Part shown: positions 1 through 64,000 of the stretch, piece by piece
Position numbering within the stretch: the first letter of the stretch is position 1
How the letters are laid out: every line of letters begins with the position of its first letter
Assembly (NCBI GenBank): GCA_026770025.1
Contig: JAMXDE010000040.1
Location: 62,001-126,000, forward strand
DNA: 64,000 nucleotides
Reading direction: 5' to 3'
DNA from: Craspedostauros australis
Taxonomy: Eukaryota; Bacillariophyta; Bacillariophyceae; Mastogloiales; Achnanthaceae
Program-made: the position numbers and the translations under genes
Notes under the pieces: generated by a model
What the model was told of the DNA's origin: nothing
The model's input: only the letters and a program-made list of their open reading frames with translations
The model's database searches: none

Positions 1-798
1 GCACCTGTCGCACAAGCTCTCTCACCATCGTCCCATCTCCTCTCGCCGCCATCATCTGAGTCTCCCATTGCTTCAAAGCCTCGAGTCGCACCGCCACCGC
101 CAGTGGATGTGCGCATTGCATCACATGCTCCGTGGTCTCTTCTTGATCTTTGCATATTGGGCACTTGTCATTGCTCCAAAACCTCCATTTGCGCATGTTG
201 CGCCCGACCGGCCCAAAGCTGCACGCGTGCTTTGCCACCCACTTCCGTCTCGACGGCTTCAGACTTGCCATTGCCAGTCGAGCTGCATGAGCGTCGACCT
301 CTCCTGCTTCCTCCTTTTGGAGCCGGCCTACTTTGCATTGCCAGTGTACTGTCCGTCGCCCCTGAATGCACCTTCGTAGCATCGACGCCGTATCAGTACA
401 CACCTTTCTCCCGCCGACCCATATCGCCCATTCCTGGTGGCACATTTCTTCGTCTTCACACGCCGCTGTCGCAGACTGAGCTGCCCCTGCGGCTTTGTCG
501 ACGTCGTCGTTCCACACTGCATACTCATCCTGTTTCACACCTCGGTCCCGCTCCAGCTGATGGCCGTAGACATGCTTGTACTTCAGCTGTACTGTCAGCC
601 TCCGCTGGATACTTCGGATTTCGCGGAGCATGTCAAAGTGTTGCACTGACACGCCCACATCCCGAGTGTATTCCACAGCGTGAATCCCGGCCATCTTGTT
701 GTCACACGCGACGATGATTTCCTTTCCTTGCACCGCTGGGCCGGCCCCGTGCGCCTCTATGATCGCTTCAACCCTACGTAGGGCTTGCAGGATGCCAC

Positions 799-2103
799 CT
801 ATCTCGGCTCTGTATGCGCTCTTACCTCCTCGCGCCCTGGGACTGCGCTTGCTGCCGACACTTGGCCTCGCCTCTGCCCTTGGATATTGAGAGAGTATGC
901 TGCAGTGCTCCGTCCGTTTTTGTACGACCCATCGGTACTGATAACCGCCTTGCCTTGGAGCACCGCCTCCAGCCACCGCTGCTTGGACCGTCTCACCCGC
1001 GTGTTGTGCTGGTTTCCGTGGCGTCCTGCTCGGCCCCCTGTACCCACAACTCGCATTCGTTCTGGCCGCTCCCGCACATAGACCACCCTCCAGTCTTCTG
1101 GCGGCTCCTTCGCCGTTTCTCCCGATCGTACGTATTCTGCTACGCCTGAGGCCTTGCCTCCATATGCGTTCCATCGTCGCCATTTGTGTGCCTTCTCTCG
1201 CGCCCATATTATCCTTCCATCATCACTGCGTATTGCGCCGACGTTTGTGATATCCCACATCGTCCCTTGCCGTGCCGCTGTCGCTACTCGTCGGAGTGCT
1301 TGGTCCCACAACTTCCAGTCCTTTCACGGCACCTTGCCTTGCCGTGGCCAGTTGATGTGCCTCTGTCCTTGCCATTTTCCTTCATCGCTGTACTGTTGCC
1401 TGGCCATTACTCTTTGGCGGCGCTCATCAATCACGTCTGCCACGCTTACCACTTGCATGATAATGCGGCATCGGTTCAGCCGAACTTGTTGCACCCTGCT
1501 GTAGCCTTCATCGCGAAACGCTACCATGAGCCATTCATCTTTGTCTTGTGCAAGCGCTGCCGTTGCTGTCTTCTCCCGGATCCTGATGCCGCACTCGCTG
1601 GCTTCCTTCCACACGGTCTTGACCCAACATGCTGTCGCCAAGAACTCCCACTCCTTGTATCCGATCTCAAATAAGGATGTGCCCACTCCTACTTCCGTCT
1701 TCATTGCTTGTATGCTCCCTCTCATCAGCTTGCCGGTCATTGTCATCCTTTCGCCATGCTCAAGGACCATCTTCATGTGTTCCACCACTTGCGTTGTATG
1801 CAACTCATGCAGGTCTGCACCCAGCCACCCTGCTGTTGCATACGCCATTTCTCTTGGGAACCCCTTATTGAAGCCCACTTTCGACATCATAGTCTTCCAC
1901 ACTGGCTTCAAAATGCCGTTGCACTGCTCTCTTGACAATTGGGCCACCGGTAACACATACTCCAGCTTCTTCATCAGCACTGTTCGCACCGCAAATTCGG
2001 CGTCTTCCTGTCTCATGCGCCACGTTCGCACTTTCTCAACCAATTGCTCCGCTTTTTTTCCGTAGCGTTGTCTCGATCGCCGAGTCATTGCCATCCAGCG
2101 CAA
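799..2103 (-). pseudogene. ORF2 fragments of copy A: RT thumb and RNase H
   Basis: Two consecutive open stretches (1324-2103 and 799-1311, minus strand) continue the ORF2 homology after the frameshift at about 2050. They are separated by an in-frame TGA where copy B has CGC (Arg in a VPRKDW context). The second stretch contains the start of RNase H (STDGSYKNG) and then leaves frame near 800-830, where copy B continues with the catalytic Glu and Asp segments. Remaining homology to position 1 is out of frame. Both breaks are substitutions or indels relative to copy B, so this is decay rather than splicing. Confidence 0.8.
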
Positions 2104-3667
2104 GCTTCACTCCCAGTGTTTCAAACGCCTGGTGGCACCCGCTTCTTGGCATCGCCTGTGGTATCCCTGTCGTTCCCTTCATCATCAGTTCGGCTGGCGT
2201 CTCCTCGTCCGTGGCATATCTCCATGCGCCGTCCACATTCCACTTGAAATCGACAGCCCACCACATGCATTTCTCTACGACCAATGCTCCGCTAGTTGCC
2301 CTTGCTAGGCTCTCCCACGATTGCACGCTCCGTTGCATGCGTTGTATGGTTTGCTGTACATCTTCTCCATCTCGTGCGTTCACAACTAGATCTGTATCGT
2401 CCACGAATGCGTAGCCCACCATTTCGACATCCTCATTACTCACCGCAGTTCGGAAGCTGGCGGTGTGCCCTTCACTTTTCATAATGTCCAGCACTGGTGA
2501 GGAGATAACCGCCCATATTACAGGGCCCGCTCCATTCTCTTGGTAAATGCCTTGCATTGGCACCACCCACCTTTTACCGCCATATGTCAGTCTGGACTTG
2601 CTGTATGCAGTTCTGATGTAGTGCTCAAGCTGTTGGAGCGTGCTGAACATGCACACCACTTCTGACTGTGCGATTCCCTGCCGTTGCAATCCCATCGACG
2701 CCACCGTATGTACAATCCGATCGTAGCAACTCTTCAGGTCGTTAGTGCATAACACCGTTGGTATTCGTGTTTGCCTCGCCCAGTCCATTGTGAGTTGCTT
2801 CTTCAACGCATGGTCTATCGCCCGATGCCGCTTCCTGCTGCTGTACTGTTCCTCTGCGAACCCGTCTTGTTGTTCCGCTTGGTGGGCCGCCTTCCTTGCG
2901 ATCGCTTTGTTCGCAAAGTTGAAGTCAGCCTCAAAGAGAACGATTGTTCTGAGCTTATCGACTCGGAAACTATTCGCCTTCTTCATCAATTCCACATCCG
3001 TGCCTTTCCTCCACCTTTGGTATGAGTATCCGCTCACCATCGCCACCGATGTCATACTTGCTTCAAATTCCGAGTTCCCTCGGTGATATGCGATGGCCTT
3101 GAAGTGGCCGAAGTGTAACCCTGATGGTCCCGCCGATGTGTCCTCCTTGGCTTTCCTCCATCCTTGTTGGAATTCGTCTGTCGTCATTCCTGCTGGTATG
3201 CTTCTGCTTGCGACCGATTGCAACCCTGACAGAAGCTTCTTGGCACCTTCATCCACCCATTGTCGTGGCTCATACGTCCCGCTGAGCGTTTTCTCTGCGG
3301 CGTCGGTTACTCCAAGGTATCCAAACTCCTGTGCAAGCTGCCCATGCATGAATGGTGTTTCTTCTGTCTGCCGAAACCTTCGCTTGTTTTCCTCCATGCA
3401 CCCTCGCTCGATCTCCTCCTTGCCTGTTCTCTCGACCCACTGCCCATTGCTGTCGGGCGCGATCACCATCGATATCCCTGCCGTTGCGTTGTTGCCTGAT
3501 GCCATGCGTATTCTCCGATATGTCGCCCGTACTCTTTCCTTCTTCCGCAGCTGGAGTAATTGTTGTGCCGTTGCCTCTCCCGCGCTCATTTCTTGTGCGC
3601 CGCCGATGTCGTTCGCTTTCTGTTCTGCACGCTTTCTGACTTCCTCGAGTCCTCTTGCTTCCGCCAA
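2036..3667 (-). pseudogene. ORF2 fragment of copy A: reverse transcriptase core
   Basis: This is the longest open stretch of copy A, 543 codons. It covers the linker after the endonuclease, the fingers and palm of the reverse transcriptase, and the catalytic FVDD motif. It keeps the Cys of the motif-A NDLKSCYD block that is a TGA stop in copy B. It ends where a one-base insertion in a T-run shifts the frame relative to copy B, and the next fragment (1324-2103) continues in another frame. No start codon of its own is implied, since the ATG is internal to ORF2. Confidence 0.85.
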
Positions 3668-3705
3668 CCCCTCCAGTTAGAGCATGCATGTTACTCTAAG
3701 CGTCA

Positions 3706-4095
3706 CTGGACGTCAACGGCAGGAGACGGGGCGGCGCCCACGCGGTCAGCTTCGGGGCTCCAGCTCGCAGGCTGGGAGATGCGGCGACACATCCACGCTT
3801 TTTGCGCTGGGGAACGGTAGCTGCGATGTGGGACATAGCATGTAGCAGAGTGAACAGCCATTGTGCCTGTCGTGGCTGCGACGTTGGGACCTGCTGGGCG
3901 AGCTGGCAAAGGTGGGTGGGGATGGGCCATGGTGGCAGCTCTTGGAGTGTTTGGAAGTAAAATCCCATGCGCTGGGACATCACATCGCGCTCTCCTTCCT
4001 CGTGAAGCGCGTAGTTCCGACTAGACCGCTGTTGCAGCATCATGTGCCATAGCTCGTGGATCACCTCTGCCTGCCAGTGGATGGGCCGGCAGCGG
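3706..4095 (-). other. Possible orphan terminal exon next to the copy A truncation point
   Basis: On the minus strand a pyrimidine-rich tract ends in a plausible acceptor (CCATCCCCAG, near 4098). It is followed by an open frame containing HWQAEVIHELWHMML and GFYFQTLQELPPWP, ending in a stop near 3706. The composition (Trp, His, Met and Gln rich, with alternating hydrophobic residues) looks more like protein than the surrounding intergenic sequence. No upstream exon with a convincing donor was found and I do not recognise the family. It could be the last exon of a gene disrupted by the neighbouring retrotransposon, or chance. Confidence 0.22.
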
Positions 4096-4372
4096 TCTGG
4101 GGATGGAGGAGGGTTGGGGCTGTGCTTTGGGGAAATCTAGAGTGGGAACACATGCAAGGCAAGTGCTAAATATGACCTGTATGACAGAAACACTGAAACG
4201 GAACAGTAGGCAGTGATACCAACAAGCACGAACATGCATGTGGAAGCGTTGAGCATTCATTTTTGTTTGCTGTGAATGGAAACAACAAGTGGAGAGGAAG
4301 GAACTTCCTGTTGTCATAGTCTTCCACCGAGGAAGGCTACTCAACAGCATAGATAAGGCTAGACAGTATTGA

Positions 4373-4380
4373 TGACGTCA
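4373..4380. promoter_or_regulatory. Perfect CRE-type palindrome TGACGTCA
   Basis: The eight-base palindrome lies upstream of the FkbM methyltransferase gene. TGACGTCA is the canonical bZIP (CREB/ATF) site, and in diatoms TGACGT-type elements are known to mediate CO2/cAMP-responsive transcription. The sequence is seen directly; its use as a promoter element here is inference. Confidence 0.35.
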
Positions 4381-4782
4381 TTGTATGATTAATTTGATTA
4401 TTTCAGTCCCTCCAAGATCCAACGCGAACGCGAACATTTGGGGAGAGCTCCCCACTGGTTGTCACCACGACAGGTTCCAGGGGTGGCTTCATTTTACATG
4501 CGATATCTCCCTAATGTTGGGTGTTTTGTGGGTGACATCCATCCGTTGAAGAAGAGACACAACGATCAAACAAAAAAACAACAACAAGTTCACCAAAGGC
4601 ATCTCGATCCAATCCAACTCTGTTTCATCTCATCACGCACCCATTCCGCTGCATGCGTTCATACTCGTGGCTCGCATCTCGCCGGTGGAGTTAGAGGACA
4701 ACTTGACGCTACTCAACGCATCGTACATAACCGTGCATCTGACAATAGACAACAAGAGACAGTCGCCACATCCAAACGCAAC

Positions 4783-5700
4783 ATGGCACGTGAAACAAAG
4801 TCAACGAAGACCCCTGCAAAACCAGCACAGAACTGGGTGATGCTCCTGGCAACCCTTCTGGTCACTGCTTTGCTCGTCGTCCAGCTCCAATCCATGAACT
4901 TCGCACACGGCATCACCGAAGCCAGCTTGATGACAACAGTGGACTCCCCTTCTGTTCACGTCGCGGCAGAAACAAGCGCTGTCGCGAAGCCACCGCCTCT
5001 CAAGACGCAAGCGGCGTCATGCCAAAGAGCCGTGCCGCCAGAACTTTTCATGTCCCAGTCGGAAGAAGACAAGTACCTATTGACCTGGTTCAACAACCTC
5101 TGCAACGGGACCTACATAGAAATGGGCGGCCTGGATGGTGTGTTTTTGAGCAATTCTCACGTCTTCAACAAAGGTCTGAATTGGAAGGGTGTGCTCATCG
5201 AGGCGAATCCTGCCAGTTACAACAAATTGGTGATCAACCGCCCCAGCGAGATCGCCACCGTCCACGCAGGTGTGTGCTCGGAAGAACGCGACCTGCACTG
5301 GGTCCGCGCCCCTAATCCTGCTGTGTGTGGCTTCTTGGAATTCGCCGCGGAAGACTTCAAGAAAAGATATTGGCGGCCATTCATGATAAAAAACGCGCAA
5401 GTCGTAAAGTGCCGCCGGTTTGAGAACATCCTGCATGAGGTTGTGGGCGATTCATTCCACTTCGACTTCTTCTCTCTGGATATTGAGGGCGCCGAGCTGC
5501 TGGCGCTGCAGTCGCTCAATTTCGACGAATTTCAATTCGGTGTCATTCTCGTCGAGGCGGACGGAATGAATAAGCGCAAGGATCAGTCCATCAAGGCCAT
5601 CCTGGACCGTGCTGGGTACGAATTCTTCGGCATGGTCAATCGATCGAACTGGTTCGTCAACAGGAACTTTGATCTGATTTACGAAGACGTTGTCTACTAG
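4783..5700 (+). CDS. FkbM-family methyltransferase, single-pass membrane protein
   Basis: A 305-residue protein in one exon. I chose the ATG at 4783, which gives a short basic tail (MARETKSTKTPAK) and then one hydrophobic span (about residues 17-37, WVMLLATLLVTALLVVQL), typical of a type II ER/Golgi anchor. An in-frame upstream ATG at 4438 would add 115 residues that look like leader. The C-terminal about 200 residues match the FkbM domain: an EMGGLDGVFLSNS SAM-binding loop, GVLIEANP, FFSLDIEGAELLAL and LVEADG. FkbM enzymes O-methylate sugars or other small substrates, and eukaryotic membrane-anchored members are poorly characterised. The substrate is unknown. Likely topology puts the catalytic domain in the lumen. 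Confidence 0.85.
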   Translation: MARETKSTKTPAKPAQNWVMLLATLLVTALLVVQLQSMNFAHGITEASLMTTVDSPSVHVAAETSAVAKPPPLKTQAASCQRAVPPELFMSQSEEDKYLLTWFNNLCNGTYIEMGGLDGVFLSNSHVFNKGLNWKGVLIEANPASYNKLVINRPSEIATVHAGVCSEERDLHWVRAPNPAVCGFLEFAAEDFKKRYWRPFMIKNAQVVKCRRFENILHEVVGDSFHFDFFSLDIEGAELLALQSLNFDEFQFGVILVEADGMNKRKDQSIKAILDRAGYEFFGMVNRSNWFVNRNFDLIYEDVVY

Positions 5701-6466
5701 TATGGCACGAGGGAAGGAGAAGACGCAATCATCAGCCAAAATAGACATTGCCATTCCACGGTGTACGTTTCGATCCTCTCGATTTCATGAGCACTTCGGA
5801 GCACGAGCGATCTTCTGCACATTTCATTCCATTCATTACTGCACGATCAAGAGCAGTCGTGGCAAACATACCTGTACGAACACTACGAGGCAATCGCATC
5901 AAGATAGACTGCAATAACTTCACCGTCGTGTCCAGCAAATTGAATGGGAGAGATGTCTTCACCGTCGTCAAGAAGATAACGGTGACATGTTTCTTGCTGT
6001 GACAACGGCAAAACGCGAGACAACTTCAGGAAAACATATGTCTCCCGTCGCCCCCAAATGAATGAGAATGTGTGTGGAGCCTGCGCCAAAAATAACGCGA
6101 ACAACTTCGATGTTAGTCCGTCGAGTCGGACTTCACAAGCGGACAAGACAATTCGCCAAAACTGAAGAAGACCTCGTCAAGAGCTCGATTGTGTTCACGT
6201 TCGCATCGTCGCAGCAACGACAGCACCGAGGTAACTCCCACCAAAGGACGAAAGCGCCATCCACGTTGTCGCCAACATCGTGGGAGGTATCTCGCCCCAC
6301 CTTCGAACTCTTCGCCGTCACTTGCCACCATCATCTCACAAGGGGTTGTCATTGAGCATACCAGTAGACGTGCAATCAACTTGACCAAAGTACAAGAGCG
6401 AAGTCAAGGCAAGGCATCCTCAAAGAAAGTCAAAACAAGGCATACTCGAAGCACAACACAGAAACA
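5701..6466. other. Intergenic region between the FkbM and AKTIP-like genes
   Basis: About 770 bp holding the 3' end of the methyltransferase gene and the leader of the E2-like gene. No conserved ORF, RNA gene or repeat was recognised. Confidence 0.5.
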
Positions 6467-7646
6467 ATGAGCTCGCGCAGCCCAGCAAAGACGCCGTCCA
6501 GAATCCCGGTTTCGCCCGTGGCTTCCGAGGTGAGTCATTCGAGGATGGGAGACGCGAAGCTGCTTTGTTGGATGTGATGAATGAATCGCTTGCGTTCCTT
6601 TCGTCGATCGTCGCGACGGTATCAATTATACCATTATGTTACGTGACAGCTTCATCTCACTCCCCTTGCTTCAACCGAACCACCCTGGACAAATTTGCTC
6701 TACAATGCTCCAATGACCCATGGCTTTGACCTTGACTGAATTCTGCAGGAGGAGCGAGAGCAAGCCCTCCGTGATTACAAGGTCACGATCGAATACAAGC
6801 ACCTCAAATCCCACGCACCTGGCGGAGTGTACCTGATCCCATCCATGAAAGATCTGCGGCACTTTTATGGCATCATCTTCGTGCGACGAGGTCCGTACAC
6901 CAACGGCATCTTCAAGTTCCAGCTGCGTTTGCCGGCGCGATACAACGATGTCAACATGTGGCCACAGATCACCTTCTCCAGCAAGGTCTACAACCCGTAC
7001 GTCGACGCTGGCACTGGCATACTAGACATTCGGTCGGCCTACCCAAACTGGGACCCATCCCGTCATTATCTCGTGACCGTACTGACCTACCTCAAGAAGA
7101 TCTTCTACTCCAAGAACTTTGCGGATGCCAAGGCCAACGTAAGTGCAACATCTGCGACGGTTCATGGCATGCACTGTAAATGGAGCTGTGTATGCGCATG
7201 AACACGGATACTACCCTGCTATGATCCTTCGTACTTGCCGCCTACCTCGATGACGAAACCGTGCGGGCTTGCTCCATCTGGATTGTGTGCGAAACTGTCT
7301 TTCATTTTTATCTCTCCATGCTGCTCACGCTCACGGCACTAATTGTCATCCCAATCGCTGACGTCTCTCGCATCACAACCTACTATTTTCCAAAACATGA
7401 ACACAGCCAGAGGCACGGGAACTGGCAAAGAAGAATCCCGAGGCGTACCGGAAAAAGGTCGACAGCTGCGTCCGCGGATCGCAGAAGCAGGTCTTCGTCA
7501 ACGAGCCTGGTACAACCGTCAAATTCACCGAGGAGCAGGTCTCCCATCGCGTGCTGCGTGACTTGCTGAAGCACCACATCCGTCACGAGAATCAAGTTTC
7601 GAAGAACGCAGTGCTGGCACAAATCGACAAGGCCAGAAAGGTCTAG
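6467..7646 (+). CDS. AKTIP: AKTIP/FTS-type inactive ubiquitin-conjugating enzyme variant
   Basis: Three exons: 6467-6529, 6749-7138 and 7407-7646, all phase 0, with introns starting GTGAGT and GTAAGT and ending AG. The product is 230 residues. The UBC fold runs from YKVTIEYKHL to the helix after LTYLKKIFYS. Instead of the HPN motif and active-site Cys of true E2s it has VYNPYVDAGTGILDIRSAYPNW, matching the pattern of human AKTIP/FTS (VYHPLVDP..GELDV). It therefore cannot form a ubiquitin thioester. FTS works with Hook and FHIP proteins as a dynein-cargo adaptor (FHF complex), so a role in endosome or vesicle transport is inferred. The C-terminal part after NPEAREL is longer and charged. Confidence 0.82.
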
Positions 7647-8219
7647 AGACGAGAGAGAGAGAGAGACTGTAGTACAAGTATGCTTGAGAATTGACCAGGC
7701 ACAATGAAAGATGAAAGCACACACTTTATAGTACATACCAGAAGGGCGAACAAAAGAGAAACAAGTCCGAGAGTGTGAGAGAATACCCGCAGTAGAGGCT
7801 GCAAACGTGAAGGAATTTATTGGATTGCCATGGATTGGTACAAAGGTCATTGGATGCTGTTATGGTCGCATAAGGATGACACTGCGAGCACTCGCGTACG
7901 CATGCGATGAGTCATGTTTTCCCTCTTCTTTTACCTGATTGTCCGTATCAAAATCAGCGTCTGTCGAGGAATCCATTTCGGCAGATGCTCATGCAAGAAT
8001 AGCACTGTATTAAGGACAGTCCAAAACATACTGAACGAAAGTCATTCAACATGGATCGCTGCGCTCTACCCGATTCCGCTCTACTCTGCTATTTGTGCTA
8101 CGGAGTTGATTCTCTATCACTTGTGTTGAATGCGTGGCTGTTCCTATCGTCGTTTAGTTGGTTCTTTTCCCAATCGGCCTGCTTGCGGTATCATATTTGG
8201 ACATTCTCGTACCATGCAT
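7647..8219. other. Convergent 3' intergenic region
   Basis: Lies between the 3' ends of the AKTIP-like gene (plus) and EDC4 (minus). It has a short GA repeat just after the AKTIP-like stop (about 7648-7668). No gene seen. Confidence 0.5.
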
Positions 8220-11200
8220 TTACACCAGGAACATTCCCCGCACCATCTGAAGCAGTCTCTGCAACGGCCTTCGAAGCTTCGGATCGTTCTGTGCCATCTT
8301 GGCGTCGACGTGGGCTATGAGCTGCTGCATGATACCTGGCACGTGCTTCTGGATGCTGGGATCTGCCGGGTTGATCGCCAGCGCAAGTTCTTGCAACCAA
8401 TTGAGCTCGATGGTGAAATCGGCCTTCGGTGACGTCGCCAACGATGCACCGAGCTGTTGCATCAAGCACAGCAAGATGGGCGGACTCAGCAACGGAGATG
8501 GACTGCACAGCACTTCGCTCATGTTCACGCGCGAGCAGCAAAACAGCGTCATGTCCGTCGTCGACGCAGAAAGTGCCTTGGTGAAGGCGGTTTCGTAGTT
8601 GCGCTGTTGCAGGAACTGCATGATCTCCTTGCGCAGCAGCTCCAGCTTGTTCACTTTGCTGTGCTGGGCCGGAGGTGGCGCCTGCTGTCCGACAGGCAAC
8701 GATCTGGCACTGGCGGTCTGCGCTGCGGCTGCCTGGTTGGTTGCGAGAGTTTGCTTGAGCTCCTGCATCTCGGCGGACATCTTCTTGATGATATCGCCCA
8801 TCGCCGTCAATTGTCCGGTCAAATCTTGCAACTTCTGCGTGTCCTGTGGTGGCGGCTGCGGGATGCTTTCCACCACTTTGGCTGTGATCTGGCTGGCGAT
8901 GGATTCCAGTGCAGGCACCATGACATTGCGCACGCTGTCAGCCATGGCATGCTTCACCGGTTCCTCTGCACTGGAGGCCACAGCAGCTGCGAAGTCCTTC
9001 TTGTTGACCTTGACGCCCGCTTGGGAGAGCTTGTCCACGGAGGACTGAATCGGGCGCAGCACTGACGATGACAGCGAGTCTCTGACGACCTTTTGCATGG
9101 CGGGGATCACGCGGTTCTCCACCTCGGTCTTCACTGCGGACTTGACCTGGCTCACGATGAAGGTCTGCTGTTTGTCGAATTGTACATCCAGACACCGGAT
9201 CATCATGTCCTCGATTTCGCTTGTAGATGGCCCGGGAGCTGCGGCTGTCACGGCTGGTAATGCAGCAATCTGCGACACGTTGGTCTGCATCGTTTGAGAT
9301 GTGGTTGCTGTGCCGACTGCTGGTGCTGCTGTTGGTACCGTTGGCACTGTCTGCCCTGCAGTCTTGGCGCTGCCGTTCGCGCCGTCCCCTCTGTTGGGTT
9401 TGAGGATTGAAATCTTTCCGTCTGGGAACGGTGACTTTGCATTGCTGTCCGACTTGTTGTTGTTCTTTCCCTTGCGCCCCTTCGTGTTGTTGTTGTTGCT
9501 GCTGCTGCTGTTTGCTTGCGATCCGCTCTTATCTGACTTCTTCGATTTCTTCGACTCCTTCTTCGATGGGGTGACAGGAGCAGGAGTTGGTGTCGGTGCC
9601 GGCGTTGCCATGGGGGCAACACCCTTGAGAAGATCCAACGGAGACAGGAACTGCTGCGAGCTTGTGGTGGATGACACGGATGGCGCACGCATGTCGTTGG
9701 GGGTTGGTGCTGGCATGAGACCCTGCGGCTGCGCAGCCAAGGGGATAATCCCGGCATCGGGCGTGGTTGAGACGATGGCAGGGTCTGCTGGAGCTGGAAC
9801 GAGACCAGGAGGTGGAGGCTGCGTGGACGAGCTCTGCGCAGCCATGGCTCCCAACCAGTTGGCAAACGGATTGTTGACGCCCGTCATGCCTGCGTTGTAC
9901 CCCATGTCGGTACCGCTCATGTCGGGTGGCGGAAGGCTGTTGGGATCCGGAGCAGCGATATCGTTCGTGCTGTCCTCATCGTCACCATCATCGTCGTCGG
10001 CAACGCCATCGTCATCCTCGACGTCGTACTCCTCGGCGAATTCGAGTTTGGCCAGGTTGGCAGCTATGTCGGTGACCTGGGGCAAGTCGGCAGGCGTGGT
10101 CGTCGGAGGTTCTGGGAAATCGCTGGCGCCGACGGTTGCGCCGGACGCCGAGAGAGGCTCCACGTGAACTCCAACAGTGGCCTCCGACCAGGGGTTCTCT
10201 GGTGGCAGACACATGTAGCTGGTGAGGGTGAGGCACTGAATGGCCTTGGATTGATAGCCGAAGAGCTTCATGTCAAAGATCAGTCCGGCCTGTTCCTGCA
10301 GCTGCTCCTCCGAAATATCGGTGGTCGGGCTGCAGACGACGGACCAGGAGTAGGTGGGGTAATGCTGCGTGAACGGCACGACGTAGTCGGATCCCACGCA
10401 CAGCGCCTTCTTCTGCGATCCTTCGCCCTTGTTCCACATGGACCGGACGTGGAAGGCCATGAGCTTTCCTTTGTGCCTGTCGCCCGCTAGGAGGAAGCAG
10501 GATGGCGGAGACGCGTCCTGTGGCGCTGGTCCGAAGCACAGATCGAGGATGTACGATGGAGATGCATTCTCCAGACTGATGACCTGCAGCTTGGTGGGAT
10601 GCATGCGGCGCTCCGTGAAGGAGGACCAGATGGTCATGACGGTGTTGTTGTTTTCGGCGGTGACGAAGCACGTGGTGATGGCCGCATCATCGCTTGGAAC
10701 GCCGTTGGGATGCTGCTCGATGGTGAATTCATGCGGCAGGAAGAAGCACCGTGTCTGCGGCGCGTCCTGGTGAATGATGGTGAGCATCTTGGGCGTGACA
10801 GTGGAGGCACCCGACGGCGTGAGGTTGGAGCGGCTGTTGTCCAGCTCCTTCAAATCCCACAGCACGATGTCGCCGGAGTCATGGACGGTGAGGACGTGCC
10901 TCGAGTCGCGTCCGCTGAAGCACAGGTCCTTGATGGAGGATCCGGCGGCCATGGAGGAGGGGGCGGAGATCTGCACGGCCCCGTCCATGATGCACTCGCC
11001 CGGCGCGATGTGGCACAGGGCGTGGTTGTCGGTTGGATGCGCTGTGGTCTGGATCTTCGTGGTCTCCACGAGGGTGGCCACCATCTGCTTGGCATCGGCA
11101 TCGGCGTTGTCGGTGGTGTGGATCATCCAGAACTGGTTGGGGTTGAAGAGGTGCCAGATGATCTTCTCCATGGTGAAGGAGGACGTGGAGATCTCGAGCA

Positions 11201-11654
11201 GGGTCTCGCAGCCGATGTCCTCCGACTGCTCGAAGATGCGCCAGATGAGGATGGTGGACTTCTCGGCGGAGTGGCCGACGGACCCGAGGACGTCGCCGTC
11301 CAGGAAGAAGCGGATGTCCGTGACCTGCTGCTTGGAGTGGCCCCGCAGCAGGGCCCGCAAGGAGGAGTGACGATGCAGCACGCGGATGAGGCCATTCTTG
11401 ACTGCGTAGACGCAGAAGTGCTGGTTGACGTCAAGGAGGTTGTTGTTGATGCATTCCTCGTTGAGCGGCGACTCGTACACCGCGATCTGCTGCGTCTGCG
11501 GCTGCTGCGCGATGGACATGGCCTTCTCCGGATCGAAGGTCACCTTCACGGGCTTGCCGTTGGCGTCGCAGGTTGGCAGCGGCGTAGTGCCGAACGGCTC
11601 CGTCTTCGTTGCTGAAGCCATGATGGTGATATTGATGGTGGTGGTGGTGGCCAA
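8220..11654 (-). CDS. EDC4: Enhancer of mRNA-decapping protein 4 homologue
   Basis: A 1144-residue intronless ORF. The N-terminal about 420 residues form a WD40 propeller with the family-typical stretch YAVKNGLIRVLHRHSSLRALLRGHSKQQVTDIRFFLDGD. A low-complexity acidic, Pro, Ser and Asn-rich linker follows (about 520-740). Next is a coiled-coil helical region, then the conserved EDC4 C-terminal alpha-helical domain beginning KLELLRKEIMQFLQQRNYETAFTKALSAS and ending LQRLLQMVRGM. EDC4 (Ge-1/Hedls, VARICOSE in plants) scaffolds DCP1 and DCP2 in P-bodies and stimulates mRNA decapping. The chosen Met at 11654 precedes a short Thr-rich tail, with MASATK nearby as an alternative start. It is divergent from the gene at 12739. 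Confidence 0.9.
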   Translation of the reverse strand: MATTTTINITIMASATKTEPFGTTPLPTCDANGKPVKVTFDPEKAMSIAQQPQTQQIAVYESPLNEECINNNLLDVNQHFCVYAVKNGLIRVLHRHSSLRALLRGHSKQQVTDIRFFLDGDVLGSVGHSAEKSTILIWRIFEQSEDIGCETLLEISTSSFTMEKIIWHLFNPNQFWMIHTTDNADADAKQMVATLVETTKIQTTAHPTDNHALCHIAPGECIMDGAVQISAPSSMAAGSSIKDLCFSGRDSRHVLTVHDSGDIVLWDLKELDNSRSNLTPSGASTVTPKMLTIIHQDAPQTRCFFLPHEFTIEQHPNGVPSDDAAITTCFVTAENNNTVMTIWSSFTERRMHPTKLQVISLENASPSYILDLCFGPAPQDASPPSCFLLAGDRHKGKLMAFHVRSMWNKGEGSQKKALCVGSDYVVPFTQHYPTYSWSVVCSPTTDISEEQLQEQAGLIFDMKLFGYQSKAIQCLTLTSYMCLPPENPWSEATVGVHVEPLSASGATVGASDFPEPPTTTPADLPQVTDIAANLAKLEFAEEYDVEDDDGVADDDDGDDEDSTNDIAAPDPNSLPPPDMSGTDMGYNAGMTGVNNPFANWLGAMAAQSSSTQPPPPGLVPAPADPAIVSTTPDAGIIPLAAQPQGLMPAPTPNDMRAPSVSSTTSSQQFLSPLDLLKGVAPMATPAPTPTPAPVTPSKKESKKSKKSDKSGSQANSSSSNNNNTKGRKGKNNNKSDSNAKSPFPDGKISILKPNRGDGANGSAKTAGQTVPTVPTAAPAVGTATTSQTMQTNVSQIAALPAVTAAAPGPSTSEIEDMMIRCLDVQFDKQQTFIVSQVKSAVKTEVENRVIPAMQKVVRDSLSSSVLRPIQSSVDKLSQAGVKVNKKDFAAAVASSAEEPVKHAMADSVRNVMVPALESIASQITAKVVESIPQPPPQDTQKLQDLTGQLTAMGDIIKKMSAEMQELKQTLATNQAAAAQTASARSLPVGQQAPPPAQHSKVNKLELLRKEIMQFLQQRNYETAFTKALSASTTDMTLFCCSRVNMSEVLCSPSPLLSPPILLCLMQQLGASLATSPKADFTIELNWLQELALAINPADPSIQKHVPGIMQQLIAHVDAKMAQNDPKLRRPLQRLLQMVRGMFLV

Positions 11655-12738
11655 TTCTTCTCTGTTGTCTTCCTCTTTGGCTTTCTTACTTTGTTGTTTG
11701 ATTCCTTGATTGCTTTCACCAATCCAGATACGGCCGAGCGTGGCTGCGATGGCAAACTCGGTGGGTTCCTCCGAGCTCGATCGGCTTCGATTGTATTGTG
11801 TTATATTCTATTATACAATATAATACTTGCTGGACTTTGGCCTCTGCCTCGACTTGTTATTGATCGCTGAGCTTTGCTGATGCAAAGTATTGTGTTCGAC
11901 GTACGACTATTGGTACAGTGATGGTGTGAATTGCAACTCTCTCATGTGGTCACTTGGTTTGAGATTGTGAAGATCCAACCAACCAACCAACCAACCAAGC
12001 ATGCTGCATACTGACGGTGAGCGCGAAGGGTACTCGCACGACGAGCATCTCGCGGTGCTTCCTCCAACATTCCATTGCGCATACGTTGGCAACAAGGCAA
12101 AATCTCGCGCGCCAACAAGAGGACCACGCTGGCGAAGGTCGATTCGTTTGCCTTCGCTCGCTGGCCGTCTGTCAAACGTCCGGTGCGCTTTGCCAATTCG
12201 CGGACCGACACGAGTAGCCAACACACCAAAACGATCGAATCCGAGAAACAGATGAGTCGTGAGTGTAGCTTATTTCGATTGCCGCAACTCCCACGTTTGG
12301 CAGATCACACCGTGCGGAGATCGTGTGGAGGGAGGTGAGCTGATCTTTCGGCGTCCGTGGCCACCGCAACAAGATCATGTCGTTTGCGGTGTGCCACAGG
12401 ACATCACTGCTGTAAGACAGATCGAGTAGCGGCGGCGCATCGAGACAGTGAGGCAGCAAAGCAGTCCAGAACTTTCACAAGACGCAGATAGAAGCAAGTG
12501 GACACGGAAGACGGTGGGTCTGTGATTGTGATAGCCGATTTTGAAGACGGAGGCAAAGGAAGTGCGAGCAGAAGCGACGCTTCATCATCTACATACCTCG
12601 TAGTCGTACGGCTACATATTCGACCCAATCCGTCCCAGCTCGCAATCTGCTGTACGCTTTCCCTTTGCGGATCGATACCACAGCGTTCGACCACATCAAG
12701 AAGCAATAGAGAACCCCCGCGATTGAATTGACGCAAGG
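11655..12738. other. Divergent promoter region between EDC4 and the 12739 gene
   Basis: About 1.1 kb containing an AT-rich stretch (about 11795-11830, with repeated TATAAT/ATTATA-like words) and a CCAA tetranucleotide repeat at about 11975-11998. Small overlapping ORFs here have no recognisable domains. It presumably holds promoters and leaders for both flanking genes. Confidence 0.45.
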
Positions 12739-15700
12739 ATGAGCCAGCACATGTACGGAGCAACGCAGGGCAACGGCCAGGAGGTGGTCCCCAGGAAGCT
12801 GGAGCTGTCGCTGAATCCGGAAGATGGCTCGTTGCTCACGGCCCCTCTGCTGTCGGTGCTGCTGGCCTCCACAGATGGCCTGTACAACGACCTCTACCAG
12901 ATGGCGCACGGGGAGCTGGAGGTCATCTCTGCGCAGGCCGCCAACCAGGACGGCGAAGGCGACGCGGATGAAGCCCAGCAGCAGCAGCAACCGCAGCAGG
13001 GACAGACCCAAGGGCAGCCGCCAGGACAAGCGCAGCCGCAGATACCGGACATGCTGGCGGCAACGACGCGCAAGGAGAAGCTGGCCAACCTGTCCTTCGC
13101 GCAGCGCCGTCACGAGATATCCGCGCGTTTGGCGCAGCATGGCAAGATGCTCACGCATGTGGCCGCCCTCACAGCGGCCGAAGCCTCCACCGAGTTCGGG
13201 GAGATCACCAAGGTCTCCACGCGCGCGCTGCAGCATGCGCGGACCGCATGGACGCAGGCCGACGAAGCCCAGGATGCGATGTACTTCTTTCATGCGCAGC
13301 TCTTCCCGGCCAGGCAGGCGCCGCACGATGTGTACGGAGCGTGCGATGTGCTGTTGTCCGGCCCCTCCCGCTTGTCCCATCAACAATCGTCTGGAGCAGC
13401 CAACAGCACAACGTCGGGTGGAAGCAAAGCTGCTGCTATTGGCGATAGTACTGGTGCCGGTGGTAGTGTGACTGATGATCCCACGAATATCACCAATACT
13501 ACTGATGCTCATGTTGACGCTGATGCTGGGATGGATGTGGATAAAAAGAAGCCAACTTCGGTGGAGGCTGCAACCGGCGCGAATGGCGATGCAAAACAGG
13601 GAGCAGCGCATGGACCAGCATTGACAGCCGACGACTTTGACAAGCCATTTGATTTCAACCAGCAATTCTGGTACGACCTGCCGCAGGACCTGCGACTAAA
13701 AACGGATCGGTACGACGGGTCACCGGAGGATTCGTGGTCGCTTGAGGAGCTCAAGGAGAGATGGCACATGGCGGTGCGCGACAAGCTCGTCCGCGGCGAG
13801 GTTGGGATGCTCGTTCATCAGCCTCTCCTTCATGCACAGAGACGCCAGTGGAAGATCTCGCTGCGAGGTGGCATAGTTCGTCTCACGCATGGCCAGCCAA
13901 AGACCGTCACCATCTCCGAGCATTCCTCCGTCGATGACCCCGATGCAACAACCAACAACGGTGAGCAAGGCACAGATAGCGATCCCATGAATGCAAGCGG
14001 CAACACCAACAACAGCAACAACAACAGCAACAACAACAACTTCGAGGAGCAAAATGGTACCAAGAAGCGTGGTGGCAAGACCAAGCAGATATACCCCATC
14101 GAGGCCATCCTCACGGTACTATCCACGAATGAAAGCCCCGCATGGACGCTGCTCAGCGTGGACATCAATGCTTCCGCTCGCACTGGTGAATCCAACCATC
14201 AATTGGAAACCTCCAACCGTCAACGCTACGACCTGCATCGCCTCTGTGCATTAGCCATGTCACGAGAAGAGGTCAAAGCCCATAAGGCTCGCAATGCCAA
14301 GAAACAAAAAGCAACCAGCTCGGACGCTGCTAACGCGTCGACGGTGCTGGAGACTTCGACTCTGGCATCCATCGCACAACCGCTGGGAGCACTTTTCCAA
14401 ATGACGCATACGTTTCAGCTCTCGTGGCAGCTTGAGATCCTATCCGCACAGGCACAATCTCTGCGCAAGGTCGGACTATGGTCATCCCCAACAGGCCAAG
14501 CAAACAGCATGATCGTCGTAACGCCCGTCGAGTTCAACGAACAGCCGCAGCAAAGACAGAAATCAAAGGACGTCCTCGGCAGCGTCACCATCTCCTTCTG
14601 GACGGTCGATGATCGCTACGGTGCACCGCGAATGAGCGATCTGTTGACGGAGGAGCTGGACCCACCGGCTGCGGCTGATCAGCAGTCGGTCGCGTCGTCG
14701 TCGGTGCGCACAACATTGTCCGCAACGGGTGGCGCCGCCTCCAGGTTGCCCAGAAACTATCTGGCCTTGACCGTTCGGGCCGAAGTTCAGCACGGAATCC
14801 GCGTGTCCCTCAGTGGCGCGGAGAGCGTCCTCGAAGCTGGCAAGTCGGAAACGCACATATCCTCCATAATCGAAGAACTACTGGGAGCAACCTCGAATCC
14901 GTTCTCCTTGTCGGCATCTGCGGCCTTGTTGGCGGCAACCCAGCTTTGCGCAGAGCGTCGTTGCGCAGCGGTTGTCGAATCGCTTTCCAACTCCGCGCTT
15001 CCGAAGTGGATGTCGTTGCATTTGGAGCGTGGAAGCATCGCTGTTGCGGCTCGTGTGAGCTATCATGGCATCAGCGGCAGCAACAGCAGCGACGATCATG
15101 AGCCGGCAATTCTCTTCCGGCTGAGCTGCGATGCGCGCACTGGGCAGTTCATCCCCACCTTCTCGCGAGGATCGCGCTTGCTCCAGCTGATGGCGTGCAA
15201 CGACCTGAAGGCCACGGAATCCACGGCGTTGCGCGTGGCGAACATTGCCCATCACCGGCGTGGCAGAGTCGCGACATCCACCGCAGGCCGGGCCGTGCGC
15301 GATGCCTTCGAAAGTCTGTCGCGATCCATGAATGTTCTGGGACAGCGCGTTGGCGTCGGCGGTTCCTGGGACGACATCAACGACCAAGCCTCCAAGCTGC
15401 GCGATCGATCCATTCAGAATGCATGCTCCGATTCCACCGTCTCCATGATCACATGCTGCGGCATGGCGGCCGTTTACGGACTGTCGTCCATGGCGTTCCA
15501 TATCTCCGCTGGCATCATGGCGAGTCCCGACATGGCGGGGGACCCGTTGAAGGCTCTAGATGGCATTGCCTTGCTCCCCATCCCTCCGCTCGCCATCCTC
15601 GTGGAGCAAAATCTGATTGAAAGATCGTTCCTCACACGTGATGGTGAAAAGAAGAAGCAAGCGCACACGGAGCAAGAGCAATTCGGCATTTGCTGTTCAG

Positions 15701-15966
15701 TGAATACGGGCGCGCTGACTCTATATCCCGTCAACATGAAGGTCAATGTGGACAGTCCACACGCGCTGCCAAACCGCACAGGCTGCGTCATGACGACCTT
15801 CCAAGCACCCGCGATGGCACCAGGCGCAACGGATGAACCCACGGCCAAGCGACAAAAGAGCAATGGTGATGCTGGTCCAGCCGCAAAGCAACTTGGCATT
15901 ATCGGGGAGGTGGAGCGTTTCGCAGGTATCCTGATCGCAACCCTCGAACTTGACGATGATGAATGA
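12739..15966 (+). CDS. Large nuclear-type protein, possible Mediator subunit 17 (MED17/Srb4) homologue
   Basis: One 1075-residue exon. The N-terminal third has helical segments (LYNDLYQMAHGELEVISAQ; a long helix ending HARTAWTQADEAQDAMYFFHAQLFP) interrupted by Gln/Pro- and Asn-rich inserts. A block DKLVRGEVGMLVHQPLLHAQRRQWKISLRGG follows, and then a long alpha/beta C-terminal region. The order helix pair, 'LAHxEL' helix, then an R/K-W-K-rich turn is reminiscent of MED17, where the 'LLRLRQHWKLRK' element follows the coiled region. I cannot confirm this by eye, so it should be read as an uncharacterised conserved-looking protein. There is no signal peptide or membrane segment. It has Asn/Gln homopolymer tracts (about residues 415-435) and a basic AKKQK patch. 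Confidence 0.4.
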   Translation: MSQHMYGATQGNGQEVVPRKLELSLNPEDGSLLTAPLLSVLLASTDGLYNDLYQMAHGELEVISAQAANQDGEGDADEAQQQQQPQQGQTQGQPPGQAQPQIPDMLAATTRKEKLANLSFAQRRHEISARLAQHGKMLTHVAALTAAEASTEFGEITKVSTRALQHARTAWTQADEAQDAMYFFHAQLFPARQAPHDVYGACDVLLSGPSRLSHQQSSGAANSTTSGGSKAAAIGDSTGAGGSVTDDPTNITNTTDAHVDADAGMDVDKKKPTSVEAATGANGDAKQGAAHGPALTADDFDKPFDFNQQFWYDLPQDLRLKTDRYDGSPEDSWSLEELKERWHMAVRDKLVRGEVGMLVHQPLLHAQRRQWKISLRGGIVRLTHGQPKTVTISEHSSVDDPDATTNNGEQGTDSDPMNASGNTNNSNNNSNNNNFEEQNGTKKRGGKTKQIYPIEAILTVLSTNESPAWTLLSVDINASARTGESNHQLETSNRQRYDLHRLCALAMSREEVKAHKARNAKKQKATSSDAANASTVLETSTLASIAQPLGALFQMTHTFQLSWQLEILSAQAQSLRKVGLWSSPTGQANSMIVVTPVEFNEQPQQRQKSKDVLGSVTISFWTVDDRYGAPRMSDLLTEELDPPAAADQQSVASSSVRTTLSATGGAASRLPRNYLALTVRAEVQHGIRVSLSGAESVLEAGKSETHISSIIEELLGATSNPFSLSASAALLAATQLCAERRCAAVVESLSNSALPKWMSLHLERGSIAVAARVSYHGISGSNSSDDHEPAILFRLSCDARTGQFIPTFSRGSRLLQLMACNDLKATESTALRVANIAHHRRGRVATSTAGRAVRDAFESLSRSMNVLGQRVGVGGSWDDINDQASKLRDRSIQNACSDSTVSMITCCGMAAVYGLSSMAFHISAGIMASPDMAGDPLKALDGIALLPIPPLAILVEQNLIERSFLTRDGEKKKQAHTEQEQFGICCSVNTGALTLYPVNMKVNVDSPHALPNRTGCVMTTFQAPAMAPGATDEPTAKRQKSNGDAGPAAKQLGIIGEVERFAGILIATLELDDDE

Positions 15967-16520
15967 ACGAATAACACAGACAAAAATGGTGGAGCACAAT
16001 GCTTGGAGCAACGTTACAGAGTCCTCCATGCCTCATGTCAGCGATCATCATTCATGTAGAGTATTAGGGAGCACTCGTACCATGGCGCGATTGTCCAGTC
16101 CAGTAACTTGTTGTCGCAGCTGTACAAGGAATCGGAATGGATGGAAAAGAGTATCTACATTAGTCGAGACAAAGATAGAGCATCGCGGCCTCTGTGAGAT
16201 GGCGCGGTTCCTTTGCGCATCCGTGTTCCGAAATTGTTCCGTGGTGCTGTTCTTTGACCCAGTTGCGTGCTAGTTGTGTGTTCGTTGAGTGCTGAATGAC
16301 GACTCTCGACATTTTGCCTGCGCAATTGCACACTCCGGCCGGCCAATCCAAAACAATCAGTTGTTGGGTGGAGCGATGGACGGATGGACGCGCTTGTGTG
16401 GAGAAAGGAAAGTCGTTCTTGAGCCGGCCAGTGATCAGGGCGGTTGGTTGACCTCCGTTTTGCACTGAGCTCATCATGTCGCGGAGTTGACTTGCGTACT
16501 CTACCTGCGACAGACAGGAT
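15967..16520. other. Convergent 3' intergenic region
   Basis: Between the stop codons of the 12739 gene (plus) and the kinase gene (minus). No conserved coding or RNA feature was seen. Confidence 0.5.
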
Positions 16521-19500
16521 TCACCGCAGCACCAGCGGCGTGTGTTCAGTCACCAATGGTTGCGCGTAATGTCGAGGTGATCTGTTCTTGTCGTCCACCT
16601 GATCGATGAGATGGTTAAGCTCGAGGACGATTTCATTGAAATCCAATCGATCCTGAGGAGCTTCCTCCCAGCACTGCACCATCAGGTTCTTCCACGGGCA
16701 CTTCTCAGGAACAGGCGGGCGCAGGTTGTCGTTCGCGACCTTGGCGATGATCTGTGTTGTCTCCAAACCTTGGTAGACCTCCTCCCGCGTTGCCAATTCC
16801 CACAGAACGATGCCGTAGCCGTACACATCACTGTACTTGGATGATCGAGCATGCTTGATGACTTCGGGGGCCAGCCAGCATGCCGTTCCAACGCTGTGCG
16901 TCATCGTTCTCGATCCGGACAGAGTGGCTCGAGCAGATCCCCAATCACCTATCTTTGCCACGATCGTGGATCCGGCCGACATCTTCGAAGGCTTGGCCCA
17001 CTGGGCAGATTTTGATGCGCCATTCCGCATGTCCTCGCTGTCATTCTTGCCGTGTTCGGATTCTGTGGGCGTTTCGTGCACAAAGATGTTGTGACTCTTC
17101 AAATCGCGGTGAATGATCGGTGGATCTTGGTTGTGAAGGTACGTCATCCCTGCCGCAACCTGCAGAGCAATGTTGAGACGGAGTTCCTCGGGCAATGACC
17201 GTTCGTCGTCATCCAACAGTTGCCGCAAGCTCCCAAGAGAGCATAGCTCGCTCACGATCCAGATGGCCTGGGCTGTAAGCGAACAGCCGAACAGATGCAA
17301 CACGTTGGGATGCCGCAGCATCGCCATCATGCCAGCCTCCCCGATGATCTCTTCGATGATCTCGCGCTGCATGCAGGATCTTCCCGCGACTGCGGCCTGC
17401 GCAAAGACGAACTCCTTGACGGCGACGTTGGAGCTACGCCACTTGGCACTCCAAACGCGCCCGAAATTCCCTTCTCCGATGATCCGCTGCAAGAATATTT
17501 CCTGCGGGTTGATGATGGTGAGGAGGTGCGGGTGGTGCACGTACCTCGTCCTCATTGCTCGCTCGTAGGCTTGCGTGATGTCGCTGTTCTCGACGGCGCT
17601 GTAGGTGAGCGTGTCCAACGAGATGCCCCTCAGATGGGATTCGGAGCTCCCGCTGCGTTTGAAGATGGCGGACGAGAGATTCCGATTGCAAAGTATGGCG
17701 CCGAGCATGCCGATCACGCAGCCAGCTGCGACGCAGTAGATGATGATGGTAACGTTCACGCCGGCCTGAGGCAGCGGGACGAACTCCGGTTCTGGCATCA
17801 TTTGAGATATCGTCATGACGGCACCTGTCACGTGTCCAGTGGAGAGAACTTCCGTGACAGGGACGTACTCCGACTTGGACCCGGTGTTGGAATTCCCTAG
17901 TTTCCTGCCAAGCGACTCCAGCACGCGGTTGTTCTCGTTGTTGCTGGATGGTTGCTTGGTCTCAAGCGTCCATTTCGCAACCAGATCATCGCCTGCGATG
18001 AAAACGGTTCCGTAGTAATCACCAAATCCATTTGTCAGGGCATGTAACGGCTCTTCGTGACCCTCGAACCCAGGAAGCCACGACCACTGGAAATCATGCG
18101 ACTTGCCATCGTTGGTGCTGTCATCGTCATGGAAATCGTAGTTGTACGGCTTCTGCTGCTTGCTGTGTTGTGATAGGGGCGACAGGGACGATTTCGACGT
18201 TGCATTCAGCAAGGCGATCGTGTAGGGTCTGGAAGCGTCAGGCCACGTGGACGTGTCCGTTGTCTTGCCTGCCACCATTAACCCGTACGGTGTGAGGAGC
18301 ATGTTCCCACCACCCGTCGGTTGCACCGTGTGCGTATCGTCTGCCAAGCACGTCCACGTGTCCCGCGCGATTTCATACGCAGCTAAGCCCAAGCATATTT
18401 CATTCGTTTTTGTCAGTCGTTCAAAGGATCCCATGACGTATAGCACACCGGCCTCCGCGTCGAGCTGCAATGCTGTTCCCACGCCATCCTGCGTCGTGTT
18501 CTTCATCGACAGTCCACCGCCGGGATGGGCCACCAGGTGTCCGGACTTTCGGTCGTAGATCGCCAATCCTGCCGGGACATTGCATCCGTCGATGGAATTG
18601 AATTTGCCAGCCACATGGAGCTGGTCGCGCTTGGGATCCCATGCCAAGGCCAGGACTGTGACGGTGCACCATGAGCATGTGATTTGTCCAATTTGGAGCG
18701 GAGACCACATCTGATCGACTGCGTTAAAATGCGCAATGTTGAATATCTTGACAAACTTGTGGAGGTCGCCGTTCCATACCTGCGTTTGGAAAGATCCGGC
18801 AACGTAGACATCCTGCGGTCCGGCAAGCGCAACCGTGGTGATCTTCATGCCCTTCGATAAAGCGGAGTTGCACAGACCCTCGCCGACCTTGGACAGCATC
18901 ATCCCATTCCATTTGCCAACCGAGCAGTACGTGACCTGGCTGTTTCTGTAGGTCGTATCGAACGCGCCCACCACGACCAGTTCGCCGCTGCCATTTGAGT
19001 GATAGCTGTACGGCGTTCCGAACATGCGTAGAGTCGGGAAATAAAGCGAAGAATAGGAGTACAGTGGAGTTGGGCAGATGATCGTAGAGTCATCGAAGGG
19101 GCAGACATGAAAAGAGTGAGAAATACGTACGAAAGAAGAGAGTAGAGCAGAGCGGAAGGGCAAACGAACAGAAAGTGTGAACGAACAGGAATGGAGTGGC
19201 ACACGTCGTTGTCAGAAAAAGCGGCACACTAAGCACAATCACAATCACAAGCGAAAGCGTTCGTCGAAATGGCGTGACCGGAGATCTGAAGACGACTGCC
19301 CTGCGAACACCACCCCATGGGCAAGAGTAGCTCGAACATACATACCTCTCCTGGTCTTCTTTGTCTTCGGTCCTGCCTCCATTGGTGTGATTGGCAAGCA
19401 AGGAATAGACTTCGCCTCCCGAGTACGAGTTGTACAGACTGAGCTGGATGCGTTGCGTGAGACTCCATTTGTTGGTGCGCAGATTGAGCTGCGCGATGTT

Positions 19501-20511
19501 GCAGGGCGCATCTTCGACGGACATCTTTCCGGCGATCACCAATTCGGGGTCATGCGGCGGTGACGAGAGTTGTCTCTTTGAACGCGAGTGCGGATGTTGG
19601 TGCTGCTGAATGGGCTTCAGGGTTTGGTACGGCAGCTTTATTCGTTCCGTGTCTTGAGTCTCCAGAAGCCGATTGCTGTCGAATTGCGAGTGTGCGCTTT
19701 GGGCGTGATAGTCACGTTGATTACGTCCAAACCTGGATAAAGATAGGTAGGACATGATCCCCGAAGTCTCAATTTCTGTGTGATGCATTGGTGTTTCTTG
19801 CGGGCTGGACATTGCAGAGCATGTGTTGCCGGGACACGGTGCTCTCATGAATCCAGCCAAGGCTTGTGGGTTTATTGACAAGATGGCTTGTAAGATGAAA
19901 AATGAGACCATGCCACCGAGAACACCACCCAAGAGAACTCGGAAGAGGAGCTGGCGCACGGCAGACTTCCACCTGAGATGATGACTTTCGCGCGGATGGT
20001 CCCTATCGTAAGTGTGTTTGGGTAAGCGAGGGAAGGCGTTGACGCATTGCAATGCCATGGGGAACCGGATGGGGGAAGAAGCATCAGTGTCCCCTGCGTC
20101 TCGTCGAGCGCTGCGTAGTGACAAATCGAAGGCTAAGGCCGTAGCTGGTATTGGCGTTGATATTGCCGTTGATATTGCTGTTCCTGTTGATGCTGAAGTC
20201 AGCGCCGATATTGCTGCCGAACTGTCTCCGGTCTTGAATGTGCTGTACAACGAGGTTTCCGAGGCTGACAGGCTGTTGTGCTTGGTCGATTCGGTGAGGA
20301 CGGAGCTTGCCGTATCTACCACCCTATCATTGCGTCTTCGCGAGTTGCTCCTACTGGCACTGTTGGTTCCAGTGGTGTTCGCCATACTTCCAGTTACGTT
20401 TCCACCTGCGCTCGCGCTTGTGTTCTCGCTCATGCTTGCGCTGTCACTTCCGCTGATGCTGTGCCGGCTGCGTTTCATCGCGGACGCCGACTCTGTCATT
20501 GATTGATCCAT
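16521..20511 (-). CDS. Two-span membrane protein kinase (TKL type) with extracytoplasmic propeller-like region
   Basis: Two exons on the minus strand, 20511-19346 and 19005-16521. The 340-bp intron (19006-19345) has an AG|GTATGT donor and a TACAG acceptor that keep frame (phase 2). The product is 1216 residues: a Ser/Thr-rich basic N-tail; TM1 about 188-212 (LLFRVLLGGVLGGMVSFFILQAIL); a region of repeated 'VxGxF...' blades (LVIAGKMS, LVVVGAFDT, YVAGSFQT, HVAGKFNSIDG, YVMGSFERL) resembling the Rax2-like/kelch propeller; TM2 about 800-822 (IIIYCVAAGCVIGMLGAIL); and a kinase domain about 890-1190. Kinase motifs are GEGNFG, VAVKEF, HRDLKSHN, IGDWG (in place of DFG), LAPEV and YGYGIVLWE. The upstream frame stays open to 21549 but looks like leader, so I took MDQSMTES as the start. 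It is probably a surface or endomembrane receptor-like kinase; the ligand is unknown. Confidence 0.8.
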
Positions 20512-22099
20512 GATATGGTGGAGTGTTGCCAATGTGTTTGTGCTGCACTTCTGTTGATCAGTGCTGTTGCCTGTTGCCTGTTGCCTGGGATTGATCTCTT
20601 TGCAGGCGGGCTGATGCGAACGTGGGTGCTCAAGCAAAAAGATCGGATTGTAGCCAGATGTTGAAAGCACGCTGCGTGTCAAGAAGTCCCTTCTCTCGGT
20701 GGAATGCGCTGATCCTGAAAGGAAAAGGAATGGCGAGAGCGGGAGAGATCGTGGATCAATCGTCGAATCCAGGAATGGAATGGGATGATTCTCCCTCACC
20801 GGAATCTCCTCGGCCTTGCTGTCTTCGTCTATGTTGCTATCATCAAGACCAAGTGGGACACAGGCGGAGCAATGGTGTGTGGGACGCGTATGGAAAGAGT
20901 TTGGGGTGATAGCTATGAGCTGAAGCTGATGCTGACTGTGAAACGGCGAGCTCTGTTCTCGGAAGCAGCCGACGACTAATAGTACAATAACAGAGGCTCG
21001 ACGCTTCTTGCGACTGAAATGATGCGCTGTGATCTTGGATCCAGATGATGATTGCAGTGCTGCTGGGTGGTGTCTCTTCACTTCGCCGTTCTTCTTCGGA
21101 GGGAGAGAGAGAGTGGCCCCGCCTTGGTTGATTGCGGAGTGCCTATAGTAGCGTGTACGTGTATTGTCAGAGAGTGTTGGTGGCGAGGCTCTCCCTTGCG
21201 GCTTCTCTTGTGATTTTGTCTCTTGCCAAAATCGCTGGTTCTGCTGACATCGGAGCGAAAGCCTTTTTGGTTGGGAGCTCCATCCACACGCGCACAGAAG
21301 ATACTCTGAGCTCAACGACGAATACTCTCCCAATTTTTCGCGAGGGCAAACACAGAACGCCGCGCTGTTGCCAGTGTTTGCGAGGCACGCTCTGCCGTTA
21401 TCCTCTGTTCCGTGTTGGATTGGGCGCATGTGTGTGTGTTGTTCACGTGTCTTGGTTGCGATCGGTGCCCCAAAAATACAACAATCTGCAGGTGCGCCAC
21501 CAGAGACACAAGGACGGTTGGCAGAAGCAGCAGAAGGTGTCACCACCAAAATGTCAACAACTGGTCTGCTGAGTCATCGGCTTCTCTTTTGTGCCCTCGC
21601 TGGTGTGTGGTCCGACTGTGATGAACAGGTTCGTCGACTGTTCTGTGGCATTCATGTACGTCTCAGCCCAAACAGTCATGCGGTCTGGCCTCATGAAGCC
21701 AAGAGGCAATCCTTTCGTACTACCCAATAGTCACAACAAATGCGCAGAGCAACATGATACTCTAATATATCTTGAATACAAGTAGAATAGTACTCTGCAG
21801 TACTCTGTCATGAAGTTCAGATTCGGTGGCATCTACACAAGCCCAAGTCGAGCGTTCGTGGTCGCATGATTTCACTGCCAAATGCTTGACGGTAGTGACA
21901 GGCGACAGATACGATCTGCGCTGCATCCATTTCATTTATCCACCGCTCATCTGCTCTCCAGAACCAAGATCCTCCCTTCACCAAGCCATCCTTGTTCGCC
22001 ATGCTCTACATTCATTTGCTCGACTTCTTCCTGCCACTCGCTAGCTTTCTCCACGATCCTGCTCGACGATCCTGCACCACGATCTTGCTTTTCGCGATG
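20512..22099. other. Intergenic region upstream of the kinase gene, downstream of the ALG5-like gene
   Basis: About 1.6 kb. The minus-strand frame continuous with the kinase exon is open through much of it, but its translation (cysteines and short hydrophilic runs) lacks domain character. I see no RNA gene or repeat. It should contain the kinase promoter and leader and the ALG5-like 3' end. Confidence 0.45.
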
Positions 22100-23269
22100 T
22101 CACCTTTGCTTGCTGGGTTGCAGCGCGAGCAAAAAGTACACCCATCGCAGGCGGATAATATCCCACAGCATTTGCAGACTCACTTGCACAACGCCTGCTT
22201 CCTCCACTTTCGATCCTGCCTTGTCCTCCCATTCAATATCCACCGTCCGACACGGAATCCCGTACAGCGCAGTGCGATACAGCACCTCCACGTCATGCGA
22301 CCACCGTCGCAAGTACAGATCATCGTACAACCGTTGCGCCACTGACACTCTCAGGAATTTGTATCCGCATTGCGTATCGGAGACAGGCAGGGCCGTACCC
22401 AGCAAGATGAGCTGCACTGCTGTTTGGAAGCCCCAGCGCGTGATGCCGCGACGCGAGAGCAGTTGGTAGGCACGGTTACCAATGATCATGGCATCGGATC
22501 CGCTGTGCAATTCCATGGCCTTCGCGAATTCAGGAAAGTACCGGAGGTCCGCGCTGCCATCAGCGTCCACGATTAACAGGAACGGATCATCGTTGGTGTC
22601 GTCGCAGTTGTACGAATAGGACTGCTGAGTTTGCTGCTGCTGCTGCAACGAGTTCGAAATGTGTTGAATCCCAAATGATATTGCAGCACCCTTGCCTTGG
22701 TTGGTCGGCAACGAAATGCATTCGATTGGGATTGCCGATTGCAGAGAACAGAAGTCATGGACAACGTCGCATGTGCCGTCCTTGGATCCATCATCTACAA
22801 CGACGATGGAAGTCGCCATGCCCCATGGCGGCGCTGCGCTGGTGTTGTGCGATGCCAGATACTCGCAGTACGTCAGCAAGGTCCCAGCGATGCGTTCGGC
22901 CTCGTTGTATGCTGGGATGAGCACGACCAGCCGTTGCGCATGTTGATGCTCGTCCTGTTGGGATACTCGCATGTCATCTGCTGCGGTCCATTGTGGTTCG
23001 TTCCAGTCGGAATTGTTTGGCATAGATCGTTGCGTTTGTCGTCGGACAAGTTTCTTTGCTTGACGGCAATGGATGGAAGGGAACCGAAAGGTTGATACAG
23101 AGCCCAGTAGCAACCAAACCAATAGACACTGTAGGACTATTCGCAAACCACGGCTCGCAGTCCAATGATGGGCGCTGATGGGAGGCACTATCGATCTGGC
23201 CGAAGCTGATTCCAACAAATTCATGCTGCCCCACGACATCAGCATTCCGCAGCAATGGTGAAAAGTCAC
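22100..23269 (-). CDS. ALG5: Dolichyl-phosphate beta-glucosyltransferase (ALG5-type GT2)
   Basis: A 389-residue single-exon protein. An N-terminal hydrophobic span (about residues 42-62, IVLQCLLVWLLLGSVSTF) anchors a family-2 glycosyltransferase domain. The motifs are LVVLIPAYNEAERI, VVDDGSKDGT, LPTNQGKGAA, LLIVDADGSAD (the DxD-like metal/UDP site), a GNRAY block, DTQCGYKFLR and RWSHDVEVLY. These are diagnostic of the ALG5/DPG-synthase group, which transfers Glc from UDP-Glc to dolichyl phosphate at the cytosolic ER face for N-glycan precursor glucosylation. A Gln/Ser insertion (LQQQQQTQQ) lies before the DADG motif. The start at 23269 is the first Met that includes the membrane anchor; MLMSWG nearby is an alternative. 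Confidence 0.88.
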   Translation of the reverse strand: MTFHHCCGMLMSWGSMNLLESASARSIVPPISAHHWTASRGLRIVLQCLLVWLLLGSVSTFRFPSIHCRQAKKLVRRQTQRSMPNNSDWNEPQWTAADDMRVSQQDEHQHAQRLVVLIPAYNEAERIAGTLLTYCEYLASHNTSAAPPWGMATSIVVVDDGSKDGTCDVVHDFCSLQSAIPIECISLPTNQGKGAAISFGIQHISNSLQQQQQTQQSYSYNCDDTNDDPFLLIVDADGSADLRYFPEFAKAMELHSGSDAMIIGNRAYQLLSRRGITRWGFQTAVQLILLGTALPVSDTQCGYKFLRVSVAQRLYDDLYLRRWSHDVEVLYRTALYGIPCRTVDIEWEDKAGSKVEEAGVVQVSLQMLWDIIRLRWVYFLLALQPSKQR

Positions 23270-23406
23270 ACTGAACAGAGAAGGTCAAGACTTCGGCTGC
23301 TACTCTGCGATGCCTACGCTGGAGATGTGTTGCGATGTGTTGTGTTGTGCAATGAAATGAGGGTCGGATGCAACCATGGTACCAATGTTATAGTATCTCA
23401 TGGGCG

Positions 23407-23421
23407 ATATCTAATAGAATA
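23407..23421. repeat. Probable target-site duplication of the non-LTR element (3' side)
   Basis: ATATCTAATAGAATA here matches ATATCTAAGAGAATA at 32247-32261 in 14 of 15 positions. The two copies flank the 8.8-kb element exactly, one abutting its 3' tail (the ATA repeat) and the other its 5' end. This is the expected footprint of target-primed reverse transcription. The direct repeat is seen in the sequence; its origin is inference. Confidence 0.7.
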
Positions 23422-23438
23422 ATAATAATAATAACGCA
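23422..23438 (-). repeat. (TTA)n 3' tail of copy B
   Basis: The element strand reads GTTATTATTATTATTATT at its 3' end, directly next to the putative TSD. A simple trinucleotide tail instead of poly(A) is known from several non-LTR clades (I and CR1-like). The second, truncated element at 32.86 kb also ends in a TTATT-rich tail. Confidence 0.7.
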
Positions 23439-23642
23439 CTGATTATCCCCTCACACGAGGGTTGCCTCGAAAGCTTTAACGTCGCCGGCGTACAGCGAGC
23501 CCACACGGGCCGACCGCGCTCGAACGACCTACCTAGATCTCTCACTCCTTGGTCTACCGCGGGTTGCCAATTCCACGGGCCATCAAACATACCGCACTGG
23601 GCACGCAACTGTAGTCGTCGTGCACTTCACATTCTTTTTCTG

Positions 23643-26600
23643 TCATGGTGGAAGACACCGCTGCCGTACCTGCCTGCCTGCTGTACGCTGTCTCGCCGCA
23701 CGCGTCTTCCGTTTTTGCCGCCGTCCAAGCGGACTTCTGGTTCGTCGCTGTACTCCTGCCAGCCGAGCTGCCCTGACATGCCGGACCCACCGCATCTGGT
23801 TCTGCGCAGACTGCGCCCTAATCGCTACCTCTGTAGTATGAGTCAGCAGCCTGGCGTCGTCGCCGTTAATGTCCTGTGTGCCTTTGCGCCACTCGTCCTG
23901 TACCGCCTGCTCCGCTTCCCAGGAGATTTTGGCAGCCTCGACCTCAACTGCGCTTTCATGCAGCACTTTGTTGCGTGCCGTCCATGCCTTCCACCTGACA
24001 TCCCAGAGTCCTGCCATAGCTTTCGCAATCCAGTTCGCCGGTCGTCCAGGGCTATCGTTTACCAGCATAGTGGACTCCTGGATCTTCCGCCACTTTGCTG
24101 ACCACCTTCCTCGCACTAGCATGCCCCAACCCATCTCCGCTTGTTCCTCGACTGCCTTCCTCAACCATGGGCCGCCGTCGACAGAGACTGTCTTCCCCTC
24201 GCTCCATGCGCGCACCTGCCGCACTAGCTCTCTCACCATCATTCCATCGCCTCTCGCCGCCATCATCTGAGTTTCCCACTGCTTCAAAGCTTCGAGCCGC
24301 ACCGCTACCGCCAGTGGGTGTGCGCATTGCAACACATGGTCCGTCGTCTCCTCTTGATCGTTGCAGATGGGGCATTTGTCATTGCTCCAAAACTTCCACT
24401 TGCGCATGTTGCGCCCGACCGGCCCAAAGCTACACGCGTGTTTCGCCACCCACTTCCGCCTCGACGGCTTCAGGGTTGCCATTGCCAGCCGAGCCGCACG
24501 AACGTCGACCTTTCCTGCTTCTGCCTTTTGGAGCCTGCCTACTTTGCGTTGCCAGTGGATCGTCCGTCGCCCTTGAATGTATCTTCGTAACGTCGGCGCC
24601 ACATCCGTACACACCTTTCTCTTACCGATCCATATCGCCCATTCCTGGTGGCACATTTCTTCGTCCTCATACACCGCTGTCGCAGATTGGGCTGCTCCGG
24701 CGGCTTTGTTGACGTCGTCATTCCACACCGCATATTCATCCTGCCTCACGCCTCGGTCTCGCTCAAGCTGGTGGCCGTAGACATGTCTGTACGTCAGCTG
24801 CACTGTCAGCCTCCGCTGTATACTTCTGATTTCGCGGAGCACATCAAAGTGTTGAACCGACACGCCCACATCCCAGGTGTATTCCACAGCGTGGATCCCG
24901 GCCATTTTGTTGTCGCACGCGACGATGATCTCCTTGCCTTTCACCTCTTGACCAGCCCCGTACGCGTCTATGATTGTCTCCACCTTCCGTAGCGCTTGGA
25001 GGATGCCGCCTATCTCGGCTCTGTACGCGCTCTGCACATCTTCTCTCCCTGGGACTGCACCTGCCGCCGACACCTGGCCTCGCCGCTGCCCCTTGATATT
25101 GAGAGAGTATGCCGCAGTGCTCCGCCCATTTTTGTACGATCCATCAGTACTGATGACCGCCTGGCCTTGGAGCACTGCCTCCAGCCACCGTTGTTCTGAC
25201 TGTCGCATCCGCATGTTACGTTGTACTCCTTGGCGTCCTGCTCGGCCACCTGTGCCCACCACTCGCAGTCGTTCTGACCGCTCCCTCAGGTAGACGACCC
25301 TCCAGTCGTCTGGCGGCTCTTTTGTCACTTCTTCCGATCGCACGTATTCTGCCACGCCTGAGGCGTTGCCACCATGTGCGTTCCATCTTCGCCATTCGTG
25401 CGTATTCTCTCGTGCCCATATCATCCTTCCATCATCACTGCGTATTGCGCCGACGTTTGTGATATCCCACATCGTCCCTTGCTGTGCAGCTGTCGCCACT
25501 CGTCGTAGTGCTTGGTCCCACAACTTCCAGTCCTTGCGCGGCACCTTGCCTTGTCGTGGCCAGCTGATGTGCCTCCGTCCTCGCCATTTGCCTTCATCGC
25601 TGTACTGTTGCCTGGCCACCACTCTTTGACGGCGCTCATCAATCACATCTGCCACACTTACCACTTGCATGATAATTCGGCATCGGTTCAGACGGATTTG
25701 TTGTATCCTGCTGTAGCCTGCACCGCGAAATGCTACCATGAGCCATTCATCGTTGTCGTGTGCAAGTGCTGCCGTTGCTGTCTTCTCCCGGATCCGGATG
25801 CCACATTCGCTGGCTTCCTTCCACACGGTCTTGACCCAACATGCTGTCGCCAAGAACTCCCACTCCTTGTATTCGATTTCAAATAAGGATGTCCCCACTC
25901 CCACTTCCGTCTTCATTGCTTGTATGCTCCCTCGCATCAGCTTGCCCGTCATGGTCATCCTCTCGCCGTGCTCGAGGACCATCTTCAGGTGTTCCACCAC
26001 TTGTGTTGTGTGTAGCTCATGCAGGTCCGCTCCTAGCCACCCCGCTGTTGCATACGCCATTTCTCTTGGAAACCCCTTATTGAAGCCCACTTTCGACATC
26101 ATAGTCTTCCACACCGGTTTCATAATGCCGTTGCATTGCTCTCTTGACAATTGGGCCACCGGTAGCACATACTCCAGCTTCTTCATTAGCACTGTTCGCA
26201 CCGCAATTTCAGCATCCTCCTGCCGCATGCGCCACGTTCGTACTCTCTCAACCCACTGCTCCGCTTTTCTCCGTAGCGTTGTCTCGATCGCCGAGTCATT
26301 ACCATCCGGTGCGAGCTTCACTCCCAGCGTTTCGAACGCCTGATGGCACCCGCTTCTTGGCATCTCCTGTGGTATCCCTGTCGTCCCCTTCATCATCAAC
26401 GCAGCTGGCGTCTCCTCGTCAGTGGCATATCTCCATGTGCCGTCCGCATTCCACTTGAAATCGACGGCCCACCACATGCATTTCTCCACGACCAATGCTC
26501 CGCCTGTCGCCCTTGCTAAGCTCTCCCATGATTGTATGCTCTTTTGCATTCGTTGTATGGTTTGCTGTACATCTTCTCCGTCTCGTGCATTCACAACTAG

Positions 26601-29405
26601 ATCTGTGTCGTCCACGAATGCATAGCCCACCATCTCAACGTCCTCATTGCTCACCGCGGTTCGGAAGTTGGCTGTGTGCCCTTCTCGTTTCATAATGTCC
26701 AGCACTGGTGAGGAGATAACCGCCCATATTACAGGGCCCGCTCCATTCCCTTGGTAAATGCCTTGCATTGGCACCACCCACCTTTTACCGCCATACGTCA
26801 GTCTAGACTCTCCGTATGCGGTTCTGATGTAGTGCTCAAGCTGTTGGAGCGTGCTGAACATGCACACCACTTCTGACTGTGCGATTCCCTGTCGTTGCAA
26901 TCCCATCGAAGCCACCGTGTGTACGATCCGATCGTATCAACTCTTCAGGTCGTTAGTGCATAACACCGTTGGTATTCGTGTTTGCCTCGCCCAGTCCATT
27001 GTGAGTTGCTTATTCAGCGCATGGTCTATCGCCCGATGCCGCTTCCTGCTGCCGTACTGCTCCTCCGCGAACCCGTCTTGTTGTTCTGCTTGGTGGGCTG
27101 CCTTTCTTCCAATCGCTTTGTTCGCAAAGTTGAAGTCAGCCTCGAAGAGGACGATGGTTCTGAGCTTATCGACTCGGAAACTGTTCGCCTTCTTCATCAG
27201 TTCCACATCCGTGCCTTTCCTCCACCTTTGGTAGGAGTAGCCGCTCACCATCGCCACCGATGTCATACTTGCTTCAAATTCCGAGTTCCCTCGGTGATAT
27301 GCGATGGCCTTGAAGTGACCGAAGTGTAGCCCTGATGGTCCTGCTGATGTGTCCTCCTTGGCTTTCCTCCATCCTTGTTGGAATTCTTCTGTCGTCATTC
27401 CTGCCGGTATGCTTCTGCTTGCGACTGATCGCAACCCTGCCAGAAGTTTCTTGGCACCTTCGTCGACCCATTGCCTTGGCTCGTACGTCCCGTTGAGCGT
27501 TTTCTCGGCTGCGTTGGTTACTCCGAGGTATCCGAATTCCTGCGCAAGCTGCCCATGCATGAATGGTGTTTCTTCTGTCTGCCGAAACCTTCGCTTATTT
27601 TCCTCCATGCACCCTCGCTCGATCTCCTCTTTGCCTGTTCTCTCGACCCACTGCCCATTGCTGTCGGGCGCAATCACCATCGATATCCCTGCCGTTGCGT
27701 TGTCGCCCGCGGCCAAGCGTATTCTCCGATATGTTGCCCGTACTCTTTCCTTCTTCCGCAGCTGGAGTAATTGTTGTGCCGTTGCCTCTCCCGCGCTCAT
27801 TTCTTGTGCGCCGCCGACGTCGTTCGTTTTCTGTTCTGCCCGCTTTCTGACTTCCTCGAGTCCTCTGGCTTCCGCCAGACCCTCCAGCCAGTTCTCCCGT
27901 GCATTCGTCGCTCGCCCTCGAAACTGCTTCAGCTCCATATATGCCTCCGCTTGTTCCTTGTCCACTTCGTCGCTGCCACATCTCATGAGTTCCTTCACTC
28001 TCCTTGCTTCTCCCGCCCGTTTCGCCAGTCTTGTCATCATCGTCGAGGAGATATTGGCTCCCTTCCTTTTCCTCACCACATTATTCCACAATCCGATGCG
28101 TGCCTCGATTCTTTTGTATTCTCTGGAATACGGAATGCCTCCCATCCGTAGTCTGCGGCACTTCTCGTCGGCTTTCCAAATTCCTTCTACTCTTATCCTG
28201 TCGAGTGCTTCCGCTTCCTTCTCCATCCCCGCTGTCCAAGTTTCCTTTGCGGCCTTCTCCAACCTGAATGCTCTCGATCTCGCTTTGTGCTGTCGCAAAT
28301 AAGTCGCGTATGCCTCGTTGAATTTTTCCACGATTCTTGGATCTTCCGTCTTCACTCTTCTCGTCACTGCCTTGCGGAGTGCTGGCATCGATTGTCCAAG
28401 CACTGCCACCATGCTGATATCGATCCACAGGCATCGGTGATCAGCCTGTCTTAGCTGTATTCCTTCGTCCCAATCGCTCATGCCTGCTCCTTCAATCCGT
28501 ACTCCTGCTGTTGCGAATATTCCGTCTATGGGTACTTTGCCCAGTCGGTGTGTCGGTAGCCTGCTGACGTCCTTGCCTGCCCATTCCATGGTGTTGTTGA
28601 GTCCTGTGTTCTCTCTGAATTCGCGCATCGTTGTTGAGCCCGTATCCTCGTTGCAATCCATCGCCACAACGATATGGTCCCCCTCTGTTCTCCATGCCCG
28701 GATCGCTCTCTGCAGATCTTCTATCATCGCTATTCGTGGTTCTCTATCCTTCCTTTTCTCGTTGAAGTATCGCCGATGTTGTGCATGTGTGTTGAGGAAC
28801 CCCTTGCTTCTTGGCCGACATGGCCGATATGCCACTACAACTCGAAGCGTCTGTTGGTTCGCCCCTCGGTATCTCTGCCATACCCACCGCCCCAGTTTGG
28901 TCGGGTCTTCTCCTTGGCCCATGATTCTAATTGCGACCTGAAATCTACTGATCATCGCCACTCCTCCCCACTGCTTGCTTTCTGTCGCCTCGCTCGTTCG
29001 ATTGTTTGCTGTTTTCGCAACCGTCGTCCCTGTTGGCCACCATTCTTGCGTTCGGCCTTTCAGCGTATACTCCGCTGATGTCGTCCTCCAATCCACATTC
29101 ACCTCGGTAATCCCAAACACGTCGAACTCCCCTTCATTCATCCACCTCTTCAGTCCTTCGTCCACTGCTCCCGGTCGTCTGCCCAACCCTCCGAAGTTCT
29201 GCACTCCTATCCGCAGCTGTCCTTCTTGCTTCCTTAGCATTCTCCTCCTCACCCTGTTCGTCCGTCCACCCTCATTCGTCTCCCTTCGTCTTCCGCGGTC
29301 GGTCTGTTGCGGTATAACCTCCCGATCCGCGGGCGCTTGTTGTGGGCTCAGAGTCTTCCGCCGTGCTGCCACCGGCTGTTGCTCTTGCCCTTCCTGTCTA
29401 ACCAT
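23643..29405 (-). pseudogene. ORF2 polyprotein of copy B: endonuclease, RT, RNase H, one in-frame stop
   Basis: 1920 codons read in one frame except for a TGA at 26937-26939. The N-terminal part has the AP-endonuclease-like motifs QNFGGLG, GITEVNVDW, WGGVAMISR, VAMDCNEDTGS, PIDGIFAT and a DHRCLWIDI catalytic end. The RT has GPSGLHFGHFKA, PTVLCTNDLKS(stop)YD, GIYQGNGAGPVIWAV and GYAFVDDTD. RNase H follows with STDGSYKNGR, a Glu in YRAEIGG and CDNKMAG. The C-terminus has a CPIC..HVLQC zinc motif. In copy A the stop position is TGC (Cys), so the TGA is a single-base mutation in RT motif A of an otherwise intact frame. The start ATG overlaps the ORF1 stop (ATGGTTAG). Confidence 0.88.
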
Positions 29406-30636
29406 TCGCCGGGTCCCCTCTCGGTTCCCCCGCTCTTTGCTCTTCGTGCGCCTCTTCCCGGTCGTCGCCCGTTCCGATGGTTTGTGTTATGCACTGGACC
29501 GTTGGTGGTCTTACGTCCGTTCCGGTTGCGCGCGACTTTCCTGCCGCTTTAAGCGCTTCATTCTCCTCCTTTGTTGTCACCACCAAGTGCTTGAGCTCCT
29601 CCATTTGCTGCTGCATTGCCGCCATCATTGCTCTTGTCGTTCCCGTTGTCCATCCCGTACTTCCTGACAGTGTTGACGTCACCGACCCTTGCGCCTGTGC
29701 CTCCAATATTTTTCCCATCTGCTCTTGCAACGCTGCCATCTTGTCTCTCTGCGTGCCTGACGTACTCCGGCTTGCCCCCGTAATGGTCGATGTTGTTGAC
29801 CCTTCGTCTTCTCTTGCTTGCTGTGCTGCTTTTCGTTTTGCACTGCGTTTCTCACGGACCTGTCGCCATGCCCGTGTATCCCGCATGGAGGGTATAGTAT
29901 CTTCGTCTCCATAGTCCTTCTCTTGCCTCACAGTGATCCCTCTTTCCGCTTCTTGCTCTTCATCGTCATCCTCTTCGCCTTCGGTTGTCTGGAAATGCAT
30001 GTCCTCATCCACTGCCATTGCTGCTTCCACTTCTTTGTCTTTCTCGGATATCACCCTCTTCGTTGTTGCGTCCCATTTCATCGTCTTGGCTTCGACCCTG
30101 GCCATGGACGTGAAAAGCCTTTCCACTTCCTCGCCATAGTCGGCTGTAAGTTTGACCAGCAGCCCTTTCACCACCATCCTTGCTTCCGCCGTCTTCTCAG
30201 GGTGAAACTGTAGCACGTACCCGTTGCCTCTCCACTGTTTGTCAATCGATGTGAAGAGGGGCGTCTTGACGTTGCCCGTCGTCGACTTGATCTTCATCAC
30301 CATTTCTCTGAGCGTCCGATTGGTGCCGTCCGGTATCTCATGCAGACATTCTGGTATGATGTCATAGGTTGTCATTGCCACTGCATGTAGACACCATTCC
30401 ATTTGCCGCTCCCGCAGTTCAAACCACCCTTTCCTCATGTCCGTGTTGACGATTCCCGACAGTGGCGTGATGATTCTCATCCTCACCCCAAGAGGGAACT
30501 TCTTGGATTTCGTGCTGTAGTAGACTTCCAACACTTTGGCCACCAATGCTCTGTCGTCGGTGCTTGATTCGACGTGGAGTGCCCTCGGATCCTTTTTTTG
30601 TGTCCCTGGTGGGGTCGTACTTCTCGCCGTCTGCAA
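29398..30636 (-). CDS. Non-LTR element ORF1, downstream frame
   Basis: A 412-codon frame that continues ORF1 after an A7 run (T7 on the plus strand at 30593-30599). Its real coding part starts at PRALHVESSTDDRALVAKVLEVYYSTKSKKFPLG; the codons before that are a shadow of the upstream frame. It contains a charged middle with acidic runs (EGEEDDDEEQEAERG) and two short repeats of an 'MMAAMQQQMEELKHL / KMAALQEQMGKILEA' type, likely coiled coil for multimerisation. Removing one A from the run would fuse it to the upstream frame. It has no known enzymatic motif, and a nucleic-acid-binding, gag-like role is inferred from its position. Confidence 0.7.
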   Translation of the reverse strand: MQTARSTTPPGTQKKDPRALHVESSTDDRALVAKVLEVYYSTKSKKFPLGVRMRIITPLSGIVNTDMRKGWFELRERQMEWCLHAVAMTTYDIIPECLHEIPDGTNRTLREMVMKIKSTTGNVKTPLFTSIDKQWRGNGYVLQFHPEKTAEARMVVKGLLVKLTADYGEEVERLFTSMARVEAKTMKWDATTKRVISEKDKEVEAAMAVDEDMHFQTTEGEEDDDEEQEAERGITVRQEKDYGDEDTIPSMRDTRAWRQVREKRSAKRKAAQQAREDEGSTTSTITGASRSTSGTQRDKMAALQEQMGKILEAQAQGSVTSTLSGSTGWTTGTTRAMMAAMQQQMEELKHLVVTTKEENEALKAAGKSRATGTDVRPPTVQCITQTIGTGDDREEAHEEQRAGEPRGDPANG

Positions 30637-32128
30637 TCCTTTTCCAGGTGATCGCCACTTGTGTCTTCGCCAGCGTTGTCAGCTCTGCTTCCAATGCGTC
30701 CGCGTCGATTTTCCGGGTAGAGTACAGGAGCCAGCCCAATGTTGTCGTGGATGGTGCTTGGATCTTCGCTACTTCAAATCTTCCGCCGATGTGCTGGAAG
30801 TAATCCTTCAGCTCTCCTGTGATCTTGTTGATCGGCCCTTTTGCCTCAATCTTTACTTTCAGGTATCCTTTCTCCTTTTCCGCTTTGTAGATTGGTCGCA
30901 CCCCTTTGAAGAATCTCTTCAGATTGGTCATGTCCGTCGGAAATGATTCCATTGCATGCACTATTGTTTGGTCTTCGTATGGATTCCACGGTAGCAGTTT
31001 TGCCGTTGCGTTCACTCGTTGGATTGATCGCAGGAACTCTTTGCACGATGCGATTGCCGCGTCGATTGCCGTTCCCGCATCATTGGCCCCGTCCCCGCCT
31101 TCGATCATCATCTGTACGTCGCAATAGCGCGTCTCGATGGCTTCGCCGCCTTGGGTTCGGTTCGTTCCAATTCCGCTTTCGTTGCTGCCTGCTTGTGTTT
31201 CTTCGTCGCAGTCCATTGCTCGCGCCTTGTTCCTCTTTTCGCTTTCGCTTAATGTGCGTTGTGTTGCCGTTGTCTTGGTTACTGCCGTTTCGTTCGCCTC
31301 GTCTGTCGCTGCGTTGGCGTCGTCGGTGTCTTGCCCTGCTTCTCGTAGGTCCTTGCGTTTGGTGGGCTGCTCTGCTGCCAGCGCGTGTTTTGGACTCCTC
31401 TCTGTCCGCTTCTTGCTTCCGCTTTGATCGTTTCTCTCCAATGCCGTCGTCACTATCATGGTTCCCCCGATTCCGCCGTCCTCCCATGTATCTGTCCACT
31501 CCTGCTCTTCGTCACTGCTCTCCTGCTCGTCTGTCCCTGCTTTGTCTCCATCGTTGCCGCCCTTGTCCTTTCCTTGGTCTGGTGTATCTTTCGTCATTCC
31601 ATCTGTCTTGCCTTTGTCCTTGTCGTCGTTGTCATCCTTCTTCTTGAGTTCCTTCATCTTCCCCCACTTCTTGCCCAGTGCTTGCCTGATCGTCTCCGAT
31701 GCTGCCCCGACGGACTTTCGCCCTGTGTCTTCTTCTTGCACAGTGATTTCATTGTTCTCAATGCATTGTGTGCATACCACAGGGAAGCCTCTTGGTGTTA
31801 CCAGGCCTTCCTCAGGTTTGATCCAAGCTCTGCATTCTCGGTGGGCTGGTATTCCGCATACGATGCATCGCACCGCTGCTGCTGCTTGCCCTCGTCCCTT
31901 GCAGTACTTGCCTGCGGCGCACTCTACGTTGCGGGTGCCTCTTCCTTGTTTTCCATCTTCCTGTCTCAATTCTTCCCCGTTTTTCTTCGTGTTTGTCCCT
32001 GCCTGTCCTTCCATCTCTCCTTGTCCTCTCGTGTTTGTCTTGTTGCTATTGATGCCTCCTCGGACGTACGCTTCCATTGGCATTTGGCCGGTCGGACGCG
32101 TCATCTTGCCGATCCTCTTCGTCGTCAT
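30419..32128 (-). CDS. Non-LTR element ORF1, upstream frame with PHD-like zinc finger
   Basis: A 569-codon frame. Near residues 70-130 it has a cysteine/histidine array (CAAGKYCKGRG ... CIVCGIPAHREC ... CTQC) fitting a C4HC3 PHD-type finger. A long low-complexity Lys, Asp, Glu and Thr-rich stretch follows, then a folded-looking segment (LLPWNPYEDQTIVHAMESFPTDMTNLKRFFKG through TLGWLLYSTRKIDADALEAEL). The frame leaves the homologous path at the A7 run (30593-30599) and ends in about 55 unrelated codons. PHD fingers bind histone tails and occur in ORF1 of some plant and protist non-LTR elements, so chromatin targeting is a reasonable guess. Confidence 0.75.
   Translation of the reverse strand: MTTKRIGKMTRPTGQMPMEAYVRGGINSNKTNTRGQGEMEGQAGTNTKKNGEELRQEDGKQGRGTRNVECAAGKYCKGRGQAAAAVRCIVCGIPAHRECRAWIKPEEGLVTPRGFPVVCTQCIENNEITVQEEDTGRKSVGAASETIRQALGKKWGKMKELKKKDDNDDKDKGKTDGMTKDTPDQGKDKGGNDGDKAGTDEQESSDEEQEWTDTWEDGGIGGTMIVTTALERNDQSGSKKRTERSPKHALAAEQPTKRKDLREAGQDTDDANAATDEANETAVTKTTATQRTLSESEKRNKARAMDCDEETQAGSNESGIGTNRTQGGEAIETRYCDVQMMIEGGDGANDAGTAIDAAIASCKEFLRSIQRVNATAKLLPWNPYEDQTIVHAMESFPTDMTNLKRFFKGVRPIYKAEKEKGYLKVKIEAKGPINKITGELKDYFQHIGGRFEVAKIQAPSTTTLGWLLYSTRKIDADALEAELTTLAKTQVAITWKRIADGEKYDPTRDTKKGSEGTPRRIKHRRQSIGGQSVGSLLQHEIQEVPSWGEDENHHATVGNRQHGHEERVV
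30593..30599 (-). other. A7 run at the ORF1 frame change
   Basis: On the element strand the sequence GAC ACA AAA AAA GGA contains seven consecutive A residues. The two ORF1 frames overlap here, and with six As they would be continuous. It is either a one-base insertion or a slippage site used for frameshifting (+1/-2) or RNA-polymerase slippage. Confidence 0.6.
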
Positions 32129-32246
32129 CCGTTCGTTGTTTCGCTAGTAGTTTTTGCTGTCTGTTGTTTGTCTTCAATTTGTTTATTCGTGGTTTATTTG
32201 CTGCGACAATTTCTTCCGGAAGTTGGTTCCCTTCGAAAATTGTGAT

Positions 32247-32261
32247 ATATCTAAGAGAATA
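32247..32261. repeat. Probable target-site duplication (5' side of copy B)
   Basis: ATATCTAAGAGAATA, partner of the copy at 23407-23421 with one mismatch. It abuts the 5' end of the element. Confidence 0.65.
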
Positions 32262-32862
32262 CTATCATAGTCCGTCGGGCGTGCTTTATATTGCTTCAAA
32301 CACTTTATTGTGCAAATTTATATTTCTACCGCAGCTTCTGATATCGACTGAACGACAAAACCAGAGCGTGTTGTGCCTGTTCGGGCTTCAAGCAATCTGG
32401 TGGTGCAATTGCACTTGCATCACTGTTTTGCGTTGGAGGCAGGCCGTAAAATACGATCGAGTTTCATTTTCCGAGGAGCGAAGTTCGCAAGTTCCCCGTC
32501 CCCTCTCAGAGTATCTCTATCAGGTCATTTGTATAGTATCGTGGGACTCGCAATGCGAAATGCGATATCCGTGAGGAAAATAAAAGGACTCGTGAGTCCG
32601 TTTAGCGCTAAGTGGACTCACCAACCCACTTGGCATTTTTGTTGCGTCGTAAGTGGACTCACCGATCCAGTTACGTAAATGGACTCACCAATCCACTTAC
32701 GAGCACAAAATGACTCGTCAGATTACCCCCTCTCTGAGATTGGAATAGTTCGACTCGCCCAACATCCATCTTTTCACCGATTCCTCGTGATGTTTTACAC
32801 ACTGCGTGTTTTGTCGCGTTATTCTTCCAACCCAACAACACATGGTGCATTTCCCTCTCGTA
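32262..32862. other. AT-rich flank with GGACTC repeats, no gene
   Basis: Continuation of the pre-insertion locus. The sequence is AT-rich with no credible ORF. It holds the GGACTC repeat cluster described separately (32586-32701). Confidence 0.5.
32586..32701. repeat. Cluster of GGACTC-containing inverted and tandem repeats
   Basis: GGACTC-GT-GAGTCC at 32586-32599 is a perfect 6-bp inverted repeat. Three related units follow at 32611-32630, 32651-32675 and 32677-32701, each of the form a(a/g)tGGACTCACC(a/g)atCCA(c/g)TtacG. The outer GTGGA/TCCAC arms can pair, so each unit can form a small hairpin. TGACTC also recurs just after (about 32710). The function is unknown. Confidence 0.6.
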
Positions 32863-33500
32863 TTAATATAATAATAATAAAAATAACAATAACAATAACC
32901 CACAACAATTAAACCCATAATAGGGAGTGCCCAAGGGCTTTAGCCTCACCCGCACATGCCTGGCTGTACCAGGTAGGTCGAGTATGTCACGAATATATGC
33001 ACTCCTGTCATTTCCGCGTTTTAACAGCCACAGACCCAGGTGCCTGTACACTGCGCAACCTGGGGGATTGTGTAGCCCCACACAGGGCGCTGGAGGCGTC
33101 CCTTGTATCCTGGAGCACCATCACCAGGCCACGATGCACACACACCCAGCTGACCCGCAGTGAGTCACCCCCATAGCCCATGTGCGAACGTGGGTGTCGC
33201 CGTCCGGACTCCTGGCCTCCTGTCCAATCCGATTCTGTCCAGTCCTGTAGTCACCCACACGATCATCCCCCGTTGCCTGCCCTGCGCCATCAGACCGCTC
33301 ACTGCCACCCTCCAGCCCAGACCTTCCACCGCTCTGCGCACTTCCATGAAACAGAACTTTGTCTCGTACCACCCAACCAAATCGCAGCCAGGCTTTCCAG
33401 GCGTCATCCTCCGTCACCACACCAGACTCGCCTCCGTGATGGGCCATGGCTTGATCCAGCTGTTGCCAACCAGCAAAACCAAGACTGCGCTCCGCAGCTT
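32863..33500 (-). mobile_element. 5'-truncated copy of a second, divergent non-LTR family
   Basis: On the minus strand a frame containing NSWIK...DDAWKAWLRFGWVVRDKVLFHGSAQ aligns with the C-terminal ORF2 part of copy B (NWIAKAMAG...WKAWTARNKVLHESAVE). It is followed by a 3' UTR (with TAAAGCCCTTGGGC, compare TTAAAGCTTTCGAGG in copy B) and then a GTTATT/TTATTATTA tail at about 32863-32905. Nucleotide similarity to copy B is low, so this is a different subfamily. The frame is shifted between NSWIK and WKAW, so it is a decayed 3' stub. The 5' limit near 33500 is approximate. Confidence 0.65.
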
Positions 33501-35700
33501 CATCGCTCGCCTCGCAATCTCCCTTTCACATTGCCTGTCAGTGTCTTCTACACACCCGTTGGATTTCATCTTTCTCCATCTGCATCCGTTCCGATGTTCA
33601 TTCCATCTGAACCCCTTCCGATCCTTGTTCCACACTGTCATTTGCATACCTACAAACCATTGCTGCCTTCTACACTCTGTATCACTCTGCTGCATCATGC
33701 GTGCTTCAACATCCCTTCTATCCCTCGTGAAACGGAGTGTTGACTGGACTGATGACGACAGCGACGACAATCACCTCGACCCCAACTGCGTTGACGACAC
33801 CTTTGACAGTGATCGAGTACTTCGTTCTCCTGATGGCTGAAAGCGACGAGGACACTCATAGCGTGTTGGAATCCAACGCCATCAGCGCTGATAACATTGA
33901 TGCTGATGTTGATCGAAGTGGTGATTCCTACTTTGCCAAAGGTGGATCATGAGGAAACCTTCTTCCATCCATGACAACGCCAACCGCCAATGCCTCTACC
34001 AAAATTTCAGTGCAACTACTGCGGGTGATGCTGCATCCACAACAAACACAAGCACCCCATGCAAAGAGCACAACCAATCAGAGGCAGAACGGCTGGCAAG
34101 CATGGATCTTCATTGGCTCCTTCTTGATCCTGAGAATGAAGAGTTCCCAGTTTCGGTGGGGAATGCCCGTCGGTACATATACGAATTGCTTCTTGATGAG
34201 GTTCATCAACTCAGCTGTACCACCACAGATTGTTGTGGTTCCACAACCCATCCATTTCAATACCCAGTTGACCAACCTGATCTTAGGTCTTGGATCTCTG
34301 CCTCGTCTTGGCATGGCGGCTCTCAGACACATCGATCGCACTCCGCAAATGCAGAGTTCCGATCTATGAATCCGGTTGCATCGGAAGACGATGAGCAAGC
34401 ATCGCAGACTGACAAGGTGGGAGCAGAGGAGGAGTATTCCACCAACAATCAATCCCACACCAGCATCATCGAAACAAACCAATCTACACAAACTACTGCA
34501 CCATCAGCGACACCAGCCGCAGCCAGTGATCCTCTGGTGGCCGGGCCAATGACCATGACAGCAGACGATGCAAATCTGGACATGGCAGAGGTCCATTGCT
34601 CCGCAGACTTCCAGAACCTGAAGAGCCTAAAAAACATGCCAAAACAGCGCTGATGCCATGGTTCATGACACCACAGAAAGGTCAGGCGAACAGGTATGCC
34701 AGACTCGGCCACATGAATGAGGAGCCGCTGATGCAAGCGGCAATGGACTGTCAGGGCATGCTTGGAGGAAGCAGCCAATTCAGTGCAGCATTTAGGGTGG
34801 GACTGGTGAAGAAGGGCGGCAAAGGCTACACTCGCGCATCTGTTGGAAGGCTCCGCGCACGGAGAATCGGTAGTAGTCAACACTCTTTCTCAAAGTGTTT
34901 CTGTTACTGTTACTGTTGTTGCTATTGATTGTTGGTGAGCAAGCGTGGGGAATGAGATGATCAAGATGCTCTCTTGATCCATCTCTTCCTTGCTCTGCAT
35001 TGCTTGGTGCAATCCTCTTGCACCTCCATGCACATTTCTCTCATGTTGCTCGTTGATGTTGACTTGACCGTCAACGTTGTCGTTTCTCTCTCGTTGTCTC
35101 GTCGTTGTTCCGTTCTCAGGCTTTGTTGAACCTGATGATTGATCCAATCTGATGGAATATTCACAACATATTTCATTCCTGTAGACCTGGTAGTTAAGGT
35201 CTCGATGTGACGTCACGTGTGATGGATACTGTGGTATCCGCTGGTATCCCGGTATCCTGCTATCGTAGTATCGCGGTATCCTCGTGGTATCGCGGTGGTA
35301 TTCCTGTGACGTCATAGTTTTGGGTCGTGATTCCGCCACCAAATATTCTGGATGATGGCGCGCAAGTGTGACTGATGCATACACATCCGAGTACACACAT
35401 TCCGACAAATATGCGAACGCCCAACGAGGGTGGCGAACAAAGCATCAGAATCAGGAGATAACGATGGCTACACAACTGCACGGGAGACGATGTACGCTCC
35501 AGTGGCAACAGACAGGCCCAACTTCGAAACAGACGGGTCAATTATCAACAACAACGTCGCAGGCATGAGGATCGGTACTTCCCAATGAAGGATGAGAGCG
35601 ATCGACTTCATTGCTGCGAATCAGGATAATAATGATGATGAGAGAGAGAGCGCGCGCGCGACGGCGAGAGATTCGAGCACATCAACACCGAAATGATGCT
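33501..35700. other. Accessory region with decayed ORFs of unknown origin
   Basis: There are several overlapping frames on the plus strand (33737-33952, 33949-34653, 33971-34369, 34596-34928). None can be joined into a credible gene by splicing. The segment LMPWFMTPQKGQANRYARLGHMNEEPLMQA...FRVGLVKKGGKGYTRASVGRL (34650-34860) weakly recalls the substrate-loading region of YqaJ/lambda-exonuclease-like nucleases ('GLV...SPDGL'). I treat it as a possible mobile-element remnant. The remainder includes a GGTATC-rich stretch between two CRE palindromes and a (GA)n(GC)n tract at about 35639-35661. Confidence 0.3.
35208..35314. promoter_or_regulatory. Two TGACGTCA palindromes flanking a GGTATC-rich stretch
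   Basis: Perfect TGACGTCA sites occur at 35208-35215 (followed by CGTG, giving overlapping ACGTCACGTG) and 35307-35314. Between them GGTATC or GTATC recurs about seven times in 90 bp (TGGTATCCGC, TGGTATCCC, CGGTATCC, AGTATCGC, CGGTATCC, TGGTATCGC, GTGGTATTC). bZIP binding to TGACGTCA is established; any regulatory role here is inference, since no intact gene follows. Confidence 0.35.
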
Positions 35701-35819
35701 GAGTCTACGTACGCCTGAGGAGTGCTAGGATCATGTGGATCTTGACGAGCGGAAGCAACGAGACGACGCTATCAACAAAGAGTCCAATGACATGGCCAGA
35801 AAAGGAGGATATGGCAGAA

Positions 35820-37171
35820 GATCAAGAAGGACCAGATGCCGAGAGACCGGCAGTGCGTGAAGATCAAATGGGTATTCAAGGAGAAGAGGAATGGCGTATT
35901 CCGCGCCAGACTTGTTGCATGCGGATACTCGCAGATCGCAGGAGTCGACCTCTCAATGCAACGCGCACCATGATACACGACGCAACCTGCCGCGCAATGC
36001 TCACAATGAGGATGCTACTGAACATTGGGCAGCATCACTATCGACCTTGAGACAGCATTCCTACACAGAGACCTCGAAGAGGAGACCTACATGCTTTGCC
36101 AGAAGGGCGTGGAGCATGATGATAACGAATGCCTGTTGCTCAAGAAGGTGATCTACGGACTCGTAGAGCGCGCAAGACAATGGAACAAGAAGCTGGTCGA
36201 CATCCTATTCAAATTGGGATTCAGACAGAGCAGAACGGATCCATGCCTCCTGATTCGGGATCAGGAAGGGAGACTACTGCTGATCGGAACCTACGTTGAC
36301 GACTGCCTATGCATCGGAGATGAACAGGGGTTGAAGAGACTCGTAGGGGATATCAAGGCAGAGCGGTTTGGAATCAAGGTGGAAAAGGATCTCGAAGACT
36401 ACCTCAGTTGCAAGATCAGATTCAACCATGACGAGACCAACTGCTGGGTGAACCAACCGCACATCATCAACAACATCGTCAGCACTTTCAAGGACGATGT
36501 GATGAAGCTGCAACGATACGGAACACCAGGGACGCCAGGACAAGGCATCCAGAGAGAGAGAGAGTGATTCACCAAAGGTCGACAAGCAACGACACAGCAG
36601 CTACCGAAGTGGAGTAGGCATGCTGCTGTACCTGGTGAAGCACTCACGACCTGACATCGCAAACGCAGTGCGTGAACTGACCAAGGTGTTGGATGGACCA
36701 ACAGCCGCAGCATACAAGGATATGCTGAGGGTCATGGAGTTCGTGTCAGATACGAGAGAGTATGGACTGAGGATGAGACCGAGTCCATTGGAGAACGATG
36801 CATGGAAGATTGTGTACACCGACAGCAAGTTCGCTGGTGACAAGAACAATCGCATCAGCGTGGGAGGGCATGTCGTCCTGCTACAAGGAGTGCCAATCAT
36901 CTGGAGATTGAAGACACATGGATCTACAGATGCGACGGTCGACAATATGGGAGCAATCTACATTGCTTCCAATCCATCGACATCAACGAGAACGAGACAC
37001 ATCGACATACGACATCAATTCATTCGAGAACTGATTGCGAACAGAGTGGCTAGAGCTCGGTTCGTACGCTCAGAGGACAGAATCGCAGACAGGGTTCACG
37101 AAGAACACCAAGAAGAGATATGTGACAGACACAAGAGCAATATCATCCAGCCGCAGTTGACAATGGACTGA
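35820..37171 (+). pseudogene. Decayed Ty1/copia pol (reverse transcriptase and RNase H)
   Basis: Plus-strand fragments in three frames. 35840-35975 encodes KWVFKEKRNGVFRARLVACGYSQIAGVDL. 36025-36567 encodes ITIDLETAFLHRDLEEETYM, KKVIYGL and the catalytic YVDDCLCIG. 36620-37171 encodes YLVKHSRPDIANAVRELTK, the RNase H block VYTDSKFAGD and the C-terminal TRTRHIDIRHQFIRELI. Order and motifs are those of Ty1/copia elements, as in diatom CoDi families. Stops and shifts near 35975-36025 and 36567-36620 break it. Gag, protease and integrase were not found upstream, so the element is also 5'-incomplete. Confidence 0.88.
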
Positions 37172-37255
37172 TGGGATGGCGAGAAGGATGGTGGTGATGG
37201 GAGCCAAGGGAGTGTGGAGTCAGAATGATATATTGTCGATGCGACAATGGAAGGG

Positions 37256-37311
37256 TGTCAGGAATCGGGGGTACGACTTTGTCAAGATACCCATGATTGC
37301 CGCACCTCCCA
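37256..37311 (+). repeat. LTR-like start (TGTCAGGAATCG...) after the copia pol
   Basis: About 85 bp after the pol stop, a TG-initiated sequence is preceded by a purine-rich tract (GACAATGGAAGGG) that could be the polypurine tract. It matches 39673-39728 at about 49 of 56 positions by eye. This position and the TG start fit the 5' end of the 3' LTR. The end of the LTR could not be located. Confidence 0.6.
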
Positions 37312-39672
37312 ATAATATCTTCACGACTCAATGGATTCAACATTGTTGATCACACTCGGACAACCTTGTAAGCCTGTCCCACCTCACGCAACCAATCGTG
37401 TCTTGCATCACAGGGTCTGTCCATGGTCCGTCATGGAAGTGAGGGCGAACCTATGATTTTACCACTAGGGATGCATCCGCGCATGGGCCAACAACTATGG
37501 GTGACGCGAACAATAAATCCCAACCAAGTCGACGCGCCCCTACGGACAGAGACACTTCGGAGTCACCTGAAAGGGAGAAACGGTGAGAAGGAGAAACAGA
37601 GGCGATCCCCTATCCGCTCAAGAGCACGAATGGCGACGCGACAGGTGACATGATGGTCGCGTGAGAGGAATACTGAGGAATTGACGATGATGTGGGATCG
37701 ATTGTCATGAGATCCATGGCGAGGTACCTACACGGCTACAAGACGAACTGCATGAGCGTAGAGCGAAATGAAACTACTGAAATGCATGATGAGATGCATG
37801 CAGAGAGCAGGAGATGGAATATCTGAGATGAATGATGAGATGCATCGATACTGCAAGATGAGATGTACATGAAGTGCATGATGCATGACATGATGAAGCA
37901 GGAAACAGCACTACATGAGCAAGGGCAAGACTGTGTGCTACTGTGGATTATGTATGCTATGGCAAATGGAATTGAAAGAGATGGAGATGTTGTACTCACA
38001 GTTCCAACAATGCAACAACAGGAATAGGTAATCAGATACTACTACTAGAGACTGGGTTACCCCGGATTTCCAACAAATACTGGTCAGGGGATTGTCTTCG
38101 GGCAACTCACAATAAAAGAACAAGAGCTTCGACCAGGGCACACAATAACGGGCCAATACGTCTTCAGTAGTTACTTGTGCACTTTGGCAGCAGGGATGGC
38201 AATGGTGACGAGGCAACAGGTGATGGCGATAGCGATGGAAGGGATGGCGATCATCTTGAAAGCCCTGCAATTTGGAGACATCAAAGGCACCGCAATGTTG
38301 CTGGTTGACGCTTCCCTATTGAAGGGCAAGTGGCTGACTCACTGTACAAGCCCAAGAGCTCAATGGTCTGCAAACATGCTTGGTGTTCCCAACACTCACA
38401 AGATTCAATACGAAGATGAGAAAGCTTGGTTAATTGAAGCTTCGAATGTCACCAATGCCAAATTTGGTGGAGGAAGAGGCTTGGGAGTGCTCCGTTGTGA
38501 ACGAACTTGGCGCGACGGTGAAGGAAGACCACAAGTAGTCATGCCAACCAGTACCAGTGGATACAAAACAGGCAAAGATGAGGCGAAAGGCCCAGAAGAG
38601 TGTGAAACAGAATGAAGCGAATGTATTCAAAACAGCCCTTTGCAACAACCTCATGGAATCTGCTGGTCACGACGCAATGTGGAAGGATACAACTGCTGCT
38701 ATGGATCTTCCTCCTGTTACAACACCGGGTTGCGCCGCAAAGAAGACTCGATCGTTTGAGCCTATCCTGACTATGTGTTGGCAGAGCTGATCAAAATCTG
38801 TGTACTTGCTTGCCATGACTCAAGGAACAGAATATCGGAGTACGACGCACGCCAACAACTGATGACGATGGAACAGGTGAAAACAGACTGGCACGCTCAA
38901 CTACACGCATCACCACTGAGAGTAAAAGCATACCTCACCATGGACTATCTCAAGTTCAAAAAGAACAAGAAAAGAAGGCAAAAACTGCTGAAAAGACGGA
39001 GTGCACAATGGTAAGTATGACTGCGAGCGCCAGTGCGCAACCACCGCTCCATGATTCTGGTTGTGACGAAGAAGAATCTGTACAGTGCAAAGCCAAGGAA
39101 GACGAGATTTTGGAGCAAACCCACGATGATTTGCATCCACATGCGGCAAAACAAACAGTCGAAAGTGCGGGAACATCGAAGGAAAATGTGACGTGGAAAA
39201 TTGTGAATCGTGTCAGAACCAGATTGCAAGCGAAAAATAATTCAAAATAGGAACAGGTGTGACATCATCATCGAGTTTTGGCGATACCCGCCGAAGTCTA
39301 AGGAAGGTCTACAACGGCCGAAGACCAAAACTATTGCAAGGTCTATAACTTTCGATCCACAACTCTCCCGATTTTTAAATTAAATACCCCTCGACAGAAT
39401 TTTACGTAGATTCCGAATATGTACTTATTTTGTCAAAGTTTAAGTCACTATCAGGCACGACTGCACCTTCGTTCACTCGAGTGGGTCTTAATCGTTAGTT
39501 GTCGATTTCGAATTGATTGTTGTTGAGTTGATTGAACTCACATAGGATGAGTTGATGATGAGATGTTATTCTGTCGGATTGCCAGTTGCAGGGTCCGCAG
39601 CATCTCCCGTGATATCCGTTGTGATCATCATCCTCATTCGATTTGGATCATCGCAATACATCGTGTTATACT
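37312..39672. other. Accessory region with unassigned ORF fragments
   Basis: Includes an ATGATG/GATGCAT-rich patch (about 37780-37880). Plus-strand frames lie at 38175-38615, 38557-38790, 38775-39014 and 39008-39250 (the last is hydrophilic, ending NRVRTRLQAKNNSK). Their composition is coding-like, but I recognise no family and found no convincing splice joins. A downstream stretch at about 39250-39560 is AT-rich. They may be remnants of a mobile element or of a broken gene. Confidence 0.3.
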
Positions 39673-39728
39673 TGTTAGGAATCGAGGGAACGACTTTGTC
39701 AAGATAATCGTTATTGCCGCACCTCCCA
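39673..39728 (+). repeat. Second LTR-like sequence (TGTTAGGAATCG...)
   Basis: Same orientation as the sequence at 37256, about 87% identical over 56 bp and then diverging. It is likely a solo or fragmentary LTR of a related copia family. Confidence 0.5.
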
Positions 39729-40006
39729 CCGCAATCTCTTGTGGACGGAGTAGTATTTTTCCAAACCGAGAGACCCATTCAGGTCACAAGCACATCAGGA
39801 CAGCTCCTCTGTATCTGAGAGTAAGTTATACTCTATTCCAACACAATTTCATGGACCACAGCATCTCACAACAGAAGCGGAAGCACCTGGCAATGATGAA
39901 TATACAATAGAATAGCATGATTGGACGATTGTTGTATGTTCGTGCCTGTGTAAGTGTTCTGGATTTGTAGTAAAATTCATATTCAATAGAATTGTTGGAG
40001 AGACCG
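39729..40006. other. 3' flank of the glycosyltransferase gene
   Basis: Short intergenic piece between the LTR-like fragment and the stop codon of the minus-strand glycosyltransferase. Nothing else recognised. Confidence 0.4.
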
Positions 40007-41885
40007 TTAGCCGTATTCGTATCGCCACGTCTGATCGTAGTTGACAGTCTCCGCAAGACAGTGTTTCTGCCGGAAGTCGATGCCTGCGCGGTTGGCCACG
40101 CTGAGCAAAGAACAAAGCGTGTATCCATGATTCCTGGCAACGAAGGCGTCCTTCTCTTGCGACATCTTGTACCGTCTGTAATTGTCTTTGGTGAACCGTG
40201 AGTAGTTGGTTGTCTGCATGATGTTGGCTTCGGGGAGTTGGAACAATGGCATTTGGCAAGAGGTGATCGTTTGCCCAGGCAGGGTGTATTTAAAAAATGC
40301 GAATTCACCGAATGCAAAGTGCTGGCAGTAATGGATGGTGTAAGGGCGATGTTTGCCATGGGACACCATCTTGGTGACATCGCTGAGCACGGCGCATGCA
40401 TTCTCGTCCGTCAGCGATTCGTCTTTGTCGAACATGTGCCATCCCTCCTGTTTGAGGATGGGGTTGGAGACCATGAGTGCCAGAGCGTTCTGATGGATGA
40501 GCCCGAGATGCGCTGCCGCCATGCTGTAAGCGTACATCTCGGCCATGAAGTTGCCGACGATGTCGAACATGGGCGCCACATATTGCGCCCACAGTACCGT
40601 CACGCTGTACATGTCCTGTGATATGCGCAAGTGTGGTGGACGAGTGCGTCAAGGTGGGGTCAACGATAGTACCCATTGTGTTGTCAAGAGATTGAAGGTG
40701 TTGAAGTATGGTGAGCAAGAAAGAAGTGAGCATGAGAATAGAGAGAGAGAGAGAGTTTGTGAGGTATCATTGTCACTATGATTGTTGCTGTTGCTATCTT
40801 CGTTGTTGCTGTTGGTACGACAGTGAAAACGCACACTCATATCCACACTCACGCTCACACTCACCACAACACTAAGGATCCTCTGCAAGCCGCAGGCACA
40901 TACGCACACATGCAGACACACACACGCGCGCACATACCTTCGCTGTCAATATGTATGGCGGACCGCAGGTGTAGAATCGGAATGCCTCACCGAGGTCCGT
41001 GATGTTGTGCACGCGAGATTCATTCCCCACGATTCTGTTCAAATGATCACGGAACGGTCGCAGCCATTCTCCCGCATAACCGTAGCTCTGCGCAATGGGC
41101 CTCCCGTGTTGAACCTTGTTCGTGATCTGATCGGCTCTCGTGCGATACCATGAGATCCAGAAGTCATTCGGTTCCGAGCTGAAGTCGTTGACGATGGGTC
41201 GCAGCAGGACCATGTCGGGGTCCAGCAAGATGACAATGTCGTCGTCGTTCGGGTTGGTTGAGCCCGATTCGTTGTACCCCAGCGCACTTTCCAACCATCG
41301 CTTCATTCCGAACGGTTTGTTCCAGTACTTAGTTCGCTGATCCCTCCCGCGTCCGTAGAACTTGGTGAAAAGGATCTTGTAGCGTGGAGACATGGTGGCG
41401 ATGTGCTTGTCGTGGAACTTCCGCAGTTGCGCCTGCTGACGGGGGTTGCAACCAGATGCAATGCGGATGATGTTGCCAGGCTGCCCGATCGCGTGCGCTT
41501 GGTAGTAGAGCAGGTAGGATTGCCAATCTTGGAAGGCGCTGCAGCTGGTGGAGAACAGCAAGTGATGCCGCTGCCCATTCCAGTATTCCGTGACGTTGTG
41601 AGCGGCAGCGACGGGGAGCGCGCCTGCTTGTCGCAAGGCGGGTTGCACAGCGGGAAATCCCTCGTGCTTGGCTGTTGTGGCAGATGGGAGAGAACCTGGC
41701 TGATCATCCGCAGCTTGATCCTTCGCCAACAACATTGTGTTCACCATCTTCATGGATTGCGTGTTAAGGAACACTCCAGCGCAGCATACCGCTACCACGG
41801 AGCAGCACAGATACATTCTCGTGGATCGAGGTGCAGGCGGCTTGGCGTTGCTGCTTGCCTTGCTCCTCTTCTGTTTTGGCACCAT
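40007..41885 (-). CDS. Golgi-type glycosyltransferase of the HPAT/SERGT (hydroxyproline/serine O-glycosyltransferase) kind
   Basis: Two exons, 41885-40938 and 40615-40007, phase 0. The 322-bp intron (40616-40937) has an AAG|GTATGT donor, a CATATCACAG acceptor and a CA/GT-rich body. The product is 518 residues: a basic N-tail, one hydrophobic span (about 24-42, YLCCSVVAVCCAGVFLN), then HHLLFSTSCSAFQDWQSYLLYYQA, GQPGNIIRIASGC, KPFGMKRWLE, the metal-binding VILLDPDMVLLRP, and after the junction GNFMAEMYAYSMAAAHLGL. These match the order in plant hydroxyproline O-arabinosyltransferases and algal peptidyl-serine alpha-galactosyltransferases, which modify secreted glycoproteins in the Golgi. Donor and acceptor specificity cannot be read from sequence. 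Confidence 0.82.
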
Positions 41886-42741
41886 CTTGCCTCTTGAGGT
41901 ATTATATGTGCGACTATGGTATGCAGAGTATAGTCGTAATACACGTAGGCATGCGTGGTATTAGGCTCTCTCTCTCTGTCTCTCGCCACAGAAAGAGCGT
42001 AGATTCGGTTCAAGACTGTCTTGCTGTGACTTTGTCTACCTTCGCAGAGTACGATTGCAGCTGTGTGCCCATGCCTTGGCTCGTACTCAAGTCAAGCCTT
42101 GTTGGGTTCTGGCCTGTTTCGTGTTTGTGTTTGTGGTGTTGTCTTGAATTGGTTGTGTTCACGAACGATTGGCTGCTTGCGGATGGTTCATCAAGTTGAC
42201 GACAACAGGAACAATAGCAACAGCGACGATGACATGGAGAGACCTTCCCTCGATCTCCGTCGCCAAGTTTTGTGTCATCAGCCTTTTCATTGTCCGTGCA
42301 TGTGGCTGTGACTTCCCCCCTCCTCGCGTAACTCAATCCAGCGAGTTTCACAAAAGTGCAACAAGGCAAAGATCCCCAGGTCGGGAGCTTATGAAAGGCT
42401 ACACTGACAGTGCAGTTGGCTTCCAAAGCGGAGACGGAGGAAGGGTGGGCTCATGGACTTGTGCTCGAGAGGCGTTGTGTGCCATACGCGTATAATAGGT
42501 CGTACCTGCATTCTTACGATCTAATGTAATATTATGCTTGATCTTTTCAATCTGGCGAGGGAACAACTCTACGTGCGCAATGCTTCGACATGTCCGTCTA
42601 GTTTGAGAACACACGAGGCAGGACCGCCACGATTGCTTCGTTTACTTTCTTCTTCTTGCGCACTACTATACTACTAATCGATAGCAACACCAGCACCAAG
42701 AGAAAGAGCAATAGCCGCTACACCGTTTGCTTCAGCTCTGG
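41886..42741. other. Intergenic region upstream of the glycosyltransferase, downstream of the lumen-protein gene
   Basis: About 850 bp with no recognisable gene. A CT-rich microsatellite (about 41968-41990) lies in the presumed glycosyltransferase promoter. Confidence 0.45.
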
Positions 42742-43647
42742 CTACAGCTCGAGGTTGATCAGCTTCGCGAGGTCATCCATGGCCTTGATGCCTCGCTTGA
42801 TCTCAATCTTCGCATCCCCAAAGTACTTGGCTGGCGGAGTGTAGGATGTGGAGGTGGTGACGAAGATGGCCATGTAGGCGCTCCCATCCGCCTGCTGCAC
42901 GCATTTTTCTATCTCTGCCATCGTCTCCGTGTACTCCACAATATCATCCGCTTCCTCCATGAGCGTCTTCATGACCTTGCTGATACCGAACATGCCCGAT
43001 GAGGTTCCGACTGTGCCAAGGTACCGACGCACATTGTCCCCGCCACCTTCGCAAACCTCATCGTAATTGTCCAGAAGGTACTGCATGCTCTTACGTCCTT
43101 CACGGAACCGATCCTTCGCTTCCGGCAAGGTCAACTGAGTACCAACCTTGAACACCGTCTGCGTATTCTTCATGGCCGCGTTGGCCGATTGGGGTGTGGA
43201 CCATGACGACACTGTCATCATACCCGCGAGTGCCAGCGGAGCAACGAGCATCGATCGCCGCCGGCTCATCGATTCGTCTTGGCGTCTAATCGAGGTTCCT
43301 CTTCGTGCTTCCTCGTTGATGCACAATGGATTGGACAATGGATTGGACCTGGTATGCATTGCAGCATGAGTACCGGTACCACTGCCGTCATCGCCATCAT
43401 TGCTTCTCGCGTTTGTCAATGAGAGCTTCACATTCGCAGCGCGCTGCACTCGTCCGATGCCGTTGCAAATGGCATGCCTTGGTACCTGCTGCTGCATGAA
43501 TGCTGCCACCGTCATGCCACCATTCCTTGCCACGCTGCATCTGCCGAACTTAATCACATCGAGAGACATGATGATCAGCACCATGATCGATAGCGTTGTC
43601 GTGCATCCTGCTCTCGGCTTCGTCGACGATCGTTTCGAAATTTTCAT
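42742..43647 (-). CDS. Predicted thylakoid-lumen protein of unknown function (Tat signal)
   Basis: 301 residues with the start at MKISKRSS (43647); the frame is open upstream to 43884 but lacks signal character. It has a tripartite presequence: a hydrophobic segment (TTLSIMVLIIMSLDVIKFG), an acceptable AF-type site (TVAAF), a Ser/Asn-rich transit stretch, then SRRRSMLVAPLALAGMMTVSSWSTPQSANA, a twin-arginine thylakoid-transfer domain ending in ANA. The mature about 145 residues are helical (LTLPEAKDRFREGRKSMQYLLDNYDEV; VRRYLGTVG; LMEEADDIVEYTETMAEIEKCV; YFGDAKIEIKRGIKAMDDLAKL), suggesting a helix bundle. A PsbQ-like extrinsic role at photosystem II is possible but unproven. Confidence 0.72.
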   Translation of the reverse strand: MKISKRSSTKPRAGCTTTLSIMVLIIMSLDVIKFGRCSVARNGGMTVAAFMQQQVPRHAICNGIGRVQRAANVKLSLTNARSNDGDDGSGTGTHAAMHTRSNPLSNPLCINEEARRGTSIRRQDESMSRRRSMLVAPLALAGMMTVSSWSTPQSANAAMKNTQTVFKVGTQLTLPEAKDRFREGRKSMQYLLDNYDEVCEGGGDNVRRYLGTVGTSSGMFGISKVMKTLMEEADDIVEYTETMAEIEKCVQQADGSAYMAIFVTTSTSYTPPAKYFGDAKIEIKRGIKAMDDLAKLINLEL

Positions 43648-44157
43648 GTTCTGCCTCCCACTTTCCCTATCTCTTTTCGTATCTCTTTTATTGCTTGGAC
43701 TTGATGACGAAGATCGATTGAGTGATTGCTTGTCTGCAAACGCAATGACTCGGACTTCTGCGTTGCGAGGAATGAAGTCAACAAGGTGTTGTGAGGACAG
43801 AATCTCATCCTCACACACACAAGAGTTGGATGCGGAGAGCCGACACCAAAGATCGCCGAACATCCATGATTCCCCTTCAACCAACGAGGAAAATGAGAAT
43901 CTGGCGGAAAATGTTTGAATCGCATGAGTCGATTTTCGCGAACGACTTCATCAGCAGCGGCGCATGAGATTTCGGTTCCGCCACCATGGCCATCGCTCTG
44001 TTGTTGTGAGACCGACAGAAACACCAACAAAAGCAGCGACATCAGCGGCAAGTCAGCATCCCCAACCCAACCAGCTCGGAGGCGACAGAGAGACAAGTCG
44101 AACTGCACCAACTGCGCACACAAACCTCTTGGGGGACGAAAGGAGACGAGACCAACC
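43648..44157. other. Divergent promoter region (lumen protein / NDUFV1)
   Basis: About 510 bp between two oppositely oriented nuclear genes for organelle proteins. No separate gene is supported. Confidence 0.45.
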
Positions 44158-46113
44158 ATGTCGTTCGCAGCAGCAATCAGCCGACGGGCAACTCAGACCT
44201 TTGCCCGAAAGGGCGCGCGGTCCTTGGCCTCCCAAGCTGAGGTCCTTGCCGGAAGCGGGTGCGTAGCTTGGATCATCTTGTCTTTGGCGTGCGCGATCTT
44301 CATTTTCGTATTCGTACAACTTCAATTTATGTATTCCAACTCACAAAATACTGTACTCTTGCTCTGTTCCAACTCGTGATACACGCTGCCGGACACAACA
44401 ACATCATCATCGGCGATCATCTTCCTGGCAACAACAATGATGACGACGATGATCATGTGGACCTTTGCAATCAAACGTCGCTGACGTTTTGACTCGCATG
44501 TGGTGTGCAACGACAACGCGAAATGCAATTTGCATCATGCAAAACGCCAACGAACTAAAACAACCCATCAACATCATCTTATGCTCCTCCCATCATGACG
44601 GTGGTGCCTTTGATTGACCACTGGACGAACAACTATGGCACGACAATCGACAATACCCATACCCATTGCAACTGATTGAAACCTACGTATTGTAATGGAA
44701 CCAACACAACGCAACTCAATTGATAATCGCAGAGCGTACGGAGGTCTTTCCGACCAGGACAGAATATTCACAAATCTATACGGAGAGCAGGATTGGCGTT
44801 TGAAGGATGCCTTGACTCGCGGAGACTACCACCTCACCAAGGAGATCATGTGGATGGGACCCGACTGGATCGTCCAGGAGATCAAGGACTCCGGACTTCG
44901 CGGACGCGGCGGAGCTGGATTCCCATCCGGGTTGAAGTGGAGTTTCATGCCCAAGGAGACCGATGGCCGTCCATCCTTCCTTGTTGTCAACGCTGACGAG
45001 TCCGAGCCGGGAACCTGCAAGGATCGCGAGATCATGCGCAAGGACCCGCACAAGCTCGTCGAAGGATGTCTGCTCGCTGGTTTCGCCATGCGTGCTCGTG
45101 CTGCGTACATCTACATCCGCGGAGAATACTTCAACGAAGCCGTTGTGCTCGATGAGGCGATCCACGAGGCGTACGAGGCCGGCCTTCTCGGCAAAAACGC
45201 CTGCGGATCCGGATACGACTACGACATCTACCTCCACCGCGGAGCAGGTGCCTACATCTGCGGTGAGGAAACCGCCCTCATCGAGAGTTTGGAGGGTCGT
45301 CAGGGAAAGCCACGCCTCAAGCCACCGTTCCCAGCTGGCGTCGGCGTCTTCGGTTGCCCAACCACTGTCACCAACGTCGAGACCATCGCTGTTGCCCCCA
45401 CCATCCTGCGTCGTGGCGCTTCCTGGTTCGCTTCGTTCGGAAACGAGAACAACCGTGGAACCAAGCTCTTCGGCATCTCCGGACACGTCAAGAGTCCCAA
45501 GGTCGTCGAGGAGAGCATGTCCATCCCACTGCAGGAGCTTATCGAGAAGCACTGCGGCGGCATGAGGAACGGATGGAACTCACTGCAGGCATGCATCCCC
45601 GGAGGTTCCTCCGTCCCAGTGCTCAACAGGGACCAGTGCGACGAGGCCCTCATGGAGTTCGACGATCTCCGCTCCAAGGGATCCGGTCTGGGTACCGCCG
45701 CTGTGACCATGTTCGACGACTCCGTCGACATGGTCGGTGCCATCCGCCGTCTCTCCCACTTCTACAAGCACGAATCGTGCGGACAGTGCACACCCTGCCG
45801 TGAGGGAACCTCCTGGCTGGAGGACGTCCTCATCCGCATGGAGAAGGGCGACGCCGACAAGCGCGAGATCCCGATGCTCGAGGAGATCTCCCGCCAGATC
45901 GAAGGACAGACCATCTGCGCTCTCGGAGATGCCGCCGCCTGGCCCGTCCAGGGCCTCCTGCGTCACTTCAAGAAGAACATCGAGGACCGCATCGACAACC
46001 CAGACAGCTTCGATGCCGAGGCTGCCTTCCAGAAGTCATGGAGCGGAGACCCGTTCGCCAACGACGAGTGGGTCAAGGAGCACGGCGACGGATTGGCGTA
46101 CTCCAAGGCCTAA
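44158..46113 (+). CDS. NDUFV1: NADH:ubiquinone oxidoreductase 51-kDa (flavoprotein 1) subunit
   Basis: Two exons, 44158-44258 and 44733-46113. The 474-bp intron has a GG|GTGCGT donor and an ATCGCAG acceptor, phase 2. The product is 493 residues. Exon 1 supplies the mitochondrial presequence ([19 protein letters not shown]). The mature part starts [15 protein letters not shown] and carries the NADH/FMN-binding [32 protein letters not shown] and [15 protein letters not shown], and the N3 4Fe-4S ligands in [12 protein letters not shown] plus the later Cys in TICALGDAA. All key residues are present and the length is normal. It is the NADH-oxidising entry point of complex I. Codon use is strongly biased to C-ending codons, which suggests high expression. 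A start at 44695 would lose the presequence. Confidence 0.96.
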
Positions 46114-46789
46114 ACTGACCGGACCGTAAAAGACACCCAAGACAATGCAACCCAACCCAACAACTCAACGGTCCCACCTTCTCACCACCATCTTGTTCGG
46201 AAGGTACCATACTCTTCTGCTTTTTAATGAAACTCAAACAAACAATCAAACATGGAGATCTTTTGAATGTAATATGTGGCTTGCACTGTCGACGATTAGA
46301 GTACATTGCGGACTCCCCACGCCATGCTTTGCATTGCTTTTGCCTCTGTTTGCCTGTTTCGATGATCCTTGCCGAACATGTCCAATCACGTCCCCAGCGA
46401 AAACCACCCACCCGTCTCTAGCTTCGATGGGATACTCTAGAGAGTGACACTTGACAACGAGTCAGGAAAGATTCGTTGTGGTGGTCACGATGACGTTGGG
46501 GATGAACCAACCCATCAAAACCAAAACGAACGAGGTTTGACATGAGTCACGCCCCTCTGTGTGGTGTTGTTGTGCCCCTTCGTTGTTGTTGCCGTATCCT
46601 TGGTACCATCAACGTGATCGGCGTCAACTGTCGTCGACATCAACGGCAACTTCATCTCTCTGAAATAAGAACCGCATCCTCCACAACTCAGTACCAGATC
46701 AGTCCAAATCCATCGTCAAAGAGACTCGAGGCCACAGACAGTCCCAAAGCTATCATACTTCTGATCAATCCAAAACCACCAACGGCACC
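46114..46789. other. Intergenic region and leader of the PsbP-family gene
   Basis: About 680 bp with no gene seen. The last about 100 bp before the ATG is CA-rich, like other leaders in this window. Confidence 0.45.
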
Positions 46790-48950
46790 ATGAAGATCCT
46801 TTGCGTCTCCCTCCTCGTCGCCCTGCTGGCCAACACAGGTGCAGCCTTCTCCTTCCGTCAGATGAAGACGCGACGCAGCAACACCGATCTCGACATGACG
46901 ACCGATTCCCGTCGCGAATTCTTCACCAAGTCCGTCGCGGCTGCCGGACTTGGCAGCGGCGTGCTGCTGGCGCCAACCCCATCCAACGCCGTCGGTGGAA
47001 TGGACAAGGTCAACTCCAAGCTCCGAGGGTGGGTGCCGATACAGTGTCGTGTCGTATCGTATCGTGTCGCATCAAATTGTGCTCGGTTTTTGGATTATGC
47101 CGTGAATATGATTGCGATTGTGATTGTTGTTGCCACTCTTGTGCTCATCATACTTTGCGAGGCCATGCGGCGATCGGCATCATGACCGCGGCAAGGAGTG
47201 TGGTCGGAGGGACACAGTTGCTGACGACGACGCCAAATTGGTCTCTTAAAAGAACAGGGAAGGAAAGGAAATGGATGAGATCGCATCGGATCACATTCAC
47301 ATCGGACTGGACTGTGCCAGATCTGACATGTGCAGGTGGTTGAACGCAAGCGCCGATGCTTCTACGCATCAAACACATGCAATAAAAGAGAAGGAAAGAA
47401 AGAACAAATGAATGAATAACAGACGCGACGTTCGATCGATCGATGGATTGATGCACTGCTGAATCGATGAATTGCAATAAAGCCTTGCTCGCATCTTGAT
47501 TACTCAACTCAACCTTTTCGTTTTGCATTTCCGCAAACACCGCACATTTGCTTGATTGCTTGCCCATCCGTCGTCGGCCATTCCTTGAAAACAAACAGAT
47601 ACGGACTTCCATTGGTTGCCAAGCCACCGAATGGTTTCACCCCGCTCCTGGAAGTCTGGGGACGCGGAAAGAACCGCTTCCCACTGCTCGTTCAGTTCTG
47701 CCATCCAGTGACTTGGGTCGTCACAACACCAAGCAACGATTCCAACGGAGAGGATGGAACCGTCCAGGCTGGTGAATATGCCAAGGGTGACACCGCCACC
47801 TTCTTCGTCTACGAGGCTCCGGGGCATGTCGATGTACGTTCCTTTCGTCACTGTCTTTGCTGTTGATTTGCGTTGATGTTTGGTTGCATCCTTAGTCGCC
47901 CAGGTGTTTATCCATCGCACCACACCATATGCATGCTAGTGATGAGGACTGAGCACTGAGTACTGTTGTGTTGTTGTACGCAGTTTCACACGGAGCAGCA
48001 CAATACAGTACGACGCAAGCGACACGGTCAACCGCGGTTGACATCGCCAAGTTGGAATACTTACCGTTTGCAAGCCCGTCTCGCACCACAAACTGTTGTT
48101 GCGAAATGCTAACAACTTGCTTCCTTCCTTCCTTCTTCGATGTACACCTCGCAAATGCCCCACTACTCTGCTCCAAAAAGAATCTCGCCTCCCAGGGCAA
48201 GCCACTGTACCAGGAGGTGCTGCAAAAGGCCATCTCCCAGAAGGGATCCAACATCTACCAGGACTTCAAGGTCACCAAGGTCGTCCCACAGACGGGCCCA
48301 GAGTACGAGGGCAGGGACTACGTCATCTGTGACTTCAAATACCAGCTCCTGACGGGTGCAGGATTCGAGGTGGACAGAAAGGGTGTCGCCGCCATCACCA
48401 GCTCCGGTCCAGCCATCGAGGTTCTTTGGTGCGCCAGCACTGCTCTGAGGTACGGCTGTGCCATGTCCTGTTGTGCATCGCATTCGCTCGCGCTAATGGA
48501 TGCATGCATTAAATTCTTTCGCTGGATGTTTGGTCGGCTGATTGTTGGTCGGCTGCTTTGTCTGCATGTGAAGCAGGATGCGAAATGGCAACAGGGACAT
48601 CAACGATACCCACGCTAGCGACATGCAAGGCAGCATTCAATGGAAAGAACGAAGACAAGCGCATTCAGCCCTGTTGTCCTTGCCCATCCCTGTCTCTCTC
48701 TCTCTCTCTGATTGCGCTTACACAACCAACACCTCACACTTCAATCGCCACATCCCATCTCCTCTCTTCCTCTCCGTCTCCCCCTTCCCAATTACGAATG
48801 TCGTGCATTGCTGGATCTATTGACTGCAACTACAACTGTAATCACAGATACAAGAAGACAGAAGAAGACCTCCGTTTCATTGCCTCATCTTTCCGCGTCT
48901 TCTCCGAGGGCATCAACTTCGAAGGCCAGCTTTTGAACTACGATCTGTAA
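46790..48950 (+). CDS. PsbP-family thylakoid-lumen protein
   Basis: Four exons: 46790-47028, 47599-47833, 48181-48449 and 48848-48950 (phases 2, 0, 2). Donors are GTGGGT, GTACGT and GTACGG; acceptors are AACAG, AAAAG and ATCACAG. The product is 281 residues. Signal peptide MKILCVSLLVALLANTGA is followed by AFSF (ASAFAP-type motif), a short transit stretch, and then SRREFFTKSVAAAGLGSGVLLAPTPSNA, a twin-arginine lumen signal. The mature part has the PsbP fold signatures NGFTPLLEVWG, RFPLLVQFCHPVTW, YQDFKVTKVVPQ and the C-terminal IEVLWCASTALRYKKTEEDLRFIASSFRV, which is rebuilt exactly by the exon 3-4 junction. PsbP and PsbP-like proteins support oxygen evolution or photosystem assembly. Which paralogue this is cannot be told. 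Confidence 0.85.
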
Positions 48951-49613
48951 CTGTTCCAAACAGAATCACAATCAAGCGGATTCGAAGGCACAACTCCAAC
49001 GTTCGCCAGCACCACCTTGCACTGTCAGCACGACTTTGGCAGCGAGATAATTATGACATTGACGTAAACGTTGACGATTTGGCGATGGCGATACGAGTGT
49101 TCGTACAAGAGTAAAGAGCTATTAGCACCATACTGCGCTACATATACAACACATGTCATATCTCCTTGTAGCTCTACCCCTTCATGGTCGTACTCTATGA
49201 CTCGAGTCTCTCCGTTGCAAAGACTAACCATGCGTATATCAGCCCCAATGGACTTGCGCCTGCAACGTCCAAGATCCGAGTACTCTGCGGTTGCACCCTC
49301 CGATCATCCGGAGAATAGTAGAAGTCCAACGCCACGAGAAAATCCAATTGTCACATTACTACTTGTCATCGTATCCGTCTTGCCATCATCCGTTTCTCCA
49401 ACCACCACGATCACCATTCATCGCATCCATGTCGACAAAAAAACGAAATGAGACATCACACATCAACATCGCACCCAAAAGATCACAAGAGGGTTCATCA
49501 TCTCACATTTACAACATCGGGCTCAAAATGATTGCTCATCCCCAAACTCCACCATCTCAGGCATCAATCGCCTTGGCATCTGCAGGAGCCTGAACCGCGC
49601 AATTACTTGTGCC
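48951..49613. other. Intergenic region between the PsbP-family gene and PWP2
   Basis: About 660 bp. No recognisable gene or structured repeat. Confidence 0.45.
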
Positions 49614-52600
49614 ATGAAGTTCAATTACAAGCTGCATCGTCTTTGCGGTGCCTACTACGGTCATCCCACAGCCAGCGACAATCTTGGATCCGGAGGCAGG
49701 GGCAACGGGTCCAACCTCGTCTACACGTCCAATGGCAACACCTTGATCTCAGCCGTGTCCAACCGTGTCCAGATCCTTGATCTGCACTCCCACACGGTCC
49801 GCACTCTCCCCATCGAGGCCCGGTCCAACATATCCTGCCTCGTGCTGTCCCCAAATGATACCCTCCTGATCGTTGTTGACGTTCGGAACTGCGCCATGCT
49901 CATCAACTTCAAGCGCGGCGTAGTCCTGGAACGTTTCAACTTCAAACGGAAGGTCCGCCACATCGTCTTCTCCCCCTGCGGCAAGTACTTCGCCGTCACG
50001 GTGGGCAAGCAGGTGCAGGTGTGGTGCACTCCCAACCACCTGCGCAAGGAGTTCGCCGGCCTCGTCAGCCACAGAACGTACACGGGCCAATCCGACGACA
50101 TCGTGCATCTGGAATGGAGCACGGACTCGTCGGTTCTGATGGGTGCCAGCAGAGATTGCACCGTCAGAATATGGACCGTGCACACCACCCTCAACTACGT
50201 CCCCGTCACGCTCAGCGGTCACAGGACCCCCGTGGTCGGTGCCTACTTCACTTACAACCAGAACAAACGCATTGACGGGTGCTACACCATCAGCCAAGAC
50301 GGCGCGCTCGTCACGTGGGACCTTGAACAAGACAAGGCCAACAACAACAATAACAACAAGGATGGCACCAGCGGCTTCCCGACCGAAGACATCGACGCCC
50401 CACCAGCTGACTTCACTGCCAAGGTGGACCAGGCCGTGGACTTCTTCTCTGGTGGCGCGCCATCTTCCGCTAACGCGCTGCCCTTCGGATCGTCCGGGGA
50501 CAGTGCCGGCGCTCACAGGCACCAATCGAACCACCTGGTCAATGCCAAATGGTCCGTCAAGTCTCGCCATTACTTCAAGCAGGATGGTGCCGACACGATG
50601 ACCACGTCCTACTCGAGGCACTCCCAGATTCTCGCAGTCGGATTTTCATCGGGAATCTTCGGTCTTTACGAAATGCCATCCGTCTCCAACATCCACACGC
50701 TGTCAGTCGGCTCAGACCAGCTCATCCGGTGCTGTGAGCTCAACGAGAGCGGGGAATGGCTGGCGTTGGGATGTCCGTCCTCGCAGCAACTCCTCGTGTG
50801 GGAGTGGCGCTCCGAAAGCTACATCCTCAAGCAACGCGGCCACGCCTACGGGATGCGATGCATGTCGTACTCACCGGATGGTGTGGTCGTCTGCACCGGT
50901 GGCGATGATGGCAAGATCAAGCTGTGGAACGCTACCAGTGGCTTCTGCTACGTCACAATGGAACAGTCGCATCAAGCAGCCGTCACGGCAGTTTGCTTCG
51001 CCAACTCCAGTGTCGTGCTCAGCGCGGGCCTGGACGGTACAGTGCGAGCGCACGACCTGCACAGATACAGGACCTTCAAGACATTCACCTCCCCCAAGCC
51101 CACGCAATTCGTCAGCTTGGCGGTCGATCCCAGCGGAGAGATCGTGACGGCCGGATCCATGGATCCCTTCCACGTCTACGCCTGGAACTTGCAAACCGGC
51201 AAGCTCCTGGATGTCTTCACAGGCCACCAAGGTCCCGTAATCAACCTTGGCTTCCAAGCCACGGGAGGCATCTTGGCCAGCGCCTCTTGGGACGGCACGG
51301 TGAAGCTCTGGGACTTGTACAAGGGCGACGTCCCAACAGAGAGCCTGCAGCACGCCACGGACGTGGTCTGCCTCTCCTGGCGACCCGACGGCAAGGAGAT
51401 CTGCACCGGCACCATCGGTGGCCTCCTCAGCTTCTGGGACGTGGAGTCCGCCAAGCTTAAATTCGAGATCGACGGACGCCGCGACATCTCCGGCGGTCGC
51501 AAGATGAACGACCGCATGGCCTCCAACAACAACGCGTCGTCACGCTACTTCACTTCCATCTGCTACACAGCAGACGGCAGCTGCGTCCTCGCAGGTGGCA
51601 ACTCCAAGTTCGTCTGCATCTACGAAGTCTCCCAGCAGATGCTGCTGAAGAAGTTCCAAGTCACATACAACCGAAGTCTTGACGGAGTTCTTGATCAGGT
51701 AGGTCAACGGAAAGAACACAAATATGACTATGCATTGCATCTTTTGCGTGCATGTGCTTGTGCATGCGCACGTGTTGTTTGATTCTGCGCTGTTGCCACT
51801 TGCCTGTCCATGCTGTGTTGTCTGCCATCACCACAACATCGCATCGAACTCCATCTCGTCACATCGCATCATTCATCAGCATTCATTCAGATGCGCATGA
51901 TCCACGGCTCTGGGCATGTGCGTACGCACATCGTTGAGGAAAGAAGGAACGCGATGATCGATGACTTTCCCATAAACCGTACGCAGTAAGCAGCTGACGG
52001 GATTAGACCCCCTTTGGAGCCAATTTTAACTTCCTTGGATGTCTGAGCGTAACCTCCCAACGATACCCATGCCAACATGCCAAAGAATGGACGATGAGAA
52101 GAGATGCAATATGACGAGATGCGGCGCGGTGAAGCGCAGTCGACAATGAGACAACGGCTACAAAACGTGCTTGAACGAACGAGACGAGCTACGGACTCAC
52201 ACGCTCTATTCACTGCCTCTCTCATTTCTGCTTATCCCTGTTTCATCATGCTCTTGCTTGGATTTCACTTGCTCTTGCGTTTGAACAACTTGCGCCGTGC
52301 CACAATTGCGCAACACAGCTGAACTCTTCCAAGCTCACGCAATACGGTCCTGTGGACGACCATGCCGACTCAGGCGACGAGACGACCTACAACGCCATCC
52401 GTCTCCCAGGAGCCCGACGAGGCGACGATGGATCACGGACGAGCCGCGTTGAGGTTCTCACCTCCCAGGTGTCCTTCTCATCAACTGGTCGTGAATGGGC
52501 GGCGGTCTCCATGGAAGGTCTGCACGTGTACTCGCTGGACGATGATATGATGTTCGATCCCATCTCGTTGACGGAGGACATCACGCCGTCGCTCGTGGAA

Positions 52601-53068
52601 AGGAAGATCGCGACAGGCGACTTCGGCAGCGCGCTCATGATGGCCCTGCACCTGAACGAGTACGGTCTCGTGCGCGACGTGCTCGACAACACACCGTTCG
52701 ACTCCATCCAGCTGGCCGCCAGAGGCGTGCATCAATTCCATCTCGAACGGCTGATGCAGTTCCTCACGAAGGTCATGTCACGATCCCCGCACATCGAATT
52801 CTACCTCGAGTGGTGCACCCAGCTGCTTCACAGCCACGGACTTCACATGGAGCGACATCGCGGCAGCTTCATGCGATCGTTCCGGGCGCTGCACAAGGCG
52901 GTGCAGACGAAACACGACGAACTGAAGACCATCTGTGACGAGAATCGTTACAACCTCGAGTTCGTTCAACACCAAGCGGCGTTGGTGGACATGGACAGCG
53001 GCAGCATGGCGAATGGTGGAGACGATGATGGCGCCATCGGCACAACCCAGAAGATGATCACAAGCTAA
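49614..53068 (+). CDS. PWP2: Periodic tryptophan protein 2 (UTP1), SSU processome
   Basis: Two exons, 49614-51698 and 52319-53068, phase 0. The 620-bp intron (51699-52318) has a CAG|GTAGGT donor and a CAACACAG acceptor. The product is 944 residues. The N-terminus MKFNYKLHRLCGAYY is typical of PWP2, and about 14 WD40 repeats form a tandem propeller (examples: DCTVRIWTV, GDDGKIKLWNATSG, ASWDGTVKLWDLYKG). The junction rebuilds SLDGVLDQ-LNSSKLTQYG, then the C-terminal helical Utp domain with LTEDITPSLVERKIATGDFGSALMMALHLNE. PWP2 is a UTP-B subunit needed for U3-dependent 18S rRNA processing in the nucleolus. An Asn-rich insert interrupts a loop (DKANNNNNNKDG). Confidence 0.95.
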
Positions 53069-54105
53069 TCTTAACTCCGGTGTTAGAATTGCTCGCACTC
53101 TGCACTCAACATGACGCGGGAGATGGCTCGTGGTTTGCCTCGCACAATCAGCAATTCAGCCCGGTCCCGTTTTCGTTGGATCGTGGATAACTTGGAGATT
53201 TCCGTGTTGGTCGTCGTGTTCACTTTGCTTCAATCAAACTGGTCGGAATGGTCATTTGCGTGTGTGTCTGGGTTCGTTGGTTGTGTTGTTTTCACGCGAG
53301 GAAACGAGAAAGCGTACAAGATGGAGAAAACTTGGAACCGAAACGGACACAGTAGCAAAACGCCCAACACGAACACTCGCGCAACCAGCCGCGAAAAGTT
53401 GGGTGGAAAGAGGGGCGGCAACGCTGCACAGAGAAAGAAACAGCACGGAGGGAGGAACAAGACTAACAAGACCAACAAAGCAGAGTGGCAGCGAAGGCCA
53501 AGGCCGGAACAGCTCCTGTGGAAGGAGCAACAGAGCACACAGGGGCACGCAGAACAAGGCGGACGAGAGAGAAAGGAACTACCGCAAAGCACAGATCAAA
53601 CTCAACCACAAAGGCAGCAACTACATTCACATTCACACCAACGCATACATCAAACAACGACATCTCCCTGTCTGAGTCTCGTTGCGTTGCGTTGCTTGAG
53701 TTTGCTTTGGTTTGGATTGCTTTGTTTCGGCTGTGCTGATCTCCCTCCATCCAGACAACCATCTGCGCAGGAAACCGCTGCAGAGTTGACACCGCAATCA
53801 CGCAGCACATGCACACACATACACACAGACAGACAGCAGCGACGAGAGGAGGGTCACCTGAGCGCAAACCACGGAACTCCACAAACACAAACGCAAACAA
53901 AAGAGCGCGAGCAGCATCGCCTGGATCAGCCACACTCGCATTTGTGATCGCACCGCTTGGGAGCAACACGAGCAGGCTATCACACACGCACAAACGCATA
54001 CATATACATACATATACACACGAATACACATACACACGAATACAGGCATAGCCAGAGACGAGTAAACACGGCCAACACGGAAGTGAAAGTGAAAGTGAAA
54101 GCACA
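53069..54105. other. Intergenic region and long leader of the cyclase-like gene
   Basis: About 1 kb. Purine-rich plus-strand frames (53111-53947 and others) are open but compositionally simple (Gln, Thr, Arg, Lys), and I do not call them genes. A CA/TA microsatellite (ACATATACAC-type units, about 53980-54045) lies within about 60-120 bp of the next ATG. Confidence 0.45.
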
Positions 54106-57100
54106 ATGAACAACTATGCTCTGCCAACGCTGGTGGAGGAGACATCAGATGACTTCAGCAAGTCCATTTCGATGTCCCTAAAGGACGGGGATTCCAACAG
54201 GCCAAGCCCCCGAACGAGTCACAACTCCACCCACAGCAACGCTGTGCCGTCTGGAATAGTCACCAACGGAGCAGCCGCCGCCGGTCATCCGCAGAACTTC
54301 ATGCGCAAGCACAAGCTCAACAGGAACTCCAGCTCTCAATCCTCCTTCGAATCCATCAACGATGGAAACGGCATCACCGCGACGACTGGCCCAGCGAACA
54401 GCGCCGCGATGCGACCTCATTTTGCATCCGCCAGTTCCGCGGATCGACAGACCGGCAATCCCAGACAAGGCGCCCGCGCCCACTCCGACAGCTTGGCGCA
54501 GCACCAGCAAGCGTACTCGCAGCAGCCGACCTCGGTGGATCAGTTAAGGCAATCGGCGGCGCACAGCGGCTACAAATCATCATCGGTGGGGAATTTGCGT
54601 CAATCAGCGGTTTCCAGACTGCAAGGGCACAAGCAACGCAGCGTGGAATCTCTGGGATCAACGACGAGCAGCAATGGCACAGCCAAGACGGGATCCGGTG
54701 GCATACTCTCTCAGGATCGCACGAAGGGGCTCTTTTCCAACCTGCGTCGATCCAGCAGCGCAACATCCGCCTTCAGTTCCACCTTGCGCAGCAGCAGCGC
54801 CTCCTCCACATCGAGGCCGTTCTCCACCTCCTTCTCGCGAGGCTCGTCCGTCTTCAAAAACCTCAAGTCGCGTTCCGCCCAGGAAGTTGAGATGCGGGAG
54901 ACACCGGACAAGAAGAGGCTCTTCCGTGGCTACAAGCTGGGAGACTACGTCCTCGTGCGATGCGGCATCCGGCAAGTCAACATGTACGGATGCCCGCCTG
55001 GCGAAGGTACCTCGTACGCCGAACGGCATGGGCCTTACGAATACGCCGTCGCCAAAGTCAAGCAGGTGCATTTTGAAGAGATTTCTGTCTACTACACTCT
55101 AACACTGGAACACAACTCAGCCGACATGCGGGGTGATGCTGGTAAGTGGACGCGAAAGCCAAAGCGAAATTGGGATTCCACTCTGTCATTCTCAGCGACC
55201 ACAATTGCATATATGTATATGCGTATGTGTGTGCGTGTGCGTGCATGGGCTCTTTGGAACCCGACTCTGCGGTACCAACTTCTATTGGACGAATTGACTT
55301 TCCCATCTCACCACATTGTGCATCAACCCAACATCACGTCGTGCAACATGAAACGCCATCATCCAATTCGCCTTCCTTCCTGTCTTCTGTTTTCTCCATT
55401 CCAGAATTGATGGAACGGATAGCGTCAAAAGAGATGGAAGAGATAGCGATACGCGCCGCCAAGGAATTCAAAGAGCAAAACCAGCGCGACCAAAACAACA
55501 AGGATTCCACATCCGACCAGAATGAAGACAGCGGTAGCAAGAAGTTCTTTGATTGTCTGTGTTACGTACTCATGTGGCCATTCCTGTGCATATACGAGAT
55601 CCTGTACTACCTCATCGGGCAGCCGGTTTATTTCGCTGGCAAGGCGATCTTCTCTTCGGCGCAACGGCAAGGTAGACTGATGCTCAACGGAATGAAACCG
55701 TACGAATTCAGCCTCCGGATGACGACGGTCAACCTCATCGTCCTCTGCAGCTCGTGGTACATGTTCATCGATCAGGCAAGGCTGGCCTTCTTCCCCATCG
55801 ACTCTGACGACACCTTGGCGCACATCAACTTCGTCATTTGGCTCATCCTCGTTTGCGAACTCCTGTTCGAGGTCTTCATCCGACCCGAGGGGTACAGCCA
55901 GCTCATCACATCGGACAAGGCATTCGCGCCTGGGACCGTCCGATTCATCAGCGGCCTCCATTTGGCGTTCGAAATCATCTCGCTCGGATTCTTCGTACCC
56001 GAATTCCTCTGCATATTCAACAACTCGACGTGCGATTCCAAGGAGAAATTCTCATTCTTCAACGCGGCGCTCATCACCATCATCAGCCCCTCGTGGGAGA
56101 AGACGCTCGGAGGTCGCGCATTCTTCGCCTGCCTCCGGTTGCGAGTCTTCGGCCTCGTGCGGCACTGGAAGAACATGTGGATCAACACCCGCTTTGTGCA
56201 GCGGAATCTGGAGATGTTCGATGGCAAGACGCAGCAAGCTTTCATGTCAGACCAGTCGCATGATGCCAGCACGGAAGTGCACGGCGACTACGCGGACGAG
56301 CACACCTTGAAGCAGCGCGAGGAACGCAACGCCCTCATGCAGAAGCAACGCGATCATGGTCTCGTCAACGCCTCGAACATTGGAACCGCCCTCATGGTCA
56401 CGAATTCGTACAGAGCGCTGATGATCGTCTGTGCCGTGATTGGATTGTTTCCCATGCTAACCACCATCTACCTCGACGGAGCATCGAACGATGCGACCAC
56501 GAAGATGGTGAAGCAGCTGCAGGAAACGAACGTTCTGGTCACGGTTGAGGAGGACGATGGCTGCAGGTTCCTCGTCGAATCCATCGAGTCATGGGTGGAG
56601 AGCTTCCAAGCACGCGATCAGTTCCTGATGTCCTCCAACACGCATAACTTCCTTTTCTCGTTGGCAATTCAACCAAGCCGATGCGTCAATGCAATCGCCA
56701 ACTCGACCACGTTGACGGACCAATACGACGTCTCCCCCAGCAAGGACTGCATGAAGCTGCTGCCATCGGATCGGATAAAAGCCGAGACGGGCAGCTGCAT
56801 GTTCATTTCGTTGCCTGCTGTCGGATCCGATCTGCAACAAAAGGCCAACTCTTTGGATTTGCGAATTGGTGCCATCGAATCGGTGCAGTCCGGGTCCTTG
56901 AACGCTGCCTTGACGTCCAGGGATAACTCAACCGAAGACGTCGTGTACGCGGTTTCGGCCAACTTCAATCAGACCTACGCCATCGAATCCTCGTAAGTTC
57001 TGTCTGTCTGTCGGCCTGTCTGGTTGTGGCATGATGTGGCGGAGTGTGATGTACCGTCTCCAGCTTGTCACAACGTCTCCATGCACAGCCAAGATTCGCT

Positions 57101-58901
57101 CGCTCACATTCCGTTGCCTTTACCTTCACCTTGCATTCTCTCTTTTCATTGGCAACAACAACAAACACAAACACATCTGCATTATTCCTCCATTTCCGAC
57201 TCGTTTCTCTGGGACATTAGAGCGCTGTTGTCATTCCTGCTGCAGATGTTCCTGCTGATTCTCGTGCTGGGTGGACTGACGGTGTTGAGGTCAGACGCCG
57301 AGACGCTGGTGCTGAACCCTCTGCGAAGTATGCTGCGCATCGTCGCCAGGTACGCGAAGAACCCGCTGACATCCGCTGACTCGTACAGGCGACGGGGATC
57401 AGCTGGCACTGAGAACAGCGATTCCGATGTCGACGACTCTCTATCTGGCGACGGTGACAACTCGGAAGGTCTGCAATTCAGCAACTACGAGACAGAGCAG
57501 TTGATTTCAGCAGTATCGAAAATCACGGACTTGCTACGCAAGTGCTGGGGTGTGGCAGGTGCTGACATCATCTCGACTAACCTGGCAACGCGCGCGGGTG
57601 CGTTTACTGAAGTATTCAATCCCACGGTGCCAGGGAGGTCGGTTTATGCTCTGTTTGCCTTCGCGGCGATTGAAGAGTTCGACCACGCGCAGAAATGTCT
57701 TGGCGGGCACGTCATGAGTCTGATCAATGACGTCGCCGCCGTGTTGCACGACGAGGTGTTCCGTTGGGGATTCGGCGACTCTGGCCAGTGCAACAAGAAC
57801 CTCGGAGGTGCCTTCCTGATGGTGTTCCGTATCGGATTGGTGAAGGAGGTCATTCAGAAGCTTGAGGAGGCCACCAACGTGGTGTTCTCCACGGCAGGGA
57901 ACAAGAAGACGAGCAAGCGAAATCGCAGCAAGGCGTTGGATCGAAGCCACCACGCATCGTTGAACGGCGGAAGATCGTCGCACAACATCTCCGGCAGCTT
58001 CCGACCGTTCGGCGCCAACAAGAAAACTCGGCGTAGCACCAAAAACAATGCGAAGAATGACACGCTGACAGAGGCCATGCAACTGTCGCTGCAGTCCCTG
58101 CCAGGTATTTCGACATTCACGGACAGAGCAGTGATCGGCATGCTGAAATCCTTCGCGGGCATCCATCGTGACGAGAAGCTGCGCCAGTGGAGCCAGGACT
58201 TCCGGCTTAGCGCTGGCGTGGGAACGTACGCGGTGAACATGGTGTTCGGCATGGACGCCGGTTGGGCCGTGGAGGGAGCGGTGGGCAGCGAGTACAAGAT
58301 CGATGCCACCTACCTGTCACCCCACGTCAACATGGCCTCGCGGATGATGAGCGCCTGCAAGCACTACGGTGTGACGATCTTGCTCAGCGAGGCGGTGCAG
58401 GAGCTCATGTCGGATGTTGCAAAATCGAAGCTGCGGAACCTAGACCGTGTGACGGTGAAGGGCAGCACCAGGGTGCAGAAGATCTTCACCTACGATGCCA
58501 GACACAAGGGTGCCAACTTCTTCTTGCTCAGTCGGCAGGATGAGCAGGCAGATATGGAGGCCGATCGGTACGTGCCGAGCATGTGGCACATGGACCAGGA
58601 CCTCACGGCGATGAGGAACCACGTGACGGATGACTTCATTAACGAGTACAGCGTGGGGCTGAAGGCCTACTACGACGGGGACTGGAAGCTCGCTATCAAG
58701 AAGCTGGAGGAAGCCAACGAGATCATGGTGGAGGACGCCATGGAAGGCGACGACATGGACGATGGACGCAACGATGAAGACGAGGATATTCGTTCCGAAA
58801 CAGCCGACGGGCCCTGCCTGTACCTCATCAACTTCATGAAGTCGAAGGGCGGCGAGGCACCGGAGGGTTGGGCTGGATGGCATCCGCTGCTCAGCAAGTA
58901 A
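54106..58901 (+). CDS. Multi-span membrane protein with a degenerate class III nucleotide-cyclase domain
   Basis: Three exons: 54106-55141, 55405-56992 and 57221-58901. Introns begin GTAAGT at both donors and end CCAG and TTAG, phases 1 and 2. The product is 1434 residues. The N-terminal about 270 residues are Ser-rich. About six hydrophobic spans follow, including four close together (VNLIVLCSSWYMFID, FVIWLILVCELLFEVFI, LHLAFEIISLGFFVPEFL) with a basic RLRVFGLVRHWKNMW segment, reminiscent of an ion-channel voltage-sensor module. After an about 190-residue loop and a last TM (FLLQMFLLILVLGGLTVL) comes a class III cyclase homology domain (about 1015-1250) with NKNLGGAFLMVF and GSEYKIDATYLSPHVNMASRM. 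Both metal-binding Asp positions are replaced: FAAIEEF for FxDI and GGAF for GDAF. It is therefore probably a pseudo-cyclase or a regulatory partner. Confidence 0.8.
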
Positions 58902-59358
58902 AGCAGATCAGGGTATTTCCAGGGAACATTCGTCAAGCATTGGAACATGTGGAACGAGTACGAGCTATGGTACATACGATTGTACATCTCATCCGTACCC
59001 TCATTCTACCGTGTGAACAAGAACGGACACGAATACGAGTGCTGATCTCGCGAATAAATAGTAACGCTGATCGTCGGGCATTGTCTGATAGTAATTGTGA
59101 ACACCAAGCGGACGTGCGAACGTGCCTCGATGCTCTTTTCGAAAAATTGGTTCCAATTTTTATCCGTACATGCTAGAGCGAGCATTGCATGGTGCCTATG
59201 GCGCTCCGAATGTCTCCAGAGCGTGTGTGTCCTGCCCGCTTATTTGCTTGCTGATGCGCACGAAGCTACATTTTGTGTTCGGTGTTCTGTCATATGGTCT
59301 GCCTATATCTGGCATGGCACTCTTCCCAACCGTACTTGTATGTGAGCCACCCACTTCT
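58902..59358. other. Convergent 3' intergenic region
   Basis: Between the cyclase-like gene (plus) and APC11 (minus). No gene seen. Confidence 0.5.
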
Positions 59359-59784
59359 CTATGAACCAGCCTGCTGTTCCGCACCCTCGCCACCATCACT
59401 TGCCGATGCATTGGTGGGTGACATCGTCTGTCCAAATTCCCATGTCTGCCGACAGAAGGGACAGGTGTCCTTCTGATTCAACCACGTCGTGATGCACTGC
59501 AAGTGACACGCATGGCCACACTTGCCAAACACCACTGGGCATTCATCACCGGGATACTTGACGCCCGGCGCCACCCCCTCGTAGGCCGATTGGCAGATAC
59601 CGCACACCTCGTCATCGGAACCTGCATTCCAGGTCCATTTGGCCACAGCGTGGTATCGCTTGATCCGAACCCTCAGCTTGGTCTTGGGTTGCGGTCTGGC
59701 CGGAATTTCCTTCGATGTAGCCACCAAGCCGCTGGAGCTGCCCGTGGTCACGGTCGTGTCGCTCTGTCGTTTTCTCGATGCCAT
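59359..59784 (-). CDS. APC11: Anaphase-promoting complex RING-H2 subunit APC11
   Basis: 141 residues in one exon; the start at 59784 gives MASRKRQSD. An N-terminal disordered stretch is followed by LRVRIKRYHAVAKWTWNAGSDDEVCGICQSAYEG, PGDECPVVFGKCGHACHLQCITTWLNQKDTCPFCRQTW. This is the RING-H2 of APC11 with the family-specific 'W.W' and the 'PGD(D/E)CP(L/V)V(W/F)G.C.H' block and all zinc ligands. APC11 is the catalytic E3 module of the APC/C, partnering the cullin APC2 and E2 enzymes to ubiquitinate cyclins and securin. The N- and C-terminal tails (about 35 and about 20 residues) are longer than in animals or yeast. Confidence 0.94.
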   Translation of the reverse strand: MASRKRQSDTTVTTGSSSGLVATSKEIPARPQPKTKLRVRIKRYHAVAKWTWNAGSDDEVCGICQSAYEGVAPGVKYPGDECPVVFGKCGHACHLQCITTWLNQKDTCPFCRQTWEFGQTMSPTNASASDGGEGAEQQAGS

Positions 59785-60759
59785 CTCGATTTTCTTTCTC
59801 TCTCTCTCTATCTCTTTATTCCTCTCTTCTGTGTGCGAAGTCAGTGACTGGAGCACCTGTGGCTGACGTGACGATGTCAGTCGGTGCGCAACTGCTCTGG
59901 AGTAGCACAAGTCTCCACACTCTCACTTCCAAATTTTGTCCCTCTTCCTGTTGCAAATAAGCAATGGAGTAGAGGCATTTATAATAGATTATCCAACCTC
60001 CAGACGCGTGAACCTTGTCAATCAATGCTCTGTCCCAAGGATGCTGTCGACGTCATTGCATCTCTTCGATGGTGCGATGTTGAATGGAGGCAGCAAACCA
60101 ACGACGGTGCATCAAAAGAAGTTGCGGTCGTCGTTGACGAGATCGCCATTGTCATTGCTGACAGCAACATAAATATATGGTTTTATTGTATTTTACCGTA
60201 ACCTTTGATTTTGAAACTGGATTGTGACTGTTTAATGTAGTCAAATGAGTCGCTAGTGCCCATCTGCGATGTCCAAATGTCACGGTTCGAAGACGATTCG
60301 ACAGATGGGAACCGTGTATCGAGAAAGAAAAAACGCGAACACGTGCATTGCGAGCCATCAGGCATCAAACGAACACCAATCAGAAGGGAGGAGGGCGAAA
60401 AGGGAACACGACGCCTGTCCAGACAGAAGGCGAGGGAACAAAGGCGGAACGAGAAGAAACGGAACGCAACATCAACATCAACGACATCAGACGAGGTCGC
60501 ATGACGACTTCTCGTGCCAGCAGTCGTATGTACGAGGACACAGAGCAGAAGGAAGAGGAAGACAACAACGTCAACGAGCCTCGAGAGCGAAGGAAGTGAA
60601 GGGAATCTTGGCAGCAACACAAACTGTGGCACACCTGCAACCAATTCGCCCCAAGAATCATAAACTCGCTCCTGTCAAGCACATCAACAACATCAAAGAC
60701 GTGCGAGCAAACAGCAACACGCAAAACTCCACAACTTCTCTCTCCGCGCATCGATCAAC
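59785..60759. other. Divergent promoter region (APC11 / plastid protein)
   Basis: About 970 bp. A TC/CT microsatellite (about 59795-59825) sits in the APC11 leader. Plus-strand frames at 60269-60763 are Arg/Gln/Asn-rich and look like leader sequence. Confidence 0.45.
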
Positions 60760-62250
60760 ATGAAGCTAACCACCGCTGCCAGCACGGTCACCGCCGTCCT
60801 TGGTGGACTCGGGATGTGCGTGAGCATGGGAATCGGACCGTCGCTGATTGCGCCCGTCTCTGTGGCTGCATTCTCCGCTCCTTCTCATCGCGCTGCTATC
60901 AGCGCAGATAGGCAAGGCATGCGAACGCAAACGGCGCTGTTCTCTTCCACCATGAAACCACCTTCATCATCGTCGTCGTCGTCATCATCATCGCCCGACG
61001 ATCCCGAACATGATGGCAACAACAGCCACGACAACGCAGAAGACATCAAACGCGATATCGCAGCTATGAGAAAGGAGGCAGTAGAGCGATTGGAAGCTCT
61101 CAGCGACCAGGTGCACGAACTCCATCTGCACGAAGATGAGGAGATCATCGACAGAATCAAGGCTCCTCGATCGGCGGAAAGCCAATTGGAAGACATGAGG
61201 GCATCGTGGGCCTCGTTGGATTCGTCTTCAAAGAACAAGGCCAAGCCGTCATCAAAAGCTGCACCAAAAGCGGCATCGAAGACAAGAATCACCACCAAGA
61301 CGAACACGAACGATAAGACCGCACAAAACATCGTGGATATGCTGGACAAAACCACACCGTTGGGCCACGCGCCAGTAGGCAAGACCAAGACTATGACCAA
61401 GTTGGATGCCAAGGCAGAACGGCTCACACGGTTGGACAACACCCGCTGGCGTCTGTCGTTGGACGTTGGACGCGAGCAGGGTACCTGGATGCCCAAGACG
61501 TGGGGAGCATCCGGAGAGCGCCTTCGCCTGTTCCTCGAAATTGAGTTTTCGGACAATCCACTGATGGAATGGGAGGACTTTCTGAACGGCAGCAAGGGCT
61601 CCAAGACTCTCAAGGTGGTGAACCATTGCCTCAACTCCGCCCCAAGCATGAATGAGGGCAGCTTGACGATCGATGTGAGCGACGGTGGCTGGAGGATCGC
61701 TCCAGGTGAAGGACCGTACGGCACAGACCTCCTGCGCTTCTACTTCGACGTCAATCAGGAGACCCATCACACCGGTTCGGACGTGTACTGTCCGGAGGGC
61801 AGAGTATTCTTCACATGCGGATACTTCCCACACAAGCATGACATCAACGACGGATCAGGCTTCGCGACGTCGCCACAGTGCAGCGTCAAGGATCAGATCA
61901 CGAAGAAGCAGCACCAGCTGGGCATCGACTACGAGAAGCTGGAGCGCGAACAGTCCAGCGACGACGCCCCATTTTACAACTGGGACAAGATCCGACGCAC
62001 GAAGCGGCTGATGGAGATGCGCGGTGAGTCGCAGAAGCTGGAGAAGAAGATGCAGGAAGCCAAGACGCGCGAGCCGCAGAAAAGCCTGCTGCGATTGTCA
62101 CAGGACCAGGAGGTGGGGTTGACCAGAGAAGGCGGGGCATGCTGCAAGGTCCACAGAGGCTTGGCGATCGAGTATCACATCCTCGGCCATTTTGAGGTGG
62201 CATCCATCCCCAACCGGGATCATTCCCACTACAAAGAGTTGTTGCCGTGA
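60760..62250 (+). CDS. Plastid-targeted conserved-looking protein of unknown function
   Basis: 496 residues in one exon. The N-terminus has a signal peptide (TVTAVLGGLGMCVSMGIGPSLIAPVSVA) ending VAAFSAPSHR, a textbook ASAFAP-type motif with Phe at +1, followed by a basic, Ser-rich transit stretch with an eight- to nine-residue Ser run. A charged helical region (about 85-140) and a Lys/Thr-rich linker lead to a globular domain (about 225-390): NTRWRLSLDVGREQGTWMPKTWG, RLRLFLEIEFSD, LTIDVSDGGWRIAPGEGPYGTDLLRFYFDV, DVYCPEGRVFFTCGYFP. A coiled-coil-like KLEKKMQEAK segment and an EYHILGHFEV end follow. I do not recognise the family. Confidence 0.75.
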   Translation: MKLTTAASTVTAVLGGLGMCVSMGIGPSLIAPVSVAAFSAPSHRAAISADRQGMRTQTALFSSTMKPPSSSSSSSSSSPDDPEHDGNNSHDNAEDIKRDIAAMRKEAVERLEALSDQVHELHLHEDEEIIDRIKAPRSAESQLEDMRASWASLDSSSKNKAKPSSKAAPKAASKTRITTKTNTNDKTAQNIVDMLDKTTPLGHAPVGKTKTMTKLDAKAERLTRLDNTRWRLSLDVGREQGTWMPKTWGASGERLRLFLEIEFSDNPLMEWEDFLNGSKGSKTLKVVNHCLNSAPSMNEGSLTIDVSDGGWRIAPGEGPYGTDLLRFYFDVNQETHHTGSDVYCPEGRVFFTCGYFPHKHDINDGSGFATSPQCSVKDQITKKQHQLGIDYEKLEREQSSDDAPFYNWDKIRRTKRLMEMRGESQKLEKKMQEAKTREPQKSLLRLSQDQEVGLTREGGACCKVHRGLAIEYHILGHFEVASIPNRDHSHYKELLP

Positions 62251-62870
62251 ACGAAAGTATGGAGAGCGGAGGCATGACTCCTGAGAAGGTACGAGGAAAG
62301 TGCAGAGGAACATGGTGGAGCGATAGAGCACGGGCGTGGGAGCAGCAGCATCCGACGCAGGCGATTGCCAGGCACGATCCACAGACACATACATAGCTCT
62401 ATACTCCGAAGCGAACAATCAGATGACGCAAAGAAGAGTGTTCCAGATCATGCCATGATTACTCTAGGATAATATAAATAGTACAAATGTAAATGCATCA
62501 GGGCAGAGGAATCCGATTTGAAATGCGGGTGCAGGAGTGTCAGAAATGCTGGACAAGGGCTTCTTGTCCGCACCGACATTCACGGCGCTCACCATCGCAA
62601 GCAGGACAGCTACCATGCGGATGCCACCACTCGGCATCATCTCCTGTCTTTATGTGAGTAAAGCAACACGCCCAACTTGTTTCATGCTCTACTTGATCTT
62701 GATTGACCACTCTCAAAGTCCAAAACAAATCGGGCTGCAACTTGAGCTTCCTTCAGGTGACAGAGTGTGGCACTCTGCGTGCATTGTTTCCCATGGCGAT
62801 ACTCAGTGCGCGAGTATGGAACAGGCCCCCAGGTCTACAACTCAGAACTCTCCTGCTGCTCTTGTTGCTC
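62251..62870. other. Convergent 3' intergenic region
   Basis: Between the plastid protein gene (plus) and the FHIT-like gene (minus). Nothing recognised. Confidence 0.45.
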
Positions 62871-63554
62871 CTACTCGTGTTCCTCCTCCTGCTGCTGCTC
62901 AAACAACCGCCGATACATGGCAGCTTCGGCGGCCATCATTTGCTGCGTCCTGTCCTTGCGATCGGCATCATCGGGCACCTCCAGATTGGACGGCGCCTGC
63001 TTCAATTCCTCCCGCGGCGCCCAGCGCTCCAAGGCATCGTAAACATCGTCGTTGCGTTCGAAGTCACCCGCTTGCCGCGGCAAGATGTGCACGTGTACGT
63101 GAGGCACGGACTGACCTGCCGCGCGGCCATCCTGCACGGCGACGTTGAATGCTGATGCCTGATACTGGTGCTTCAGGACGGATTGGACCTTGCGTGCCGA
63201 GATCCAGAGATCGGTGTACTCGTCCTGCGTCAATTCCTCCATCGTCGCCACGACGCGGTGCGGCATGACGAGGACATGGCCAGGCACGATGGGTCGCAGG
63301 TTGACGAAGGCCGCGGAGAGGGAGGATTTGTAAAAGATGCTGGTGGAATCGATGAGGAACTTGCCGAATCGCATGCTGTCGTCGTTATCTGTCGAAGACA
63401 AAGATTGCGTGGTGGTGGATGGAGTGGATGGAGTGGACATGGAGAATGCTTGGCAGTGGCAGCAGTGGCTTGATAGATGAATGGACAGGAAAGAGAGCAA
63501 GCCGAGTATGGGCACCAGAATATGATTGAAGCGATGGATAACGGTGATGGCCAT
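62871..63554 (-). CDS. FHIT: FHIT-type HIT hydrolase (diadenosine polyphosphate hydrolase) with N-terminal targeting sequence
   Basis: 227 residues, with the start placed at MAITVIHRF (63554). The frame is open to 63725, but this Met gives a clean signal peptide (HILVPILGLLSFLSIHLSSHCCHC) ending QAFSM. The HIT domain begins FGKFLIDSTSIFYKSSLSAAFVN and includes PIVPGHVLVMPHR, the Gln of the NVAVQDGRAAGQSV block and the catalytic triad HVHVHILPRQAGDF, with the FHIT-typical RNDDVY and a C-terminal MMAAEAAMYRRLF helix. FHIT enzymes hydrolyse Ap3A and Ap4A to AMP plus ADP or ATP. The presequence suggests plastid or secretory delivery, unusual for FHIT, or dual forms from two starts (an internal MSTPSTPS is present). 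Confidence 0.85.
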   Translation of the reverse strand: MAITVIHRFNHILVPILGLLSFLSIHLSSHCCHCQAFSMSTPSTPSTTTQSLSSTDNDDSMRFGKFLIDSTSIFYKSSLSAAFVNLRPIVPGHVLVMPHRVVATMEELTQDEYTDLWISARKVQSVLKHQYQASAFNVAVQDGRAAGQSVPHVHVHILPRQAGDFERNDDVYDALERWAPREELKQAPSNLEVPDDADRKDRTQQMMAAEAAMYRRLFEQQQEEEHE

Positions 63555-63935
63555 GGCAGTGGACGATGGAGTGGAACAGATTAGATGCAGAAGTGTGAAG
63601 ATTGAGGAGACATCACACTCGTCGTCACAAGGGTTGGATTGATGCGATGGTGTGCGTGTGTGTGTGCTTGCCGTGTCGTTTTCGTTTCTTGTCGCGCGCT
63701 TTCGTCTTTGCTTCGAACTGGTCATGACTCAAATTGGACCAAGTCGTGTGTTGTGATAGTCGAGTCGTTCGAAGACAATTCGGAGAGATTCGAGTTGGGT
63801 CAGATGACTCGCGAAGCGTCCACTATGATCGCACGAGTCGACAAGTGGGTCATCCGCCGATGAAAATCCAGCCACAACGCGCAAGGCACACGACAACAAC
63901 GACAGCCAAAACACAGCAGCAAGGAGGCTGCAACC
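63555..63935. other. Upstream region of the FHIT-like gene
   Basis: Divergent promoter region, probably shared with a gene starting at the right edge. No other feature seen. Confidence 0.4.
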
Positions 63936-64000
63936 ATGGACATGACCAAGAGACATTTTGGCGCTGCGCAGAACCGTAACGACGGCTGCAGCAAGGAGAC
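63936..64000 (+). CDS. Possible start of a gene cut by the right edge
   Basis: CAACCATGGACATGACCAAG is a good start context and opens a frame MDMTKRHFGAAQNRNDGCSKE that runs off the window. It sits divergent to the FHIT-like gene after a CA-rich leader, like other gene starts here. Too short to identify. Confidence 0.25.
   Translation, partial: MDMTKRHFGAAQNRNDGCSKE

Follow-up and report, generated by a model that had tools for sequence, protein, structure and literature searches.

The 64,000-nucleotide stretch of the diatom Craspedostauros australis analyzed here (the window) harbors a forward-strand gene predicted to encode a protein of 1,434 amino acids. According to a splice model derived from the sequence, the gene is not a single ORF; its three predicted exons (54106–55141, 55405–56992, and 57221–58901) are separated by GT...AG introns of 263 bases (55142–55404; GTAAGT...CCAG) and 228 bases (56993–57220; GTAAGT...TTAG). 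Exon 1 supplies a serine-rich N-terminus and had no match in Pfam. Exon 2 encodes the membrane region—S1–S4-like helices, the next span, and an inter-span domain—and includes a stretch with 47% identity to a paralogue on contig C77 (hereafter C77), while exon 3 encodes the last span, a cyclase-like domain, a C-terminal tail (58497–58898), and the stop codon. Together with C77 and two adjoining homologues on contig C50 (L039 and L040), the window gene forms a four-member family with a common order of parts: last span, a linker with ET..L, cyclase domain, and tail, the latter sharing W, DG, and P columns between the window protein and its C77 and C50 homologues (alignment A1).

Hydropathy analysis revealed five strongly hydrophobic regions in the window protein and placed an S2-like span at 55824–55880, an S3-like span at 55944–56018, the next transmembrane span at 56418–56474, and the last one, preceding the cyclase domain, at 57222–57278. 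Two further elements were read by eye: an S1-like span (55713–55772), which lies below the hydropathy threshold and was recognized from the translation and alignment A5, and the basic S4-like segment RAFFACLRLRVFGLVRHWKNMW (56115–56180). From the topology we infer, the ~170 residues that separate the last two spans (56475–56992) are probably extracellular. The original prediction had proposed an S4-like basic segment; a basic segment is indeed present, but it is only partly S4-like and weaker than that of the C50 genes, of which L039 reads RTLRVARYVR, with four arginines, one per three positions. Pfam and PDB sequence searches returned no match to a voltage-sensor family or structure.

The class III cyclase-like domain (57633–58496) contains a long loop (about 57837–58112) and, as cut, is 58–59 residues longer than its C50 counterparts. 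It was recognized by PDB profile matches and by PF00211 (24.5 bits versus a cut-off of 21.9, over profile positions 98–177 only), and a profile of the family matched the photoactivated adenylyl cyclase 5mbh (E = 4.8e-11). A single-sequence AlphaFold model was uninformative (mean pLDDT 37.4). While homologous to class III catalytic domains and equipped with the transition-state Asn (58329–58331) and Arg (58341–58343), the domain is devoid of the two metal-binding aspartates. An Ala codon (GCG, 57666–57668) replaces the first and a Gly codon (GGT, 57807–57809) the second; in the four-member alignment these residues fall in the columns where the C50 proteins have the Asp of their FCDI and GDAF motifs, and in the family profile they align with the two Asp of 5mbh. 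Because both metal-binding Asp are replaced, the protein was not filed as a complete cyclase. Retained, in turn, are the Lys of NKN at the adenine-specifying position (57795–57797), a Thr at the second base-specifying position (58308–58310), and, at the triphosphate-contacting position, the Lys of VKG (58458–58460), which is lost in the C50 genes. The first two align with 5mbh, and the Thr also with CyaB. Having lost the metal Asp but not the base pair, the Asn and Arg, or the phosphate Lys, the domain fits a C2/beta-type residue set. Threonine is able to stand in for the base-specifying aspartate, and a Lys/Thr combination suggests ATP as the substrate and an adenylyl rather than a guanylyl cyclase. 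Passages of PMC6592433 give a Lys/Asp rule for the base-specifying positions. The original prediction was correct in kind in its cyclase label for the C-terminal domain; both replaced Asp codons lie at the coordinates it gave, and its reading of the retained Asn and Arg agrees with the alignments.

The same two positions are lost in a relative: the C77 paralogue, 56% identical to the window gene over exon 3, reads FGFVAINGF and NKNLGSAF, with Ala and Ser in place of the metal Asp. A sequencing error or misalignment as the cause of the loss was therefore rejected, error at both codons being unlikely given C77, and the shared loss argues for an old, kept trait. The acidic EEF downstream of the first site in the window protein corresponds to NGF in C77; a neighboring acid that could replace the first Asp is therefore not conserved. 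This bears on the idea that a homodimer of the domain might be active, either with an unusual metal site or with no metal at all, which we consider very improbable. The domain does retain Asn, Arg, Lys, and Thr, and a GDSG Asp upstream of NKN is common to the window protein and C77, but no alternative acid beside the first site is conserved, and class III catalysis employs two metals bound by two Asp (passages of PMC6592433). Even less credible is a decaying gene without function, to which the lost catalytic residues might point, since the exons are open and dN between the paralogues (0.30, over 308 codons) is well below dS (1.63, near saturation).

The two C50 homologues carry the mirror-image set. 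Both metal Asp are intact in the alignment, together with the Lys/Thr pair, and the transition-state Asn and Arg as well as the VKG Lys are gone. Searches of the genome with exon 3, a C50 exon, and a C50 domain each returned only the same four genes among the best candidates scored. There are thus two copies of each type, with domain identities of 67% and 69% within the types and 32–36% between the window gene and the C50 genes; within the C50 type, dN was 0.25 and dS 1.11. Judging from the aligned residues, neither type alone carries a full catalytic set, and one of each would make up one full active site.

Given two homologues in the genome with complementary residues, we favor the reading that the window gene probably encodes the C2-type subunit (contributing substrate and transition-state residues) of a membrane-bound adenylyl cyclase that works only as a heterodimer, with the C50 genes best read as its putative C1-type subunits. 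Of the two readings offered originally, an obligate heterodimer partner is therefore the better supported and a pseudo-cyclase sensor the less supported. The window protein would pair with a C50 protein, and the joint site would convert ATP to cAMP, the C50 chain holding the Mg or Mn. The membrane helices (the S1–S4-like part plus the inter-span domain) would control the meeting of the two cyclase domains, and the second, pseudo-symmetric site would lack activity but could accommodate a regulator. Against this reading stand the lack of any direct sign that the window protein touches a C50 protein, their genes lying on different contigs, the choice of the compared residues after the sequences had been seen, and the score of one C50 protein (21.5 bits), just below the Pfam cut-off of 21.9.

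A further point against heterodimerization comes from the other cyclases of this genome. PF00211 gave 150 exon-level matches, a list from which the C50 genes are absent; grouping yielded 127 places, window gene and C77 included, and the locus counts cover 90 of the 125 others, with 35 left out. The seed profile omitted seven of 30 seed loci by a motif filter (L001, L002, L005, L009, L012, L013, and L016), all of which were still scanned. Among 94 scanned entries (93 loci plus the window protein), 90 matched and 68 aligned over five key columns, and the classification refers to those 68. Asp, Asp, Asn, and Arg were all kept in 61 of the 68 aligned loci, and not in seven. L061, one of these seven, is an intron artefact whose Asn and Arg sit in a second exon match, and L103 may be an exon artefact, its Pfam match starting past the first site; removing the former (sure) and the latter (possible) leaves at least five altered loci. 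Since other cyclases of the genome are altered too, decay need not mean pairing.

Such decay also lends some weight to the view that the window protein is a true pseudo-cyclase, whose domain, with or without a bound nucleotide, serves the membrane part as a sensor or scaffold with no catalytic partner. Both metal Asp are gone in the window protein and C77, and the genome has other decayed cyclases with no evident partner, L051 and L062 among them. These two, however, have lost Asn and Arg, whereas the window protein keeps its substrate and transition-state residues, and its sole relatives among the best candidates scored include homologues that carry the complementary set; we therefore rate a pseudo-cyclase as rather unlikely. 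Alternatively, a C2-type half could be partnered by one of the many guanylyl-type cyclases instead of a C50 protein. There are 150 exon-level matches in the genome, and one of them, L104, keeps the Asp with Asn and Arg absent, but the Lys of the four-member family is replaced by Glu in 67 of the 68 aligned loci, and none of these cyclases was among the best candidates scored when family members served as protein queries, making such a partner improbable.

The preferred heterodimer is also weakened by the finding of no family members outside the genome. The eukaryotic comparison was limited to the window's own genome, and the outside scans to viral contigs and prokaryotes. No family member emerged from viral contigs scanned with A2, A3, A4, and A7 or from prokaryote genomes scanned with A4 and A7 (two short peptide patterns each, not exhaustive), and a KIDATY DNA pattern found 13 stretches in viral contigs, none of which matched the family profile. 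The sole relative from tblastn, L111, is a cyclase on a viral contig, and its FCDIRGF is intact.

Among class III cyclases, split active sites are known from the fused adenylyl cyclases of animals, from soluble guanylyl cyclase (sGC), and from the fused guanylyl cyclases of apicomplexans. Mammalian C2 has FASI and GST at the positions of FAAI and GGA in the window protein; the animal chain has two times six spans and is not known to have a tail like that of the window protein. Its halves are fused in one chain, whereas the window and C50 halves reside on separate genes. The likeness lies in C1 and C2 of animal transmembrane adenylyl cyclases being unlike domains with one active and one degenerate site (passages of PMC6592433). 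Human sGC, as described in PMC3591389, resembles the proposed pair in its two genes and in the division between chains of the metal Asp (alpha) and the triphosphate Arg552 and Lys593 (beta), and its homodimers, unable to rebuild the site, are inactive; yet sGC is soluble, NO-regulated, and uses GTP, while the window protein is membrane-bound with an ATP-type Lys/Thr pair. The apicomplexan ATPaseP-GC of Toxoplasma, likewise from a protist, divides the residues between two domains, one with the metal Asp and one with Asn/Arg (passages of PMC6592433). Both domains, however, belong to a single, very long chain that also includes a P4-ATPase and is a predicted guanylyl cyclase, and in Toxoplasma GC1 only one of the two metal Asp is replaced (by Glu), as opposed to both in the window protein. 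The chytrid rhodopsin-guanylyl cyclases RGC1/2 with NeoR are membrane sensor cyclases from separate genes that function only as heterodimers (passages of PMC7655827); they differ in sensing light and making cGMP, and split catalytic residues are not mentioned in those passages.

The layout of the family resembles, by description, a Phytophthora zoospore pair (PPTG_13136 family) that, in passages of PMC12223298, combines an S4-bearing membrane part lacking a pore helix with a C-terminal cyclase domain. The two proteins share 38.75% identity and are unlike any other protein of their genome, and the S4-plus-cyclase family spans stramenopiles and alveolates. They carry an Ion_trans Pfam domain, for which the window and C50 proteins had no match in the Pfam search; 'heterodimer' is absent from the main text, and split catalytic residues are not discussed in the passages. 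The family is also said there to be exclusive to flagellated or ciliated organisms. In the host genome, at least one dynein heavy chain place was found (one matched, a lower bound in a search with no positive control for the family), and IFT46 and IFT57 gave no match, likewise as lower bounds with no positive control. The host looks like a diatom with a single dynein heavy chain and seems devoid of axonemal dynein, a possible contrast to that distribution.

Tentatively, stramenopiles, and perhaps alveolates, may possess a two-gene, membrane-potential-gated adenylyl cyclase, independent of the animal C1/C2 fusion, in which the C1-type chain would combine a full S4 with the metal site and the C2-type chain a weakened S4 with the substrate site, and which would work in a diatom without flagella. 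Such genes should be annotated neither as dead nor as complete cyclases. If our reading is true, two separate genes would jointly supply a membrane adenylyl cyclase, adding one more case of the split-site solution; this could account for the presence of two unlike members of a protist S4-plus-cyclase family in one genome and would make a possible electrical input to cAMP accessible to experiment.

Exon 3 of the window gene carries a class III cyclase domain, which scores 24.5 bits with PF00211 (cut-off 21.9; profile positions 98–177). The gene lies on the plus strand of the 64 kb window, itself part of contig C38 of a genome comprising 74.8 Mb in 90 contigs, and comprises several exons rather than a single open frame: in a predicted splice model, three frames (54106–55141, 55405–56992, and 57221–58901, plus strand) are joined in phase by GTAAGT...AG introns into a protein of 1,434 residues. 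Searched against the PDB, a profile of the four-member family (see below) found photoactivated adenylyl cyclases (best match 5mbh, E 4.8e-11), CyaB, and other adenylyl cyclases. Family alignment and PDB profile agree that both metal-binding Asp residues are replaced, the first by Ala (57666–57668, plus strand) and the second by Gly (57807–57809, plus strand), confirming what the original prediction had read from the sequence. Other key residues are still present: Lys in NKN, Thr in DATY, both Asn and Arg in VNMASR, and Lys in VKG, a motif that aligns with VKG in CyaB and in the photoactivated cyclase.

Neighboring genes look like housekeeping genes, encoding an NADH dehydrogenase 51K subunit (44680–46110, plus strand), a WDR3-like WD40 protein (49452–51779, plus strand), and an APC11-like RING protein (59362–59910, minus strand). 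A probable LINE-type retroelement occupies 23646–29486 on the minus strand (Exo_endo_phos, 26940–29486; weak zf-RVT match, 23646–26936), and a weak reverse-transcriptase match below its cut-off lies at 2039–3673. The genome as a whole resembles a diatom's: there were 61 light-harvesting-protein matches and a large silicic-acid-transporter family (88 matches, 32 covering at least 483 of 513 model positions, with in-frame stops in four of these 32).

When exon 3 was searched against its own genome, with best candidates only being scored, three other genes were returned. The nearest, on contig C77, shares 56% identity over exon 3 and 67% over the domain. Its motifs (FGFVAINGF and NKNLGSAF) contain neither metal Asp, and the other five residues retained by the window gene (Lys, Thr, Asn, Arg, and the Lys of VKG) are all found in it too. 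This shared loss, together with a dN of 0.30 against a dS of 1.63 (near saturation; 308 aligned codons), argues that the Asp loss is old and maintained by purifying selection.

The remaining two relatives, L039 and L040, adjoin each other on opposite strands of contig C50 and carry the complementary defect. Both metal Asp residues are present (FLFCDIRQF and NKNVGDAF); at the VNMASR position they read VERAEF and VERSEF, losing the Asn and Arg, and the VKG of the window type is FEN or LLD. The base-specifying Lys and Thr are also present. Domain identity is 69% between the two and 32–36% to the window gene, and all four genes of the alignment share one arrangement of parts between the last span and the C-terminal tail. 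At the position 11 residues N-terminal to the V of VN, the C50 genes have an Arg (SQRKID) where the window and C77 genes have a Tyr (SEYKID); this Arg may be the gamma-phosphate Arg of the metal-bearing domain, which we treat as a lead. Own-genome searches with a C50 exon, and with the C50 domain alone at E up to 10, returned the same four genes only among the best candidates scored.

This two-plus-two division recalls known split sites. In animal-type class III cyclases, the site is formed between two domains, one holding two metals via Asp and the other supplying base-binding residues, Asn and Arg (PMC6592433). Soluble guanylyl cyclase has the Asp residues in alpha and Arg552 and Lys593 in beta, and its homodimers are inactive because a full site cannot be rebuilt (PMC3591389). 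The four diatom genes split into the same two kinds. A window-type homodimer would have no metal site and a C50-type homodimer no transition-state Asn and Arg, while one chain of each would form one full active site. ATP is the substrate suggested both by the Lys/Thr pair and by the relatives in the PDB; on this model, window and C50 chains would bind each other and the pair would make cAMP. The original prediction had offered either a pseudo-cyclase sensor or an obligate heterodimer partner; we retain the latter half, now with the C50 chains as named candidate partners, and consider it probable, from residue complementarity and analogy, that the window gene encodes the obligate partner in such a heterodimeric cyclase. 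Split-site class III cyclases are already known; among the matches listed from open-licence PMC papers, we found neither a membrane adenylyl cyclase built in this way from two genes nor a report of complementary halves in an S4-plus-cyclase family.

How readily catalytic residues are lost in this genome bears on that reading. At least 150 exon-level PF00211 matches were scored, and the classification covers loci from 90 of 125 places other than the window and C77 genes; 94 entries (93 loci and the window protein) were scanned and 68 aligned over five key columns. Asp, Asp, Asn, and Arg were all kept in 61 of the 68 and not in seven, so that such loss is uncommon but not rare. The apparent loss in L061 was rejected as an exon artefact, and that in L103 may be another. 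In L020, Glu replaces the first Asp; the changes go deeper in L104, L102, L051, and L062. Of the 68 loci, 67 have Glu at the family's Lys position and look guanylyl-type. Two guanylyl-type domains have opposite defects—L104 (G000:C57:342259-342798) keeps both Asp, with Asp/Ser replacing Asn/Arg, and L102 (G000:C11:1655671-1656231) keeps Asn/Arg, with Asn/Glu replacing the two Asp—and hence may be a second split pair. This cuts both ways: pairing becomes a plausible habit in the genome, yet decay also occurs outside the four-member family. Decayed domains comprise L059 and L060 (contig C15), L062 (C1), and L051 (C4), reading for example GDAVKVAKKL or GDTVDIASEI versus GDTVNxASRM in most others. 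A viral-contig membrane cyclase (L111; IMGVR_UViG_3300021084_000179, match 1386-1907) has intact FCDIRGF and VNLASR; by eye, it looks CHASE2-like and its flanking frames resemble ribonucleotide reductase and primase.

Hydropathy placed hydrophobic regions of the window protein at residues 398–416, 486–504, 526–550, 675–702, and 876–905, with an additional S1-like span (449–468) seen by eye. In its basic segment, RVFGLVRHWK, every third place is taken by Arg, Gly, Arg, and Lys in turn; in L039 (RTLRVARYVR) all four are Arg, and L040 has three. The pattern resembles the S4 helix of a voltage sensor and is more complete in the chain that bears the metal site. Sequence searches of Pfam and the PDB gave no support for voltage-sensor homology, and we treat voltage sensing as a hypothesis.

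The layout fits that of the Phytophthora S4-plus-cyclase family (PMC12223298), a likeness of arrangement. That 2025 study of P. parasitica zoospores places PPTG_13136 mainly on one flagellum, although it was not differentially abundant by the study's own quantification, and proposes the family as exclusive to organisms with flagella or cilia; the word 'heterodimer' is absent from its main text. In the diatom, two dynein heavy chain domains gave one match each, both falling within one long frame on contig C11 (1049974–1056567), and profile searches gave no match for IFT46 or IFT57 (counts are lower bounds and control genomes were prokaryotes, with no positive control). The single dynein heavy chain place and the lack of IFT46/IFT57 matches suggest a diatom without flagella, and a motile axoneme with one dynein heavy chain is unlikely. 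If the diatom genes belong to the Phytophthora family and the diatom builds no motile axoneme, the family would not be tied to flagella, against the proposed exclusive link.
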